Part shown: positions 1 through 56,014 of the stretch, in pieces
How positions within the stretch are numbered: position 1 is the first letter of the stretch
Layout of the letters: every line of letters starts with the position of its first letter
From: Actinomycetota bacterium
Lineage (GTDB): Bacteria > Actinomycetota > Actinomycetes > Streptosporangiales > Streptosporangiaceae
Direction: 5' to 3'
Assembly (NCBI GenBank): GCA_027314515.1
Contig: DAHVAR010000065.1
Coordinates: 1 to 56,014, forward strand
Length of the DNA: 56,014 nt
Notes under the pieces: generated by a model
Databases searched by the model: none
What the model was told of the DNA's origin: nothing
Seen by the model: only the letters and a program-made list of their open reading frames with translations
Program-made: the position numbers and the translations under genes

Positions 1-179
1 GCAGAAGAACGAATCTAACCGGCGTGCTCGTGGCAACAATGCGCAACCCGAAGGGCAAGACCCCCGCGCCAGACTAGCTATCGGGATCATGGGTCCCAGA
101 AGAGTCCCGGGCTCGGCGGGCAACCGCGGCACCAATTTTCACGCCTGCGCGACTTCCCCGCAGGGGAAAACCGGGACTA
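1..179 (-). repeat. Second copy of the IS110 non-coding left end (tandem element remnant)
   Basis: This stretch repeats 1647-1821 at roughly 90% identity, in the same orientation. The right-hand copy begins inside the 5' part of the IS110 transposase region and ends at the element's outer edge, so this copy should be the left end of another IS110 element whose transposase lies off the window to the left. Differences are not spread evenly: most fall in 51-64 and 86-107, between long identical blocks (11-50, 65-85, 108-152). It directly abuts the 3' end of the complete element, giving an end-to-end junction near 179. It could also be a solitary relic of a deleted copy. Confidence 0.75.
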
Positions 180-239
180 ACCGGAAAATGACCCCAGCTC
201 TCGCGCGGCAGCGAACACCAGCCGACGGCTGACCTGCAC

Positions 240-1589
240 TTATGCGGCGGGCGTGAGCGTGACGGTGTAGCCGAGGGCTTCGAGCTGACGGATGTGGCTG
301 CGGGTCTTGCGGTTCTTGTCGATCCTGGTGGTGTAATAGTCGGCGCCGAGGTCGTGGTAGCGGGCGCTGCGGTCGGAGAGCAGGTGCCAGGCTATGACGA
401 GGATGGAGCGGGCGACGGCGACGAGGGCCTTGAGCTTGCCGCGCCGTCTGGCCAGCCGCCGGTAGCGCTGGCCGAGGAAGGTGTCGGTGCGGGCGGCCGC
501 GGCGACGGCCGAGCCGAGGACGCCCTTGAGGTACGGGTCGCCCTTTCCTGTGGGGGCCGAGCGGCTGCGGCTGCCGGACTGCATGGTGACGGGGGTGAGC
601 CTGGCCCACGACACCAGGTGGCCGGGGGTGGGGAATGCGCTCATCCGCAGGCCGATCTCGGCGATGATCACCTGGGCGGCGTCGCGGCCTATGCCGGTGA
701 TCTCATCCAGCCGGTCGACCGCGGGCAGTACCGGGGAGCCGGGCACACGGCCGGCCCGTGGGCCGGTGGTCCCGTCGGGGTCCACGCCCTGGGCTTCGGG
801 GATGGCGGCGATCAGCTCCTCGATTCTGGCAGTGAGCGTGCCGATCTGGCCGGACAGTGCGTCGACCTGGTCCAGCAGCATGCGGGCCAGCTCGCCGTGG
901 TGAGCGTCGAACCGGCCGGTCAGCGCCTCGGTCAGCTTGTCGTGCTTGGCTTTCATCCGGCCGCGGGCCAGGCCGGCCAGGACCTGCGGGTCACGCTCGC
1001 CGGCGATCAGCGCCTCCACCATGTCGCGGACCGATCTGGTGTCGATGCTGGAGGCCACGGCCGAGACCTTGATCAGGGCGTCTTCGAGCAGCTTTTCCAG
1101 CCGGGAGTAGTGCCGGGTCCGCTCGCGGGTGAGGTCGATCCGCATCCGTGTGTAGTCCCGCAGCACCCGGATCTCGGCCGGCGGCACGAAGCTGGGCCGC
1201 AGCAGCCCCCGCTCGGTGCACTTGGCCTGCCAGACGCAGTCGAGCTTGTCGGTCTTGGGCCTGCCCGGCGCGGCCCGCACGTCCCGCGCCCGCACCAGCT
1301 GCACGTCCAGCCCGGCGGCCTCCAGCAGGTAGTACCAGCAACGCCAGTAGTCGCTCGTACTCTCAAGCGTGACCTTCTGGACTTGCTCGGCCGCCAGGCG
1401 GTCGGCCAGTTCCAGGACCGCGTTCGTGGTGGCATCCACCGGCCACACCAGGCTGCGCCGGCGCCCGGGCCGGGCCGGGTCGGGAACCCTCAGGCACACC
1501 ATGCCTGATGCCTTGGCCACGTCGACCGCCGCGACCCGCTCCAGGATCTGCTCGTGCTCCTCGTCCTTGATCTCCTGCGGCTCGATCAC
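240..1589 (-). CDS. IS110-family DEDD transposase/recombinase
   Basis: This protein of about 449 residues has the two-domain architecture of IS110 recombinases. The N-terminal RuvC-like DEDD domain shows D23 (in VDVAK), E76 (in TLEST), D114 and D117 (in KTDKLD). The C-terminal Tnp2 domain contains the serine-rich stretch QSGSRSRSAPTGKG near 337-350, where the nucleophilic serine of this family lies. The frame is open further upstream to a TTG at 1685, but the GTG at 1589 is preceded by a strong GAGGAGG ribosome-binding site, and the extra upstream residues fall inside the repeated non-coding end, so the shorter form is chosen. The family excises and inserts its element without target duplication, guided by a bridge RNA. 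The gene appears intact. Confidence 0.9.
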   Translation of the reverse strand: MIEPQEIKDEEHEQILERVAAVDVAKASGMVCLRVPDPARPGRRRSLVWPVDATTNAVLELADRLAAEQVQKVTLESTSDYWRCWYYLLEAAGLDVQLVRARDVRAAPGRPKTDKLDCVWQAKCTERGLLRPSFVPPAEIRVLRDYTRMRIDLTRERTRHYSRLEKLLEDALIKVSAVASSIDTRSVRDMVEALIAGERDPQVLAGLARGRMKAKHDKLTEALTGRFDAHHGELARMLLDQVDALSGQIGTLTARIEELIAAIPEAQGVDPDGTTGPRAGRVPGSPVLPAVDRLDEITGIGRDAAQVIIAEIGLRMSAFPTPGHLVSWARLTPVTMQSGSRSRSAPTGKGDPYLKGVLGSAVAAAARTDTFLGQRYRRLARRRGKLKALVAVARSILVIAWHLLSDRSARYHDLGADYYTTRIDKNRKTRSHIRQLEALGYTVTLTPAA

Positions 1590-1646
1590 CGCACCCTCCT
1601 CACGGGCATCACAACCGAATCTGAGGCGGATGCCCGCGGGGTCTGT

Positions 1647-1821
1647 GAAGAAGAACGAATCTAACCGGCGTGCTCGTGGCAACAATGCGCAACCCGTAGG
1701 TCAGACCCCGCGCCAGACTAGCTATCGGGCTCAGGTCCCAAGGCAGTACCGGGCTCGGCGGGCAACCGCGGCACCAATTTTCACGCCTGCGCGACGTCCC
1801 CGCAGGGAAAAACTGGGACTA
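1647..1821 (-). ncRNA. Candidate IS110 bridge RNA region
   Basis: This is the non-coding segment upstream of the transposase, read on the minus strand. Comparison with the copy at 1-179 shows conserved scaffold blocks separated by two variable windows: 1730-1749 (20 nt here, 22 nt in the other copy) and 1697-1708 (12 versus 14 nt). In sense orientation the long window comes first and the short one second. The short window is closed by GCGC/GCGC (1709-1712 region with 1687-1690 region). Two re-programmable loops in a fixed scaffold are what IS110 bridge RNAs look like. The ends of the RNA are not defined by sequence alone. Confidence 0.5.
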
Positions 1822-1904
1822 GCTAGCCCAGCCGGCTCAGCCCAGCCCAGCCGGCCCAGGTCTGACCGCTCCCAGCCATGATCGGTCCGCCGGGCATGGC
1901 GATG

Positions 1905-1947
1905 CCCCGCGACCGCTGGGGGGAGGCGGCCACGGGGCATCGCGGGG
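1905..1947. terminator. Possible terminator downstream of the sigma factor gene
   Basis: CCCCGCGA at 1905-1912 pairs perfectly with TCGCGGGG at 1940-1947, separated by 27 bases. It lies just past the stop of the sigma factor gene (minus strand) and before the insertion element. There is no U-run, so it is only a weak candidate. The rest of 1822-2020 shows no gene and no cysteine-rich anti-sigma (RsrA-like) remnant on either strand. Confidence 0.3.
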
Positions 1948-2020
1948 TGCTGCGCTGCCAGACGGAGCGCAGCAGGCCGGTACGCCTGGCGAGGGCGAGC
2001 CTGGCAGGCTCATGGTTGGA

Positions 2021-2671
2021 TCAGGAGGCCTCCGCAAGCTCGTGCAGGGCGTTATCGCGCGGGCTGTAATTGAGTAGCCGTTGCCGGAGCTTGGCCCGGC
2101 CGCGATGCAGTCTGGACATCACGGTCCCGATCGGGGTGCCCATCATCTCGGCAATTTCCCGGTACGGGTAACCCTCGATGTCAGCGAGGTAGACGGCAAC
2201 CCGGAATTCGGCCGGCAACTCGCGCAGGGCCTGCAGGATCTCAGAGCTGGCCAGCCGCTCGATGACCACTGCCTCGGCGGACCGGCTAGGCGGCATCAGC
2301 GGGTCGCAGCCGGTCTGCCAGCCCTCCTGGAACTCGGCGCCAAGGTCCTGGATCGGCTCGCGGCGCTTCTTCCGATAGCCGTTGATGAAGGTGTTCGACA
2401 GGATCCGCTGCAGCCAGGCCCGCAGGTTGGTGCCGGGCGTGAACTGGTGGAAGGCCGCATACGCCTTGGCGACGGTCTCCTGTACCAGGTCTTCGGCGTC
2501 ACTGGGGTTCCTGGTCATGCGAAGGGCGGCGGGGTAAAGCTGGCCCATGCACGGAATCACGTCACGCTCGAAGCGCGCATCGCGATCCGGCAATACCTGC
2601 TTGAGACCGTCAGCCTGAGCCACTATCCGCCCCGTTTCCCTCGGTGAACCGACACTGCTATGACGCATCAC
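2021..2671 (-). CDS. sigR: ECF sigma factor of the SigR/SigH type (ECF12)
   Basis: 216-residue group IV sigma factor. Region 2 runs from about residue 34 to 100 and includes [22 protein letters not shown] and [14 protein letters not shown], which is diagnostic of the thiol-oxidative-stress factors SigR (Streptomyces) and SigH (mycobacteria). Region 4, about 140-205, carries the helix-turn-helix [21 protein letters not shown]. Known relatives direct transcription of thioredoxin, methionine sulfoxide reductase and proteolysis genes under disulfide stress. GTG 2671 and ATG 2668 are adjacent possible starts; a GTG further in (VAQADG) is also preceded by a G-rich site. The usual partner rsrA (zinc anti-sigma) is absent downstream, where an IS110 element lies instead. 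No autoregulatory SigR promoter was found immediately upstream. Confidence 0.88.
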
Positions 2672-2789
2672 GCGGCCCGTCCGATGCGTGATCTGGGTAA
2701 CAAAGAAACTACGCAGAGTTAGATATCCGGACGAGAGCTGCCGGACCGGGTTATCTCAAACCTGCGGGAACGGGCTCTGCCGGGCCCGG

Positions 2790-4436
2790 TCAAATCCAGC
2801 TGTGGAACCACATCCGGGACAGCCAGGCCGAATACGGGATGGCCTCGGCAGTCAGGATCGGGTAGATATAGGCGAGGTTGAGCAGGACGGCGAGCAGGTA
2901 AGCACCCGCCCCGACCGCGCCCACGGCACGCCTGCCGGGCGCTGCCCTGGCCGGCCCGATGATCAGGCCGAGGCACAAGGTGACCGCGATCACCACGAAC
3001 GGCTCGAAAGCGATCGCGTAGTAGAAGAACTCGGTCCGGTTGTCGTGCAGGTAGAACCAGATCCACGGCAGCCAGCCTGCCGCCACGCCGAGCAGGACCG
3101 CGCCGGCCCGCCAGTCGCGTCGCGGGAGGCGGCCGAAGACGAGATCGCCGACAAGTCCGGTGAGCCACCAGAACAGGCAGAATGCCAGCGCGAGCGTGCC
3201 CCCCCACCATAGCAGCGGAGTGCCGATGGCTAGCACCTCGGCGGCACTCCCGTGCGGCGGGTGACAGCCGGGGGCGAGGTTGGTTCCAGGAGCACACCAG
3301 TAGAACGAGATCGGCCGCTGCAGCACCAGCCAGCCGAGCGGGTTTGACCGGTACGACTGGAATGAGGTGAGCCCCAGCCCGAACTGGAGCATCCAGTGGT
3401 TGTACTGGTACCAGGAGTCGATGGTGGACCAGATCGGCGTGTGGTTGCCGTGCAGCGCGGCCCAGTTGCGGTCGTAGCCGTCGCTGGTGGCGAACCAGCC
3501 GCTCCAGGACACGGTGTAGACCAGCGCCGGTATCGCGGCGAACCAGGCGGGCAGCCATTTGAGGTCGCTGCGCAGGCCGCCGGCGAGCCAGTTCGGGTAG
3601 CCGGCGGCTCGGCGGGCGCCCATGTCCCAGGCGACCGCAAGCCCGGCGAAAGCGAACAGGAAGAGGATCCCGGTCCATTTGCTCGCGCAGGCAGCCCCGA
3701 GGCAGAGCCCGGCTGCGACCCGCAGCCACCGGATGCCCAGTTTCGGTCCGGCGAGGTCCTGCGGCCCGTCCGCGGCGGCCGCGTCCTGCAGCCGGGCTAT
3801 CGTCTGGTCCCGGTCGATCAGCAGCAGGCCGAACGCCGCGAGCACCCAGAACATCACGAAGATGTCCAGGATCGCGGTGCGGCTGAGCACCAGTTCCAGG
3901 CCGTCAAGCGCGACCAGCAGGCCGGCCACGCAGCCGAGCATGGTGGAGCGGGTCATCCGCCGCGCGATCCTGGCGGTCATCAGGATCGCCAGGGTGCCGG
4001 CCAGGGCGACCGAGAACCGCCAGCCGAACGGGTTCAGGCCGAACGCCCACTGGCCGACCGCCATCATCATCTTGCCCAGCGGCGGGTGAGCGACGATTTC
4101 GCCCTGCAACTGTCCGTGGACCTTCAGCAGGATGTTCGGGTCGCCGCGGGCCAGCAGGCTGTTCACGTAGCTGTAGTGCTGAAGCTCGACGCCGTGGCGC
4201 AGGATCGAGTAGGAGTCGGGCACATAGTAGGTCTCGTCGAAGACCACGGCGCCGGGCTGGCTCAGCCGGTAGAAGCGCAGGAAGCCACCGAAGACCATGA
4301 TGAGGACCGGTCCGGCCCAGCCCCAGAACGTGCTGCCAAGCACGAGCGCACGACCGCGACTACTGGCACGAGCCAGCAGCGAGCCTTCGTCGGCGTCGGT
4401 GGCACGCATCGTCTGGTAGACGTTCATCGCAGCCAT
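2790..4436 (-). CDS. pmt: Polyprenyl-phosphate-mannose-protein mannosyltransferase (GT39)
   Basis: Integral membrane glycosyltransferase that moves mannose from a polyprenyl-phosphate carrier to Ser/Thr of proteins during Sec export. About 548 residues with some ten hydrophobic segments. The catalytic acidic pair sits in the first external loop as D67-E68 (VFDETYYVPD), followed by a typical HPPLGKMMMAVGQ loop near the family's usual place. The start is uncertain: ATG 4436 and ATG 4427 are in frame, and neither has a clear ribosome-binding site, so a leaderless message is possible; frames further upstream would overlap the divergent rsmI. The divergent pmt-rsmI arrangement is the same as Rv1002c-Rv1003 in Mycobacterium tuberculosis. 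Length is in the family range. Confidence 0.9.
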   Translation of the reverse strand: MAAMNVYQTMRATDADEGSLLARASSRGRALVLGSTFWGWAGPVLIMVFGGFLRFYRLSQPGAVVFDETYYVPDSYSILRHGVELQHYSYVNSLLARGDPNILLKVHGQLQGEIVAHPPLGKMMMAVGQWAFGLNPFGWRFSVALAGTLAILMTARIARRMTRSTMLGCVAGLLVALDGLELVLSRTAILDIFVMFWVLAAFGLLLIDRDQTIARLQDAAAADGPQDLAGPKLGIRWLRVAAGLCLGAACASKWTGILFLFAFAGLAVAWDMGARRAAGYPNWLAGGLRSDLKWLPAWFAAIPALVYTVSWSGWFATSDGYDRNWAALHGNHTPIWSTIDSWYQYNHWMLQFGLGLTSFQSYRSNPLGWLVLQRPISFYWCAPGTNLAPGCHPPHGSAAEVLAIGTPLLWWGGTLALAFCLFWWLTGLVGDLVFGRLPRRDWRAGAVLLGVAAGWLPWIWFYLHDNRTEFFYYAIAFEPFVVIAVTLCLGLIIGPARAAPGRRAVGAVGAGAYLLAVLLNLAYIYPILTAEAIPYSAWLSRMWFHSWI

Positions 4437-4470
4437 CGTAAAGGCCGCAGCGGCTAGCCTGGGCGGCGAG

Positions 4471-5385
4471 ATGCAAGCAGCCAGCGGGATCGGCGGGGCA
4501 GCAGGCGGGCAGCGGCCGGGCGTGCTCACGGTAGCGGCCGCGCCGATCGGCCAACCCAGCGATGCCTCGCCCCGGCTCGTCGCGGCGCTCGGTGCCGCTG
4601 GCCTGATCGCCGCCGAGGACACCAGGCGGCTGCGCAGGCTGACAACGGCCCTGGGTGTCCGGCTGACCGGCCGGGTTGTCTCTTACTACGACGACGTAGA
4701 AGCGCGCCGGGTACCGGCCCTGCTTGCCGAGCTCATCGCCGGCCAGGATGTCCTGCTGATCACCGACGCCGGCCTGCCGGGGGTTAGCGATCCCGGTTAC
4801 CGCCTGATCACGGCCGCCGCGCGGACCGGGATCCGGGTGACGGTGCTGCCAGGCCCGTCAGCGGTCACCACCGCGCTGGTCGTCTCCGGCCTGCCGTCCG
4901 ACCGGTTCGCCTTCGAAGGCTTCCCGCCGCGCCGGGCCGGGGATCGCGGTCGCCGGTTCGCCGGGCTGGCCACCGAGTCCCGGACGCTGGTGTTCTTCGA
5001 ATCGCCCCGCCGGGTAGCCGCGACGCTGGCAGAGCTTGCGGCCGCGTTCGGCGCGGACCGCCCAGCCGCGGTGTGCCGGGAACTGACGAAGACCCATGAG
5101 GAAGTGCTCCGTGGCACGCTGGGCGAGCTTGCCGGGCAGCTCAGCGACGGCGTGCTCGGCGAGATCACGCTGGTCGTGGCCGGCGCCCCGGACCAAGCCG
5201 GGCCGGCCGCGGCGGCCGGCGCGATCACCGCCGATGTGATCACCGAGGTCGAGCAGCGGGTGCGCGCGGGGCTCAGCCGCAAGGACGCGATCGCGACCGT
5301 CGCCGCGGAACTCGGCCTGCGCAAACGCGAGCTCTACGCCGCGGTAGTCGCAGCCAGTGGTCAGCAGCACGATGATCACCAGTGA
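4471..5385 (+). CDS. rsmI: 16S rRNA 2'-O-ribose C1402 methyltransferase
   Basis: SAM-dependent methyltransferase of the tetrapyrrole-methylase fold, which methylates the ribose of C1402 in the ribosomal decoding centre. About 304 residues. Seen: the first strand LTVAAAPIGQPSDASPRL (19-36), AAEDTRRLRRL (48-57), LLITDAGLPGVSDPGY (95-110, the GxPxxSDPG cofactor loop), FEGFPPRR and the C-terminal SRKDAIATVAAELGLRKRELY helix region. ATG 4471 is used; a GTG near 4520 would remove an unconserved N-terminal stretch and is a fair alternative. Divergent from pmt with about 35 bases between starts. Confidence 0.9.
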   Translation: MQAASGIGGAAGGQRPGVLTVAAAPIGQPSDASPRLVAALGAAGLIAAEDTRRLRRLTTALGVRLTGRVVSYYDDVEARRVPALLAELIAGQDVLLITDAGLPGVSDPGYRLITAAARTGIRVTVLPGPSAVTTALVVSGLPSDRFAFEGFPPRRAGDRGRRFAGLATESRTLVFFESPRRVAATLAELAAAFGADRPAAVCRELTKTHEEVLRGTLGELAGQLSDGVLGEITLVVAGAPDQAGPAAAAGAITADVITEVEQRVRAGLSRKDAIATVAAELGLRKRELYAAVVAASGQQHDDHQ

Positions 5386-5509
5386 ATGTGAGTTAGGTGC
5401 GTCCTGGCACCACGCCCTGGGTGTCCACCGTCAAGGCGGCTTCATCGACCCGTTCGGCCGCCTGTGGCTGGTCGGTGACCGGTCGCCGCTGGGCACGGCT
5501 GCTGGCTGA
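5384..5509 (+). pseudogene. Possible C-terminal fragment of a VOC/glyoxalase-like protein
   Basis: After rsmI, the frame beginning with its stop codon region reads QGGFIDPFGRLWLVGDRS before a stop at 5507-5509. The DPFG-x-x-W signature followed by a short tail is typical of the end of vicinal-oxygen-chelate (glyoxalase/bleomycin-resistance-like) proteins. There is no start codon and no room for the rest of the domain, so it would be a degraded remnant about 40 codons long. The evidence is the motif only. Confidence 0.35.
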
Positions 5510-5534
5510 GGGGAAGCAGGCCGCTGCTGGCCAC

Positions 5535-5540
5535 TAGGCT
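5535..5540 (+). promoter_or_regulatory. Probable -10 element of metG
   Basis: TAGGCT, a common actinomycete -10 hexamer, ends 8 bases before the metG ATG, which would start the transcript at or very near the start codon. The intervening bases also contain GGAG. No convincing -35 was found. Confidence 0.4.
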
Positions 5541-5548
5541 GGAGCGCT

Positions 5549-7339
5549 ATGACCAGCCGTCACATTCTGAGCGCTCCGGCGTGGCCGTACGCGAACGGCC
5601 CACGACATATCGGGCACGTCTCTGGTTTCGGCCTGCCCTGCGACATGTTCTCGCGCTACCAGCGAATGTGCGGCAACCCGGTGCTGATGGTCAGCGGTAC
5701 CGACGAGCACGGCACGCCGATCCAGGTCCAGGCCGATGCCGAGGGAGTGACCGCGCGGGAACTCGCGAACCGGTACAACCGGGTGATCGCTGAGGACCTG
5801 GCCGGGCTGGACATGTCCTACGACCTGTTCACCCGGACCACGACCGGCAACCATTACGCGGTCGTCCAGGATATGTTCCTGGGCCTGTACCGCAATGGCT
5901 ACATTTTCCCGCGCAAGGCCCTGGGCGCGGTGTCACCGTCCACTGGCCGGACGCTGCCGGACCGCTACATCGAAGGCACCTGCCCGATCTGCGGATACGA
6001 CGGTGCTCGCGGCGACCAGTGCGACAATTGCGGCAACCAGCTAGACCCGGCCGACCTGATCAACCCGCGCTCGAAGATCAACGGCGAGACACCGGTCTTC
6101 GTCGAGACCGAGCAGTTCTTCCTCGACCTGCCGGCGTTCGCCGACGTGCTGGGCGGCTGGCTGCAGGGCAAGAGCGGCCAGTGGCGCCCGAATGTGCTGA
6201 AGTTCGCCCTGAACCTGCTCGGTGACCTGCAGCCGCGGGCTATCACCAGGGACCTGGACTGGGGCGTGCCGATTCCGCTTGACGGCTGGCGCGACAAGCC
6301 GGACAAGCGGATCTACGTCTGGTTCGACGCGGTGATCGGCTACCTGTCCGCCTCGATCGAATGGGCTAGGCGCAGCGGCGACCCGGATGCGTGGCGGGCG
6401 TGGTGGCAGTCGCCGGACTCCGATGCGTACTACTTCATGGGCAAGGACAACATCGTCTTCCACGCCGAGATCTGGCCCGCGATGCTGCTCGGCTACAACG
6501 GCAAGGGCGCGAAGGACGGCTCGCCCGGCTCGCTCGGCGCGCTGAACCTCCCCGCGGAGGTGGTGTCCAGCGAGTTCCTGACGATGGAAGGCAAGAAGTT
6601 CTCTTCGTCCCGATCGGTCGTCATCTACGTCCGTGACTTCCTGGCCCGCTACGACGTCGACGCGCTCCGCTACTACGTCGCGGTGGCCGGCCCGGAGAGC
6701 CAGGACACTGACTTCACCTGGAGCGAGTTCGTCCGCCGCAACAATGACGAACTGGTGGCGAACTGGGGGAACCTAGTGAACCGCTCGGTCTCCTTCGCCG
6801 CGCGCAACATCGGCCAGATCCCGGACCCCGGCGAGCTCACCGAGACCGACCGGGCGCTGCTCGACCGGTCGAAGGCGGCGTTCGGCACGGTCGGCGACGC
6901 CCTCCGGCGCTGCCGGTTCAAGCTGGCCAGCACCGAGACGATGCGCACGCTGGCCGAGGCCAACAAGTACCTGTCCGACCAGGCACCGTGGAAGCTGCGC
7001 GAGTCCGATCCGGACCGGATGCGCACCATCCTGCATGTCGCGCTGCAGCTGGTGGACGACGGCAAGACGCTGCTCACCCCGTTCCTGCCGCGTTCGTCAC
7101 AGAAGGTATTCGAGATGCTCGGCGGGACCGGCGAGTGGTCTGGCATGCCGCGGCTAGAGGAGGTCACCGAGGACGGCGGTCAGCCGTACCCGGTGATCAC
7201 CGGCGACTACCGGACCGCGGCCCGCTGGGAGTCGATGCCGGTCAAGCCGGGCACGCCGGTCGGCGTTCCGGCCCCGCTCTTCGCCAAGCTGGACGCCTCG
7301 GTGGTCACCGAGGAACTAGCCAGGCTCGAGGCAAAGTGA
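5549..7339 (+). CDS. metG: Methionyl-tRNA synthetase
   Basis: Class I aminoacyl-tRNA synthetase that charges tRNA-Met, cytoplasmic. 596 residues. The HIGH signature is exact at residues 20-23 (PRHIGHVSG). The zinc knuckle of the long MetG type is present near 145-161 ([18 protein letters not shown]). The KMSKS loop is the actinobacterial variant KFSSS near 349-353. The C-terminal anticodon-binding helical domain follows, and no extra tRNA-binding (Trbp111-like) domain is fused, as in mycobacteria. tatD overlaps its stop codon, so the two are translationally coupled. Confidence 0.97.
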
Positions 7340-8271
7340 CACAGCCCGCGCTGCCTCCGGTGCCCGGCGACAGGCACGCGCGCGGCTACCGGTCCGCGCC
7401 GGATGAGCGGTTCGGACTGGACGAGCGGTTCGGGCCGGGGCAGGGCGTCGGCCGGCCGCACGCGCCGCCGCCGGAGGCGCTGCCGTATCCGGCGTTTGAC
7501 GGCCACTGCCACCTCGACATGATCGATCTGGCCGTCGCCGACACGCTCGCACAGGCCGCATCAGCGGGTATCAGCCGGGTCATCACCGTTGGCGTCGATA
7601 CCGCGTCCTCGCGCTGGGCGGCTGACTGTGCAGCCGCGTTCCCTGCGGTCTATGCGGCGGTGGCGATCCACCCGAACGAGACGGCGGCAGCCGCCACCAC
7701 GGCCGCGGAGCGGGATACGGTGCTGGCGGAGATCGCCCGGCTGGCCAGCCTGCCGGAAGTTCGCGCCGTCGGCGAGACCGGGCTGGACTATTACCGCGAC
7801 AGCGCCGCGCCACAGGTGCAGCGGGACTGGTTCCGGGCGCATATCGACATCGCCAAGCAAGCAGGCAAGCCGCTGATGATCCATGACCGGGACGCCCACG
7901 AGGATGTGCTGGCCATCCTCGCCGCGGACGGCGCTCCCGAGCAGGTGATCTTCCATTGCTTTTCCGGCGACGCGGAGCTAGCGCAGCGCTGCGCGCACGC
8001 TGGCTACCTGCTGAGCTTCGCCGGGACCGTCACGTTCGGGAACGCGGCCGGCCTGCGCGAGGCCGCAGCGGTCACGCCGGCCGAGCTGATCCTGGCCGAG
8101 ACCGACGCGCCGTTCCTGACGCCATCGCCGAACCGGGGGAAGTCGAACACGCCGGCTCAGGTCGCGTATACGGTGCGCGCGCTCGCCGCGGTCAAGCAGC
8201 TGGACGTCGCCAAGCTCTGCGCTGTCATGGAGGCCAACGGCGAGCGGGTCTTCGGGCCTTGGCCGGCCTGA
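7336..8271 (+). CDS. tatD: TatD family metal-dependent DNase
   Basis: TIM-barrel metallo-hydrolase of the TatD/YcfH family, with 3'-5' exonuclease activity in characterised members. 311 residues with all family motifs: DGHCHLDM (metal ligands), [30 protein letters not shown] and [18 protein letters not shown] 7336 overlaps the metG stop by four bases and has GAGG seven bases upstream, so it is the chosen start. This gives about 50 unconserved residues before the barrel. In M. tuberculosis tatD is followed by rpfB and then ksgA; here rsmA follows directly. Confidence 0.93.
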
Positions 8272-9173
8272 CTCCGCTGCCGGCTGCCCGGCTACTCGGG
8301 CCGACCGAGATCAGGGAACTAGCCGCGCGGCTCGGCATTCAGCCAGCCAAGCGACTTGGCCAGAACTTCGTCGTCGACGCGGGCACTGTCAGCCGGATCG
8401 CCGCGCAGGCGGATCTGCGCCCCGACGATGTCGTGCTAGAGGTCGGACCCGGCTTCGGATCGCTCACCCTGCCGCTGCTGGCCGCCGCCCGCCACGTCAC
8501 GGCGATCGAGGTGGACGCCACCCTGGCAGCGGAACTGCCGTCGACCATAGCCGCCAGGGCGCCGCAGCTAGCCGACCGGCTCTCGGTCGTGACGGCGGAC
8601 GCCGCCAGAGTCGGTGAGCTGCCCGGCGAACCGCCGACGGTACTGGTTGCGAACCTGCCGTACAACGCCTCCGTGCCGGTCATCCTGCACTTGCTTACGA
8701 CCGTGCCGTCACTGACGCGCGGAGTGGTGATGGTGCAGGCGGAAGTCGCCGACCGGATGTGCGCGCCGCCGGGCAGCCGAACCTACGGCGTGCCATCGGC
8801 CAAGATCGCCTGGTTTGCGACCGCCCGCCGGTCTGGCTCGGTCGGCCGGGCGGTGTTCTGGCCGGTTCCGCGGGTTGACTCCGGGCTGGTGTCGTTCTCG
8901 CGGCGAACCGCGGCCGATGCTGCCGCGGTGCGCGGCGCCGCCCGGCGTGAGGACACCTTCGCGGTGATCGACGCCGCGTTCGCGCAGCGCAGGAAGACCC
9001 TCCGGGCGGCGCTGGCGGCCTGGGCCGGCTCGCCGGCGGCCGCCGAGGCCGTGCTGCGCGCGGCGGGTGTCGACCCTGCGCTGCGCGGCGAGGCGCTGGG
9101 CATCGCCCACTTCGCCCGGATAGCCGCTGCCGCCGGGCGCGCGCCCGATCCGGATACGATCAGCAGATCGTGA
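8259..9173 (+). CDS. rsmA: 16S rRNA dimethyladenosine transferase (KsgA)
   Basis: Dimethylates A1518 and A1519 in helix 45 of 16S rRNA with SAM. About 304 residues. Motifs: RLGQNFVVD (near 32-40), SAM loop [13 protein letters not shown], acidic residue AIEVDATLA, and catalytic NLPY near 133 ([12 protein letters not shown]). The C-terminal helical domain with [12 protein letters not shown] is complete. No ATG or GTG fits; TTG 8259, overlapping the end of tatD by 13 bases, is the most upstream plausible start. Its stop overlaps the ispE GTG by four bases. Confidence 0.93.
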
Positions 9174-10135
9174 CCTCAGCAAACAGGCCGGCTCAGGCGG
9201 CAGTCACTGTCCGGGCGCCGGCGAAAGTCAACCTGCAACTCGCCGTTGGGCCGCCCCGCGCTGACGGCTATCACCCGCTCGTCACGGTGTTCCACGCGGT
9301 CTCGCTGTTCGACGAGGTTACGGTGCTGCCAGCGGAGAAGACCGCACTGTCGGTCAGCGGCGAAGACGCGGCCGCCGTTCCCCTGGACCGGTCGAACCTT
9401 GCCTGGAAGGCAGCGGCCGCGCTGGCCCGCGCGGCCGGGCTGCGCGGCTTCCGCGTGCAGATCCGCATCACGAAGCGGATCCCGGTCGCGGCCGGCCTGG
9501 CGGGCGGTAGCGCGGATGCCGCGGCCACCCTGCTGGCCTGTAACGAGCTGTGGCAGACCGGCCTGTCCCAGCGCGACCTCATCGAGTTGGCCGCCGGCCT
9601 CGGCAGCGATGTCCCGTTCGGGCTCCTGGGCGGCACCGCGGTCGGCCGCGGCCGCGGCGAGCAGCTGACACCGGCCCTGGCGACCGGCAGCTATCACTGG
9701 GCGCTGGCGTTCGGGCACCGCGGCTTGTCCACTGCCCAGGTCTACGCGACCTGCGACCGACTCAGGGCGGCGCGTGCCGCCGCCGGTGACAGGCCCGGGC
9801 CGGGTGAGCCTGAGCTGAGCAATCCGCTGATGGCGGCGCTGCGGTCCGGCGACCCGGCACAGGTCGGGCCGTTGCTGTCCAACGACTTGCAGCCGGCCGC
9901 ACTGTCGCTGGAGCCCGGCCTGCGGCGGACGCTGACGGCCGGGCGGGAGAACGGCGCACTGGGCGCGATCGTGTCCGGCTCCGGACCGACGTGCGCGTTC
10001 CTGGCCAGCGATGCCGCCCGCGCGCGGGACCTCGCGGTTGCGCTGACCAGCGCCGGGGTGTGTCGCGCTGTCGCCAGGGCGAGCGGGCCCGTACCCGGCG
10101 CGACCGTAGTCCGCGACCGCCAGCCGTCTCGGTGA
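9170..10135 (+). CDS. ispE: 4-diphosphocytidyl-2-C-methyl-D-erythritol kinase
   Basis: GHMP kinase of the MEP isoprenoid pathway; it phosphorylates CDP-methylerythritol using ATP. 321 residues. Seen: [22 protein letters not shown] at the N-terminus (KVNL, DGYH), the GHMP ATP loop [15 protein letters not shown] near 105-119, [11 protein letters not shown], and the C-terminal [14 protein letters not shown]. The GTG start overlaps the rsmA stop (GTGA). Supplies precursors that the polyprenyl diphosphate synthase at 42.5 kb can elongate for menaquinone. Confidence 0.95.
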
Positions 10136-10184
10136 CCGCAGCCGTCGTGACAACCACCGCCACCCGGAGAACCGGCACCCGATC

Positions 10185-12068
10185 ATGAACCTGGTGAACC
10201 TCGAGCTCGCGGCTAAGGCCTACCACGAGCGAGTCTTGCTTGATCACGTCTCACTGGGCGTCGCGGCGGGGCAGCGCATCGGGGTGGTCGGCCGCAACGG
10301 GACAGGCAAGACCACGCTGCTCGCCGCGCTCGCCGGGACACAGAACCTGGACTCCGGCCGGGCCACCAGGGCCCGCGACATCACCATCGGCTACCTGCCG
10401 CAGGCCGAGAGCCTGGCCGGTTCGGTCAGCGAGATAGTGCTGGGCGGCCTGGCCGAGCACGAATGGGCCGCGGACCCGCGCAGCCGATCTGTCGTCGAGG
10501 CTCTGCTCGGCGGCATCGACCTGACTGCCGACGCCGGCCAGCTGTCGGGCGGTGAGCGTCGCCGGACGGCGCTGGCCGCGCTGCTGCGCCGCAGCTATGA
10601 CTTGCTGCTGCTGGATGAGCCGACGAACCATCTGGACGTCGAAGCAATCAGCTGGCTCGCGGGTTACCTGCGGCAGTACGCGCGCAGCTACGTGATCGTC
10701 ACCCACGACCGCTGGTTCCTGGATGCGGTGACCGAACTGACCTGGGAGCTAGCCGACGGCCAGGTGCACGTCTACGACGGCGGCTACTCCGCGTACGTGC
10801 TCGCCAAGGCGGAGCGGGCGAGGATCGCGGCCGCGGCCGATCAGCGCCGGCGCAACCTGATGCGCAAGGAACTCGCCTGGCTGCGCCGCGGGCCGCCAGC
10901 CCGCACGAGCAAGCCGAAATTCCGCATCGAGGCTGCCACCGCGCTGATCGCGGACGAGCCGCCGGCCAGGGACGGCGTGGAACTCGCCCGGCTCGCGGCC
11001 GCCCGGCTGGGCAAGACGGTGCTCGAACTCGACGATGTCTGCGTGAGCGCGGGCGAGAAGTCGCTGCTGCGCCACGTCACCTGGCAGCTCGGCCCGGGTG
11101 ACCGGGTGGGGCTCGTCGGCGTGAACGGCACCGGCAAGACCACACTGCTCAGGCTGCTGTCCGGTGATCTGCCGGTGCCGGAGACGGGCCCGGTCACGAC
11201 CACCGGAGTAGTGGTCAGGGGAAGCACGGTGCGCCTGGGCTATCTGACCCAGCAGCCGCCCGCCGTCGAGGAGGACCTGCGGGTGCTGGAAGCCGCCGAG
11301 CGGGTACGCGGCTCGGCGGTCATCGGCAGGCGCGAGCTGTCGGCGAGCCAGTTGCTTGAGCGCCTCGGACTGCGCGGCGACCGGCAGTGGGCCAGGGTAG
11401 GCGATTTGTCCGGCGGCGAGCGCCGTCGGCTCCAGCTGTTGCTGATCCTGCTCGCCGAGCCGAACGTGCTGCTGCTGGACGAGCCGACCAACGACCTGGA
11501 CATCGAGACGCTGACCGAGCTGGAGGATCTGCTCGACGGCTGGCCCGGCTCGGTCGTGGTGGTCAGCCACGACCGGTACTTCATCGAGCGCGTCACCGAT
11601 CACGTGCTCGGGCTCGCGGACGAGCAGCTCGCGTTCCTGCCCGGCGGCATCGACGAGTACCTGACCATCCGGGAACGGGCCGTACGTGCCGGCGGCTTTC
11701 CCCAGGCCGGCGGCTTGCCCCAGGCCGGCGGGTCGTCCCAGGCCGGCGGGTCGGCCCAGGCCGGCGGGTCGGCCCAGGCCGGCGGGTCGCGCCAGGCGTG
11801 GGCGGGGCAGGGGCCGACCGGGCGCCAGGACGCCAGCGGCAGGCCCTCGGCGGCGCAGCAGCGAGCCGGCCAGAAGGAGCTGACCAGGCTAGAACGGCAG
11901 ATCGCCAGGCTGACCGAGGACGAAGCGCGGCTGGCCGCGGACCTGACCGGCCATGCCAGCGACTACGCCAGGCTGATCGAGCTTGGCCAGCAGTTGCGTG
12001 CACTCCAGGCCGAGCGCAGCGCGCTGGAAGAGCGCTGGCTGACGGTGGCCGAGGAGCTTGGCGGCTGA
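10185..12068 (+). CDS. ABC-F family ATP-binding protein (Uup-like)
   Basis: Soluble twin-ATPase of the ABC-F class, which acts on ribosomes in characterised members, rather than a transporter. 627 residues. First cassette: Walker A GRNGTGKT (36-43), signature LSGGERRR, Walker B LLLLDEPTNHLD. Second: Walker A GVNGTGKT near 309-316, LSGGERRRLQLL, VLLLDEPTNDLD. A repeat-built Gly/Gln/Ala linker (about 503-538) joins it to a C-terminal coiled coil (about 565-625), the Uup-type DNA/RNA-binding tail. It follows ispE at 49 bases and is probably cotranscribed. Which subfamily it belongs to is not certain; no antibiotic-resistance role can be read from the sequence. Confidence 0.9.
   Translation: MNLVNLELAAKAYHERVLLDHVSLGVAAGQRIGVVGRNGTGKTTLLAALAGTQNLDSGRATRARDITIGYLPQAESLAGSVSEIVLGGLAEHEWAADPRSRSVVEALLGGIDLTADAGQLSGGERRRTALAALLRRSYDLLLLDEPTNHLDVEAISWLAGYLRQYARSYVIVTHDRWFLDAVTELTWELADGQVHVYDGGYSAYVLAKAERARIAAAADQRRRNLMRKELAWLRRGPPARTSKPKFRIEAATALIADEPPARDGVELARLAAARLGKTVLELDDVCVSAGEKSLLRHVTWQLGPGDRVGLVGVNGTGKTTLLRLLSGDLPVPETGPVTTTGVVVRGSTVRLGYLTQQPPAVEEDLRVLEAAERVRGSAVIGRRELSASQLLERLGLRGDRQWARVGDLSGGERRRLQLLLILLAEPNVLLLDEPTNDLDIETLTELEDLLDGWPGSVVVVSHDRYFIERVTDHVLGLADEQLAFLPGGIDEYLTIRERAVRAGGFPQAGGLPQAGGSSQAGGSAQAGGSAQAGGSRQAWAGQGPTGRQDASGRPSAAQQRAGQKELTRLERQIARLTEDEARLAADLTGHASDYARLIELGQQLRALQAERSALEERWLTVAEELGG
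11691..11798 (+). repeat. 18-nt minisatellite, six units, inside the ABC-F gene
   Basis: Six in-frame units of 18 bases encode variations of GG-x-x-QA between the second ATPase domain and the C-terminal coiled coil. The last three to four units are nearly identical, showing recent expansion. The length is a multiple of three, so copy changes keep the frame. Confidence 0.9.
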
Positions 12069-12080
12069 CGAGCCGACTCC

Positions 12081-12119
12081 CTGTCAGTTTGCCGGGAACA
12101 TAAGGGGGCAAACTGTCAG
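12081..12119. terminator. Bidirectional hairpin between convergent genes
   Basis: CAGTTTGCC at 12085-12093 pairs perfectly with GGCAAACTG at 12107-12115, and after one mismatch three further pairs extend it to 12081-12119. It lies between the end of the ABC-F gene (+) and the end of the MarR gene (-), where a shared terminator is expected. No U-run. Confidence 0.65.
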
Positions 12120-12152
12120 CGGAAAGCCGGGAAACCAACAGGGTGTGAGCAG

Positions 12153-12698
12153 TCAGCCAGCTCCGGGCTCACCGGCATCGAATGGAGCCAGCAGAATCCG
12201 CAGCAGCCCGGCGAGCTGATCCTGCTGATCGCCGTCGAGCCCGGTCAGCAGCGTCCCCTCGCGCGCCAGCAGAGCTTCGAAGGCGGCGTCAACCGCCCTG
12301 AGCCCGCCGCCGGTGAGCTGCACCAGCACGCCGCGCTTGTCCTGCGGGTCGCGGCGGCGGCTGACCAGTCCCGCCGACTCCAGACGGTCGATTCGGTTGG
12401 TCATCGTGCCGGACGTCACAAGCGTCGCGCGGATCAGGGCGCCCGGGCTGAGCTGGAACGGCGGACCTTGCCGGCGGAGCGCGGAGAGCACGTCGAACTC
12501 CCAGGCCTCCAGGCCGTGCGCGGCGAACGCGGTCCGCCTCGCCCGGTCCAGGTGCCGGGCCAGCCGGGACACCCGGCTGAGCACCTGCAGCGGGCTTACG
12601 TCCAGGTTCGGCCGCACGGCGTGCCAGCGAGCGACGATTCCGTCGACTTCATCGCTGGCCGGAAGGCGGTTGCTGACTGGGCCCTTGGCCGATGGCAT
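12153..12698 (-). CDS. MarR-family transcriptional regulator
   Basis: 181-residue winged helix-turn-helix repressor. The recognition region WEFDVLSALRRQG...LIRATLVTSGTMTNRIDRLESAGLVSRR and the wing DPQDKRGVLVQLT are characteristic of MarR proteins. ATG 12698 is chosen because the conserved part begins shortly after it and because upstream codons run through the operator region. It is divergent from a trans-aconitate-methyltransferase-like gene, with two palindromic sites between them, so it probably represses both genes. The inducing ligand is unknown. Confidence 0.9.
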   Translation of the reverse strand: MPSAKGPVSNRLPASDEVDGIVARWHAVRPNLDVSPLQVLSRVSRLARHLDRARRTAFAAHGLEAWEFDVLSALRRQGPPFQLSPGALIRATLVTSGTMTNRIDRLESAGLVSRRRDPQDKRGVLVQLTGGGLRAVDAAFEALLAREGTLLTGLDGDQQDQLAGLLRILLAPFDAGEPGAG

Positions 12699-12710
12699 GA
12701 CTGGAGCATA

Positions 12711-12774
12711 TCTCTTGACATCGAGACTTCTAGTCCGGTAAGAAAATACCCGCGAGTATCTCGATATCAAGAGA
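12711..12774. promoter_or_regulatory. Twin MarR operators with overlapping divergent promoters
   Basis: TCTCTTGACATCGAGA (12711-12726) and TCTCGATATCAAGAGA (12759-12774) are inverted copies of each other with one mismatch, and each is itself close to palindromic. Each contains a -35-like hexamer: TTGACA at 12715-12720 pointing right (with TAAGAA 18 bases on) and TTGATA (complement of 12765-12770) pointing left, with TATTTT (complement of 12743-12748) 16 bases on. Repressor bound at both sites would block transcription in both directions. Confidence 0.75.
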
Positions 12775-12789
12775 ATTGGATGAACCGCC

Positions 12790-13572
12790 ATGTGGGATCC
12801 TGCGCAGTACCTGAACTTCGCCGGCGAGCGCTCGCGCCCGTTCTACGACCTGGCTGCCCGGATCGGCGCGACTGCGCCCGGCTATGTGCTCGACCTCGGC
12901 TGCGGTCCCGGCCAGCTGACCGCTTCGCTGGCCGCCCGGTGGCCGCATGCGGACGTGCTGGGCGTTGACTCTTCGGCGGAGATGATCGCCACCGCTCAGC
13001 AGGCGGACTACGGCGAGGCCGCACGCAGCGGCCGGCTCAGCTTCGTCGCGGGCGACGTCAACGACTGGCAGCCTGCCCGGTCGGCCGACGTGATCATCTC
13101 GAACGCGGTGCTGCAATGGGTACCGGACCATCGAGAGCTCCTCCCGCGCTGGGCAGCGTGGCTTGCCCCGGCCGGCTGGCTCGCGTTCCAGCTGCCGGGC
13201 AATTTCGACCAGCCAAGCCATACCGTGTTGCGGGAGCTAGCGGGCTCAGACCGGTGGCGGGATCAGCTGGCAGGCGTCCACCTCAACCGCCAGGCCGGCG
13301 AGCCTGCCGAGTATCTTGACCTGCTGGCCGGCCAGGGCCTGATCGTCGACGCGTGGGAGACCACGTACCTGCACGTGCTCCAGGGCAGCGACCCCGTGAC
13401 GGAGTGGTACAAGGGCACCGGACTGCGCCCGGTTCTCGCTGTGCTGGGCGCCGCCGAAGCCCGCGAGTTCGTCGCCGCGTACTCGCGGGCGATCCGGCAG
13501 TACTACCCGGCTGCCCAGTACGGCACCGTCCTGCCGTTCCGGCGTGTCTTCGTGGTCGCGCAGCGACCCTGA
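12790..13572 (+). CDS. tam: Trans-aconitate 2-methyltransferase-like SAM enzyme
   Basis: 260-residue class I methyltransferase of the Tam family. It begins with the family hallmark MWDPAQYLNFAGERSRPFYDL, then SAM loop LDLGCGPGQLT (near 34-44), GVDSSAEMI, and NAVLQWVPDH. Tam monomethylates trans-aconitate, a by-product that inhibits aconitase. The C-terminal part (TEWYKGTGLRPVL) also matches the family. Translation start ATG 12790 follows the twin-operator promoter by about 15 bases. Regulation by the divergent MarR protein is inferred. Confidence 0.85.
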   Translation: MWDPAQYLNFAGERSRPFYDLAARIGATAPGYVLDLGCGPGQLTASLAARWPHADVLGVDSSAEMIATAQQADYGEAARSGRLSFVAGDVNDWQPARSADVIISNAVLQWVPDHRELLPRWAAWLAPAGWLAFQLPGNFDQPSHTVLRELAGSDRWRDQLAGVHLNRQAGEPAEYLDLLAGQGLIVDAWETTYLHVLQGSDPVTEWYKGTGLRPVLAVLGAAEAREFVAAYSRAIRQYYPAAQYGTVLPFRRVFVVAQRP

Positions 13573-13633
13573 GCACCCCGCCCTCGGTGGCTGCGCGGCG
13601 ACCCTGAGCACCCCGCCCTCGGTGGCCGCGCGC
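13564..13633 (+). repeat. 35-bp tandem duplication over the tam stop codon
   Basis: Two consecutive 35-base units, nearly identical, start at 13564 and 13599. The first contains the last codons and TGA of tam. No gene function is apparent beyond it; 13573-13682 otherwise holds only this repeat. Confidence 0.85.
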
Positions 13634-13682
13634 GGTCACGGTTGCGGGGTTCTGGCTCAGCGCCGGGACCGGGCCCGCCTGA

Positions 13683-14339
13683 TCACTCGCCCCGGCGTAG
13701 TAGCGTCATCGCCTCGGCCGACAGTTGCGGCTTGGGGTCAAGTTCTCGCATGCCGTTCCAGGCTAGATTGACCAGGTGCGCGGCCATTTCCTCAAGGTCG
13801 GGCTTGCGGGCGTCTAGCCACCACTGCCCTGCTGAGGCCACCATGCCGACGAGCATCTGCGCGTATACCGGCGCCAGCTTCGGGTCGTACCCCCTGGCTT
13901 CCAGCACATCGCCGAGTATGTACTCGACCTGACTGGCGATGTCGCTGATCAGGCTCGCGAAAGTGCCGGAGCCTGAGGTCGGGTTAGAGTCCCGGACCAG
14001 GATCCGGAATCCGTCGGAGTTCTCCTGGATGTAGCGCAGCAGATGGACAGCGGCGACCTCGAACTTGGCCATGGTGTCCTCGCCGTCAAGGAGCCTGGTG
14101 GCCATGGTCAGGAAGCGCTCGACTTCCCGGTCGACGACGACGGCGTACAGCCCTTCCTTGCCGCCGAAGTGCTCGTAGACGACCGGCTTGGAAACGCCGG
14201 CCTGGGCGGCGATCTCCTCGATGGAAGTGCCGTCCAGGCCGCGCTCGGCGAACAGCCGCCGCCCGATGTCGAGGAGCTGCTCGCGCCGCTCCCTGCCCGT
14301 CATTCGCTTGCGGTTGCTCGAAGTGGTCTGATTTGTCAC
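13683..14339 (-). CDS. TetR-family regulator, FasR-like
   Basis: 218-residue TetR repressor/activator. The N-terminal helix-turn-helix (RREQLLDIGRRLFAERG, then IEEIAAQAGVSKPVVYEHFG) and the flanking GKEGLYAVVVDRE, together with C-terminal PVYAQMLVGMVASAGQWWLD and AAHLVNLAWNGM, resemble FasR of mycobacteria and its relatives, which control fatty acid synthesis genes and sense acyl-CoA. GTG 14339 has GGAG just upstream; the frame is open further but without conservation. It lies 17 bases after the desaturase stop on the same strand, so the two form an operon and the regulator probably autoregulates from the palindromes at 15559-15587. Confidence 0.88.
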   Translation of the reverse strand: MTNQTTSSNRKRMTGRERREQLLDIGRRLFAERGLDGTSIEEIAAQAGVSKPVVYEHFGGKEGLYAVVVDREVERFLTMATRLLDGEDTMAKFEVAAVHLLRYIQENSDGFRILVRDSNPTSGSGTFASLISDIASQVEYILGDVLEARGYDPKLAPVYAQMLVGMVASAGQWWLDARKPDLEEMAAHLVNLAWNGMRELDPKPQLSAEAMTLLRRGE

Positions 14340-14356
14340 TGCTCCATCATGGTGGG

Positions 14357-15475
14357 TCAGGGTGCGGGCCGGCCAATCGGTTCGGGCGCGGCCCGGCGTG
14401 TCATCGAGCCGAGCCGCCTGGTGCCGGTCTTCTTTCCGCTCAGCCTGGCTTCGTCGGGCCACCGGACGTCGTACGCCCAGCCGAGCTTTTCGCAGAACCA
14501 GATCAGCCGCGCCGCGATATCGATCTGGCCGCGCAGGGCGCCATGCCGGGCGCAGGTGGGATCGGAGTGATGCAGGTTGTGCCAGGACTCACCGAAGGAC
14601 AGGATGGCCAGCCAGTTCACGTTCCGTGACTTGTCCCTGACCTCGAACTCTTCCTTGCCGAAGGTGTGGCAGATCGAGTTGATGGACCAGGTCACGTGGT
14701 GCAGGAACGCGACCCGGACCAGCGTGGCCCAGAAGAACGCGGTGACGGCGCCCTGCCAGGACCAGGCCCACAGCCCGCCGATGAGCGCCGGGGCGAGCAG
14801 CGAGACCGCGGTCAGGACGGGGAACAAGCGCGAGATCCGCACGATGTTCTTGTCGGCGAGCAGGTCAGGGCAGAACTTCTCCTGAGAGGTGCGCTCGTCG
14901 TCGAACAGCCAGCCGACGTGCGCGTAGACGAGGCCCTTGGTGAGCGCTCTCCAGTCGTCGCCGAACCGCCACGGCGAATGCGGGTCGCCGTCCCGGTCAC
15001 TGTACTTGTGGTGCCGCCGGTGGTCGGCCACCCACTCGAGTACCGACTTCTCGAGCGCGAGCGATCCGGCGATGGCGAGCGCGATCCGCAGGCCGGTGCT
15101 GGCCTTGAAGGAGGAATGCGTGAAGTAACGGTGGAAGCCCATGGAGATGCCAAGGCCAGTGATCAGGTAGAAGGCCACCGCGAGGATCACGTCGTGCCAA
15201 CCAAGGCCCCAGCCCCAGGCCAGCGGGATCGCCGCGACCAGCGCGACCATCGGGACGGCGACGAAGATCCCGACCAGCACCTTCTCGAAGGTGCCCCGCG
15301 GTTCATCGTGAAGATCACTCAGCGGAGCCTTGCGGCCGGCGGCTACCGCCGCGGCATTGCCCGCTCCGCTCGTGGAATTAGCGGTGGTGTCGGTAGCGGT
15401 GGTGTCGGTAGCGGTGGCGCCGACCGCCGCAGCCGTAGCGGCGCGCGTTTCGGCGGTGTCGATGTCAGTGGTCAT
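14357..15475 (-). CDS. Acyl-CoA delta-9-type fatty acid desaturase
   Basis: Membrane di-iron desaturase that introduces a double bond in acyl chains. 372 residues. The three histidine boxes are present: HRYFTH near 112, HRRHH near 149 and HNLHH near 297, with hydrophobic pairs between them as in DesA3/stearoyl-CoA desaturases. ATG 15475 is chosen because upstream codons are unconserved. An Ala/Thr-rich N-terminal tail of about 50 residues contains a 15-nt repeat (TATDT units). The downstream TetR gene and upstream palindromes imply control by membrane-lipid or acyl-CoA status. Confidence 0.92.
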   Translation of the reverse strand: MTTDIDTAETRAATAAAVGATATDTTATDTTANSTSGAGNAAAVAAGRKAPLSDLHDEPRGTFEKVLVGIFVAVPMVALVAAIPLAWGWGLGWHDVILAVAFYLITGLGISMGFHRYFTHSSFKASTGLRIALAIAGSLALEKSVLEWVADHRRHHKYSDRDGDPHSPWRFGDDWRALTKGLVYAHVGWLFDDERTSQEKFCPDLLADKNIVRISRLFPVLTAVSLLAPALIGGLWAWSWQGAVTAFFWATLVRVAFLHHVTWSINSICHTFGKEEFEVRDKSRNVNWLAILSFGESWHNLHHSDPTCARHGALRGQIDIAARLIWFCEKLGWAYDVRWPDEARLSGKKTGTRRLGSMTRRAAPEPIGRPAP

Positions 15476-15558
15476 GTGGATCCTCGCCTGGCACTCGGCC
15501 GTCAGTTGCGGGATAACCGGTCTGCATCGCCGTGGGCTGGGGCTCCTGCAGAATACGC

Positions 15559-15587
15559 TTACGTAACCGTAACCTACGTGACCGTAA
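15559..15587. promoter_or_regulatory. Tandem TetR operators before the desaturase gene
   Basis: TTACGTAACCGTAA (15559-15572) is an inverted repeat TTACG-N4-CGTAA, and CTACGTGACCGTAA (15574-15587) is the same element with one change. Centres are 15 bases apart, so two dimers could bind side by side. They lie about 85 bases upstream of the desaturase start, the expected place for an operator of the linked TetR protein. The remainder of 15476-15747 shows no gene. Confidence 0.7.
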
Positions 15588-15747
15588 GTTGCACTACGGC
15601 CAGCGAAAATTTTTCGGCATGGTCCTGGGGTAAGAAACGGTAAGAGCCACGTACCCGCAGCGGCCCGCCGCATGCGCGGCCATCGCTCGAACGTAGTATC
15701 GAACTCACGGGCCAGAAAGTGTCAGTAGCCCACCTTAATATTCGATT

Positions 15748-16291
15748 ATGAGAACTAAGGATGAGCTTCTGGAGCTGCGCGAGCAGGTGGTCGCGCAGCG
15801 CCGGGCCGGCAAGTCCCGGCGTGACATCAAGGAGATCCTCGGCGTCGGGAACTCCACGCTGAACCAAGCGCTGCGCGGCGAGCCAGCACCGCTGTGGACG
15901 TTACGACCGAGGGCAAAAGACGAGCTGCGCTTGAAAGCGCGCGAGTTGCGCGCCAACGGCCGCACCTATGACGAGATAGCCGCCGAGCTGGGCGTCTCGA
16001 AGGGTCAGTGTCGCTCTGGGTGCGCGACCTGCCGCGCCGGAACGGCTTATCTGCCGGGTGCACATCCACGAAAGCGCAGACGTAGACGCCGCTCAGCAGT
16101 TCTGGGTGGGCGTCACCGGGCTGCCCGAAGAGCAATTCAGCCGCCCGACCCTCAAGCGGCACAATCCGACGACCATCCGAAAGAACACGGGTGAAAGCTA
16201 CCGCGGTTGCTTGATCATCAAGGTGCGTCGCAGTGCCGAACTGTACCGGCAGGTCGAAGGCTGGGCATTCGCCGCGATGGCGCTGCCGGGG
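15748..16291 (+). pseudogene. Decayed HTH-domain gene next to tRNA-Gln
   Basis: The 5' part encodes an intact-looking double HTH region: MRTKDELLELREQVVAQRR, SRRDIKEILGVGNSTLNQAL, then ARELRANGRTYDEIAAELGVSKG. Just after this the frame shifts: SVSLWVRDLPRRNGLS continues in the next frame near 16011-16050. From about 16055 a third frame gives VHIHESADVDAAQQFWVG, TLKRHNPTTIRKN and GCLIIKVRRSAELYRQVEGW. In intact relatives I recall from actinomycetes these parts belong to one protein of roughly 230 residues, with a further middle segment that is missing here. So both a frameshift and an internal deletion are likely. The function of the family is unknown to me; the C-terminal part may be LAGLIDADG-like, which is a guess. 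Confidence 0.65.
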
Positions 16292-16324
16292 GAGGACACG
16301 AACAACACTCCCGGCTCATTGCTG

Positions 16325-16396
16325 CTCCCGGGCGAGGATTCGAACCTCGGTTAGGGACACCAAAAGACCCCGTCCTGCCGGCTAGACGACCCGGGA
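16325..16396 (-). tRNA. tRNA-Gln (anticodon TTG)
   Basis: Read on the minus strand, the 72 bases fold as a cloverleaf. The acceptor stem TCCCGGG/CCCGGGA pairs perfectly. The D stem is GTCT/GGAC with loop AGCCGGCA. The anticodon loop TTTTGGT gives TTG (Gln) with U33. The T arm is CGAGG-TTCGAAT-CCTCG. The anticodon stem GGGTC/GTCCC has one T-T mismatch, and CCA is not encoded (CAG follows the discriminator G). A tRNA-Gln near glmU is conserved in actinomycetes, supporting the call. The mismatch leaves open a weakened gene. Confidence 0.75.
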
Positions 16397-16778
16397 AGGT
16401 CAGATCCTGCCCCGAAAGCCTACTCGGACCAGGCTGAGCTCGGGCGATGATCAGCTCCCTGGCGGCGGCGTCGTGGCGAGGTCGCACGGCGGCTTGTTGA
16501 CAGAGTGGTTGTGGCGCACGATCGTGAGGAAGCGCCGCAAGGGGTGCGATCAGGCACCCAGGATGGCCGAAGGTAGGTAACAGGCCGGTATCCTGCACTT
16601 GTCGGGAGGGTGGCAGCTCCGGAGAGTGGCAGCTTCATTGCCCGGCCGTCCCGGCCAGCGGCGCTGATCGTGCCGGCGACATTCACAACAGCGACAGGTC
16701 GAAGAGCGACAATCCGACTGCTATCCGCGCGGCCAGACGCGCCTTGATCCTGAAAACGACCCGAAGGAGCCGAGCCGA
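16397..16778. other. Non-coding interval before glmU
   Basis: No credible gene on either strand. Possible promoter elements on the plus strand are TTGACA at 16497-16502 (no good -10 at the right distance) and TATCCT at 16589-16594 (no good -35). GAAGGAG at about 16763-16769 is the glmU ribosome-binding site. Confidence 0.5.
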
Positions 16779-17912
16779 GTGACAGCACACGGTCCGGCCG
16801 CCGTCATCGTGCTGGCGGCCGGCGAGGGCACCCGGATGCGCACAGCCACTCCGAAGATGCTCAACGAGGTCTGCGGCCGCCCGATGCTGGGCCACGTGCT
16901 GGCCGCCGCCAGTGACCTGCGGCCGCAGCGGCTGATCCTGGTGGTCAGCGACCTGCGTGGCCAGGTTGCCGGGTACGCGCGCGAGCACTGGCCGGAAGCC
17001 GGCCTGGTCGTGCAGGAACGCCGCGGGTCCTGGGGTACCGGGCACGCGGTGCGTACGGTGGTCGAGTCCGTCGGTGTCATCCATGGCACCGTCATCGTGC
17101 TGTTCTCCGATACCCCGATGCTGCGCGGCACGACCCTCGCGAGCCTTGCCGCCGAGCATGAGGCCGCGGGCGCGGCGGTGACCGTGCTGACGTCACAGGC
17201 GCCGGACCCGACAGGCTACGGCCGGATCATCCGGAACGAGGACGGCCAGGTCAGCGGCATTGTCGAGGAAGCCGACGCGACGGAAGAGCAGCGAGCGCTG
17301 GCCGAGATCAGCTCGGGCATGTTCGCGTTCGACGGTGAGCTGCTCGCCGACGCCGTCAAGCGGGTTCCGCCCGCCAGGGCGACGGGTGAGGAGTACCTGA
17401 CCGAGGTGCCCGCCATCCTGCGCGCCGACGGCCACCTTGTCGGCAGCGCGTTCTGCCCGGACTTCGATGAGATTCAGGGCGTCAATGACCAGGCTCAGCT
17501 CGCCAGGGCACGGCGCGTCCTCAACGAGCGGCTGCTGGCCTGCTGGATGGCGGCAGGCGTGACGATCGTAGACCCGGCGAGTACATGGATCGACGTCGAC
17601 GTGCGGCTCGAGCCGGGCGCGCAGATCTGCCCGGCTACCCAGCTCGAGGGCCGCACCGTCATCGGTGCCGGCGCCACTGTCGGGCCCGGCTGCCTGCTGC
17701 GCGACACGACCGTCGGGGCTGGTGCGAGAGTACTGCAGGCAGTGTGCGAGGAAGCCGTGATCGAACCGGGCGCCCTAGTCGGCCCGTTCGCTCACGTCCG
17801 TGCTGGCTGTCGGGGGCCGGAGGCCAGCAGCCAGCAGGGCAGCGAACGTGGCCCGTCGGCACATTCGCCGTCGGCAGCAAGCGCAGGCACGTGGCAACGC
17901 AAGGAGAGTTAA
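16779..17912 (+). CDS. glmU: GlmU uridyltransferase, C-terminally truncated
   Basis: GlmU normally has two activities: acetylation of glucosamine-1-phosphate and its uridylylation to UDP-GlcNAc for peptidoglycan. Here only 377 residues are encoded instead of about 460-490. The N-terminal pyrophosphorylase domain is complete (VIVLAAGEGTRMR, GTGHAVRT, YGRIIRNEDG, EISSGMFAFD, EEYLTEVPAIL). The left-handed beta-helix starts near 250 (TVIGAGATVGPG) but stops at VGPFAHVRAG (about 343), followed by 34 low-complexity residues. About 110 residues, including the His, Tyr, Asn and Lys of the acetyltransferase site, are missing, and no frame nearby encodes them. GTG start with GAAGGAG upstream. It should retain uridyltransferase activity only; a sequencing or assembly deletion is the alternative. 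Confidence 0.88.
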   Translation: MTAHGPAAVIVLAAGEGTRMRTATPKMLNEVCGRPMLGHVLAAASDLRPQRLILVVSDLRGQVAGYAREHWPEAGLVVQERRGSWGTGHAVRTVVESVGVIHGTVIVLFSDTPMLRGTTLASLAAEHEAAGAAVTVLTSQAPDPTGYGRIIRNEDGQVSGIVEEADATEEQRALAEISSGMFAFDGELLADAVKRVPPARATGEEYLTEVPAILRADGHLVGSAFCPDFDEIQGVNDQAQLARARRVLNERLLACWMAAGVTIVDPASTWIDVDVRLEPGAQICPATQLEGRTVIGAGATVGPGCLLRDTTVGAGARVLQAVCEEAVIEPGALVGPFAHVRAGCRGPEASSQQGSERGPSAHSPSAASAGTWQRKES

Positions 17913-17917
17913 CGCAA

Positions 17918-18895
17918 GTGAGCGGCAGGACAGCCACCCCCGAGCGGAAGATGATGCTCTTCTCCGGTCGCGGCTACCCCGAACTCGGCCTGGAGATCGC
18001 CGGATGCCTCGGCATCGAACCAACGCCGACAACGGCATACGACTTCGCCAACGGCGAGATCTTCGTCCGCTTCCTTGAGTCGGTCCGTGGCAGCGACGCG
18101 TTCGTGCTGCAGAGCCACACGGCGCCTATCAACCAGTGGATCATGGAGCATCTGATCATGGTGGACGCGCTCAAGCGCGCGTCCGCGAAGCGGATCACCG
18201 TGGTCGCCCCGTTCTTCGGCTACGCCCGCCAGGACAAGAAGAGCCGAGGCCGGGAGCCGATCTCGGCCCGGCTGATGGCCGACCTGTTCCAGGCTGCGGG
18301 CGCCGACCGGCTGATGGCCGTCGACCTGCATACCGCGCAGATCCAGGGCTTCTTCGACGGACCAGTCGACCATCTGTTCGCGCTGCCGATCCTGGCGTCC
18401 TACCTGGAGGACAAGCTGGACGTGTCGCAGGTGACCGTGGTCGCGCCGGACGCGGGCCGGGTCCGGGTGTGCGAGCGGTGGACCGACCGGCTCGGCTGCC
18501 CGCTGGCGATCATCCACAAGCGCCGCGACCCGGAGGTGGCCAACCAGGCGCGAGTGCTGGAAGTGGTCGGTCAGGTAGCCGGGCGGACCTGCATCGTGGT
18601 CGACGACATGATCGACACCGGCCACACGGTCGTGAAGGCCGCGGACACGCTGTTCGAGCAGGGCGCGACGCAGGTGATCGTGACCGCGACGCACGGCGTG
18701 CTCTCCGGCAACGCCGTCGACATGCTCAAGAACTCACGGGTCAGCGAGGTGATCGTGACGAACACGCTGCCGATCCTGAACGAGAAGCGATTCGACAAGC
18801 TGACTGTGCTGTCCATCGCCCCGCTGATCGCCAGGGCCATCAACGAGGTGTTCAGCGACGGCTCGGTGACCAGCCTGTTCGACGGCCAGAGCTAG
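17918..18895 (+). CDS. prs: Ribose-phosphate pyrophosphokinase (PRPP synthetase)
   Basis: Makes PRPP from ribose-5-phosphate and ATP for nucleotides, His and Trp. 325 residues, the usual length. Seen: MMLFSGRGYPELGLEIA, NGEIFVRFLESVRG, FGYARQDKKSRGREPI (ATP loop), VDLHTAQIQGFFDGPVDH near 136-153, and PRPP loop VVDDMIDTGHTV near 227-238. GTG 17918 is chosen: the conserved protein begins a few residues later and AAGGAG lies 11 bases upstream, a slightly long spacing. Begins five bases after the truncated glmU, as in the usual glmU-prs operon. Confidence 0.96.
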   Translation: MSGRTATPERKMMLFSGRGYPELGLEIAGCLGIEPTPTTAYDFANGEIFVRFLESVRGSDAFVLQSHTAPINQWIMEHLIMVDALKRASAKRITVVAPFFGYARQDKKSRGREPISARLMADLFQAAGADRLMAVDLHTAQIQGFFDGPVDHLFALPILASYLEDKLDVSQVTVVAPDAGRVRVCERWTDRLGCPLAIIHKRRDPEVANQARVLEVVGQVAGRTCIVVDDMIDTGHTVVKAADTLFEQGATQVIVTATHGVLSGNAVDMLKNSRVSEVIVTNTLPILNEKRFDKLTVLSIAPLIARAINEVFSDGSVTSLFDGQS

Positions 18896-18908
18896 CCGTC
18901 GCTGTCAT

Positions 18909-18969
18909 GATCCGGGCGACTTATGCATAGCTAGGCCGCATAACTTAGGCCGCATAACTCGCCCGGATC
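18909..18969 (+). terminator. Terminator hairpin after prs
   Basis: GATCCGGGCGACTTATGC (18909-18926) pairs with GCATAACTCGCCCGGATC (18952-18969), 17 of 18 positions. The 25-base loop contains a short direct repeat of AGGCCGCATAACT. Lies 13 bases past the prs stop. Confidence 0.7.
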
Positions 18970-19033
18970 GTGGGATGGCTCCGGCAGGCGGTAGACTTCC
19001 GGGGAATTTCCTGTCATCACGAGGAGTGGCACC

Positions 19034-19696
19034 GTGCCCGAGGTACGTATCGACGCCAAGTCGCGGACGGAGTTCGGCAAGGGGCCAGCCCGCCGGGCCA
19101 GGGCGGCCGGCCGGGTACCCGCCGTGCTCTACGGGCACAGCCTAGAGCCGCGGCACCTTACCCTGCCCGGTCACGAGGTGCTGCTCGCACTGCGCACCCC
19201 CAACGTCCTGATCAGGCTTGAGGGACTGCCGGGCGGAGTTCAGCTGGCATTGCCCAAGGCCGTGCAGCGGGATCCGATCCAGGGTTACGTCGAGCACGTC
19301 GACTTGCTCGTGGTCCGCCGCGGCGAGAAGGTCACAGTCGACATTCCGGTAACGCTGATTGGCGACATCGCGCCGGACGGCCTGCTCGACCAGCAGCTGG
19401 TGCAGATCTCAGTCGAGGCCGAGGCTACTAACATCCCGCGCGGCATCGAGGTCAATGTCGAGGGCATGGCCGTTGGCGCCGCCGTGCATGCCGGTGACCT
19501 GAAGCTGCCGGCCGGCGTGACGCTGGCTGTCGAGCCTGACATCTTGGTGCTGCACGTTCTCGCGTCCCCGACGGCCGCGCAGATCGAGGCCGAGATTGGC
19601 GAAGGCGAGGCGCCTGCTGCCGCGCCGGCTGCGGTGCCGGCTGCGGTGCCGGCCGCCGAGCGTGGTGCGGAGTCCCGTACGGAGGAATCCGGCTGA
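19034..19696 (+). CDS. rplY: 50S ribosomal protein L25 / general stress protein Ctc
   Basis: 5S rRNA-binding ribosomal protein of the long Ctc/TL5 type, 220 residues. The L25 domain occupies about 1-95 (RTEFGKGPARRARAAGRVPAVLYG, QRDPIQGYVEHVDLL), followed by the TL5 C-terminal beta domain (VDIPVTLIG, VEVNVEGMAVG-like, LHVLASPTAAQIEAE). The C-terminal tail is a Pro/Ala repeat (PAAVPAAVPAA) of unknown purpose. GTG start with GAGGAG upstream. Follows prs, as in mycobacteria, before pth. Confidence 0.94.
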   Translation: MPEVRIDAKSRTEFGKGPARRARAAGRVPAVLYGHSLEPRHLTLPGHEVLLALRTPNVLIRLEGLPGGVQLALPKAVQRDPIQGYVEHVDLLVVRRGEKVTVDIPVTLIGDIAPDGLLDQQLVQISVEAEATNIPRGIEVNVEGMAVGAAVHAGDLKLPAGVTLAVEPDILVLHVLASPTAAQIEAEIGEGEAPAAAPAAVPAAVPAAERGAESRTEESG

Positions 19697-19817
19697 CAGC
19701 CGGCGCTCCAGCGCCCGCTGGCACTGGGGCGCCTGCCGGCACGGTGTTCGCCGGCACGGGGCGCTGCGGGCGCTGGCCTGCCGGGCGCAACACAACCGGC
19801 AGCAGGGGACGACGACG

Positions 19818-20387
19818 ATGGCTGATGACCGCTGGCTGATTGCCGGATTGGGTAACCCTGGCCCCGGCTATGCCGGCAACCGGCACAATGTCGGCTTCAT
19901 GTGCGCGGATGAGATCGCCGCCCGGATCGGATCCGTTTTCCGGCGGGACTCCTCGCGAGCGCAGACGGCGACCGGCCGGCTCGCCGGCGTCCCGGTGGTG
20001 CTGGCCAAGCCACAGCGCTTCATGAACGCATCCGGCGGCCCGGTGGCGGCGCTGCGGGCTTTCTTCAAGCTGCCGGCCGAGCGCGTGCTGGTCGTGCACG
20101 ACGAACTCGACCTGCCGTACGGATCTATCCGGCTGAAGCTCGGTGGTGGCGACAACGGGCATAACGGGCTGCGGTCGGTGACTGCCGCGCTCGGCAGCCG
20201 GGACTATCACCGGCTCCGGATCGGCATCGGCAGGCCGCCTGGCCGGATGGATCCAGCCGACTTCGTGCTGCGGAACTTCTCGCCGGCCGAGCGCGAGGCC
20301 CTGCCGGAGATCATCGGCCGGTCGGCCGACGCCGCCGAGGTGCTGCTCACCGAGGGACTCTCGGCGGCGCAGAACAAGTTCCACTAG
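19818..20387 (+). CDS. pth: Peptidyl-tRNA hydrolase
   Basis: Releases tRNA from peptidyl-tRNA that drops off ribosomes. 189 residues. N-terminal GLGNPGPGYAGNRHNVGF includes the catalytic histidine; VHDELDLPYG carries the catalytic aspartate; GGDNGHNGLRS and RIGIGRPPGRMDPADFVL complete the family pattern. ATG 19818 with AGGGGA upstream is chosen; about 120 bases separate it from rplY, which hold GC-rich hairpins but no gene. Confidence 0.96.
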   Translation: MADDRWLIAGLGNPGPGYAGNRHNVGFMCADEIAARIGSVFRRDSSRAQTATGRLAGVPVVLAKPQRFMNASGGPVAALRAFFKLPAERVLVVHDELDLPYGSIRLKLGGGDNGHNGLRSVTAALGSRDYHRLRIGIGRPPGRMDPADFVLRNFSPAEREALPEIIGRSADAAEVLLTEGLSAAQNKFH

Positions 20388-20418
20388 CGGCTCGATGGCA
20401 TCCGGCCGCGAGCACGCA

Positions 20419-20433
20419 CAGCCCGCCGGGCTG
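20419..20433 (+). terminator. Small hairpin after pth
   Basis: CAGCCC-GCC-GGGCTG forms a six-pair hairpin 32 bases after the pth stop. Compact and GC-rich, but without a U-run, so a weak candidate. Confidence 0.3.
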
Positions 20434-20561
20434 CGGCGTCAACGGCACTGCGATCGGGCCGGGCCCCGGGCTGGCTTGGCTGTCCCTGGCGATGCCGCCG
20501 GGCGAAGGCCGTAGGCTGGCGTCCGGCCGGTGGGCCCGCTTGCTGACCCTGTGGAGCATCC

Positions 20562-21431
20562 TTGACGATTCCTGACGACCAGGCAGCCGCTTCTGACGGC
20601 CAGGCAGCCGCTTCTGACGGCCAGCTAGCCGCCATGCTGGCGCAAGAGGCGGGCCGTCGGCTCATGGCGCTGCGCGCCCAGGGTGGCGATGCCAGGTCGC
20701 TCCGTGACGCCGGTGACCGGTCGTCGCACGAGTTCCTGGCCGGCGAGCTAGCGAGGCTCAGGCCCGGCGACGCCGTGCTGTCCGAAGAGGGTGCTGACGA
20801 TCTGGCCCGGCTGTCGGCCAGCCGGGTATGGATCATCGATCCGCTCGACGGCACCAGGGAGTACGGCGAGCCGGGACGCACCGATTGGGCAGTGCATGTC
20901 GCGCTCTGGGCGGACGGGGACCTCGCGGCCGGCGCCGTCGCCCTACCCGCGCAGGGCACAGTGCTGAGTACCGCGAACCCGCCGGCCCGGCAGCAGGCTG
21001 GCCCGGCAGCAGGTGCCTTTGACCCGGCCAGCGGCGGGGCCGGGACGCCGCTGCGATTGCTAGTCAGCCGGTCGCGGCCGCCAGAGTTCGTCACTGACCT
21101 GGCTGAGAATCTGGACGCGATGCTGGTACCGATGGGATCGGCTGGGGCGAAAGCGGCCGCGGTGATCGACGGCCAGGCCGACGCTTACCTGCATAGCGGC
21201 GGCCAGTACGAGTGGGACTCAGCGGCGCCCGTCGCCGTAGCCAGGGCCGCCGGCCTGCACGCGTCCCGCATCGACGGTTCGAGTCTTCGGTATAACCAGG
21301 CAAATCCGTCCGTGCCTGATATTCTGATCTGTCCGATCGGACTTGCGGCAAAGCTGCTGCAGGCGATCAGCCGCTCGCTGCCCGCCTCGGCAGCCGGCCT
21401 GACCAAGCCCGGCGGAACCGTCGCCCAGTGA
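20562..21431 (+). CDS. cysQ: 3'(2'),5'-bisphosphate nucleotidase (CysQ)
   Basis: Inositol-monophosphatase-fold enzyme that hydrolyses PAP, the by-product of sulfate activation. 289 residues. The metal site reads SEEGADD near 79-85 and WIIDPLDGTREYG near 90-102, and the second aspartate is in QYEWDSAAPVAVARAAG. TTG 20562 is used, with GGAG at 20553-20556; the ATG at about 20634 would skip a repeat-built N-terminus and is an alternative. A TAGGCT -10-like element lies at about 20512. Directly upstream of cysD and cysN, consistent with a sulfate assimilation operon. Confidence 0.88.
   Translation: MTIPDDQAAASDGQAAASDGQLAAMLAQEAGRRLMALRAQGGDARSLRDAGDRSSHEFLAGELARLRPGDAVLSEEGADDLARLSASRVWIIDPLDGTREYGEPGRTDWAVHVALWADGDLAAGAVALPAQGTVLSTANPPARQQAGPAAGAFDPASGGAGTPLRLLVSRSRPPEFVTDLAENLDAMLVPMGSAGAKAAAVIDGQADAYLHSGGQYEWDSAAPVAVARAAGLHASRIDGSSLRYNQANPSVPDILICPIGLAAKLLQAISRSLPASAAGLTKPGGTVAQ
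20574..20633 (+). repeat. 21-nt in-frame repeat at the cysQ 5' end
   Basis: Almost three units of 21 bases encode DDQAAAS, DGQAAAS and DGQLAA. The second unit is nearly identical to the first. Non-conserved N-terminal extension. Confidence 0.85.
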
Positions 21432-21446
21432 CCCGGAGTCGTCCTT

Positions 21447-22367
21447 ATGCCGCCAGCTCGCACTGACTACTTGTTGTCTCAACTCGACGTGCTCGAAGCT
21501 GAGTCGATTCACGTGATGCGCGAGGTGGCCGCCGAGTTCGAGCGGCCGGTGCTGCTGTTCTCTGGCGGCAAGGACTCTATCGTGATGCTCGCGCTGGCCG
21601 AGCGCGCGTTCTGGCCCGCCCGGATCCCGTTCCCGGTGATGCACGTGGACACCGGTCACAACTTCGCCGAGGTGCTCAGATACCGGGATCGCAGGGCCGC
21701 CGAGGCAGGTGCCCGCCTCATAGTCGCGTCGGTGCAGGAGTCCATCGACGCAGGCAAGGTGGTGGAGGAGACCGGCAGGTGGGCTAGCAGGAACCGGTTG
21801 CAGACCACAACTTTGCTGGACGCAATCGCGGATAACAGGTTCGACGCAGTCTTCGGCGGTGCCCGCCGGGACGAGGAAAAGGCACGTGCAAAGGAACGGG
21901 TCTTTTCCTTCCGCGACGAATTCGGCCAATGGGATCCGAAGAATCAGCGGCCCGAGCTCTGGAACGTCTACAACACCCGGATCCGGCGCGGCGAGCATAT
22001 CCGGGTGTTCCCGCTGTCGAACTGGACAGAGCTCGACATCTGGCACTACATCGCAAGAGAGCAGCTGGAGATCCCGTCCATCTACTTCGCGCACACCAGG
22101 ACCGTCTTCGAGCGCGGCGGCATCCTGCTCGCCGACAGCGAATTCGTCACCAGGTCCGAAGACGAGCCGCTCTTCGATGCGCGCGTCAGGTACCGCACGG
22201 TCGGCGACATGACGTGCACGGGCGCCGTCGAGTCAGCGGCATCGACCATTGCCGAGGTGATCGCCGAGATCGCCGCCACCCGGATCACCGAGCGGGGCCA
22301 GACGCGGGCCGACGACCGGGCCAGCGAGGCGGCGATGGAGGACCGCAAGCGGGAAGGCTACTTCTGA
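21447..22367 (+). CDS. cysD: Sulfate adenylyltransferase subunit 2
   Basis: ATP-PPi-dependent subunit that forms adenosine 5'-phosphosulfate from sulfate. 306 residues. The PP-loop SGGKDSIVML is near 35-44, MHVDTGHNFAEV follows, then GGARRDEEKARAKERVFSFRD and LDIWHYIAREQLEIPSIYFAHTR, all typical of CysD. C-terminal GYF ending is characteristic. Its stop overlaps the cysN ATG by one base (TGATG), so the subunits are translationally coupled. Confidence 0.97.
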   Translation: MPPARTDYLLSQLDVLEAESIHVMREVAAEFERPVLLFSGGKDSIVMLALAERAFWPARIPFPVMHVDTGHNFAEVLRYRDRRAAEAGARLIVASVQESIDAGKVVEETGRWASRNRLQTTTLLDAIADNRFDAVFGGARRDEEKARAKERVFSFRDEFGQWDPKNQRPELWNVYNTRIRRGEHIRVFPLSNWTELDIWHYIAREQLEIPSIYFAHTRTVFERGGILLADSEFVTRSEDEPLFDARVRYRTVGDMTCTGAVESAASTIAEVIAEIAATRITERGQTRADDRASEAAMEDRKREGYF

Positions 22368-23677
22368 TGACGATGCTGCTGACTCCGTTCGGCCAGCCGG
22401 CTGAGGAGCCCCGGCACATGGATATCTTGCGGCTGGCCACGGCCGGCTCGGTCGACGACGGCAAGAGCACCCTGATCGGGCGGCTGCTATTCGACTCGAA
22501 GGCCATCTTCGAAGACCAGCTGGCCGCCGTGGAGCGCACCAGCAGGGAGCGCGGCGAGGACTATACCAACCTCGCGCTGCTGACCGACGGGCTGCGGGCC
22601 GAACGCGAGCAGGGCATCACGATCGACGTCGCCTACCGCTACTTCGCGACCCCGCGGCGGAAGTTCATCATCGCCGACACGCCCGGCCACATCCAGTACA
22701 CCCGGAACATGGTGACTGGCGCTTCCACCGCGGATCTGGCGATTGTCCTGGTCGATGCGCGCAACGGGCTCACTGAGCAGAGCCGCAGGCATGCGTTCCT
22801 GGCCACCTTGCTGCGGGTACCGCACCTGGTGCTGGCGGTTAACAAGATGGACCTGGTCGATTACAGCGCCGAGGTCTTCGAGCAGATCGTCGAGGAATTC
22901 ACCGCGTTCGCAGCCAAGCTGGATATCGGCGACCTGACCTTCATCCCGATCTCGGCCCTGCACGGGGACAACGTCGTCCAGCGGTCGGGCAACATGCCGT
23001 GGTACGGCGGCCCGTCGCTGCTGCACCACCTGGAACACCTGCACATCGCCTCCGACCGCAACCTCATCGACGTCAGGTTCCCGGTGCAGTACGTCATCAG
23101 GCCGCACCAGGCCACCGACCCGCAGTTGCACGACTACCGCGGCTACGCGGGCCAGGTAGCGGGCGGAGTGCTCAAGCCGGGAGACGAGGTGCTGCACTTG
23201 CCGTCCGGGCTCACCACCACGATCAGCCAGATTGACACCGCGAACGGCCCGGTACCGGAGGCATTCGCGCCGATGTCGGTGACGCTGTTGCTCGCCGACG
23301 ACCTCGACGTATCCCGCGGCGACATGTTCTGCAGGCCGCACAACCGCCCGGACTCGACGCAGGACATCGAGGCGATGGTCTGCTGGATGACCGACGCCAG
23401 GGTGCTCGCCACCGGCAATCGCCTGCTGGTCAAGCACACCACCCGCACCGTCAAGGGGATCGTGCGAGACCTGCAGTACCGCCTGGATGTCAACACCCTG
23501 CACCGGGACGAGTCGGCATCGCAGCTTGCCTTGAACGAGATCGGCCGGGTCACGCTGCGCGTGACGCAGCCGTTGTTCTGCGATCCGTACTCGCGGAACC
23601 GGCTGACTGGCGGCCTGATCCTGATCGATGAGGCGACCGGCGCGACCGTCGGCGCCGCGATGGTCACCGACAATTAA
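22367..23677 (+). CDS. cysN: Sulfate adenylyltransferase subunit 1 (GTPase)
   Basis: GTPase subunit that drives APS formation by CysD. 436 residues, an EF-Tu-like protein: G1 GSVDDGKST near 25-33, switch region GITIDVAYRYF, G3 DTPGH, G4 NKMD, then beta-barrel domains ending with the usual RNRLTGGLILIDE. There is no C-terminal APS kinase (CysC) domain and no cysC in the window, so APS is either reduced directly or phosphorylated by an enzyme encoded elsewhere. ATG 22367 overlaps cysD. Confidence 0.96.
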   Translation: MTMLLTPFGQPAEEPRHMDILRLATAGSVDDGKSTLIGRLLFDSKAIFEDQLAAVERTSRERGEDYTNLALLTDGLRAEREQGITIDVAYRYFATPRRKFIIADTPGHIQYTRNMVTGASTADLAIVLVDARNGLTEQSRRHAFLATLLRVPHLVLAVNKMDLVDYSAEVFEQIVEEFTAFAAKLDIGDLTFIPISALHGDNVVQRSGNMPWYGGPSLLHHLEHLHIASDRNLIDVRFPVQYVIRPHQATDPQLHDYRGYAGQVAGGVLKPGDEVLHLPSGLTTTISQIDTANGPVPEAFAPMSVTLLLADDLDVSRGDMFCRPHNRPDSTQDIEAMVCWMTDARVLATGNRLLVKHTTRTVKGIVRDLQYRLDVNTLHRDESASQLALNEIGRVTLRVTQPLFCDPYSRNRLTGGLILIDEATGATVGAAMVTDN

Positions 23678-23860
23678 CCCGGTCAGTTGCCCGGGCCAGC
23701 CGGCCATTCCCTGGCTGGTCGCCAATCACGGCGCCGCCATTGCGGGAAAATGGCGTGCGGTGTCCGGCCGCCCGCGGGCTGAGCCGGGCTCGGGTCTGAC
23801 GCTGGCGGCCCGGGGGCTCGGTGAGCGCCCGGCCGTCGCGGCGTATGCCAGGCTTGAGAC

Positions 23861-24559
23861 ATGACCCGCGCTCAGCTCGACAAGAGGCCCGCCGACGTCT
23901 CGGTGATGTTCGACAACGTCGCCGACCGCTACGACCTGCTCAATGATGCCCTGTCGCTGGGCATGGACCGGTTCTGGCGGCGGGTCGTGGCGCGAGCTGT
24001 CGGAGCCGGCTCCGGCCAGCTCGTGCTAGATCTGGCAGCGGGCACGGGCACCTCGGCTCGCGCGTTTACCGCCGCTGGCGCACGGTGCGTTGCCTGTGAC
24101 TTCTCCCTCGGGATGCTCGCGGTGGGCGCGCGTAAGCCCGCCAGCGGGCTTCGCTTCGTAGCGGGCGACGCGCTGGCACTGCCATTCGGCGACGAGATCT
24201 TCGACGTGGTCACGATCTCCTTCGGGCTGCGTAACGTGGCCGACACGGGCCAGGCGCTGACGGAGCTGCTGCGGGTGACCAGGCGCGGCGGGCGGCTGGT
24301 GGTCTGTGAGTTCAGTCACCTGCCCGTGCGCAAGCTCAACGCGATGTACGAGCGGTACCTGAGCACGGCGCTGCCTGCCGTCGCCAGGCGGCTGTCCGGC
24401 AACGCGCCGGCCTACGACTACCTGGCCGAGTCGATCAAGGCCTGGCCAGCGCAACACGAACTCGCTGGCAAGATCGCCGAGGCCGGCTGGTCCGGTGTGA
24501 GCTGGCGAAACCTTACGCTCGGAGTGGTCGCGCTGCACGAGGCGCGGCGCCCTGGGTAG
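23861..24559 (+). CDS. menG: Demethylmenaquinone methyltransferase
   Basis: SAM-dependent methyltransferase for the last methylation in menaquinone synthesis (MenG/UbiE family), membrane associated. 232 residues. Motifs: [20 protein letters not shown] (11-30), [29 protein letters not shown] and [21 protein letters not shown]. The position just upstream of menJ and the nuo operon fits a quinone supply role. About 180 bases of non-coding DNA precede it, with a short hairpin (CCAGCC/GGCTGG, 23696-23718) that may end the cys operon. Confidence 0.94.
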
Positions 24560-24652
24560 ACAGCGGCCTGCCCGCCGGAGGGGGCTGTGGTGATGGGTGG
24601 GGCGGGCGGACTGGCCGCATCGAGCCAGGACTAGACTGCGAGGCGGAAAGCT

Positions 24653-24672
24653 CTTGTGAAGAGGTTCACAAG
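24653..24672. promoter_or_regulatory. Rex operator before menJ-nuo
   Basis: CTTGTGAA-GAGG-TTCACAAG is a perfect inverted repeat with a 4-base spacer and matches the Streptomyces Rex consensus TTGTGAA-N4-TTCACAA. It lies just downstream of a -10-like TAGACT (24632-24637) and 18 bases before the menJ start, where a repressor would block initiation. Rex releases DNA when NADH is high, so menJ and probably nuoA-N would be induced under over-reduced conditions. Confidence 0.85.
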
Positions 24673-24690
24673 ACAGATCAGGACGGGTCC

Positions 24691-26100
24691 GTGACCGAGC
24701 AAGTACCCCCCGTCGGCCCGCCAGACTTGGCCCCTCAGCATGAGCTGGTCAGCGCAGAGCGCGGTAGCACGCCTGCGGCCAGCAGCGGACGGGCACAGGC
24801 GGCGGCCGGCGCGCCCGTGAGCGTCGGCACCGTCAGCGCTGGCGCTGTCGGTCCCGACGTCGCCGGTACCGCCGACGTCATCGTCGTCGGTGCCGGGCCG
24901 GCCGGCTCGTCCGTGTCCTACTACCTGGCGGCAGCAGGCCTGGACGTGCTGATGCTGGAGAAAACGAGCTTCCCGCGGGAGAAGGTCTGCGGCGACGGCC
25001 TGACGCCTCGCGCGGTGCGGGCGCTGACCTCGATGGGCGTGCCGATCTCGGAGAGCGACGGGTGGCTGCGAAACAGGGGATTGCGGATTATCGGCGGCGG
25101 CGGCCGGATCGAACTGGACTGGCCAGAGCTATCGAGCTACCCCGGTTACGGCCTGGTCCGGACAAGGACGGACTTCGACCAGATCCTGGCGCGGCACGCG
25201 GAGAAGGCCGGTGCGCGCCTGATCGAGGGGGCGAACGTTACCGACCCGCTGCTTGACGACCGGACTGGCCAGATCACCGGGGTGAAGACCAAGGACGGCC
25301 GTGAGTTCCGGGGGCGCCTGGTGGTGGCGGCCGACGGGAACTCCTCCCGGCTCTCGATCGCGATGGGCCTGCATAAGCGCGATGACCGCCCGATGGGCGT
25401 CGCGGTCCGCACCTACTACACCTCACCCCGGCACAACGACAACTATCTCGAGGCCTGGCTGGACCTGTGGGACGGAGATGCCCTGCTGCCCGGCTACGGA
25501 TGGATCTTCGGAATGGGCGACGGCACCTCCAACGTCGGCCTCGGGCTGCTGAACACCTCGACCGGCTTCGGCGAGATCGACTACCGGCACCTGCTGCGCA
25601 GGTGGCTGCGCGGCATGCCAGCCGAATGGGGCTTCACCGAGGAGAACCGGATGCAGCCGGTACGTGGTGCGGCGCTGCCAATGGGGTTCAACCGCACCCC
25701 GCATTACACCAGGGGCCTGCTGCTGGCCGGCGACGCCGGCGGAATGGTCAACCCGTTCAACGGCGAGGGCATCGCGTACGCCCTTGAGGCAGGCGAGATC
25801 GCGGCCAGGGTGATCACGCAGGCGCTGGCCAGGCCGACGGCGGCCGACCGCGAACGGGTACTCCAGACGTACCCGCGGCAGCTCAAGGATGCCTACGGCG
25901 GTTATTACACACTGGGCCGGATCTTCGTCGACCTGATCGGCAAGCCGTCCATCATGCAGTTCTGCACCAAGCACGGGGTGAAGCGGCCGGCCGTGATGCG
26001 CTTCACCATGAAACTGCTTGGCAATCTGACCGAGGCCCGCGGTGGTGATGCCGTGGACCGGCTACTTAACGCGGTGTCTAAGATGACGCCCGCGGCTTAA
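24691..26100 (+). CDS. Geranylgeranyl-reductase-family flavoprotein, MenJ-like
   Basis: FAD-dependent reductase of isoprenoid chains. 469 residues. After a disordered Ala/Gly-rich 60-residue start, the dinucleotide-binding motif DVIVVGAGPAGSS (62-74) is followed by EKTSFPREKVCGDGLTPRAV, the hallmark of this family, and by LLLAGDAGGMVNPFNGEGI, the second FAD motif. In M. tuberculosis the related MenJ (Rv0561c) saturates one double bond of menaquinone-9, and it also lies near menG and the polyprenyl synthase gene. The GTG start sits just after the Rex site. The substrate here is inferred from context. Confidence 0.87.
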   Translation: MTEQVPPVGPPDLAPQHELVSAERGSTPAASSGRAQAAAGAPVSVGTVSAGAVGPDVAGTADVIVVGAGPAGSSVSYYLAAAGLDVLMLEKTSFPREKVCGDGLTPRAVRALTSMGVPISESDGWLRNRGLRIIGGGGRIELDWPELSSYPGYGLVRTRTDFDQILARHAEKAGARLIEGANVTDPLLDDRTGQITGVKTKDGREFRGRLVVAADGNSSRLSIAMGLHKRDDRPMGVAVRTYYTSPRHNDNYLEAWLDLWDGDALLPGYGWIFGMGDGTSNVGLGLLNTSTGFGEIDYRHLLRRWLRGMPAEWGFTEENRMQPVRGAALPMGFNRTPHYTRGLLLAGDAGGMVNPFNGEGIAYALEAGEIAARVITQALARPTAADRERVLQTYPRQLKDAYGGYYTLGRIFVDLIGKPSIMQFCTKHGVKRPAVMRFTMKLLGNLTEARGGDAVDRLLNAVSKMTPAA

Positions 26101-26171
26101 CCGGCGATGCCGACTAAGCGAGAAATGCCCGTGGACACGAAGCAATCTCCGACGAAGGGGGTGACTGGGCA

Positions 26172-26528
26172 ATGAGCCTGTACGTGCCGATCCTGGCGCT
26201 GGCCATACTCGCCGGGGTGTTCGCCGTCTTCTCGCTGGTCGCGGGTTCTGTATCCGGCCCGAAGCGGTGGAACAGGGCCAAGCTCGAGGCCTACGAGTGC
26301 GGCATCGAGCCAACCAAGCAGGCGGTGGGCATCAGATTCCCCGTCAAGTACTACCTGACGGCGATGCTGTTCATCGTCTTCGACATCGAGATCATCTTCC
26401 TGTACCCGTGGGCCGTCTACTTCGACAAGCTCGGGGTGTTCGGCCTGGTGGAGATGGTCACTTTCATAGCCACGGTGCTTGTCGCATACGTCTACGTCTG
26501 GCGTCGCGGCGGGCTGGAGTGGGATTAG
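26172..26528 (+). CDS. nuoA: NADH-quinone oxidoreductase subunit A
   Basis: Small membrane subunit of respiratory complex I, 118 residues with three transmembrane helices (about 3-25, 60-82 and 87-108). YECGIEP near 40-46 contains the conserved cysteine loop at the quinone-channel entrance; [12 protein letters not shown] is the conserved second helix. First gene of an unbroken nuoA-N operon; a G-rich ribosome-binding site (GGGGGTG) lies 7 bases upstream. Confidence 0.97.
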
Positions 26529-26530
26529 CG

Positions 26531-27124
26531 ATGGGAATTGAGGAAAAGCTGCCGTCCGGCGTCCTGCTGACGACGGTCGAGAAAGTGGCCGGCTACGCGC
26601 GGAAGAGCTCGGTCTGGCCGGCCACCTTCGGACTTGCCTGCTGCGCCATCGAGCTGATGGCTACCGGCGGGCCACGGCACGACCTGGCCAGGTTCGGGAT
26701 GGAGCGGGCCTCCAACACCCCGCGCCAGGCTGACCTGATGATCGTGGCCGGCCGGGTCAGCCAGAAGATGGCCCCGGTGCTGCGGCAGATCTACGACCAG
26801 ATGTCGGAACCCAAGTGGGTCATCTCGATGGGCGTGTGCGCATCCAGCGGCGGGATGTTCAACAACTACGCGATCGTGCAGGGCGTGGATCACATCGTCC
26901 CGGTCGACATCTACCTGCCCGGCTGCCCGCCGCGCCCGGAGATGCTGATGGATGCGATCGTCAAGCTGCACGACCGGATCCAGAACTCCAAGCTGGGCGT
27001 CAACCGGGAGCGCGAGGTCACCGAGCTTGAGGAAGCCCGGCTCCGGCGGCTGCCGCTGGCGTCCGGGGCAAGCCTGCACGCCGACGCGCTGCGCGGCGGC
27101 GCTGGCCAGGGCGGTACGCCGTGA
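26531..27124 (+). CDS. nuoB: NADH-quinone oxidoreductase subunit B
   Basis: Peripheral-arm subunit that holds iron-sulfur cluster N2, the last before quinone. 197 residues. Cluster ligands C37, C38 (LACCAIE), C103 (GVCASSGG) and C132 (LPGCPPRPE) are all present. The ATG lies two bases after the nuoA stop and the nuoC GTG overlaps its stop. A 30-residue non-conserved C-terminal tail is usual in actinomycetes. Confidence 0.97.
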
Positions 27125-27870
27125 CCGGATCGAGCGAGCCTCAGCAGGGTGACGCCGCGCACGGGCACACCGCTGTCCCCGATCCGGCTGCGCTGGCGGG
27201 CCGGGAGCGGCTGGCCGAACAGGTTAAGCGAACCGGGATGTTCGGGACCTCGGACACCGGCGACACGTCGGGCTATGGCGGACTTCAGGTCCGCCGGCCA
27301 CCGCGGCTGTCCAGCCCCCGGCCGTATGGCTCCTACTTCGACGAGCTGGCCGACACGCTGGCCGGCTCGCTCGCGACGGTCGGCGTCAGTTTCGGCGCTG
27401 CCGTCGAGCAGGTGATCGTCGCCAGCGGCCAGCTCACCCTGTACGTGCGGCGCGAGCATTTGCTGGCGGTGGCATCCCGGCTCCGCGACGATCCGGCCCT
27501 GTCGTTCGAGATGTGCCTGGGCGTGTCCGGGGTGCACTACCCGGACACGGCCGGTGAAGAACTGCGCGCCGTCTACCACCTGCTGTCGATAACCCATAAC
27601 CGGCGGTTGCGGGTAGAAGTCACAGCGCCCGACGCCGATCCGCACGTTCCCTCGCTGGTGGACATCTATCCCACCTGCGACTTCCACGAGCGCGAGACCT
27701 GGGACTTCTTCGGCCTCATCTTCGACGGGCACCCCGCGCTCACCAGGATCGAGATGCCGGACGACTGGCGCGGGCATCCGCAGCGGAAGGACTATCCGCT
27801 CGGCGGCATCCCGGTGGAGTACCGCGGCGCGACCATTCCGCCGCCTGATGAGCGGAGGGCGTACGAGTGA
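27121..27870 (+). CDS. nuoC: NADH-quinone oxidoreductase subunit C
   Basis: Peripheral-arm subunit (30-kDa type), 249 residues. The conserved segment [30 protein letters not shown] (family signature E-R-E-x-x-D-x-x-G) lies near 175-205, and [15 protein letters not shown] near the end. About 60 N-terminal residues are unconserved linker. Separate from nuoD, with a 4-base GTGA overlap at both ends. Confidence 0.96.
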
Positions 27871-29279
27871 CCGCTCCGACTGACCACCAGACGCAGGGCA
27901 GCGGCCCGGCCGGTGGCTACCGCGACCCGGACTACGAGACCGGGCCTGGCGAGGACACCGGCGGCGCCGACTTCGACGAGGGCCGGGTTTACCACGTCAG
28001 CGGCGAGGACTGGGACGAGGTCGTCAGCGCCGCTGCCGATGACCACGCAGCTGGCGAGCGCATGGTCGTCAACATGGGCCCGCAGCACCCGTCCACGCAT
28101 GGCGTGCTGCGGCTGGTGGTGACCCTGGACGGGGAAACGGTGACCGAACTGCGACCGGTCATCGGCTACCTGCACACCGGCATCGAGAAGAACATGGAGT
28201 TCCGTACCTGGACTCAGGGTGTCACCTTCTGCACCCGGATGGACTACCTGTCGCCGCTGTTCAACGAGACCGCCTATTGCCTGGCGGTAGAGAAGCTGCT
28301 GGGCATCGAGTCGGAAGTGCCCGAGCGAGCCAGCGTCATCCGGGTGCTGATGATGGAGCTGAACCGGATCAGCTCGCACCTGACCGCCATCGGGACGATG
28401 GGCCTGGAACTCGGCGCGACCACTGTGTTTATCTACGGCATGCGCGAGCGGGAGAAGACACTCGACCTGTTCGAGCTCATCACCGGCTTGCGCATGAACC
28501 ACGCCTTCATCCGGCCGGGCGGTGTCTCGATGGACCTGCCGGCCGGCGCGCTCGAGCGGTTGCGCGAGTACGTCCGGATAATGCCGGGCCTGCTGGCCGA
28601 GATCCGGGCGCTGTTCGACGCCGCCCCGGCCTTCATCGCCAGGACCAAGGGCATCTCCCACCTGGACGTGACCGGCTGCATGGCGCTCGGGATCACCGGG
28701 CCTATCCTGCGGTCCGCCGGGTTGCCCTGGGACCTGCGCAAGAGCCAGCCGTACTGCGGCTACGAAAACTACGAGTTCGACGTGCCGGTGCAGCAGAGCG
28801 CGGACGCCTTCGGCCGGTATCTGGTCCGGATGGATGAGCTCGACCAGTCGCTGCGCATCATCGGGCAGTGCCTGGATCGCCTGACCGAGCTGGCTGGCCA
28901 GCCGGTGATGGTCGCCGATGCCAAGATCGGCTGGCCGGCCAGGCTGGCACTCGGCCCGGACGGGATGGGCAACTCGCCCGACCACATCGCGCACATCATG
29001 AGCCAGTCCATGGAGGCCCTGATCCACCACTTCAAGCTGGTCACGGAGGGTTTCCGGGTGCCGGCCGGGCAGGCTTACGCGGCCGTCGAGTCACCCCGCG
29101 GCGAGCTGGGCTGCCACGCCGTCAGCGACGGCGGCACCAGGCCCTACCGGGTGCACTTCAGGGATCCGTCCTTTACGAACCTGCAGTCGGTCGCTGCGAT
29201 GTGCGAGGGCGGCATGATCGCCGACGTCATCGCCGCGGTCGCCAGCATCGATCCGGTGATGGGAGGCGTCGACAGGTAA
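27867..29279 (+). CDS. nuoD: NADH-quinone oxidoreductase subunit D
   Basis: 49-kDa type subunit that forms the quinone-binding pocket with NuoB. 470 residues. [21 protein letters not shown] near 70-90 contains the quinone-site histidine; [17 protein letters not shown]-type [16 protein letters not shown] and C-terminal DPVMGGVDR are diagnostic. The first 50 residues are an acidic, unconserved lead. GTG start overlaps nuoC and its TAA overlaps the nuoE ATG (TAATG). Confidence 0.97.
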
Positions 29280-29983
29280 TGGCGCTGAGCGAGGAGGCAC
29301 GCACCCGGCTTGCGCCGCAGGCTGCCGAGATCATCGGCAGGTACCCGAAGGCACGCTCGGCCCTGCTGCCGCTGCTGCACCTGGTGCAGTCAGAAGAGGG
29401 TTACGTGTCGCAGGACGGCATCGGATTCTGCGCCGAGCAGCTCGGGCTGACCGAAGCCGATGTGACCGGCGTGGCGTCGTTCTACTCCATGTACAAGCGC
29501 AAGCCAGTCGGCGAGTATCACGTCGGCGTCTGCACCACCGCGCTGTGTGCCGTGATGGGCGGCGACGCGATCCTCGCGGACCTGAAAGATCACCTCGGCG
29601 TCGACGTGGACGAACCGACGCCGGACGGCAAAGTCAGCGTGGAGCACGTCGAGTGCAACGCGGCCTGCGACTACGCGCCAGTGGTCATGGTCAACTGGGA
29701 GTTTTTCGACAACATGACGCCGCAATCGGCGCGCGACCTCGTCGACGACCTCAGGACCGGCGGTGACGTCAAGCCGACGCGCGGCGCACCGCGGCTGTGC
29801 ACCTGGAAGCAAGCGTCGAAGATCCTGGCCGGCTTCCCCGATGGCCAGGCGGCCGACGGTCACACCGCGGGCGAGGCCACCCTGGCCGGCCTGCGGATGG
29901 CCAGGCAACAGGGCTGGCGTCCCGACGGTAGCGCAGACAGCACTGCCGCGAACGGCAGCGCCCTGGCGGAAGGACAGCAGTGA
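29279..29983 (+). CDS. nuoE: NADH-quinone oxidoreductase subunit E
   Basis: 24-kDa type subunit that carries the 2Fe-2S cluster N1a. 234 residues. The four thioredoxin-fold cysteines are C85, C90, C126 and C130 (VCTTALC and ECNAAC). N-terminal AAEIIGRYPKARSALLPLLHLVQ is typical. The tail beyond about 175 is low complexity. Neighbouring gene nuoF overlaps the stop by four bases. Confidence 0.96.
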   Translation: MALSEEARTRLAPQAAEIIGRYPKARSALLPLLHLVQSEEGYVSQDGIGFCAEQLGLTEADVTGVASFYSMYKRKPVGEYHVGVCTTALCAVMGGDAILADLKDHLGVDVDEPTPDGKVSVEHVECNAACDYAPVVMVNWEFFDNMTPQSARDLVDDLRTGGDVKPTRGAPRLCTWKQASKILAGFPDGQAADGHTAGEATLAGLRMARQQGWRPDGSADSTAANGSALAEGQQ

Positions 29984-31287
29984 CGACGATCCTGATCCCG
30001 GAGCTCAGCGCGCACTGGGACGAGCCCGATTCCTTCCGGCTGGCCGGCTACCGGCGCGATGGCGGCTACCAGGCGCTGCGCAAGGCCCTCGCGATGGCGC
30101 CGGACGAGGTCATCCAGACGCTGAAGGACTCAGCACTGCGCGGCCGCGGCGGAGCGGGCTTCCCCACCGGGGTCAAGTGGGGGTTCATTCCGCAGGGCGA
30201 CGGCAAGCCGCACTACCTGGTGGTCAACGCCGACGAATCCGAGCCGGGTGCCTGCAAGGACATGCCGACGCTGCTCAACAACCCGCAGGCGCTGATCGAA
30301 GGGATGATCATCGCGTGCTACGCGATCCGCGCGCGGCTCGGGTTCATCTACGTGCGGGGCGAGGTGCTGCACGTGATCAGGCGGCTGCAACTGGCCGTTT
30401 CCGAGGCCTACCAGGCGGGCTACCTGGGCGAGAACATCCTCGGCTCCGGACTCACCCTCGACATCGTCGTCCATGCCGGCGCGGGTGCTTACATCTGCGG
30501 CGAGGAAACGGCGCTGCTGGACTCCCTGGAGGGGTTCCGCGGGCAGCCCCGCCTCAAGCCGCCGTTCCCTGCCGTCGCAGGTTTGTACGCCCGCCCGACG
30601 GTCGTCAACAACGTCGAGTCGATCGCCACGGTGCCGTATATCCTGCGGTCCGGCCCGGCCGAGTTCGCCCGGTTCGGGACAGAGAAATCGAAGGGTTTCG
30701 GGCTTTTCTCGCTGTCCGGGCACGTCACTACGCCCGGCCAGTATGAAGCGCCGCTCGGCACCACGCTGCGCGAGCTGCTGGGCCTGGCCGGCGGCGTCAG
30801 GAACGGCAACCGGCTGAAGTTCTGGACCCCCGGCGGGTCGTCCACGCCGCTGTTCACCGACCAGCACCTGGACGTGCCGCTCGACTACGAGTCAGTAGCG
30901 GCCGCCGGGTCGATGCTCGGGACCCGCTCGATCCAGCTGTTCGACGAGACCACCTGCCCGGTCCGCGTCGTGCTGCGCTGGGCCGAGTTCTACCGGCACG
31001 AGTCATGCGGCAAGTGCACGCCGTGCCGGGAGGGTAGCTGGTGGGTCGTCCAGCTGCTCGATCGCCTCGAGCGTGGTGCGGGCAGCGAAGGCGACCTGGA
31101 CAAGCTGCTGGATATTTGCGACAACATCACCGGCCGCGCATTCTGCGCCCTCGGCGACTCGATCCAGCCGTCGGTCGCGTCCTCGATCAAGTACTTCCGG
31201 GATGAGTACATCGAGCACCTGCGCATCGGCGGCTGCCCGTTCGATCACGCCGCATCGACACTGTTTGCCCTGGAGTCGGCCCGATGA
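29980..31287 (+). CDS. nuoF: NADH-quinone oxidoreductase subunit F
   Basis: NADH- and FMN-binding subunit, the electron entry point. 435 residues. NADH site [13 protein letters not shown] near 49-61, FMN region [27 protein letters not shown], and the 4Fe-4S cluster N3 ligands [12 protein letters not shown] plus the distal Cys in GRAFCALGD. All catalytic features are intact. GTG start overlaps nuoE; stop overlaps the nuoG ATG. Confidence 0.97.
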
Positions 31288-33704
31288 CAGTCCAGCCCGT
31301 GACCGACGGGGTCCGCGTGACCATCGACGGCTTCGAGATCACCGTGCCCAAGGGAACGCTGATTATCCGGGCCGCCGAGCAACTCGGCATTCAGATCCCG
31401 CGGTTCTGCGACCATCCGCTGCTGGCTCCTGTCGGTGCCTGCCGCCAGTGCCTTGTTCAGGTCGAGGGGCAGCCGAAGCCGCCCGCGTCCTGCACCACCA
31501 CGGTGACCGACGGCATGGTCGTGCGCACGCAGCTGACCTCGCCAGTGGCCGAGAAGGCGCAGCGCGGCATGATGGAGCTGCTCCTGGTCAACCACCCGCT
31601 CGACTGCCCCATGTGCGACAAGGGCGGTGAGTGCCCGCTGCAGAACCAGGCCATGTCCACCGGAGCAGGCGAGACCAGGTTTGACGGGGTCAAGCGGACG
31701 TTCGCTAAGCCGGTCGCGCTGTCTGCTCAGGTGCTGCTGGACCGTGAGCGGTGCATCCAGTGTGCCCGTTGCACCAGGTTCGCCGACCAGATCGCCGGCG
31801 ACCCGCTGATCGAGCTGGTTGAGCGCGGTCCGCAGGAGCAGGTCGGCGTTGCCGACGGCGTCCCGTTCGACTCCTACTTCTCCGGGAACACCGTGCAGAT
31901 CTGCCCGGTTGGCGCACTCACCGGCGCGTCCTACCGGTTCCGCTCCCGGCCGTATGACCTGGTGTCCACGCCCAGCGTGTGCGAGCACTGCGCGGCGGGC
32001 TGCCGCCAGCGGACCGACCACCGGCGCGGCGCTGTCACGCGGCGGCTGGCCGGCAACGATCCCGCGGTCAACGAGGAGTGGAATTGCGACAAGGGCCGGT
32101 GGGCCTTCACCTACGCGACGCGACCTGACCGGCTGGTCTCGCCGCTGGTCCGCGATCGTGACGGCGTGCTGCAGCCCGCGTCCTGGGCGGAGGCGCTGGA
32201 TGTCGCCGCCCGTGGCCTGCTGGCCGCCCGCGGCCGGGCCGGCGTACTGCCCGGCGGGCGGCTCACGCTGGAGGACGCCTACGGTTTCGCCAAGTTCGCC
32301 CGGGTGGCGCTGGCCAGCAACGACATCGACATGCGCAGCAGGCCTCAGTCGGCCGAGGAGCTGCAGTTCCTTGCCGACCACGTGGCCGGCCGGGTGTACC
32401 TCAGCTACGACGAGCTGCAGCACTCGCCGGCCGTGCTGCTGGCCGGCTTCGAGCCAGAGGACGAGTGCCCGATCGTGTTCCTCAGGCTGCGGAAGGCGGT
32501 CCGGGCCGGCGGGCTCTTTGTGTACTCGATCGCCACGCTGGCCAGCAGTGGCCTGACCAAGCTCGATGGCACGCTGCTGCCTACGGTGCCCGGCGGCGAG
32601 GCTGCCACGCTGGCGCAGCTGCCTGAGGAAGTCAGTGCTGCCCTGCGTCAGCAGGGCGCCGTGATCATGGTGGGCGAGCGGCTTGCCGAGGTGCCCGGCG
32701 CGCTGTCGGCGGCGGTTCGGCTGGCGGGCCAGACCGGGGCAAAGCTCGCCTGGGTTCCGCGGCGGGCAGGCGAGCGCGGCGCCATCGAGGCAGGCGCGCT
32801 GCCGAACCTGCTGCCCGGCGCCCGGCGCATCGGCAGCGCGGACGCGACCGCCGCGGTCGCCAGGGTCTGGGGAGTCAGCTCGCTGCCGTCCGAACCCGGC
32901 CGCAGCACCAGCGAGATCCTGGCCGCTGCTGCCGCCGGCGATATCGGGGCACTGCTGATCGGCGCCGTTGATCCGTACGACCTGCCAGACCCGGCAGCGG
33001 CACTGGCGGCAATCGAGGCTGCCGAGTTCGTGGTCAGCCTGGAGTTGCGCGTCAGCGCCGTCACCGACCGCGCGGACGTGGTCTTCCCGGTCGCCGCGGT
33101 CGCGGAGAAGCCCGGCACGTTCGTGAACTGGGAGGGCCGTCCTGGCTCGTTCAGGGCTGCGCTCGCGGTGCCGTCGGTGCGGACCGATCTGCAGGTGCTG
33201 TCCGCGCTGGCCGACGAGATGGACGTGCACCTGGGCCTGCCGGACATCGCGGCGGTCCGGAGGGAGATGACGATGCTGACCCAGTCGGCCGTCCTGCCGC
33301 CAGCCGCCGCGCCGTCCGCAAGTCCCGTGCCAGCGGCGGCCTCAGCGGCAGCCAGCCGGCCGGGCCCGGTCGAGGCGGAGCGTCCGGGCGCCGCCAGCGC
33401 GCTGCTGGCCACCTGGCATAATCTCCTCGACGCCGGCCGGATGCAGGACGGCGAGCCTAATCTGGCGGGCACTGCGCGCCCATCCCTGGCGCGCATGTCG
33501 GCCGCGACCGCCGCTTCGGCCGGAACGACGGACGGCGCCAAGGTAACCGTGACCACCAGCCACGGTGCCATTACTGTTCCCGTGGAGATCGCTGATATGC
33601 CTGACCGGGTCGTCTGGCTGCCGGCCAACTCTGCTGGCAGCGCCGTCCGCCGTGATCTGCACGCCGGCCACGGGAGTGTCGTCACGGTGAGGAGCGCCGA
33701 ATGA
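31284..33704 (+). CDS. nuoG: NADH-quinone oxidoreductase subunit G
   Basis: Large iron-sulfur subunit, 806 residues. N-terminal 2Fe-2S ferredoxin domain ([15 protein letters not shown] and the later Cys in PPASCTT), then [19 protein letters not shown], 4Fe-4S motif CIQCARC, and the extra N7 cluster motif [10 protein letters not shown] near 230. The rest is a molybdopterin-oxidoreductase-like domain without cofactor role in complex I. The C-terminal 150 residues contain an Ala/Ser/Pro-rich linker and a small beta domain. Complete and in operon order. Confidence 0.96.
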
Positions 33705-35212
33705 CCGTGCTCGCCAGTACAGCACTTGCCAGTACGGCACTTGCCAGGACCGCGGTTGCCAGTACGGCGGTTGCCAGTACGGCGGTTGGCAGGACCGCGC
33801 TGCTAGCGTCTCCGCCGGCCAGCAACGTTCCCACGCTGGCCAGCTTCGGGCATGACGCCTGGTGGATCGTGATCATCAAGGTGCTGGTCGTCTTCCTGTT
33901 CCTGCTGCTGGGCACGCTGTTCGCGATCTGGGCGGAGCGCCGCGTCATCGGCCGGATGCAGCAGCGTCCCGGTCCGAACCGGGCGGGGAAGTTCGGGCTG
34001 CTGCAGTCGCTGATGGACGGCATCAAGCTCGCGCTGATGGAAGACATCGTTCCGCGCGGCGTGGACAAGGTGCTCTTCATGCTCGCCCCGGCCATCTCGG
34101 TGATCCCTGCCTTCATCAGCTTCGCGGTCATCCCGTGGGGGCCGATCGTCTCGATCGCGGGCCACCGGACCCCGCTGCAGCTCACCGACCTCCCGGTCGC
34201 CGTGCTGCTGGTGATCGCGATGAGCTCGCTAGGTGTCTACGGCATCGTGCTGGCCGGCTGGTCGGCACAGTCGCCTTACTCGCTCCTCGGCGGCCTGCGA
34301 TCGTCCGCCCAGGTGATCAGCTACGAGATCGCGATGAGCCTGGCCTTCGTGCCGGTGTTCCTGTATTCGGGCTCGCTGTCCACCTCGCAGATTGTCGCGG
34401 CGCAGATCCACGGCTCGGCGTTCCATTTCTTCGGCTACATCTGGCACTGGCCGTCGTGGTACGCGGTCCTGCTGTTCCCGTCCTTCGTGATCTACCTGAT
34501 CACCATGGTCGGGGAAACCAACCGGTTGCCGTTCGACCTGCCCGAGGGCGAGGGTGAACTGGTTGGCGGATACCACACCGAGTACTCCTCGCTGAAGTTC
34601 GCCATGATCCAGCTAGCCGAGTACGTCAACGTGATCACCGTCTCGGCGCTGGCGACCACGCTGTTCCTCGGCGGCTGGCGCGCGCCGTGGCCGCTGAGCG
34701 TCTGGTCAGGGGCGAACACCGGCTGGTGGCCGGTGCTCTGGTTCCTGGCAAAGGTCGTCATCTTCGTGTTCTGCTTCTTCTGGCTGCGTGCCTCGCTGCC
34801 CCGGATCCGCTACGACCAGCTGATGCGCCTGGGCTGGAAGGTGCTGATACCCGGGGCGCTGGTTTGGACGCTGGTGGTCGCGACTGCCAGGGTGTACCGG
34901 AAGCAGGGCGGCAGCCCGGCGGTCTACATCATCGGCGGGGCGATCCTTGTCATCCTGCTGGCGCTGCTGTGGCGGTGGGAGTCCGCCGGCCTGCGGGCGG
35001 AGCGGCTGGCCGCTGAGGCCGCCGAAGACCGCGCAGAGGCGGCGGGAGAACGGCCTGCCCGAGCCGCGTTCCCGACGCCGCCGCTGGACCTGCCGCACTA
35101 TCACGGCATCGGGCTAGCCGGCTCAGCGGGCAATCCCGTGTTGGCCGGGGTGACCGGCGACGACAGTGCCGCCGCGGCTGGCGGGGGCACGAAGGAGGTC
35201 ACGGGTGCCTGA
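33701..35212 (+). CDS. nuoH: NADH-quinone oxidoreductase subunit H
   Basis: Membrane subunit connecting the quinone site with the proton pumps. 503 residues, longer than the usual 330-450. Eight or nine transmembrane helices. Conserved loops [29 protein letters not shown] and [20 protein letters not shown] are present. The first 35 residues are encoded by a 15-nt minisatellite (S-T-A-L/V-A units) and are not conserved; about 60 C-terminal residues are a charged and Gly-rich tail. ATG overlaps nuoG by four bases. Confidence 0.96.
33713..33802 (+). repeat. 15-nt minisatellite at the nuoH 5' end
   Basis: Six in-frame 15-base units, variants of GCCAGTACGGCGGTT, start at 33713 and end at 33802. 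Two units are identical; the others differ by one to four bases. They encode A-S/R-T-A-L/V and add a non-conserved N-terminus to a membrane subunit. Confidence 0.9.
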
Positions 35213-35819
35213 ATTCTTCGACACCATCAAGGGATTCGGCGTCACCTTCCGGCAGATGTTCCGGAAGGTTGACACCGTCGAGTACCCGGAGGTGAAGCGG
35301 CCGACCGCGCCCAGGTTCCACGGCCGCCACCAGCTCAACCGGTGGCCGGACGGGCTGGAGAAGTGCATCGGGTGCGAGTTGTGCGCGTGGGCCTGCCCGG
35401 CGGACGCGATCTACGTGGAAGGCGCGGACAACACGGCCGAAGAGCGGTACTCGCCAGGCGAGCGGTATGGCCGCGTCTACCAGATCAACTACCTGCGCTG
35501 CATTCTCTGCGGGCTGTGCATCGAGGCGTGCCCGACGAGGGCGCTGACCATGACCAATGACTACGAGCTGGCCGATGACAGCAGGGAGAGCCTGATCTGG
35601 ACCAAGGAACAGCTAGTCGTGCCGCTGCGGCCAGGCATGGAGGCACCGCCGCACCCGATGCGGCTCGGGGCTAGCGAAGAGGACTATTACCAGCTCGGTG
35701 CCATGCTCGCCGCCAGCCAGGCTGGCTCGGGTGAGCGCAACCCAGTGGAAAAGGGCCCGGTACAGGACTGGCCGGTGCAAGGTCGGGACGGTTCGGCACG
35801 CCAGGGAGAGGTGCAGTGA
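35205..35819 (+). CDS. nuoI: NADH-quinone oxidoreductase subunit I
   Basis: 8Fe ferredoxin-type subunit carrying clusters N6a and N6b, which link NuoG to NuoB. 204 residues. Both 4Fe-4S motifs are present: [12 protein letters not shown] near 55-66 and [12 protein letters not shown] near 100-111. GTG 35205 overlaps the nuoH stop and has GAAGGAG upstream. The acidic and Gly-rich tail from about 170 is unconserved. Confidence 0.97.
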
Positions 35820-36667
35820 CCGGAACTCATGCGCTTATCCTGGCCAGCCCGGCGGCCGAGACCACCAGGGAGGTCGGGTACTGGATCCTGGCGATCCTGT
35901 CGGTCGCGGCCGCGGTCGGCATGGTGCTGGCGCGCAGGGCGGTGCACTGCGCGATGCTGCTAGCCGTGGTGATGCTGTCGCTGGCGGCCTTCTACGCGAT
36001 GCTCGGCGCACCGTTCCTGTCGTTCGTGCAGATCATCGTGTACACCGGCGCGGTCCTGATGCTGTTCCTGTTCGTCTTGATGATCGTCGGCATCAGCGCA
36101 GCCGATTCGATCATCGAGACCATCCGGGGGCAGCGGCTGTGGGCAGCCCTGGCCGGGATCGCCATGCTGGTCCTGCTCAGCCTGGTCGTCGGGCACGCCG
36201 TGATCGGCCCGGCTGCCCCCAGCACCGCTAAGTTCGGCAGTGCCAACGTGAGCTCGCTGGCGAACCTCATCTTCACCAGGTACTTGTACCCGTTCGAAGT
36301 CACGAGCGCCCTGCTGATCGTCGCGGCGGTCGGGGCGATGGTGCTGGCCCACCGGGAGCGCACCACGCCTAAGCCGACCCAGCGCGAGCTGGCTGCCCGC
36401 CGGATCGCCAGCGGCCGGCCGGCGCCGCTGCCTGGCCCTGGTACCTACGCCCAGCACAACGCGGCGGACATGCCCGCGCTGCTGCCCGACGGAAGCCAGT
36501 CCGGGTTGTCGGTGAGCCCAGTCCTGTCCGGGCGCTCTGGCGAGCAGCCGAGGGAACTGCCCGGCCACCCGGCGCCGGGGACCGGGAGTTCGCTTGCCCG
36601 CCCGGCGTCGGCCGGCGCGGTCGCAGTGCCCGCGTCCCCCGGCGGGCAGGAAGCAGGTGAGCGGTAG
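35816..36667 (+). CDS. nuoJ: NADH-quinone oxidoreductase subunit J
   Basis: Membrane subunit with five transmembrane helices in the first 180 residues, including the conserved [15 protein letters not shown] helix with its pi-bulge region (about 74-88). 283 residues in total; the last 100 are a Pro/Ser/Gly-rich cytoplasmic tail, common in actinomycete NuoJ. GTG start overlaps the nuoI stop; TAG overlaps the nuoK GTG. Confidence 0.96.
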
Positions 36668-36969
36668 TGGTTAGCCCGGCCCACTTCATCGCCCTGTCGG
36701 TGATCTTGTTCGTCATCGGCGCCGTCGGCGTGCTAGTGCGGCGCAACGCCATCGTCGTGTTCATGTGCGTCGAGCTCATGCTCAACGCCGCCAACCTCGC
36801 CTTCGTCGCGTTTGCCAGGATGCACGGTGCGCTCGACGGCCAGGTGATCGCATTCTTCGTGATGGTGGTGGCCGCCGCCGAAGTGGTCGTCGGGCTGGCG
36901 ATCCTGACGGCCATCTTCCGAGCCCGCAGGTCCGCGTCGGTAGATGACGCGAACCTGATGAAGTACTGA
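36667..36969 (+). CDS. nuoK: NADH-quinone oxidoreductase subunit K
   Basis: Small proton-channel subunit, 100 residues with three transmembrane helices. The functional glutamates are present in [16 protein letters not shown] (near 34-37) and [11 protein letters not shown] (near 70). Homologous to MrpC. GTG start (GTAGTG overlap with nuoJ). Confidence 0.97.
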
Positions 36970-36981
36970 CGAAAGGGAGCC

Positions 36982-38925
36982 ATGACCGGCTCAGTCCACG
37001 CTGCGCTCGTGCCGCATGCTGCGGCTATCGCGAGCCTGCACGCGACCGGAATCCAGGCCGCGGCCGGCTTGCTGCTCGCGTTCCCGCTGGCCGGCGCCGT
37101 CATCCTGCTGCTTGGCGGCAAGCGGACGAACAGCTGGGGACACCTGGTCGGCGTGGCGATGCCGGTGCTGGCCTTCGCCTATGGCGTCGCGGCGTTCGTG
37201 CAGATGCTCGGGTACCCGGCGGCGCAGCGCTCCCGCGAACTCACCCTGTATCAGTTCATCAACGTCGGCCGGTTCCAGGTTCCGTTCGGCTTGCGGCTCG
37301 ACCCGCTGTCGATCTGCTTCGTGCTGCTGATCACCGGCGTCGGCTCGCTGATCCACATCTTCGCGGTCGGCTACATGTCGCACGACCCCGACCGCCGGCG
37401 GTTCTTCGGCTACATGAACCTGTTCGTGGCCGCGATGCTCCTGCTCGTGCTGGCCGACAACTACCTCCTGCTTTACGCCGGCTGGGAGGGCGTTGGCCTG
37501 GCGTCTTACCTGCTGATCGGGTTCTGGCAGTACAAGGACTCCGCGGCAGTCGCGGCCAAGAAGGCGTTCGTCGCCAACCGGGTCGGTGACGCCGGGCTGT
37601 CGCTGGCGATCATGCTGATGTTCTTCCAGTTCGGCTCCGTGACATTCACCGGCGTCTTCGGGGCGGCCCCGAAGGCGAGTAACGGGGTCGTGACGGCTAT
37701 CGGCTTGCTGCTGCTGCTCGGTGCCTGTGGCAAGTCGGCCCAGCTTCCGCTGCAGTCCTGGCTGCTGGACGCCATGGAAGGCCCGACCCCGGTGTCGGCG
37801 CTGATCCATGCGGCCACGATGGTCACCGCCGGGGTATACCTCATCGTCCGGTCCGCCCCGATCTTCAACCTCACCCCCGACGCGCGGCTGGCGGTGGCGA
37901 TCGTCGGCGCAGCCACGCTGCTGTTCGGCGGGATCATCGGGTGCGCCAAGGACGACATCAAGAAGTCGCTGGCCGGATCGACGATGAGCCAGATCGGCTA
38001 CATGACGCTGGCTGCAGGTCTCGGGCCGGCCGGATACATCTTTGCGATCGCCCAGTTGCTTGCGCACGGGTTCTTCAAGGCCACGCTGTTCCTCACGGCC
38101 GGGTCGGTCAAGCATGAGATGAACGACGAGGTCGACATGCGCCGGTTCGGCGGGCTGCGGGTGGCGATGCCGATCACGTTCGGCGCGTTCTTCTGCGCCT
38201 ACCTTGCGATCATCGGCATCCCGCCATTCTCGGCGTTCTTCACGAAGGATCCGATCATCGAGGCGGCGTTCAGCAAGGGCGGCGTCTCCGGAGCGCTGCT
38301 CGGCACCGCGGCGCTGATCGGGGCCGGCATCACGTCGCTGTACATGACGCGGATGCTGCTGATGACGTTCACCGGCCGGCGCCGGTGGGACGAGGGCCAG
38401 CACCCGCACGAAGCGCCACCAGTGATGATCTGGCCGGCAATCCTGCTCGCTGCCGGGTCGCTGGCGGCTGGCGCGATCTTCATCCTCGGCAGCCGGCTGC
38501 AGAGCTTCCTCGGTCCGGTGATCGGCGTGCCGCCTGTCTCGCACGGCATCTTCACCGTGTACGGCTTGGCCGGTCTCGCGCTGGTGATCGCAGCCGCCGG
38601 GCTCGCCTGGGTGCTGTACGGCCGGCGGGAGGTGCCGGCCGCTGCGCCGGCCGCCAACCCTTTCACCGTCGCGGCACGCAAGGACTTGTACGGTGACGCC
38701 ATCAACGAAGGCCTGCTGATGCGGCCCGGCCAGTGGCTGACCCGGCTGTCGGTGTATTTCGACAACCGCGGCGTGGACGGCCTGGTGAACACCGTCGCGG
38801 CCGCCTTCGGCGGGTCGTCGGGGCGGCTGCGCAAGGTGCAGACCGGCTTCGTCCGCTCGTACGCGCTGTCCATGCTGGTCGGGGCCGTGCTGCTGGTCGG
38901 CACGTTCCTGCTGGTGCGGCTGTAG
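36982..38925 (+). CDS. nuoL: NADH-quinone oxidoreductase subunit L
   Basis: Distal antiporter-like proton pump of complex I, 647 residues with about 16 transmembrane helices and the long lateral helix at the C-terminus. Conserved: [37 protein letters not shown] (key glutamate), [31 protein letters not shown] (key lysine) and [22 protein letters not shown] lies just upstream of the ATG. Intact. Confidence 0.97.
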
Positions 38926-38948
38926 GAAACTGTGAGGCTGCAGAACTG

Positions 38949-40706
38949 ATGAGCACTTTCCCATGGCTGACGGTAGCGGGTGCCGTCCCGCTGATCGGCG
39001 CGATCGCGATAGCACTGACGCCGGGCAGGTCGGCGGCAGGCAGCCCGGCCGACCGGCGCGCTCGCGACCTGCTGGTCAAGCGGCTCGCCCTGGTTTTCTC
39101 GCTGATCACGCTCGCGCTGACGATCGTGATCGCGGTGAAGTTCAGGCCCGGCGGCCCGCGGTTCCAGTTCCAGCAGGTGTACCAGTGGATCCCGCAGTTC
39201 GGCGTGCACTACGCGGTCGGCGTGGACGGCATCGCGCTCGTGCTAATCCTGATGTCCACGGTACTGATGCCGGTGGTCGTGCTGGCGTCCTGGAATGACG
39301 TGGAAGAAGTCGCCGCGGGCGCCACCTCCGCTGCGCCGGGCAAGCGGGCGCGGCGGGGGCGAAGCGCCAAGTCGTACTTCGCGATGATGCTGGTGCTCGA
39401 GACGATGATGATCGGCGTCTTCGCCGCCACCGACGTCTTCTTGTTCTACGTGTTCTTCGAGGCCATGCTCGTGCCGATGTACTTCATGATCGGCAGCTAC
39501 GGCGTCGGCCAGCGGCAGTACGCGGCGGTCAAGTTCCTGCTTTACAGCCTGCTCGGCGGCTTGCTCATGCTGGTGGCCGTGATCGCGCTGTATGTCTACT
39601 CAACCCACGGCGGGCACCAGGGCACGTTCCTGTTCACCCAGCTAAGTCATCTTGCGCTGAGTCCCACCACGCAGAAGTGGCTCTTCCTCGGCTTCTTCGT
39701 GGCGTTCGCGATCAAGGCCCCGCTGTGGCCATTCCATACCTGGCTGCCGGACGCCGCCACTTCCGCACAGCCAGGTGCGGCGGTGCTGCTGGTCGGTGTG
39801 CTGGACAAGGTCGGCACGTTCGGCATGATCCGGTACTGCCTTGACCTGTTCCCGTCGGCCGCGCACTTCTTCACCCCGCTGGTCATCGTGCTGTCGGTAG
39901 TCGGTATCTTGTATGGCGCCGTCGTGGCTATCGGCCAGGCGGACATCAAGCGCCTGATCGCCTATACCTCTGTCTCGCACATGGGCCTGATAACGCTCGG
40001 CATCTTCGCGATGACAAGCCAGGGACAGGCCGGCGCGACGCTGTACATGGTGAATCACGGCTTCGCCACCGGCGCGCTGTTCATCCTGGCCGGCTTCATG
40101 GTGAGCAGGCGCAAGTCGCACCTGATCGCCGACTACGGCGGCGTGCAGAAGGTGGCACCGGTGCTGGCCGGGCTGTTCCTGGTCGCTGGCCTGGCCGGGC
40201 TGGCGCTGCCCGGCTTGTCGACCTTCGTCAGCGAGTTCCTGGTCCTGGTCGGCACCTTCACCCGGTACGAGGCAGCCGCGGTGCTGGCTACGGCCGGCAT
40301 CATCCTGGCCGCTATCTACATCCTGTGGATGTATCAGCGGACCATGACCGGGCCAGTTCGCGCCGAGGTGGCGAACATGCCGGACCTCAAAGCGCGCGAG
40401 CTATGGGCGGTGGCACCGCTCATCGCGCTCATCGTCGTACTCGGCGTGTACCCGAAGCCGGCGCTGGACATCATCAACCCGGCCGTGCACAGCACGCTGG
40501 TCGGGGTGCACAGCAGGGACCCCGTTCCGCCGCACCCGGCCAGCGCACAGGCCCGGCAGGCTAGCACTACCAGCACTGCTGCTAGCAGCACTGCTCCTAC
40601 CAGCACTGCTCCTACCAGCACTGCTCCTACCAGCACCACCAGCCTGGTTCAGCATAGGCGCGGGCAGCGCAGCCAGACACTACGCAAGCAAGGGAGCTCG
40701 GCGTGA
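38949..40706 (+). CDS. nuoM: NADH-quinone oxidoreductase subunit M
   Basis: Second antiporter-like pump subunit, 585 residues with about 14 transmembrane helices. Seen: VDGIALVLILMSTVLMP, FYVFFEAMLVPMYFMIG (key glutamate), KAPLWPFHTWLPDAA (key lysine), and HMGLITLGIF. A weakly conserved loop near 115-135 is Ala/Arg-rich. The C-terminal 45 residues are Ser/Thr/Ala repeats from a 15-nt minisatellite. ATG 38949 follows nuoL by 23 bases; nuoN overlaps the stop. Confidence 0.97.
   Translation: MSTFPWLTVAGAVPLIGAIAIALTPGRSAAGSPADRRARDLLVKRLALVFSLITLALTIVIAVKFRPGGPRFQFQQVYQWIPQFGVHYAVGVDGIALVLILMSTVLMPVVVLASWNDVEEVAAGATSAAPGKRARRGRSAKSYFAMMLVLETMMIGVFAATDVFLFYVFFEAMLVPMYFMIGSYGVGQRQYAAVKFLLYSLLGGLLMLVAVIALYVYSTHGGHQGTFLFTQLSHLALSPTTQKWLFLGFFVAFAIKAPLWPFHTWLPDAATSAQPGAAVLLVGVLDKVGTFGMIRYCLDLFPSAAHFFTPLVIVLSVVGILYGAVVAIGQADIKRLIAYTSVSHMGLITLGIFAMTSQGQAGATLYMVNHGFATGALFILAGFMVSRRKSHLIADYGGVQKVAPVLAGLFLVAGLAGLALPGLSTFVSEFLVLVGTFTRYEAAAVLATAGIILAAIYILWMYQRTMTGPVRAEVANMPDLKARELWAVAPLIALIVVLGVYPKPALDIINPAVHSTLVGVHSRDPVPPHPASAQARQASTTSTAASSTAPTSTAPTSTAPTSTTSLVQHRRGQRSQTLRKQGSSA
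40584..40643 (+). repeat. 15-nt minisatellite at the nuoM 3' end
   Basis: Four in-frame 15-base units based on ACCAGCACTGCTCCT encode T-S-T-A-P in the C-terminal tail; the two central units are identical. More degenerate S-T-T units precede them from about 40560. Confidence 0.9.
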
Positions 40707-42289
40707 CCGTGACCGTCGCGGCGACCGCATCGACAATAGCCACCCCGCACTTCGAATGGAGCCTGCTCTCCCCGATGCTGCTGGTCTTCGGGGCGGCGCT
40801 GGCGGGCGTGCTCATCGAGGCATTCGCCCCCAGGGACCTGCGAAGGCCCATGCATGTGGTGCTGACGCTCGGCAGCCTGGCCGGTGCATTCGTGCTGACC
40901 GTGGTGCTTGCGGCCAAGAGCTCGATCTTCGCGGGCGGCAAGCCCGGCGTCGTCGCCGCGATCGGGACCGTCGGGGTGGACAGGCCAACACTGTTCATTC
41001 AGGCCACGATCCTGATCCTGGCCTTTGTCAGCGTGCTGCTGATCGCCGAGTCGTCCCACGAGGTCAGTTCGTTCACCCCGCAGGCGGCCGCCGTCCCCGG
41101 CAGCGCCGAGGAGCGCGAGGGCCTGCTGGCCGGGCTGTCGCACACCGAGGTGTATCCGCTGACGCTGTTCGCGGTCGGCGGCATGCTGCTGTTCCCGGCC
41201 GCTAACGACCTGCTGACCATGTTCATCGCGCTCGAAGTGCTATCCCTGCCGCTCTACCTGCTGTGCGGCCTCGCGCGGCGCCGGCGGCTGCTGTCCCAGG
41301 AAGCCGCGATGAAGTACTTCCTGCTCGGCGCGTTCTCGTCGGCTATCTTCCTGTTCGGCATCGCCATGCTGTACGGGTACGCAGGCTCGGTCCAGCTGTC
41401 GGCGATAGCCACCGCCGCGCAGAGCGGGCTGGCCTCATCCACCCTGCTCTACGCCGGGATCGCGCTGCTCGGCGTCGGCTTGCTCTTCAAGGTCGGCGCC
41501 GTCCCGTTCCAGGCCTGGAAGCCGGATGTGTACCAGGGCTCGCCGACTCCGATCACGGCGCTCATGGCGTCATGCACGCTGGTTTCGGCATTCGGCGCGC
41601 TGCTGCGGGTCTTCTATGTCGCCTTCGGCCAGCTGACCTGGGACTGGCGGCCGGCCATGTGGGCGGTGGCGATCGTCACCATGATGGTCGGCTCGATCAT
41701 CGCGATCACCCAGACCGACGTGAAGCGACTGCTGGCGTACTCATCGATCGCGCAGGCCGGCTACATCCTGACCGGTGTGATCGCTGCTAACGCGGCCGGC
41801 CTGTCCGGCAGCCTGTTCTACCTGGCGGCGTACGGATTCGCCACGATCGGCGCCTTCGCCATCGTCACGCTCGTCAGGGACCGGGCCGGGGAAGCGGCGC
41901 ACATGTCCAGCTGGGCTGGCCTCGGGAAGCGCTCGCCGCTCGTGGCCGGAGTTTTCGCCCTCTTCCTGATTGCCTTTGCCGGCATCCCGCTGACCAGCGG
42001 GTTCAATGGTAAATTCGCCGTGTTCCGGGCAGCGATCCAGGGCGGGGCGCTGCCCTTGGTGATCATCGGCGTGATCAGCAGCGCGATTCTCGCGTTCCCC
42101 TACGTGCGGGTGATCGTGCTGATGTTCTTCAGCGAGCCAGCCGCCGAGGGACCCGTCGTCGTGCGGCCGAGCGCATACACCGGGCTCGCCGTGGCGATCG
42201 GGGCGGCAGCGACTGTCGTGCTCGGCATCATCCCGGAGCCGCTGCTCAGCCTCGCCAGTCACGCCGCCAGCCAGCTATTCGTCCGCTAG
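40703..42289 (+). CDS. nuoN: NADH-quinone oxidoreductase subunit N
   Basis: Third antiporter-like pump subunit, 528 residues with about 14 transmembrane helices. Conserved: ALEVLSLPLYLLCGLAR (key glutamate), KYFLLGAFSSAIFLFGIA, VGAVPFQAWKPDVYQGSPTP (key lysine and tryptophan) and RLLAYSSIAQAGYIL. Last gene of the nuo operon, with GTGA overlap. The following 211 bases before the next gene contain no gene; TTGACG at about 42436 has no good -10 at the right distance. Confidence 0.97.
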   Translation: MTVTVAATASTIATPHFEWSLLSPMLLVFGAALAGVLIEAFAPRDLRRPMHVVLTLGSLAGAFVLTVVLAAKSSIFAGGKPGVVAAIGTVGVDRPTLFIQATILILAFVSVLLIAESSHEVSSFTPQAAAVPGSAEEREGLLAGLSHTEVYPLTLFAVGGMLLFPAANDLLTMFIALEVLSLPLYLLCGLARRRRLLSQEAAMKYFLLGAFSSAIFLFGIAMLYGYAGSVQLSAIATAAQSGLASSTLLYAGIALLGVGLLFKVGAVPFQAWKPDVYQGSPTPITALMASCTLVSAFGALLRVFYVAFGQLTWDWRPAMWAVAIVTMMVGSIIAITQTDVKRLLAYSSIAQAGYILTGVIAANAAGLSGSLFYLAAYGFATIGAFAIVTLVRDRAGEAAHMSSWAGLGKRSPLVAGVFALFLIAFAGIPLTSGFNGKFAVFRAAIQGGALPLVIIGVISSAILAFPYVRVIVLMFFSEPAAEGPVVVRPSAYTGLAVAIGAAATVVLGIIPEPLLSLASHAASQLFVR

Positions 42290-42500
42290 CCGCTGGCCAG
42301 TTCCGGAACAGCCGCGAGACCGCGACACCGGGCTTGACCGGCGGCGTCGCATACCGCCCTAAGCCGATAGGAATGAGCGATACGAAGATGCGGGCCGTCA
42401 GCCAGTACTCGGCTATGCGCATATCTTGGGGACGGCTTGACGATAACCTCAGCTATGACTGGCCTGCTAGCGGTCCCGGCGGGCCTGTGAGGGGATCCAT

Positions 42501-43493
42501 TTGATTGCCGCTGTTCCGATAGCACTTACCGACGCAGCACTCGCCGCCGATGTCGTCGACGGCCTCGCGCAGGTCGAGGACGGCCTCCGCGCGGCCGCTA
42601 GGGCTGAGCACCCGGTGCTTGCCGAGGCGGCGGAGCACCTGATGGCGGGCGGCAAGCGCTTCCGGCCGACGCTGGTGCTGCTGGCCGGGCAGTTCGGTGC
42701 TCCCAGGGACCCCCGCATCGTGCCGGCCGCGGTCGCTGTCGAGCTGACCCACCTGGCAACGCTCTATCACGACGACGTCATGGACGAGGCCGATGTCCGG
42801 CACGGCGGCGCCAGCGCTCATTCCCGCTGGGGTAACACGGTCGCGATCCTGACCGGGGACTACCTGTTTGCCCGCGCCTCGGAGATCCTGGCAGACCTGG
42901 GCGCCGAGGCGATCCGCATTCAGGCAGAGACGTTCGCCCGGCTCGTCAACGGCCAGATCGCCGAGACCGTCGGCTGCCCGGCAGGCGAGGATCCGCTGGA
43001 CCACTACCTCGGTGTGGTCACCGAGAAGACAGGGTCGCTGATGGCCACCGCTGGCCGGTTCGGCGCCATGTTCTCCGGCGCGCCGGCCAGCGTCATCGAC
43101 CGGATCACCCCGGCCTGCGCCGCCATCGGCGTGGCCTTCCAGCTCTCCGATGACATCCTCGACGTGGCGAGCGAGTCCGCTCAGTCGGGCAAGACACCCG
43201 GCACCGACCTCAGGGAAGGCGTGCGCACGCTACCCATGCTGCATGCGCTGCGGTCGGCCGGCCCGGCTGACGGCAGGCTTGTCGAACTGCTGAGCATGCC
43301 TGAGCTGACCGACCCGGTGCTGCACGCCGAAGCGCTCAGCCTGCTGCGCGGGCATCCGGCCATGGAGATGGCCCGAGCGGACACCAGGCAATGGGCGCAG
43401 CAGGCCAGGGAACTGATCCTGGACCTGCCGGACGTGCCCGCACGGGCGGCATTCGAGGCGATGTGCGAGTTCGTCGTCGAACGGACGGGGTAG
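42501..43493 (+). CDS. Long-chain polyprenyl diphosphate synthase
   Basis: Trans-isoprenyl diphosphate synthase that builds the side chain of menaquinone. 330 residues. GGKRFRPTL near 49-57, first Asp-rich motif LYHDDVMDEAD near 89-97, GDYLFARA, KTGSLMA, and the second Asp-rich motif QLSDDILD near 214-221. Residues before the first motif are small or aliphatic (THLATLYHDD), suggesting a long (C30-C45) product; the exact length cannot be read. TTG start with GAGGGG upstream. The menG-menJ-nuo-synthase order is conserved in actinomycetes. Confidence 0.92.
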   Translation: MIAAVPIALTDAALAADVVDGLAQVEDGLRAAARAEHPVLAEAAEHLMAGGKRFRPTLVLLAGQFGAPRDPRIVPAAVAVELTHLATLYHDDVMDEADVRHGGASAHSRWGNTVAILTGDYLFARASEILADLGAEAIRIQAETFARLVNGQIAETVGCPAGEDPLDHYLGVVTEKTGSLMATAGRFGAMFSGAPASVIDRITPACAAIGVAFQLSDDILDVASESAQSGKTPGTDLREGVRTLPMLHALRSAGPADGRLVELLSMPELTDPVLHAEALSLLRGHPAMEMARADTRQWAQQARELILDLPDVPARAAFEAMCEFVVERTG

Positions 43494-43625
43494 CAGCACC
43501 CGAGACCGGTGCGAGCGGATCACCGGCCCCGCCGGGCGCCAGCTTCTTCGACTGCCCGCGGAAAATCGGCGGGCATTCCAACCGCCCGGCTCGTCGCTGC
43601 CCGTTCCCGTCCTGATCTCGCGACG

Positions 43626-43651
43626 GGAACAGGGCGCTGCCGCCGATGGTT
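43626..43651 (+). promoter_or_regulatory. SigR-type promoter of msrA
   Basis: GGAAC at 43626-43630, an 18-base spacer, and GTT at 43649-43651 match the SigR/SigH consensus GGAA(T/C)-N18-GTT, within GGGAAC...GTTG. The msrA start codon is 27 bases downstream. msrA is a known SigR target in Streptomyces. The rest of 43494-43677 shows nothing else. Confidence 0.75.
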
Positions 43652-43677
43652 GAGCATGGCGGACCGAAGGAGGATCG

Positions 43678-44343
43678 GTGAGTATTTTCGGTTTCAGCAA
43701 GACCCAGCTGCCAACGGCGGAGGATGCCCTGCCCGGCCGAGACGCCGCGATGCGGGTGCCGGACCGCCATGAGGTGCTAGGTTCGGCGCTGCGGCCGCCC
43801 TACCCGGCGGGCACGCAGGTCGCCGAGTTCGCGCTCGGCTGCTTCTGGGGCGCTGAGAAGAACTTCTGGCAGACTCCCGGTGTCGTGTCGACGGCTGTCG
43901 GATACGAAGGCGGCTTCACTCCGAACCCGACATATGAGGAAGTCTGCAGCGGCCGCACCGGGCATGCGGAGACGGTCCGGGTCGTGTTCGACCCCGCGAA
44001 GATCAGCTACGCAGAGTTGCTGCGGGTCTTCTGGGAATCACACGATCCCACCCAGGGGATGCGCCAGGGCAACGACGCCGGGACCCAGTACCGGTCCGCG
44101 ATCTTCTGCCACTCGCCGCAGCAGCAGGCCGAGGCCGAGGCCGCCACGGCGGCCTACCAGAAGCGGCTGTCCGACGCCGGCTATGGCGGGATCACCACGC
44201 AGATCGTGGCGGCCGGCGAGTTTTACTTCGCCGAGGACTATCACCAGCAGTACCTCAGCGATGCCAAGAACCCGTACGGGTACTGCCCGGACCACGGCAC
44301 CGGCGTATCCTGCCCGGTCGGCGTGCTGAAGGCTGACGGGTAA
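43678..44343 (+). CDS. msrA: Peptide methionine-S-sulfoxide reductase A
   Basis: Reduces methionine-(S)-sulfoxide in proteins and free Met, cytoplasmic repair of oxidative damage. 221 residues. The catalytic GCFWG is at 54-58 (C55); [11 protein letters not shown] and [22 protein letters not shown] follow, and the resolving cysteines are in [18 protein letters not shown] start with a perfect GAAGGAGG ribosome-binding site. The SigR-type promoter upstream links it to disulfide stress. Confidence 0.96.
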
Positions 44344-44352
44344 GCAAGCGGC

Positions 44353-44751
44353 TCAGCCAGCATTAGCTCGCCGCGCGGTCTCGATGAGGGCTTCAGCAGC
44401 CCTGACGGCCCGCTTCGCGTCGGCGTTCGTTGCTCGAGCGTGGCTATATCCGGCCTTCGTCTTCATGCCGAGCAGCACGCGCAAGTGCTTTGCCGAGCCG
44501 CTGTCGGCTTTGCTAAGCAGGGCCACGGCCTCAGTGTGATCCTCGCCCTGGGCATGCTGACCTAACCTGGCGCAGCAGATGACATCGGCGGCAGCGATAC
44601 CAGCGTGGACGCACAGCGTCACGAACGCGTCTGCAATATCGGCTCCCTCGTCAGCCTGGCAGGCGACTATCGTGGCTGCGTCGATGAACTGGTTCGCCTT
44701 ATTCAGGCGGCCGCGGCGAATCTCGGGTGTACAAGGACTAATACGCGCCAT
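44353..44751 (-). CDS. HEPN-like protein, partner of an MNT nucleotidyltransferase
   Basis: 132-residue all-helical protein. The segment DAFVTLCVHAGIAAADVICCARLG (helix with alcohol and small residues), GEDHTEAVALLSK and the C-terminal RAVRAAEALIETARRA resemble HEPN-type proteins that accompany nucleotidyltransferases. The canonical HEPN RNase motif R-x4-6-H is not evident: R62 is followed by H65 and H72, so nuclease activity is doubtful. ATG 44751 overlaps the upstream nucleotidyltransferase gene by 14 bases, so the two are cotranslated. A toxin-antitoxin role is possible; a regulatory or substrate-binding role is an alternative. Confidence 0.6.
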   Translation of the reverse strand: MARISPCTPEIRRGRLNKANQFIDAATIVACQADEGADIADAFVTLCVHAGIAAADVICCARLGQHAQGEDHTEAVALLSKADSGSAKHLRVLLGMKTKAGYSHARATNADAKRAVRAAEALIETARRANAG

Positions 44752-45373
44752 CTCGCTCCTTCGGTTCCCGGAGTTGCCGGACCAGCCAGCCGCGGGTTCC
44801 GGCAACGGTCAGGCCTTCTGCCAATATGGCGCGCAGCACGGGCTCGTCACGTGCTGCGCTCAGCTCGCTGACCGTGTACTCGAGGGGACGAGTATCGTTG
44901 CCCGTCCATCTGCTGACGTCGGCAGCCAGGTCAGTGACCTGGTCCTCCCACGCGTCGATCGGGATGTCGTCCGTGCGAACCAGCAGCAGGTCGACGTCGC
45001 TGGCTTCGGTCATTTCGCCGCGCGCCGCGGAGCCGAAGACGGCGGCGTATTTCGGAGGGATGGCCCAATTGTCGAGTCGCTTCTCAATACGTTGTAGCAG
45101 TGTGCTTCGGATGTGAGCGAGTTCCTTAATGGGGCGGGCGGCGAGATGCTCGTCGTTGAGCCGGTAACTGTAGGCGTTGCCAATCCGCTCGGCGTGGACG
45201 ACTCCCTGCCGAGTAAGGCGCATCAGGACCTTGCGAATCCCTTCCACTGAGTAGCTATGGAGGACGCGGTGGAGTTGCCCGGTGGTGAAGCTTGCCTCAT
45301 TTTGAGCAAGCACGGCGAGTACGTCGCCGTCAAGCGTGGGGGTGATCGTTGCCAGCGGACGGTTCAGTTCCAT
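44738..45373 (-). CDS. MNT-type nucleotidyltransferase with winged HTH
   Basis: 211 residues. The N-terminal 75 residues look like a winged helix (TTGQLHRVLHSYSVEGIRKV, LTRQGVVHAERIGNAYSYRLN). The catalytic polymerase-beta-like domain follows with GSAARGEMTEASDVDLLLVR: G114-S115 and the metal-binding D126 and D128. In MNT/HEPN toxin-antitoxin pairs such enzymes can AMPylate the HEPN toxin. The DNA-binding domain suggests that it also autoregulates the operon. First gene of a two-gene minus-strand operon. No clear operator was found in 45374-45519. Confidence 0.8.
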   Translation of the reverse strand: MELNRPLATITPTLDGDVLAVLAQNEASFTTGQLHRVLHSYSVEGIRKVLMRLTRQGVVHAERIGNAYSYRLNDEHLAARPIKELAHIRSTLLQRIEKRLDNWAIPPKYAAVFGSAARGEMTEASDVDLLLVRTDDIPIDAWEDQVTDLAADVSRWTGNDTRPLEYTVSELSAARDEPVLRAILAEGLTVAGTRGWLVRQLREPKERDGAY

Positions 45374-45519
45374 GACGCCCCTTCTGAGCTGCAGCGAACC
45401 TGCACCGGGGCAACCATAGTACCTGCGGCCGTACTAAAGTCCATGTGCCTGGATGATAGTTGGGCCGCTTGATATCTGTCAGGTGGGACAGATCCGCTAT
45501 GCCCCGGCTTCGCCCGTGG

Positions 45520-47283
45520 TTAGCGTTCGACCTGGAAGTGCAGCCAGCCGGATCTGGCCCTGGTCACCGTGGGGTCGCCACGGGGCACGAAGATCGCGCG
45601 GAGCCGGTAGCGGGCGTGGAGTGCCTCGCGGCGCGCGGCAATGGAGGAGACGACCCGGTCGGCGCGGTTCAGCGCAGCGCAGAAGGTGGTGAACCGGTTG
45701 CGCCACGCGTGCCGGTAGTACTCCTGCACCTGCAGCCGCACGCAATCGCCTCGTCTGGCCGGTGTCACGCGCACGACGACGGTAATCCGGGCCCTGCGGC
45801 GATAGAGCCGGTAGAGGAGGGAGCCATGCCGGACGGATGCGTAGTACCCGCGCAGTCTCGCGGCTACGGCAGGGTGAGCCTGCGTGATGGTGACTGTCAG
45901 GCTGGCACCTGGTGAGGTCATGCCGTCGTAGCTCGCGGTGTAGGTGTACTCCCCTGGAACCGGATCGGTCCGGTCGCTGACGGTAAACCCGCCGACGGCA
46001 GTCGTCGCAGCTGTGAAAGTCTTGCTGGCCTGCCCGGTCGCGGTCCTGGTAATGGTTACCGTCGAGCCGGCCGATGGTGCTGCCCCGCCGACAGAGACAG
46101 TCCCGGACAGTCCTACCGGGGAGCTGTATGCCGCCGAGGACGGTCCCGTCAGGGTCAGCACCGGCGGTGGCGTGTCTGCGTTGTCAATCACCTCCAGTGA
46201 GTAGGTGGCGGTGGGCGGGGCAGTCGTGCTGTAGGTGACGAGGACGGCATACAGCGTCGAGCTGTCTTGCGACCAGGCAAGGCCGTTGGTCATGACGCTC
46301 GGGGAGGCGGCCGACTGGTACAAGTTCAGCGGCTGGCCGCTGGCGGTGAACGGGCCGATCTCGCTGGTGCCGGGATTTGCTCCGCCCGACGCTGCTTCGG
46401 CGATCGTCCCGTCCGGCGCGACCGCTACGGCGCTGGCTAGGACGCCGTTCGAGAAGCTGCCGTAGCTACCATCGGGCGCCAGGCTGTCAGTCGTGAAAGC
46501 CAGGGCATTCGGGAAGCCGTCGCAGATCACGCCGATAGTCGCGCCTCCTCGCGCGACGGTGAGCCCCAGTTCGCCAGAGGGGCAGTCGTTGAATGTCGAC
46601 GGGTTGTTTGTCTGCGCCAGCGGGGCAGTGTTGCCGTTCGCAACGTCGTACGTAGCCATCGTGGCCGGAGCCAGGTCGGACACAGCCGCGGCCAGGTAGC
46701 CGGTGTCTGCCGGGTCCGCCGCTAGGTCCGGCGCGTAGTACCAGCTAGGCCCGGTGAGCACCGCGGGGACGAACGCGGGGCTGCTCGAAGTCAGGCTGAT
46801 CTCCCCAATAGCCCCGAATCCACCGGACGCATTGCCATAACTGACCCAGAGTTCGCCGCTTTGCAAGGCCAGGTCGTAGGGCAGGTAGCCGCTGCCCAGG
46901 GAGTAGAGAGTCTGGGTGGGCGCCCGCTGGGTGATCGTCGAGACATCGATGGCAGCGACGGCGCCGTTGGCGTCGAGGGCTGCGTACAGTGTGCCGCCGC
47001 TGAGTGCCATTCCCTCGGCGGCATCTCCCGCATCGACGGTCGTGACATAGGACCCGGCCAGATTGGTGACGACGATTCCCCCGCCACTTGTCTGCAGGCT
47101 CGAGCTGTAATAGCCCTCGCTGATGAAGACGTACCCGGCCGCGTCGTCGACCAGGACCTGATGCACGTAGCTCAGAGGAGGTAACGGAACGACGGTGGCA
47201 GCCTGGGCGCTGGCGGCCGGAAGGGCGATTGCGCCGATGGAGGCCGCGAGAGCAAGGCCGGAGACAGCGAGCCGGGACCGCAT
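45520..47283 (-). CDS. Secreted beta-propeller/Ig-like protein, function unknown
   Basis: 587 residues. A Sec signal peptide (MRSRLAVSGLALAASIGAIA..., probable cleavage after AQA near 28) leads into repeated beta-rich stretches (GYVFISEGYY, GGIVVTNLAGSYV, GMALSGGTLYAALD, GAVAAIDVST) that look like propeller blades, about 35-380. An Ig-like segment follows (VLTLTGPSSAAYSSPVGLSGTVSVGG..., about 390-480). The last 110 residues are strongly basic (RLYRRRARITVVVRV) with two cysteines, perhaps wall- or polymer-binding. ATG 47283 has AGGAG upstream. I do not recognise a named family. Confidence 0.8.
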   Translation of the reverse strand: MRSRLAVSGLALAASIGAIALPAASAQAATVVPLPPLSYVHQVLVDDAAGYVFISEGYYSSSLQTSGGGIVVTNLAGSYVTTVDAGDAAEGMALSGGTLYAALDANGAVAAIDVSTITQRAPTQTLYSLGSGYLPYDLALQSGELWVSYGNASGGFGAIGEISLTSSSPAFVPAVLTGPSWYYAPDLAADPADTGYLAAAVSDLAPATMATYDVANGNTAPLAQTNNPSTFNDCPSGELGLTVARGGATIGVICDGFPNALAFTTDSLAPDGSYGSFSNGVLASAVAVAPDGTIAEAASGGANPGTSEIGPFTASGQPLNLYQSAASPSVMTNGLAWSQDSSTLYAVLVTYSTTAPPTATYSLEVIDNADTPPPVLTLTGPSSAAYSSPVGLSGTVSVGGAAPSAGSTVTITRTATGQASKTFTAATTAVGGFTVSDRTDPVPGEYTYTASYDGMTSPGASLTVTITQAHPAVAARLRGYYASVRHGSLLYRLYRRRARITVVVRVTPARRGDCVRLQVQEYYRHAWRNRFTTFCAALNRADRVVSSIAARREALHARYRLRAIFVPRGDPTVTRARSGWLHFQVER

Positions 47284-47375
47284 GGGAACTCCTGAGCACG
47301 TGAAGAGAACGCCGGGTAAAATAGCTCTAATTGTGTCAGAAATAGGCAAGTGATTCAATTATTAGAATGCTGCGA

Positions 47376-47966
47376 TTAGGCATGCTTGCGCGCGCGGTAG
47401 GCCGCGACGTGCAGCCGGTTGCCGCAGGTGCGGCTGTCGCAGTAGCGGCGCGACCGGTTCCTCGAGAAGTCCACGAAGACCGCGCGGCACGAGGGTGACT
47501 CGCAACTGCGGATCCGGCCTGCTTCGCCAGCCACCACGAGCCACGCCAGCCCCATGGCGAAGTGCGCGGCGATCCGGTCGGCAAGCGGTGCCGTCGGCCT
47601 GGACACGTGCAGGTGCGGACCGCGGCCATCGTGCGCGGCGATCTGCGGGCTGGCGCCAGCCTCGGACAGCAGCGCGTTGATCTGCTCGATCGCAGCCGCC
47701 TCAGCGCCCGCCTCGCAGGCCATCACGATCGAGTCCAGGCGTGTCCGGTACTCCCGCGCTCTGGCCAGGTCGGCAACCTTGCCGCGGATGCCGGCGAACG
47801 CGTACCTGTCCGCCATGCCCTGCAGGTCAGCGAGCGTGCCAAGCCCGTCGCCGCCGGCCGACCTGCCGGTATTGATCAGCTCCACGCAGCCGGTCATGGC
47901 CTCCAGTTGGTCAGCATCAAAGTGACTTTGACTCCTGTCGCCAGCGACCCGTATGGTAGTGCTCAT
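47376..47966 (-). CDS. CGNR zinc-finger regulator (ABATE domain)
   Basis: 196 residues. The C-terminal CGNR finger is complete: CESPSCRAVFVDFSRN...RRYCDSRTCGNRLHVAAYRARK, with four cysteines. The N-terminal ABATE domain (ELINTGRSAGGDGLGTLADLQ, LDSIVMACEAGAEAA) is a putative ligand-binding stress-response domain. Divergent from an EamA exporter gene with only about 25 bases between starts, so it probably regulates that gene. An imperfect palindrome ACCGT-N8-ACGGT lies at 47973-47990. ATG 47966 is assumed; a leaderless start is possible. Confidence 0.85.
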   Translation of the reverse strand: MSTTIRVAGDRSQSHFDADQLEAMTGCVELINTGRSAGGDGLGTLADLQGMADRYAFAGIRGKVADLARAREYRTRLDSIVMACEAGAEAAAIEQINALLSEAGASPQIAAHDGRGPHLHVSRPTAPLADRIAAHFAMGLAWLVVAGEAGRIRSCESPSCRAVFVDFSRNRSRRYCDSRTCGNRLHVAAYRARKHA

Positions 47967-47991
47967 GTCAGCACCGTACGACAGAACGGTC

Positions 47992-49008
47992 ATGACCGGC
48001 AACGCTGGCCGGGCGACCGGACGGCCGGTGCTGATGGCGACGCTCGGCGCGGCCTGCATCTCATCTTCGGCGATCCTGGTGACGCTGGCGCATGTCGGCG
48101 CGGTCACCACCGCCTTCTTCCGTTGTGCGCTCGCGCTGCCAGTCCTGCTGCCGCTTGCCATGCTGGAGCGGCGCCGGCTCGGGCCCCGTCCGTTCGCCAG
48201 CCGCGCCGTTGCCATGCTGGCCGGCGTCTTCCTCGCTGTGGACCTGGTGCTGTGGAACTATGCGATCGGCGACGTTGGCGCCGGGGTGGCCACAGTGCTT
48301 GGCAACCTGCAGGTGCTGTTCGTCGCGGCGTTCGCCTGGCTCGTCCTGCGTGAGCGGCCGGACCGGCGCTTCCTTGCCGTGATGCCGGCCGTGCTGGCAG
48401 GGGTGGTGCTGGTGTCCGGGCTGCTGGGCGGGCACGCGTCCGGTGCGCGGCCGGTGGCCGGGATCGCCTTCGGCGTCGCCACCTCCGCGGCGTACGCCTG
48501 CTTCCTGCTCATCCTGCGCACCACGGCCGGCCACGCGCCGCATGTAGCCGGGCAGCTAGCGGATGCCACCGTCGGGGCAACCGCCGGGGCAGTCATGCTG
48601 GCCCCGATCGCCGGCGGACTCCAACTGGACATCGGCTGGTCCTCGCTGCGATGGCTGCTGCTTCTGGCACTGGTCAGCCAGACAGTCGGCTGGCTGCTGA
48701 TCACCTCCGCACTGCCGCGACTGCCTGCCGCGATCTCCTCGCTGCTGCTGCTTCTGCAGCCGGCCGCGGCAATGGTGCTCGCCGATATCGTGCTGGGCGA
48801 GCGGCCAACACTGACCCAGGTCGGCGGAGCGGTGCTGGTCTGCCTGGGCGTCCTGGTGGTCGCCAGGGCCCCGGCACGAACCAGGACAGCGCACTGGTGG
48901 CAGCGGCGCGATCCGCCCATCGGGCCTGCCAGCCTGGTGCCCGCCAGCCTGGTGCACGCCAGTCCGGAGCAGATAGTGCGTGACGTCAGCCCGGCCCGGA
49001 CTCAGTGA
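47992..49008 (+). CDS. EamA/DMT-family transporter
   Basis: Drug/metabolite transporter superfamily permease, 338 residues with ten predicted membrane segments in two EamA repeats (about 12-145 and 160-295). The family pattern FFRCALALPVLLPLAMLERRRLG and LLQPAAAMVLADIVLGERPTLTQVGG is clear. The substrate is unknown. ATG 47992 is chosen over ATG 47965, which overlaps the divergent gene's start. The C-terminal tail contains a 15-nt repeat (P-A-S-L-V units). Converges with a methyltransferase gene. Confidence 0.88.
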   Translation: MTGNAGRATGRPVLMATLGAACISSSAILVTLAHVGAVTTAFFRCALALPVLLPLAMLERRRLGPRPFASRAVAMLAGVFLAVDLVLWNYAIGDVGAGVATVLGNLQVLFVAAFAWLVLRERPDRRFLAVMPAVLAGVVLVSGLLGGHASGARPVAGIAFGVATSAAYACFLLILRTTAGHAPHVAGQLADATVGATAGAVMLAPIAGGLQLDIGWSSLRWLLLLALVSQTVGWLLITSALPRLPAAISSLLLLLQPAAAMVLADIVLGERPTLTQVGGAVLVCLGVLVVARAPARTRTAHWWQRRDPPIGPASLVPASLVHASPEQIVRDVSPARTQ

Positions 49009-49038
49009 CGCACGGAGAGACTCAGTGGCGCACGGAGA
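48999..49038. repeat. 20-bp tandem duplication at a convergent gene junction
   Basis: Two consecutive 20-base units (48999-49018 and 49019-49038) differ at one base. The first holds the TGA of the EamA gene (49006-49008) and the second the stop of the facing methyltransferase gene (49022-49024, minus strand). Confidence 0.85.
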
Positions 49039-49750
49039 ACAGCACATAGCCGTAGCTCACGCTGGTGGCTGCCGGATGGCGGCGGAGCCACGCCGCGGCC
49101 ACGTCGGCCGGGAACTCGATGCTCAAGACGGCAGCGAGGTCGGCCCGGCTCGCGAAGCGCAACTCTGATCTAACCTCGTGCCTGGCGGCCCCCCGATCGC
49201 ACCACCAGGCGTCGACCGTGGCGGCAGTCTGCTCCGGCGGCCGGACCGCAGACGCCGATAGCAACCGGGCGAAGTCACCCCAGCGGTAGTCGTTGTCGAC
49301 CGCCACCAGGCGGCCGCCCGGCCGAAGGACGCGCAGCACCTCCGTCAGCCCCGCATCAGTCCCCGGCGGGAAGAAGTAGGCAAACCGCGCGTGCACCACG
49401 TCCGCGCCCGCGTCCGGCAGCGGGATGTGCTCGGCCGACCCGGCGAGTACCTCGGTGCCCGGCAGATCTGCGGCTGCTTGCGCAGCCATCGCGTGCAGCG
49501 CCGGGTCGGGCTCGACCCCGATCACGCTGGCCGCCTCGCCGGAGTAGCGCCGCAGCCAGTAACCAGTGCCGCAGCCCAGATCGACGATCGTGCGACGGGC
49601 CCACGGGGCGATGGCACGCATCGCGGTCAGTACGTGCCCGGCCCGGTCCAGCGCCGCGTTCTCGAGCTCATAGCTACCCGGATGCCCGCCGATGTTCGGC
49701 GCGAACCGCCAGTCCGGGAACCGGGCGCGATCATCAGTAACGAGCGGCAT
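49022..49750 (-). CDS. Class I SAM-dependent methyltransferase
   Basis: 242 residues, methyltransferase type 11. SAM-binding motif IVDLGCGTGYWLRRY near 53-67, acidic strand GVEPDP, then AEHIPLPDAGADVVHARFAYFF and VLRVLRPGGRLVAVD. The substrate is unknown. The N-terminal GGHPGSYELENAALDRAGHVL is typical of small-molecule methyltransferases. It is read away from the hairpin at 49762-49819 and likely has its own promoter there. Confidence 0.85.
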   Translation of the reverse strand: MPLVTDDRARFPDWRFAPNIGGHPGSYELENAALDRAGHVLTAMRAIAPWARRTIVDLGCGTGYWLRRYSGEAASVIGVEPDPALHAMAAQAAADLPGTEVLAGSAEHIPLPDAGADVVHARFAYFFPPGTDAGLTEVLRVLRPGGRLVAVDNDYRWGDFARLLSASAVRPPEQTAATVDAWWCDRGAARHEVRSELRFASRADLAAVLSIEFPADVAAAWLRRHPAATSVSYGYVLFSVRH

Positions 49751-49761
49751 GCGGGCTTACT

Positions 49762-49819
49762 CCATGATCGTTGTGAATCTACTGCTGCCATAGCAACAGT
49801 AGATTCACTTCGATCATGG
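49762..49819. repeat. Long hairpin (23-bp arms), terminator or REP/MITE-like element
   Basis: The arms 49762-49784 and 49797-49819 are complementary at 21 of 23 positions, starting and ending with CCATGATCG/CGATCATGG, with a 12-base loop that contains a further TGC/GCA. It lies between the stop of the serine hydrolase (49834) and the start of the methyltransferase (49750), both on the minus strand. It is much longer than a normal terminator and lower in GC than its surroundings, so a mobile palindrome is possible. Confidence 0.75.
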
Positions 49820-49833
49820 GCAGGCCGCCGCTA

Positions 49834-50796
49834 TCAGCCGCCCGGCTCCGCCAGCGCCGCCGCGTCTGGCAGCCGGACGGGTGCGGACCGGAGACCAAGC
49901 CGGCGCGCCAGGATGCGGTTGATCGCATCGGCGGCATCCTCGATCGTCTGGATGCCATAGCCTTCACCCTGGCCGCCTGCGGTTGGCGGCCCGGTAAGGA
50001 TCACGATCTGGTAGCTGATGTCCTCACCGGTGAACGCGCCGATGCTGTTGACGTTCCAGTCGTCGCCCTCCGGATACGGCAGCCAGCCGTTCTTGATGTG
50101 CACGGTGATGCCGCGTGCCGCCCCGGCGGACACGCCCCATCGCTCAGCCGGGATCACCTCGGCCATCAGCGTAAGGACGTACCGGCGTGAGTACTTGCCG
50201 AGCACATTGCCGGGGTTGGTCAGCAGTTGCAACAGGGTCAGCTCGTCCTGCGCCGTGATCAGGGTCAGGCCCCAGGCATCGCTCAGGAAGGTGTGCCACA
50301 TCCGGGCCCGGCGGAGGAACACCCGCATGCCCCGCATGCCGACGTCATTCCACAGGGCCGTGGCGGCGCTGTTATTCGACTGGGTGATCATCAGGTAAGC
50401 GAGGTAACGCTGGGTTCTCGTCAGCCCTCGCGGGCCGTGAACCTTCAGCAGCAGCGCGCTGATGATCGTCGCCTTGATGACGCTGGCCGCGTAGAAATGC
50501 CGGGTGCGGTGGAGCGCGCAGGTCAGGTCCTCCGCCGGGTCCGCGGCTGCCAGGCCGACCACGGATTGCGTGCGGTCGGCCAGCGCCGCCCTGATGCCGC
50601 TGGAGATCTTGGCTGCCAGCCTCGGGTACTTGGCCGAGGTGCAGAGTCTCGTCGTCCGGGCCGGAGCGGCGTGCAGCGGAGCGGCCAGTGCCGGGGCTAC
50701 GCCTGTCATCGCCACTACCGTCGCGGCCGCAACCGCGATGGACGCCGCCGCTAAGGTCGCTCGTGCCGTCCGTGCGCTGTGCTGATTGCGTCTCAT
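49834..50796 (-). CDS. Secreted class-A-beta-lactamase-like serine hydrolase
   Basis: 320 residues. N-terminal signal peptide (hydrophobic about 12-38, probable cleavage after ALA). The penicillin-recognising fold shows S105-V-I-K108 (SxxK), S140-N-N142 (in place of SDN) and KNGW near 234 (in place of KTG), with GAFTGEDISYQIVILT following. The altered third motif argues against a fast beta-lactamase; many actinomycete relatives are uncharacterised peptidoglycan- or beta-lactam-binding proteins. ATG 50796 gives the best signal peptide; upstream in-frame starts add a charged lead. Confidence 0.82.
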   Translation of the reverse strand: MRRNQHSARTARATLAAASIAVAAATVVAMTGVAPALAAPLHAAPARTTRLCTSAKYPRLAAKISSGIRAALADRTQSVVGLAAADPAEDLTCALHRTRHFYAASVIKATIISALLLKVHGPRGLTRTQRYLAYLMITQSNNSAATALWNDVGMRGMRVFLRRARMWHTFLSDAWGLTLITAQDELTLLQLLTNPGNVLGKYSRRYVLTLMAEVIPAERWGVSAGAARGITVHIKNGWLPYPEGDDWNVNSIGAFTGEDISYQIVILTGPPTAGGQGEGYGIQTIEDAADAINRILARRLGLRSAPVRLPDAAALAEPGG

Positions 50797-50938
50797 TAAT
50801 GCCCCGTTACGCCTCGACAGGTGTGCCGCGTCGTTTCTCACTGTCAAAGACGTTGCCTGGGGTCAGGTGGTTGTCATCAGGCCTTAACGATCCGGATCGA
50901 GTGAATCTGGCACGAGGCGGAAAAGATTCAGCCGCCGA

Positions 50939-50944
50939 TGTCGA
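50939..50944 (+). promoter_or_regulatory. Possible ECF42-type -35 element of the DGPF gene
   Basis: TGTCGA, which I recall as the -35 motif of ECF42 sigma factors, lies about 80 bases upstream of the DGPF gene; CGTTC follows 14 bases on. The match is short and could be chance. The surrounding 50797-51022 holds no gene. Confidence 0.35.
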
Positions 50945-51022
50945 ATCGAGATCCGGCTCGTTCGTGGCTTGATACGAGGCCGCTACTTCGGCGCCTCGAG
51001 CACGCCCTGGGAGGTATGCGAG

Positions 51023-51364
51023 ATGAAGTACGTAATGCTCATCATGGACACCGAGGCGGCCGGCAAGCTGACCGCAGAAGAACAACAGGCCTGGAGCGCG
51101 GAGATCATGGCCTGGTACGAGAAGAACGCCACCACCGGCGTGATCGCCGACGGCGGTGCCCAGCTCCAGCCTCCGGACACCGCGAAGACTGTCCGGGCAA
51201 GCGGGGTCACCGATGGCCCGTTCATCGAGTCCAAGGAAGTGCTCGGCGGTTACACAGTGCTGGAGACGAAGACCATTGATGAGGCCGTGGCGGTCGCCAA
51301 GAGCTGGCCTGGTGTGGACCGCGGGCTGATCACGATGGAGCTGCGGCCGGTCGTCGTGTTCTGA
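51023..51364 (+). CDS. DGPF/YCII-related domain protein
   Basis: 113-residue protein of the YCII-related (DGPF) family. MKYVMLIMDTEAAG at the start, ending with the signature VTDGPFIESKEVLGGYTVLE and the PGVDRGLITMELRPV strand. Catalytic role unknown; these genes are conserved partners of ECF42 sigma factors. ATG 51023 with GGGAGG upstream. Three bases separate its stop from that of the convergent sigma factor gene. Confidence 0.9.
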   Translation: MKYVMLIMDTEAAGKLTAEEQQAWSAEIMAWYEKNATTGVIADGGAQLQPPDTAKTVRASGVTDGPFIESKEVLGGYTVLETKTIDEAVAVAKSWPGVDRGLITMELRPVVVF

Positions 51365-51367
51365 CCA

Positions 51368-52591
51368 TCAGCCGTCCAGGCGGCGGGCAAGGAGCTCGCG
51401 TTCGGCCGGATTCGCGGCCAGCGCGAGCGCTCGCTCGTTGGCCGCTCGTGCCTCTGCGGTTCGGCCGAGCGCGGTCAGCAACTCGGCCCGGACCGCGTGG
51501 AACAGCCGGTAACCGTCGAGGTCCGCGGTCAGCGGCTCGACCTCGGCGAGCGCGGCCTCCGGGTCGGCTGCGTACCTCGTCGCGACCGCGCGGTTGAGCC
51601 GGACGACCGGGGATGGCGTCATCACCAGTAGCCGGTCGTACAAGAGCCGGATCTGCTGCCAGTCCGTTTGCGGATGATCCGGGGCCGCTGTGTGGAGCGC
51701 GGCGATGGCCGCCTGGACCTGGTAAGGGCCCGGATGGCGCAGCCCGATAGCCCGGTCCAGCAAGGCGGTGGCCTCGGCCGCGAGTTCGTGGTCCCATCTG
51801 GCGCGGTTTTGATCTGCGAGCCGGATCAGCCGTCCCCAGCCGTCGAACCGGGCGGCTGCCCGTGACTCATGCAGCAGCAACAGCGCGAGCAACCCGAGCA
51901 CTTCAGCCTCGGTCGGCATCAGCCGGTGCAGCAGCCTGGCTAGTGAGACGGCCTGCGCAGCCAGGTCACGCCGGGCCGGAGTGCGGCCCGCGGAGGCCAG
52001 GTAGCCTTCGTTGAAGACCAGGTAGACCACCGCCAGCACGGCGGCCAGCCGCTCGCCGAGCTCATCCGGATCCGGGATGCGGATGGCCACCCCCGCGTCC
52101 TGCAACGTCCGCCGTGCCCGCGACAGCCGTTGCCGCATCGTCTGTTCCGACACCAGGAACGCGGCGGCAATCTCCGCGGTCGTCAGGCCGCACACCGCTC
52201 GCAAAGTCAGTGCGACCCGTGAATCGGCTGGCAGCGCCGGATGGCAGCAGGCGAACACAAGGCTGAGCAAGTCGTCAGCCTCGGCCTGCGGATCGGTGAG
52301 GTGCTCGGCGGCGGGTCCGGCGCGGTCCTGGGTGACGGCTAGCAGCGCCAGCTTTTCCCGCCCGGTCCGCACGCGGCGCTGGCGGTCCAGGGCCTTGCGC
52401 CAGGCGGTGGTGGTCAGCCAGCCGCCAGGGTTGGCCGGCACGCCGTCAGCCGCCCAGTGCTCAAGTGCCTCGACGAAGGCGTCCTGAACGAGTTCCTCGG
52501 CCAGGCCGACGTCACCGAGCCGTCGCGCGAGGATAGCGCGCACCCGGGTGGCTTCGGTGCGGTAGGCGCGCTCCAGGTCGCCGGCGTCCAT
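51368..52591 (-). CDS. ECF sigma factor with C-terminal TPR-like domain (ECF42 type)
   Basis: 407 residues. Sigma region 2 at about 10-75 (AEELVQDAFVEALEHW, NPGGWLTTTAWRKALDRQRR) and region 4 at about 110-170 (VALTLRAVCGLTTAEIAAAFLVSEQTMRQRLSRARR). A 230-residue helical extension follows, with VVYLVFNEGYLASAG and LNRAVA repeats, typical of the DUF6596/ECF42 group. These act without a classical anti-sigma, the extension controlling activity. Target genes usually encode DGPF proteins, matching the convergent neighbour. Confidence 0.9.
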   Translation of the reverse strand: MDAGDLERAYRTEATRVRAILARRLGDVGLAEELVQDAFVEALEHWAADGVPANPGGWLTTTAWRKALDRQRRVRTGREKLALLAVTQDRAGPAAEHLTDPQAEADDLLSLVFACCHPALPADSRVALTLRAVCGLTTAEIAAAFLVSEQTMRQRLSRARRTLQDAGVAIRIPDPDELGERLAAVLAVVYLVFNEGYLASAGRTPARRDLAAQAVSLARLLHRLMPTEAEVLGLLALLLLHESRAAARFDGWGRLIRLADQNRARWDHELAAEATALLDRAIGLRHPGPYQVQAAIAALHTAAPDHPQTDWQQIRLLYDRLLVMTPSPVVRLNRAVATRYAADPEAALAEVEPLTADLDGYRLFHAVRAELLTALGRTAEARAANERALALAANPAERELLARRLDG

Positions 52592-52629
52592 TGCGCCAGT
52601 CTGACAGTTTTAGGTGAGCGATCCGGATT

Positions 52630-52995
52630 TCATCGGATCTGGCGTATCCGGCCGCTCGTTCCCCACGCCCGGTCGGCTGTCCAGACGACCGCGTCTAGCC
52701 GGACGCCGAGGGCCATGCACAGCCTGTCGGCGAGGGACAATCCTTCACCGGCTGCCCATCTGCGCGCGGCCCATTCAGCGTCGTCGGCCGTCACGGGCAT
52801 CACCTGCACACCGTAGCTGGCAAGCAGCGCCCTGGAGAGATCCCAGTTCCGGCCGTGCGCCCGGATCTTCTGTGCGATCTCTGACCAGTTGGCAGCGCCG
52901 CATGCGCCGCCATCCGTCAGCGCGGCTTCGACGTCGGTAGCCCCTTGCTCGCCTTGCAAGAAACTGAGCAGTGCGGAAGCGTCGAAGACGTTCAC
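52630..52995 (-). CDS. vapC: VapC-like PIN-domain toxin
   Basis: 121-residue PIN ribonuclease. The acidic metal site is complete: D5 (VFDASALLSFL), E39 (NWSEIAQKI), D90 (SLADRLCMALG) and D108 (WTADRAWG). In VapBC systems the toxin cleaves tRNA or rRNA and is neutralised by the antitoxin. Its ATG overlaps the stop of the upstream antitoxin gene by four bases. Confidence 0.92.
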   Translation of the reverse strand: MNVFDASALLSFLQGEQGATDVEAALTDGGACGAANWSEIAQKIRAHGRNWDLSRALLASYGVQVMPVTADDAEWAARRWAAGEGLSLADRLCMALGVRLDAVVWTADRAWGTSGRIRQIR

Positions 52996-53237
52996 GCGGC
53001 GTCTGCGGCAGCAGCCGCGGCATGGCGCTCGGCGAGAAGCTCGTCGACTAGATCCAGGCCGGCGAGATCTGCACGGACAAGTTCCTGCAGCTGCGGGCGC
53101 GTCAGAAGCACGAGTCCGCCGGGCGTCTCGAGCAATATGAGTGCGGTGCCTTCCCCGAGCCCTGTCCGTTCCCTCAGATCAGCCGGGATGACGAGCCGCC
53201 CGCGGTCCCCCATGACTACATGGTACGTCCCACTCAC
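52992..53237 (-). CDS. vapB: AbrB/SpoVT-type antitoxin (VapB)
   Basis: 81 residues. The swapped-hairpin AbrB DNA-binding domain reads VVMGDRGRLVIPADLRERTGLGEG (about 7-30), followed by a strand GGLVLLTRP and a toxin-binding helical tail (VRADLAGLDLVDELLAERH). GTG 53237 (VSGTYHVV) is preferred; the frame extends a few codons further upstream. Likely binds its own promoter; TATGCT just upstream (53247 region, minus strand) is a -10 candidate. Confidence 0.88.
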   Translation of the reverse strand: MSGTYHVVMGDRGRLVIPADLRERTGLGEGTALILLETPGGLVLLTRPQLQELVRADLAGLDLVDELLAERHAAAAAADAA

Positions 53238-53353
53238 AGCACAAGCATACCACACACCCTAGGTCAGTGGGCCAAGTACCAAGCAGGGTAGCTGTGTGGG
53301 ACGGTCAACCTGTGCGGGATGGCCGATGGCGGGAAGATCCAGGGCAATGGTCA

Positions 53354-54232
53354 TCAGGGCTGGGCTCCGTGGCGACCAGCTCCGCCGCGAAACCGCGACA
53401 CTCCTGCGACGACGCCAGGGTCAGCTAGCGTCGCCATGCCGCGGGCGAACTCGTTCGCCATGGCGTCGCCGAAGCCCAGCGACATCGAGTCAAGCGCCGA
53501 AGCCCGGTCACTGCGCAGGCACGTCTGCGGGAACCCGCAGATCTGCAGCGCCAGCCGCTCGGCTTCCTCGCGGGCGTCGCCATGCTTGACCACCCTTGAG
53601 ATCAGCCCCAGCTCGTAGGCCTCGGCGGCAGCGACTCCCCGCCCGGTGAGGATCAGGTCGAGGGCACGGCCAAGCCCGATGATCTGCGGCAGCCGGACGG
53701 TACCGCCGTCGATCAGCGGCACTCCCCAGCGCCGGCAGTACACGCCGAAGACCGCGTCATCCTCGGCAACCCGCAGGTCGCACCACAACGCCAGTTCCAG
53801 GCCCCCGGCCACGGCGTGTCCGGCGACGGCCGCGATGACGGGCTTGGACAACCGCATCCGCGACGGGCCCATCGGGCCAGGGCCATCGGGTTCGGTCCGG
53901 TTTCCCTGCGGGCTGCCGATGGTCTTCAAGTCGGCGCCAGAGCAGAACGTGCCGCCCGCCCCGAAAAGCACCGCGACGGCCGCGTCGTCATCCGCATCGA
54001 AATCGGCGAACGCCTCGGTCAGTGCCGCCGCGGTGGGGCCGTCCACCGCGTTGCGGACTTCGGGCCGGTCCAGGATGACCGTCGTCACCGGACCGGAGCG
54101 GTCGACACGCACCGCAGTGTGGCTGGACTTGGTCTGGCCGACGTTGGTCTGGCCGGCGTTGGTCTGGCTGGCTGGGGCAAGACCGGTCGGCGAGTTGTGG
54201 CTAGCCCGGCCGCCCGCCGCCCCGGCTGGCAC
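53354..54232 (-). CDS. Crotonase-family protein (enoyl-CoA hydratase-like)
   Basis: 292 residues. Crotonase fold with the oxyanion-hole segment GGTFCSGADLK and AGHAVAGGLELALWCDLRVAED, which keeps the first catalytic glutamate (Glu144 of rat hydratase). The second position (Glu164, usually in FGxPE) is replaced: the sequence reads FGVYCRRWGVPLIDGGTVRLP. This is a known crotonase variant, so classical hydration is unlikely and the reaction is open. GTG 54232 begins one base after the korB stop and gives a 45-residue low-complexity lead with a 15-nt repeat (QTNxG units); an internal GTG (VRVDRSG) is an alternative. Confidence 0.82.
   Translation of the reverse strand: MPAGAAGGRASHNSPTGLAPASQTNAGQTNVGQTKSSHTAVRVDRSGPVTTVILDRPEVRNAVDGPTAAALTEAFADFDADDDAAVAVLFGAGGTFCSGADLKTIGSPQGNRTEPDGPGPMGPSRMRLSKPVIAAVAGHAVAGGLELALWCDLRVAEDDAVFGVYCRRWGVPLIDGGTVRLPQIIGLGRALDLILTGRGVAAAEAYELGLISRVVKHGDAREEAERLALQICGFPQTCLRSDRASALDSMSLGFGDAMANEFARGMATLADPGVVAGVSRFRGGAGRHGAQP
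54129..54172 (-). repeat. 15-nt repeat at the crotonase 5' end
   Basis: About three 15-base units (plus strand TTGGTCTGGCCGACG and variants) encode Q-T-N-A/V-G in the unconserved N-terminal lead. Confidence 0.8.
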
Positions 54233-54233
54233 G

Positions 54234-55364
54234 CTAGCCGACCTGCCAGGTGTCAGCGCCAGCGAGCAACTCCGCCAGGTCCCCATCGCCCTGCTGCTGG
54301 CGGGCGGTGTCGATCTGGGCAGACATAAGCTCGTCATAGCTGGGCCGCTCGACGTTGCGGAACACGCCGATCGGCGTGTGCGCGAAATCAGAGCTGTCCA
54401 GCCTGGACAGCGCGAACGCGTACGAAGGGTCGGTCTCCTCGGCATTGTGCACGAGCAGCGAGTCCGGGTCGCTGCCCGCGACCGGGACTGCCTCCAACGC
54501 GCCGTAGCGGCCGAACCGCAGGCCCTGACTGCCGTCGGCGCCGAACCGGATGGGCTGTGCCTGCTCCAGCCTGATAAGCCGCTGATCCCGCTCGCCAGGC
54601 TCGGTCACCGGGGCGAACGCGTCGTCGTTGTAGATCGGGCAGTTCTGGTAGATCTCCACGAATGCGGTGCCCTTGTGGTCGGCGGCCGCGCGCAGCACGC
54701 TGGTCAGGTGCTTGCGGTCGGAGTCGATGGTCCTGGCGACGAAGCCGGCCTCCGCGCCAACCGCGAGCGACACCGGGTTGAAGGGCGTGTCGAGCGAGCC
54801 GAACGGCGTTGACTTCGTGACCTTGCCCTGCTCGGACGTCGGCGAGTATTGACCCTTGGTCAGGCCGTAAATGCGGTTGTTGAACAGCAGGATTTTGATG
54901 TTCACGTTCCGGCGCAGCGCGTGGATCAGGTGGTTACCGCCGATCGACAGCGCGTCGCCGTCGCCGGTGATCACCCACACCGACAGATCGGGCCGCGACG
55001 ATGCTAGTCCGGTCGCGATCGCCGGGGCACGGCCGTGGATCGAGTGCATGCCGTAGCTATTGACGTAGTACGGCAGCCGGGACGAGCAGCCGATGCCGGA
55101 AATGATCACGAGGTTCTCTCGCGGGATTTCCAGTTCGGGCAGGAACGACTGGAACGCGGCAAGGATCGCGTAGTCGCCACAGCCAGGGCACCAGCGGACT
55201 TCCTGGTCAGACTTGAAATCCTTGGTTGCCAGCTTCTCGTCTGCCTTGGGCACCAGGGTCAGCGAGGCGAACCGGTGCGCCGGTTCCGGGAACTCGGCAG
55301 CAACCGCCTCGCCGTTTGCTGTGCCGTCAGACATTGGGCCGTCCGACATTGGGCCGTCAGACAT
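54234..55364 (-). CDS. korB: 2-oxoacid:ferredoxin oxidoreductase subunit beta
   Basis: Thiamine-diphosphate subunit of 2-oxoglutarate:ferredoxin oxidoreductase, which makes succinyl-CoA and reduced ferredoxin and replaces 2-oxoglutarate dehydrogenase in part. 376 residues. CPGCGDYAIL near 59-68 (cluster and ThDP), ISGIGCSSRLPYYVNSYGMH, and the ThDP motif GDGDALSIGGNHLIHALRRN with FNNRIYGLTKGQ. No separate ferredoxin domain. The first 15 residues are three repeats of MSDGP/T. ATG 55364 overlaps korA by eight bases. Confidence 0.93.
   Translation of the reverse strand: MSDGPMSDGPMSDGTANGEAVAAEFPEPAHRFASLTLVPKADEKLATKDFKSDQEVRWCPGCGDYAILAAFQSFLPELEIPRENLVIISGIGCSSRLPYYVNSYGMHSIHGRAPAIATGLASSRPDLSVWVITGDGDALSIGGNHLIHALRRNVNIKILLFNNRIYGLTKGQYSPTSEQGKVTKSTPFGSLDTPFNPVSLAVGAEAGFVARTIDSDRKHLTSVLRAAADHKGTAFVEIYQNCPIYNDDAFAPVTEPGERDQRLIRLEQAQPIRFGADGSQGLRFGRYGALEAVPVAGSDPDSLLVHNAEETDPSYAFALSRLDSSDFAHTPIGVFRNVERPSYDELMSAQIDTARQQQGDGDLAELLAGADTWQVG
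55320..55364 (-). repeat. 15-nt repeat at the korB start
   Basis: Three in-frame units encode M-S-D-G-P, M-S-D-G-P and M-S-D-G-T. Each carries an ATG, so any could start translation. Confidence 0.88.
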
Positions 55365-56014
55365 TGGCGATCACATCCTGGATGACGTCGGCGAGTTCAG
55401 CGGCGCGGAACGGCAGGCCGCGTACCCGGTTGTAGGACACAACGTCGGTCAGGTAGCGGCCGCGCAGCAGCAAGGCAAGCTGTCCCAGGTTGATCTCGGG
55501 GACCAGCACCTTCTCGTAAGGCCGCAGCACGTCGCCGAGGTTTGCCGGGAACGGCGACAGGTGCCGCAGGTGCGCCTGGGCCACCGAGCCGCCCGCGAGC
55601 CGCACCCGGCGGACTGCGGCGCCGATCGACCCGTACGTCGATCCCCAGCCGAGCACGAGCACCTTGGCGCGGCCGTCCGGATCATCGACTTCGACTGGAG
55701 TGATGTCGGCAGCGATGCCGTCGATCTTGGCTCGCCGCAGCCGCACCATCTTGTCGTGGTTATCCGGGTCATAGGAGATCGAGCCGGTGATGTCGGCCTT
55801 CTCGATGCCGCCGATGCGGTGCTCGAGGCCGGGCGTGCCGGGCACTGCCCACGGCCGGGCCAGGGTCTTCTGATCACGGGCGAACGGCAGGAACGGCGGG
55901 CCGGCCTTTCCATCAACCGCGACGTTGCCGCTAGCGAACTTGAAATCGTCCCTGAGCTTCGGCAGCGCGTCGACCGCCGGGATGTGCCAGGGCTCCGATC
56001 CGTTGGCCAGGTAG
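55357..56014 (-). CDS. korA: 2-oxoacid:ferredoxin oxidoreductase subunit alpha, 3' part
   Basis: C-terminal 218 codons of the alpha subunit; the frame is open to the right edge, so the gene begins outside the window. The visible part includes PGTPGLEHRIGGIEKAD, HDKMVRLRRAKIDGI, VLGWGSTYGSIGAAVRR and HLSPFPANLGDVLRPYEKVLVPEINLGQL, all typical of the KorA/gamma-alpha fusion. Precedes and overlaps korB in one operon. Confidence 0.92.
   Translation of the reverse strand, partial: YLANGSEPWHIPAVDALPKLRDDFKFASGNVAVDGKAGPPFLPFARDQKTLARPWAVPGTPGLEHRIGGIEKADITGSISYDPDNHDKMVRLRRAKIDGIAADITPVEVDDPDGRAKVLVLGWGSTYGSIGAAVRRVRLAGGSVAQAHLRHLSPFPANLGDVLRPYEKVLVPEINLGQLALLLRGRYLTDVVSYNRVRGLPFRAAELADVIQDVIANV

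Follow-up and report, generated by a model that had tools for sequence, protein, structure and literature searches.

Two IS110-type elements, A and B, form a tandem at the start of the window (the whole stretch of DNA that was analyzed, 56,014 nucleotides), each with a predicted upstream bridge RNA. The two predicted RNAs share a left target guide (LTG) and a left-donor guide (LDG) and have different right target guides (RTGs). In the explanation that we favor and regard as probable, the RNAs would be expressed and would act as guides, and B would have inserted first and A second. This reading draws on the anatomy of the two elements, the covariation between RNA and DNA across relatives, a left target common to both elements, and a locus recovered from both of its sides.

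An earlier note, made from the DNA alone, had reported two near-identical IS110 left ends at positions 1 to 179 (B) and 1647 to 1821 (A), abutting near position 179 and differing mainly in two short windows, and all of these observations were borne out. Both copies lie on the minus strand. Their alignment spans 179 columns, 18 of which differ: eight differences fall in A 1730 to 1748/B 86 to 106 (variable window 1), six in A 1697 to 1705/B 51 to 61 (variable window 2), three close to the outer end, and one at the inner edge. The concentration of 14 of the 18 differences within two windows of 22 and 13 columns was matched by none of 300 random placements, in a test that used 16 events, a threshold of 12, and window sizes picked post hoc. 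The left end of A is 92% identical to that of B and 91% identical to another copy on contig C173. The right end of A is ∼60 bases long (positions 177 to 239, downstream of the transposase), and its terminal segment (177 to 190) passes directly into AG and the left end of B. The features are collected in Table 1.

Table 1. Positions of the observed and predicted features of the tandem in the window
Feature	Positions	Strand	Basis or remark
Left target flank of A plus core, GGGCTAGCT + AG	1819..1829	-	GCTAGCT+AG also at the C173 copy of B
Left end of A, coding for the predicted bridge RNA	1647..1821	-	Family alignments
Predicted RTG of A, ACTGCCT (predicts AG+GCAGT)	1741..1747	-	Position from family tests
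Predicted hairpin between the target guides of A, GGG..CCC	1727..1739	-	Pairing over 40 RNAs
Predicted LTG of A, TAGCTAG (1718 to 1724), plus TC matching the first left-end bases	1716..1724	-	Same in B
Second variable window of A, apparent hairpin GACC..GGTT, not a guide	1691..1702	-	Sequence reading; no top-ranked match
Predicted LDG of A, CCGGTTAG, letters as in the right end of A	1661..1668	-	Family permutation test
Transposase of A, IS110 family, DEDD, ∼450 aa	240..1595	-	PF01548 and PF02371; NF033542
Right end of A, CATTTTCCGGTT + AG	177..190	-	Adjoins the left end of B
Left end of B, running on past the contig end	1..179	-	99% identical to C173:1-179
Predicted RTG of B, ACTCTTCT (predicts AG+AAGAGT)	98..105	-	Position from family tests
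Predicted hairpin between the target guides of B, GGGA..TCCC	83..97	-	
Predicted LTG of B, TAGCTAG (74 to 80), plus TC	72..80	-	Identical to A
Second variable window of B, apparent hairpin GCCC-TTC-GGGT	46..56	-	Sequence reading
Predicted LDG of B, CCGGTTAG	15..22	-	Identical to A

The IS110 identity assigned in the earlier note was confirmed by the PF01548 and PF02371 domains, the DEDD residues, and the C-terminal serine, all of which are present in the transposase of A, and by a match to NF033542 (“IS110 family RNA-guided transposase”). Residues D25, E78, D116, D119, and S340 do not vary in an alignment of A with nine relatives (10 sequences), and a profile of these sequences retrieves the IS621 and ISCro4 chains. 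As is typical of the IS110 group, a long noncoding end bearing the guides (1596 to 1820) lies upstream of the transposase, and the guides are therefore not downstream of it as in the IS1111 group; the RTG, however, sits 5′ of the LTG in the family tests, which departs from the IS110 group. The two target guides covary with both flanks, as expected of a bridge RNA or seekRNA.

Position 1 of the window is a contig end (G000:C186:1), and the middle of B, transposase included, is absent from the assembly. The earlier note had proposed extending the sequence leftward in search of a second transposase, and a second element could indeed be placed at the locus, indirectly, by means of contig C103 and of G006, a genome of the same genus. 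The start of C103 is occupied by a transposase 3′ end (84% identity at the amino acid level) and a right end of the same kind as that of A; 201 of 235 bases are alike between this 3′ end and that of A. In G006, the left flank of A on C186 and the right flank on C103 abut (L116:2647/2648), so that C186 and C103 represent opposite sides of a single locus, which runs left flank, A, B, right flank. Beside the tandem, ∼72 bases on the left (window positions 1822 to 1893) and ∼52 bases on the right (C103:236-287) are missing at the G006 locus, and the 72-base stretch carries GGCTGGGCTGGG-like repeats. Farther along the window, two minus-strand open reading frames appear, from their translations, to encode a sigma-70-family factor (2021 to 2671) and a mannosyltransferase-like membrane protein (2790 to 4622).

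The first 141 bases of C186 and C173 are exactly equal, after which the contigs diverge: C173 starts with the left end of B and continues, after the 141 equal bases and one change, into another flank. Because this exact sharing looks like an assembly-graph overlap at a repeat (presumably one produced by MEGAHIT at k=141), B probably occurs in at least two places in the genome. A search of the genome for the right side of the C173 copy found none, returning C173 itself and partial matches of 69 to 80% elsewhere. A right-end pattern gave eight matches in this genome and two in the control; those on C186, C103, and C120 are known elements, inspection of those on C124 and C207 revealed no such element, and the remaining three are on C255, C257, and C270. 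The same genome holds further IS110-type transposases or fragments at 41 to 59% identity (on C120, C170, C263, C195, and C73).

Relatives of the element were collected from genomes of the same family (33 of 297 genomes), order (18 of 345), and class (5 of 394), sets that overlap and in which the genome of the window itself is counted; a further set (3 of 35 genomes) was already contained in the class set. Other relatives came from 18 loci on GTDB contigs and from 11 of 28 plasmid records, and phage records gave one match, covering 22% of the query at 70.5%. In total, 46 loci were taken forward, 40 of them with a readable guide block; the LTG was unreadable in the other six (L041, L079, L082, L093, L094, and L069). 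Three of the GTDB-contig loci are in the panel (L019, L021, and L022), L020 duplicates L051, and six distant loci were examined on their own; the loci left out of the 46 include L059 to L065 and L072 as well as the GTDB-contig loci L025, L027, L030, and L032 to L036. Three pairs of rows in the panel are near copies (L086/L087, L090/L092, and L066/L070). Element boundaries were required to fall at AG. The LTG count (n = 38) omits L057, which has no boundary, and L049, whose flank is cut, from the 40; L084, which has no AG-ending right end, was omitted from both the LDG test and the RTG test. For the latter, 32 of 36 loci were used, L053, L075, L076, and L089 having no anchor, and in the scan along the RNA (n = 34) these four were restored with hand-set anchors and L087 was dropped.

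Several loci of the collection show features of their own. At L046 (1638 to 1714), the element occupies the 3′ end of a tRNA-Ala gene, which ARAGORN still scores as intact; the left end of the element (AGCTCCACC) supplies the 3′ end of the tRNA, and the right flank repeats the tRNA 3′ end up to the contig end. The elements at L066 and L070 are inserted at ACCCGCTTT+AG+GAGAGCGG, letters resembling a tRNA anticodon arm, that of tRNA-Arg (CCT); ARAGORN found no intact tRNA at these targets. In L090, the last ∼44 bases of the right end are repeated ∼90 to 147 bases past the end of the transposase, again ending in TTTTCGGATTAG, perhaps as the trace of a lost tandem copy. The left target is doubled directly before the element in L068 (GCTTTTCAG twice) and L073 (TACACCTTGGCGCAATTAG twice).

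Under the favored explanation, the predicted bridge RNA probably has the order 5′ stem-loop, RTG, hairpin, LTG, hairpin(s), LDG. The LTG repeats the letters of the left flank and core AG and would pair with the bottom strand, the RTG is complementary to core AG and the right flank (top strand), and the LDG repeats the letters of the element’s right end. The place of the LTG was first chosen by eye on 17 sequences. It matches the element’s own left flank at five of five positions in 29 of 38 elements (A included), at four in eight, and at three in one, whereas a full match to the guides of other elements occurs in only 4 of 1,378 pairings. The sum of matches, 180, compares with at most 121 in 20,000 permutations; the left boundary was taken as the best AG-anchored match, and the permutations were maximized likewise. 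Column by column, from positions −5 to −1, the matches number 34, 37, 37, 39, and 38 of 39. The LDG block follows GAGCACG and equals the right end before AG, with six of the seven scored positions matching in 30 of 39 elements (A included), five in eight, and three in one (sum of 223 versus at most 186 in 20,000 permutations, n = 39). The RTG corresponds to the bases just before the first hairpin. At least three of four Watson-Crick pairs form in 19 of 32 elements versus 217 of 992 mismatched pairings, leaving 13 of the 32 relatives with fewer than three, and the sum is 88 versus at most 77 in 20,000 permutations (n = 32), the best of three registers being allowed for observed and permuted data. 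Taken singly, two of the registers carry the signal and the third none; a fourth, unused, carries hardly any.

The same places emerged when the RNA was scanned along its length, with the four best places reported per feature and anchor. The left flank (z = 16.5), the right end (z = 10.7), and, less strongly but still clearly, the right flank (z = 4.5 and 3.1 at the RTG; next best, 2.8) each gave the top value for the respective feature, and the left-end bases reached 6.0 directly after AG. In 33 of 38 elements, the pair of RNA bases that follows AG is the same as bases 3 and 4 of the element itself (TC/TC in 20, CC/CC in 9, TG/TG in 2, CT/CT in 1, and TT/TT in 1, with 5 misses). No place in the scan rose above noise for a right-donor guide. 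Weaker right-end signals elsewhere (z ≤ 5.0, including a complement at the first hairpin with z = 4.2 in the scan) have no place in the model and probably reflect shared ancestry, which could also inflate the LDG value. Rfam returned two hits only, with E values of 2.2 and 3.3 and far under the gathering scores, and has no model for this RNA. Six distant relatives (five from Bacillota and one from Chloroflexi, 28 to 39% identity), read without a permutation test and with three of the six closely alike, all share 8 to 10 letters between the right end and the 3′ block of the RNA. A repeat of 9 to 10 letters between left flank and LTG is present in L024, L026, L028, and L031 and absent in L023; the L029 locus begins inside the left end.

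Covariation across the family also agrees with the fixed, bridge RNA-like scaffold with variable guides that the earlier note had envisaged. Both target guides are enclosed by a stem (columns 62 to 74 with 115 to 124, 94.0% of cells paired); at one of its pairs, 28 sequences divide into 19 with C-G, 8 with U-A, and 1 with U-G. The whole predicted structure, that is, the closing stem and a second helix, is paired in 96.1% of cells versus 30.0 to 49.6% for slid versions, the structure having been predicted from the same alignment that was used to test it. Four pairs changed on both sides, and none of 500 shuffles scored as high on pairing or on double changes; for further pair types, 64 of 500 shuffles came up to the observed count. 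The hairpin between the target guides forms 131 of 160 pairs over 40 RNAs versus at most 123 in 5,000 permutations, a comparison biased in its favor because the left arm was picked for best pairing. The target loop is thus modeled as stem, right guide, hairpin, left guide, and stem, and the LDG comes after the second helix, which is almost invariant, at the 3′ end of the RNA. Single-sequence folds disagreed among themselves and were left unused.

The left junction of A is crossed by two overlapping terminator-like sites (1816 to 1833, minus strand; stem, GGCTGGGCTAGCTAGTC; tail, CCAGTTTTTC), versus a shuffle mean of 0.4, which may insulate the element from outside transcription. The suggestion that the junction between the copies re-forms a promoter for the RNA found no support: a search scoring only the sigma-70-like consensus yielded no site in positions 1 to 2100 (shuffle mean, 0.0).

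Because the LTG and LDG of A and B are identical and the RTGs are different, the pair appears half reprogrammed; of the mapped guides, as read from the two copies, the RTG alone is rewritten, and the left half of the specificity is shared. Both of the shared guides lie in conserved blocks between or beside the variable windows, and both copies with a known left flank (A, and B on C173) follow GCTAGCT+AG. At the C173 site, G006 has GCTAG+GAGACAAC, which suggests AG+GAGACAAC as the right flank, and also differs by a CTAG unit. By reading, this flank would form six contiguous pairs with the RTG of B, including the core and one G·U, and three with that of A. The right flank of the tandem, AG+GGCTGCC, would form three contiguous pairs with the RTG of A and four, two of them G·U, with that of B, and this poor fit to either RTG is the weakest point of the reading. 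Sites of the CTAGCTAG type in the genome, of which 21 were listed, offered no lead.

The earlier note had interpreted the two variable windows as the target loop and the donor loop of one scaffold with two specificities. The differences do cluster in two windows, and comparison with flanks and ends across the family places the RTG in window 1. The LTG and LDG, however, do not differ between A and B and are located outside both windows, and window 2, which has no top-ranked match to any flank or end, can be read as a hairpin in A as well as in B. The family scan thus largely refutes the assignment of the windows to the two loops, which we consider very improbable. Nor did the proposed pairing of TGGGAC, shared by both copies, with GTCCCA at the left end hold up: TGGGAC is the 5′ arm of the hairpin between the target guides (GGGA..TCCC in B and GGG..CCC in A), and as a donor guide it was rejected, the match of left-end bases 5 to 9 to this arm (z = 3.4, one of ∼1,310 placements over five features) being taken as chance. 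The windows might instead represent ordinary drift in hairpin loops, with the guide matches due to shared ancestry, given that hairpins make up window 2 and part of window 1 and that right-end and left-end letters are inherited along with the RNA. An element does not inherit its target flanks, however, and these nonetheless match the RNA at levels far above permutation, which makes this account hardly credible.

The tandem itself is best explained, in our view, by guided insertion, in which B would have been resident first and A would then have inserted at B’s left junction. The junction of left flank and B, TAGCTAG+TC, matches the shared LTG over nine bases, whereas the empty site matches it over seven, and this order is preferred because the occupied left junction keeps the left target and adds the TC read past the core. 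Had A come first, B would have needed the right end of A, CCGGTT+AG, as a left target, a poor match. An LTG that reads two bases into the element’s own left end may therefore explain tandem insertion, an idea that rests on one case, as no other tandem was found among the 46 loci scanned (43 with a recognizable right end) and both left-end signatures follow a right end in the window only; several contigs stop soon past the element. Homologous recombination between an excised circle of B (or A) and a resident relative could also have produced the tandem, as the left ends are ∼90% alike, the 3′ ends agree to the extent given above, and an exchange inside the transposase gene gives the same exact junction of right end and left end. 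None of the evidence against it is decisive, the arrangement of A then B with an intact GCTAGCT+AG being also predicted by guided insertion at the left junction; we judge recombination unlikely but deserving of serious consideration. An assembly artifact or chimeric contig end would fit the location of B at a contig end in a draft genome of 280 contigs and the identity of positions 1 to 141 to C173, but the A/B junction (179) is internal to the contig, 38 bases beyond the 141-base overlap, and C103, syntenic with G006, independently supplies another right end for this locus. We therefore consider such an artifact very improbable.

Comparison with known systems, made with the accessible parts of the cited papers, places the predicted bridge RNAs of A and B in a familiar setting with an altered guide order. 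As in IS621, the RNA lies upstream of a DEDD/Ser recombinase (PMC11208160, PMC11208158), there are two target guides with the core in each pairing plus a left-donor guide, a stem-loop separates the paired guides, and core-adjacent bases read partner DNA (handshake guides). IS621 has the order LTG, stem-loop, RTG, followed by LDG, stem-loop, right-donor guide (PMC11208158), whereas the order here is RTG, hairpin, LTG, with the LDG at the 3′ end; the core is AG rather than CT, the recombinase has ∼450 rather than 328 aa, and read-through past the core occurs on the LTG (bottom-strand side) and not beside the RTG. ISEc21, the sole IS110 element tested in PMC11187229, likewise has an upstream RNA with complements of both target strands. 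Its bottom-strand match comes first, and IS1111 elements have the opposite order, described there as reversed in IS110; in A and B, unlike in ISEc21 and like in IS1111, the top-strand complement precedes the bottom-strand match. That paper puts forward guide order as an IS110/IS1111 difference hinting at different target recognition, and it reports natural redirection between relatives (ISEc11/ISXne4 and ISEc21/ISMch6). It also describes an IS110 subgroup with transposases of 395 to 455 aa that includes IS110 itself, which A resembles in transposase size and upstream noncoding region; the accessible parts contain no guide map of this subgroup (PMC11187229). No discussion of guide order was found in the accessible parts of PMC11208160, although its Extended Data Fig. 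10c gives guide maps for six more elements, one of which may already show the right-then-left order. The parts seen of an actinobacterial study (PMC12500396) mention an IS110 seekRNA region without guide mapping. A literature search with thin coverage of subscription papers and preprints turned up no study with a guide map for this branch.

An RNA that lies upstream yet has the guide order of IS1111 would uncouple guide order from RNA position, suggesting that evolution can reshuffle these two features and the type of recombinase. More broadly, the long-recombinase, IS110-type branch could as a whole use a mirror-image upstream bridge RNA (RTG before LTG, LDG at the 3′ end) in which the left guide, as a bottom-strand counterpart of the handshake guides, reads through the core into the first bases of the element, so that occupied left junctions outmatch empty targets and successive elements sharing a left guide but differing in the right guide stack in tandem; we hold this generalization to be quite possible, if a little short of probable. 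A map of LTG, RTG, and LDG is now at hand for the long-recombinase branch, a possible new lineage of programmable recombinases, and A and B provide a natural example of the rewriting of one half of a target code. Tandem stacking follows as a testable prediction from the read-through of the left guide.
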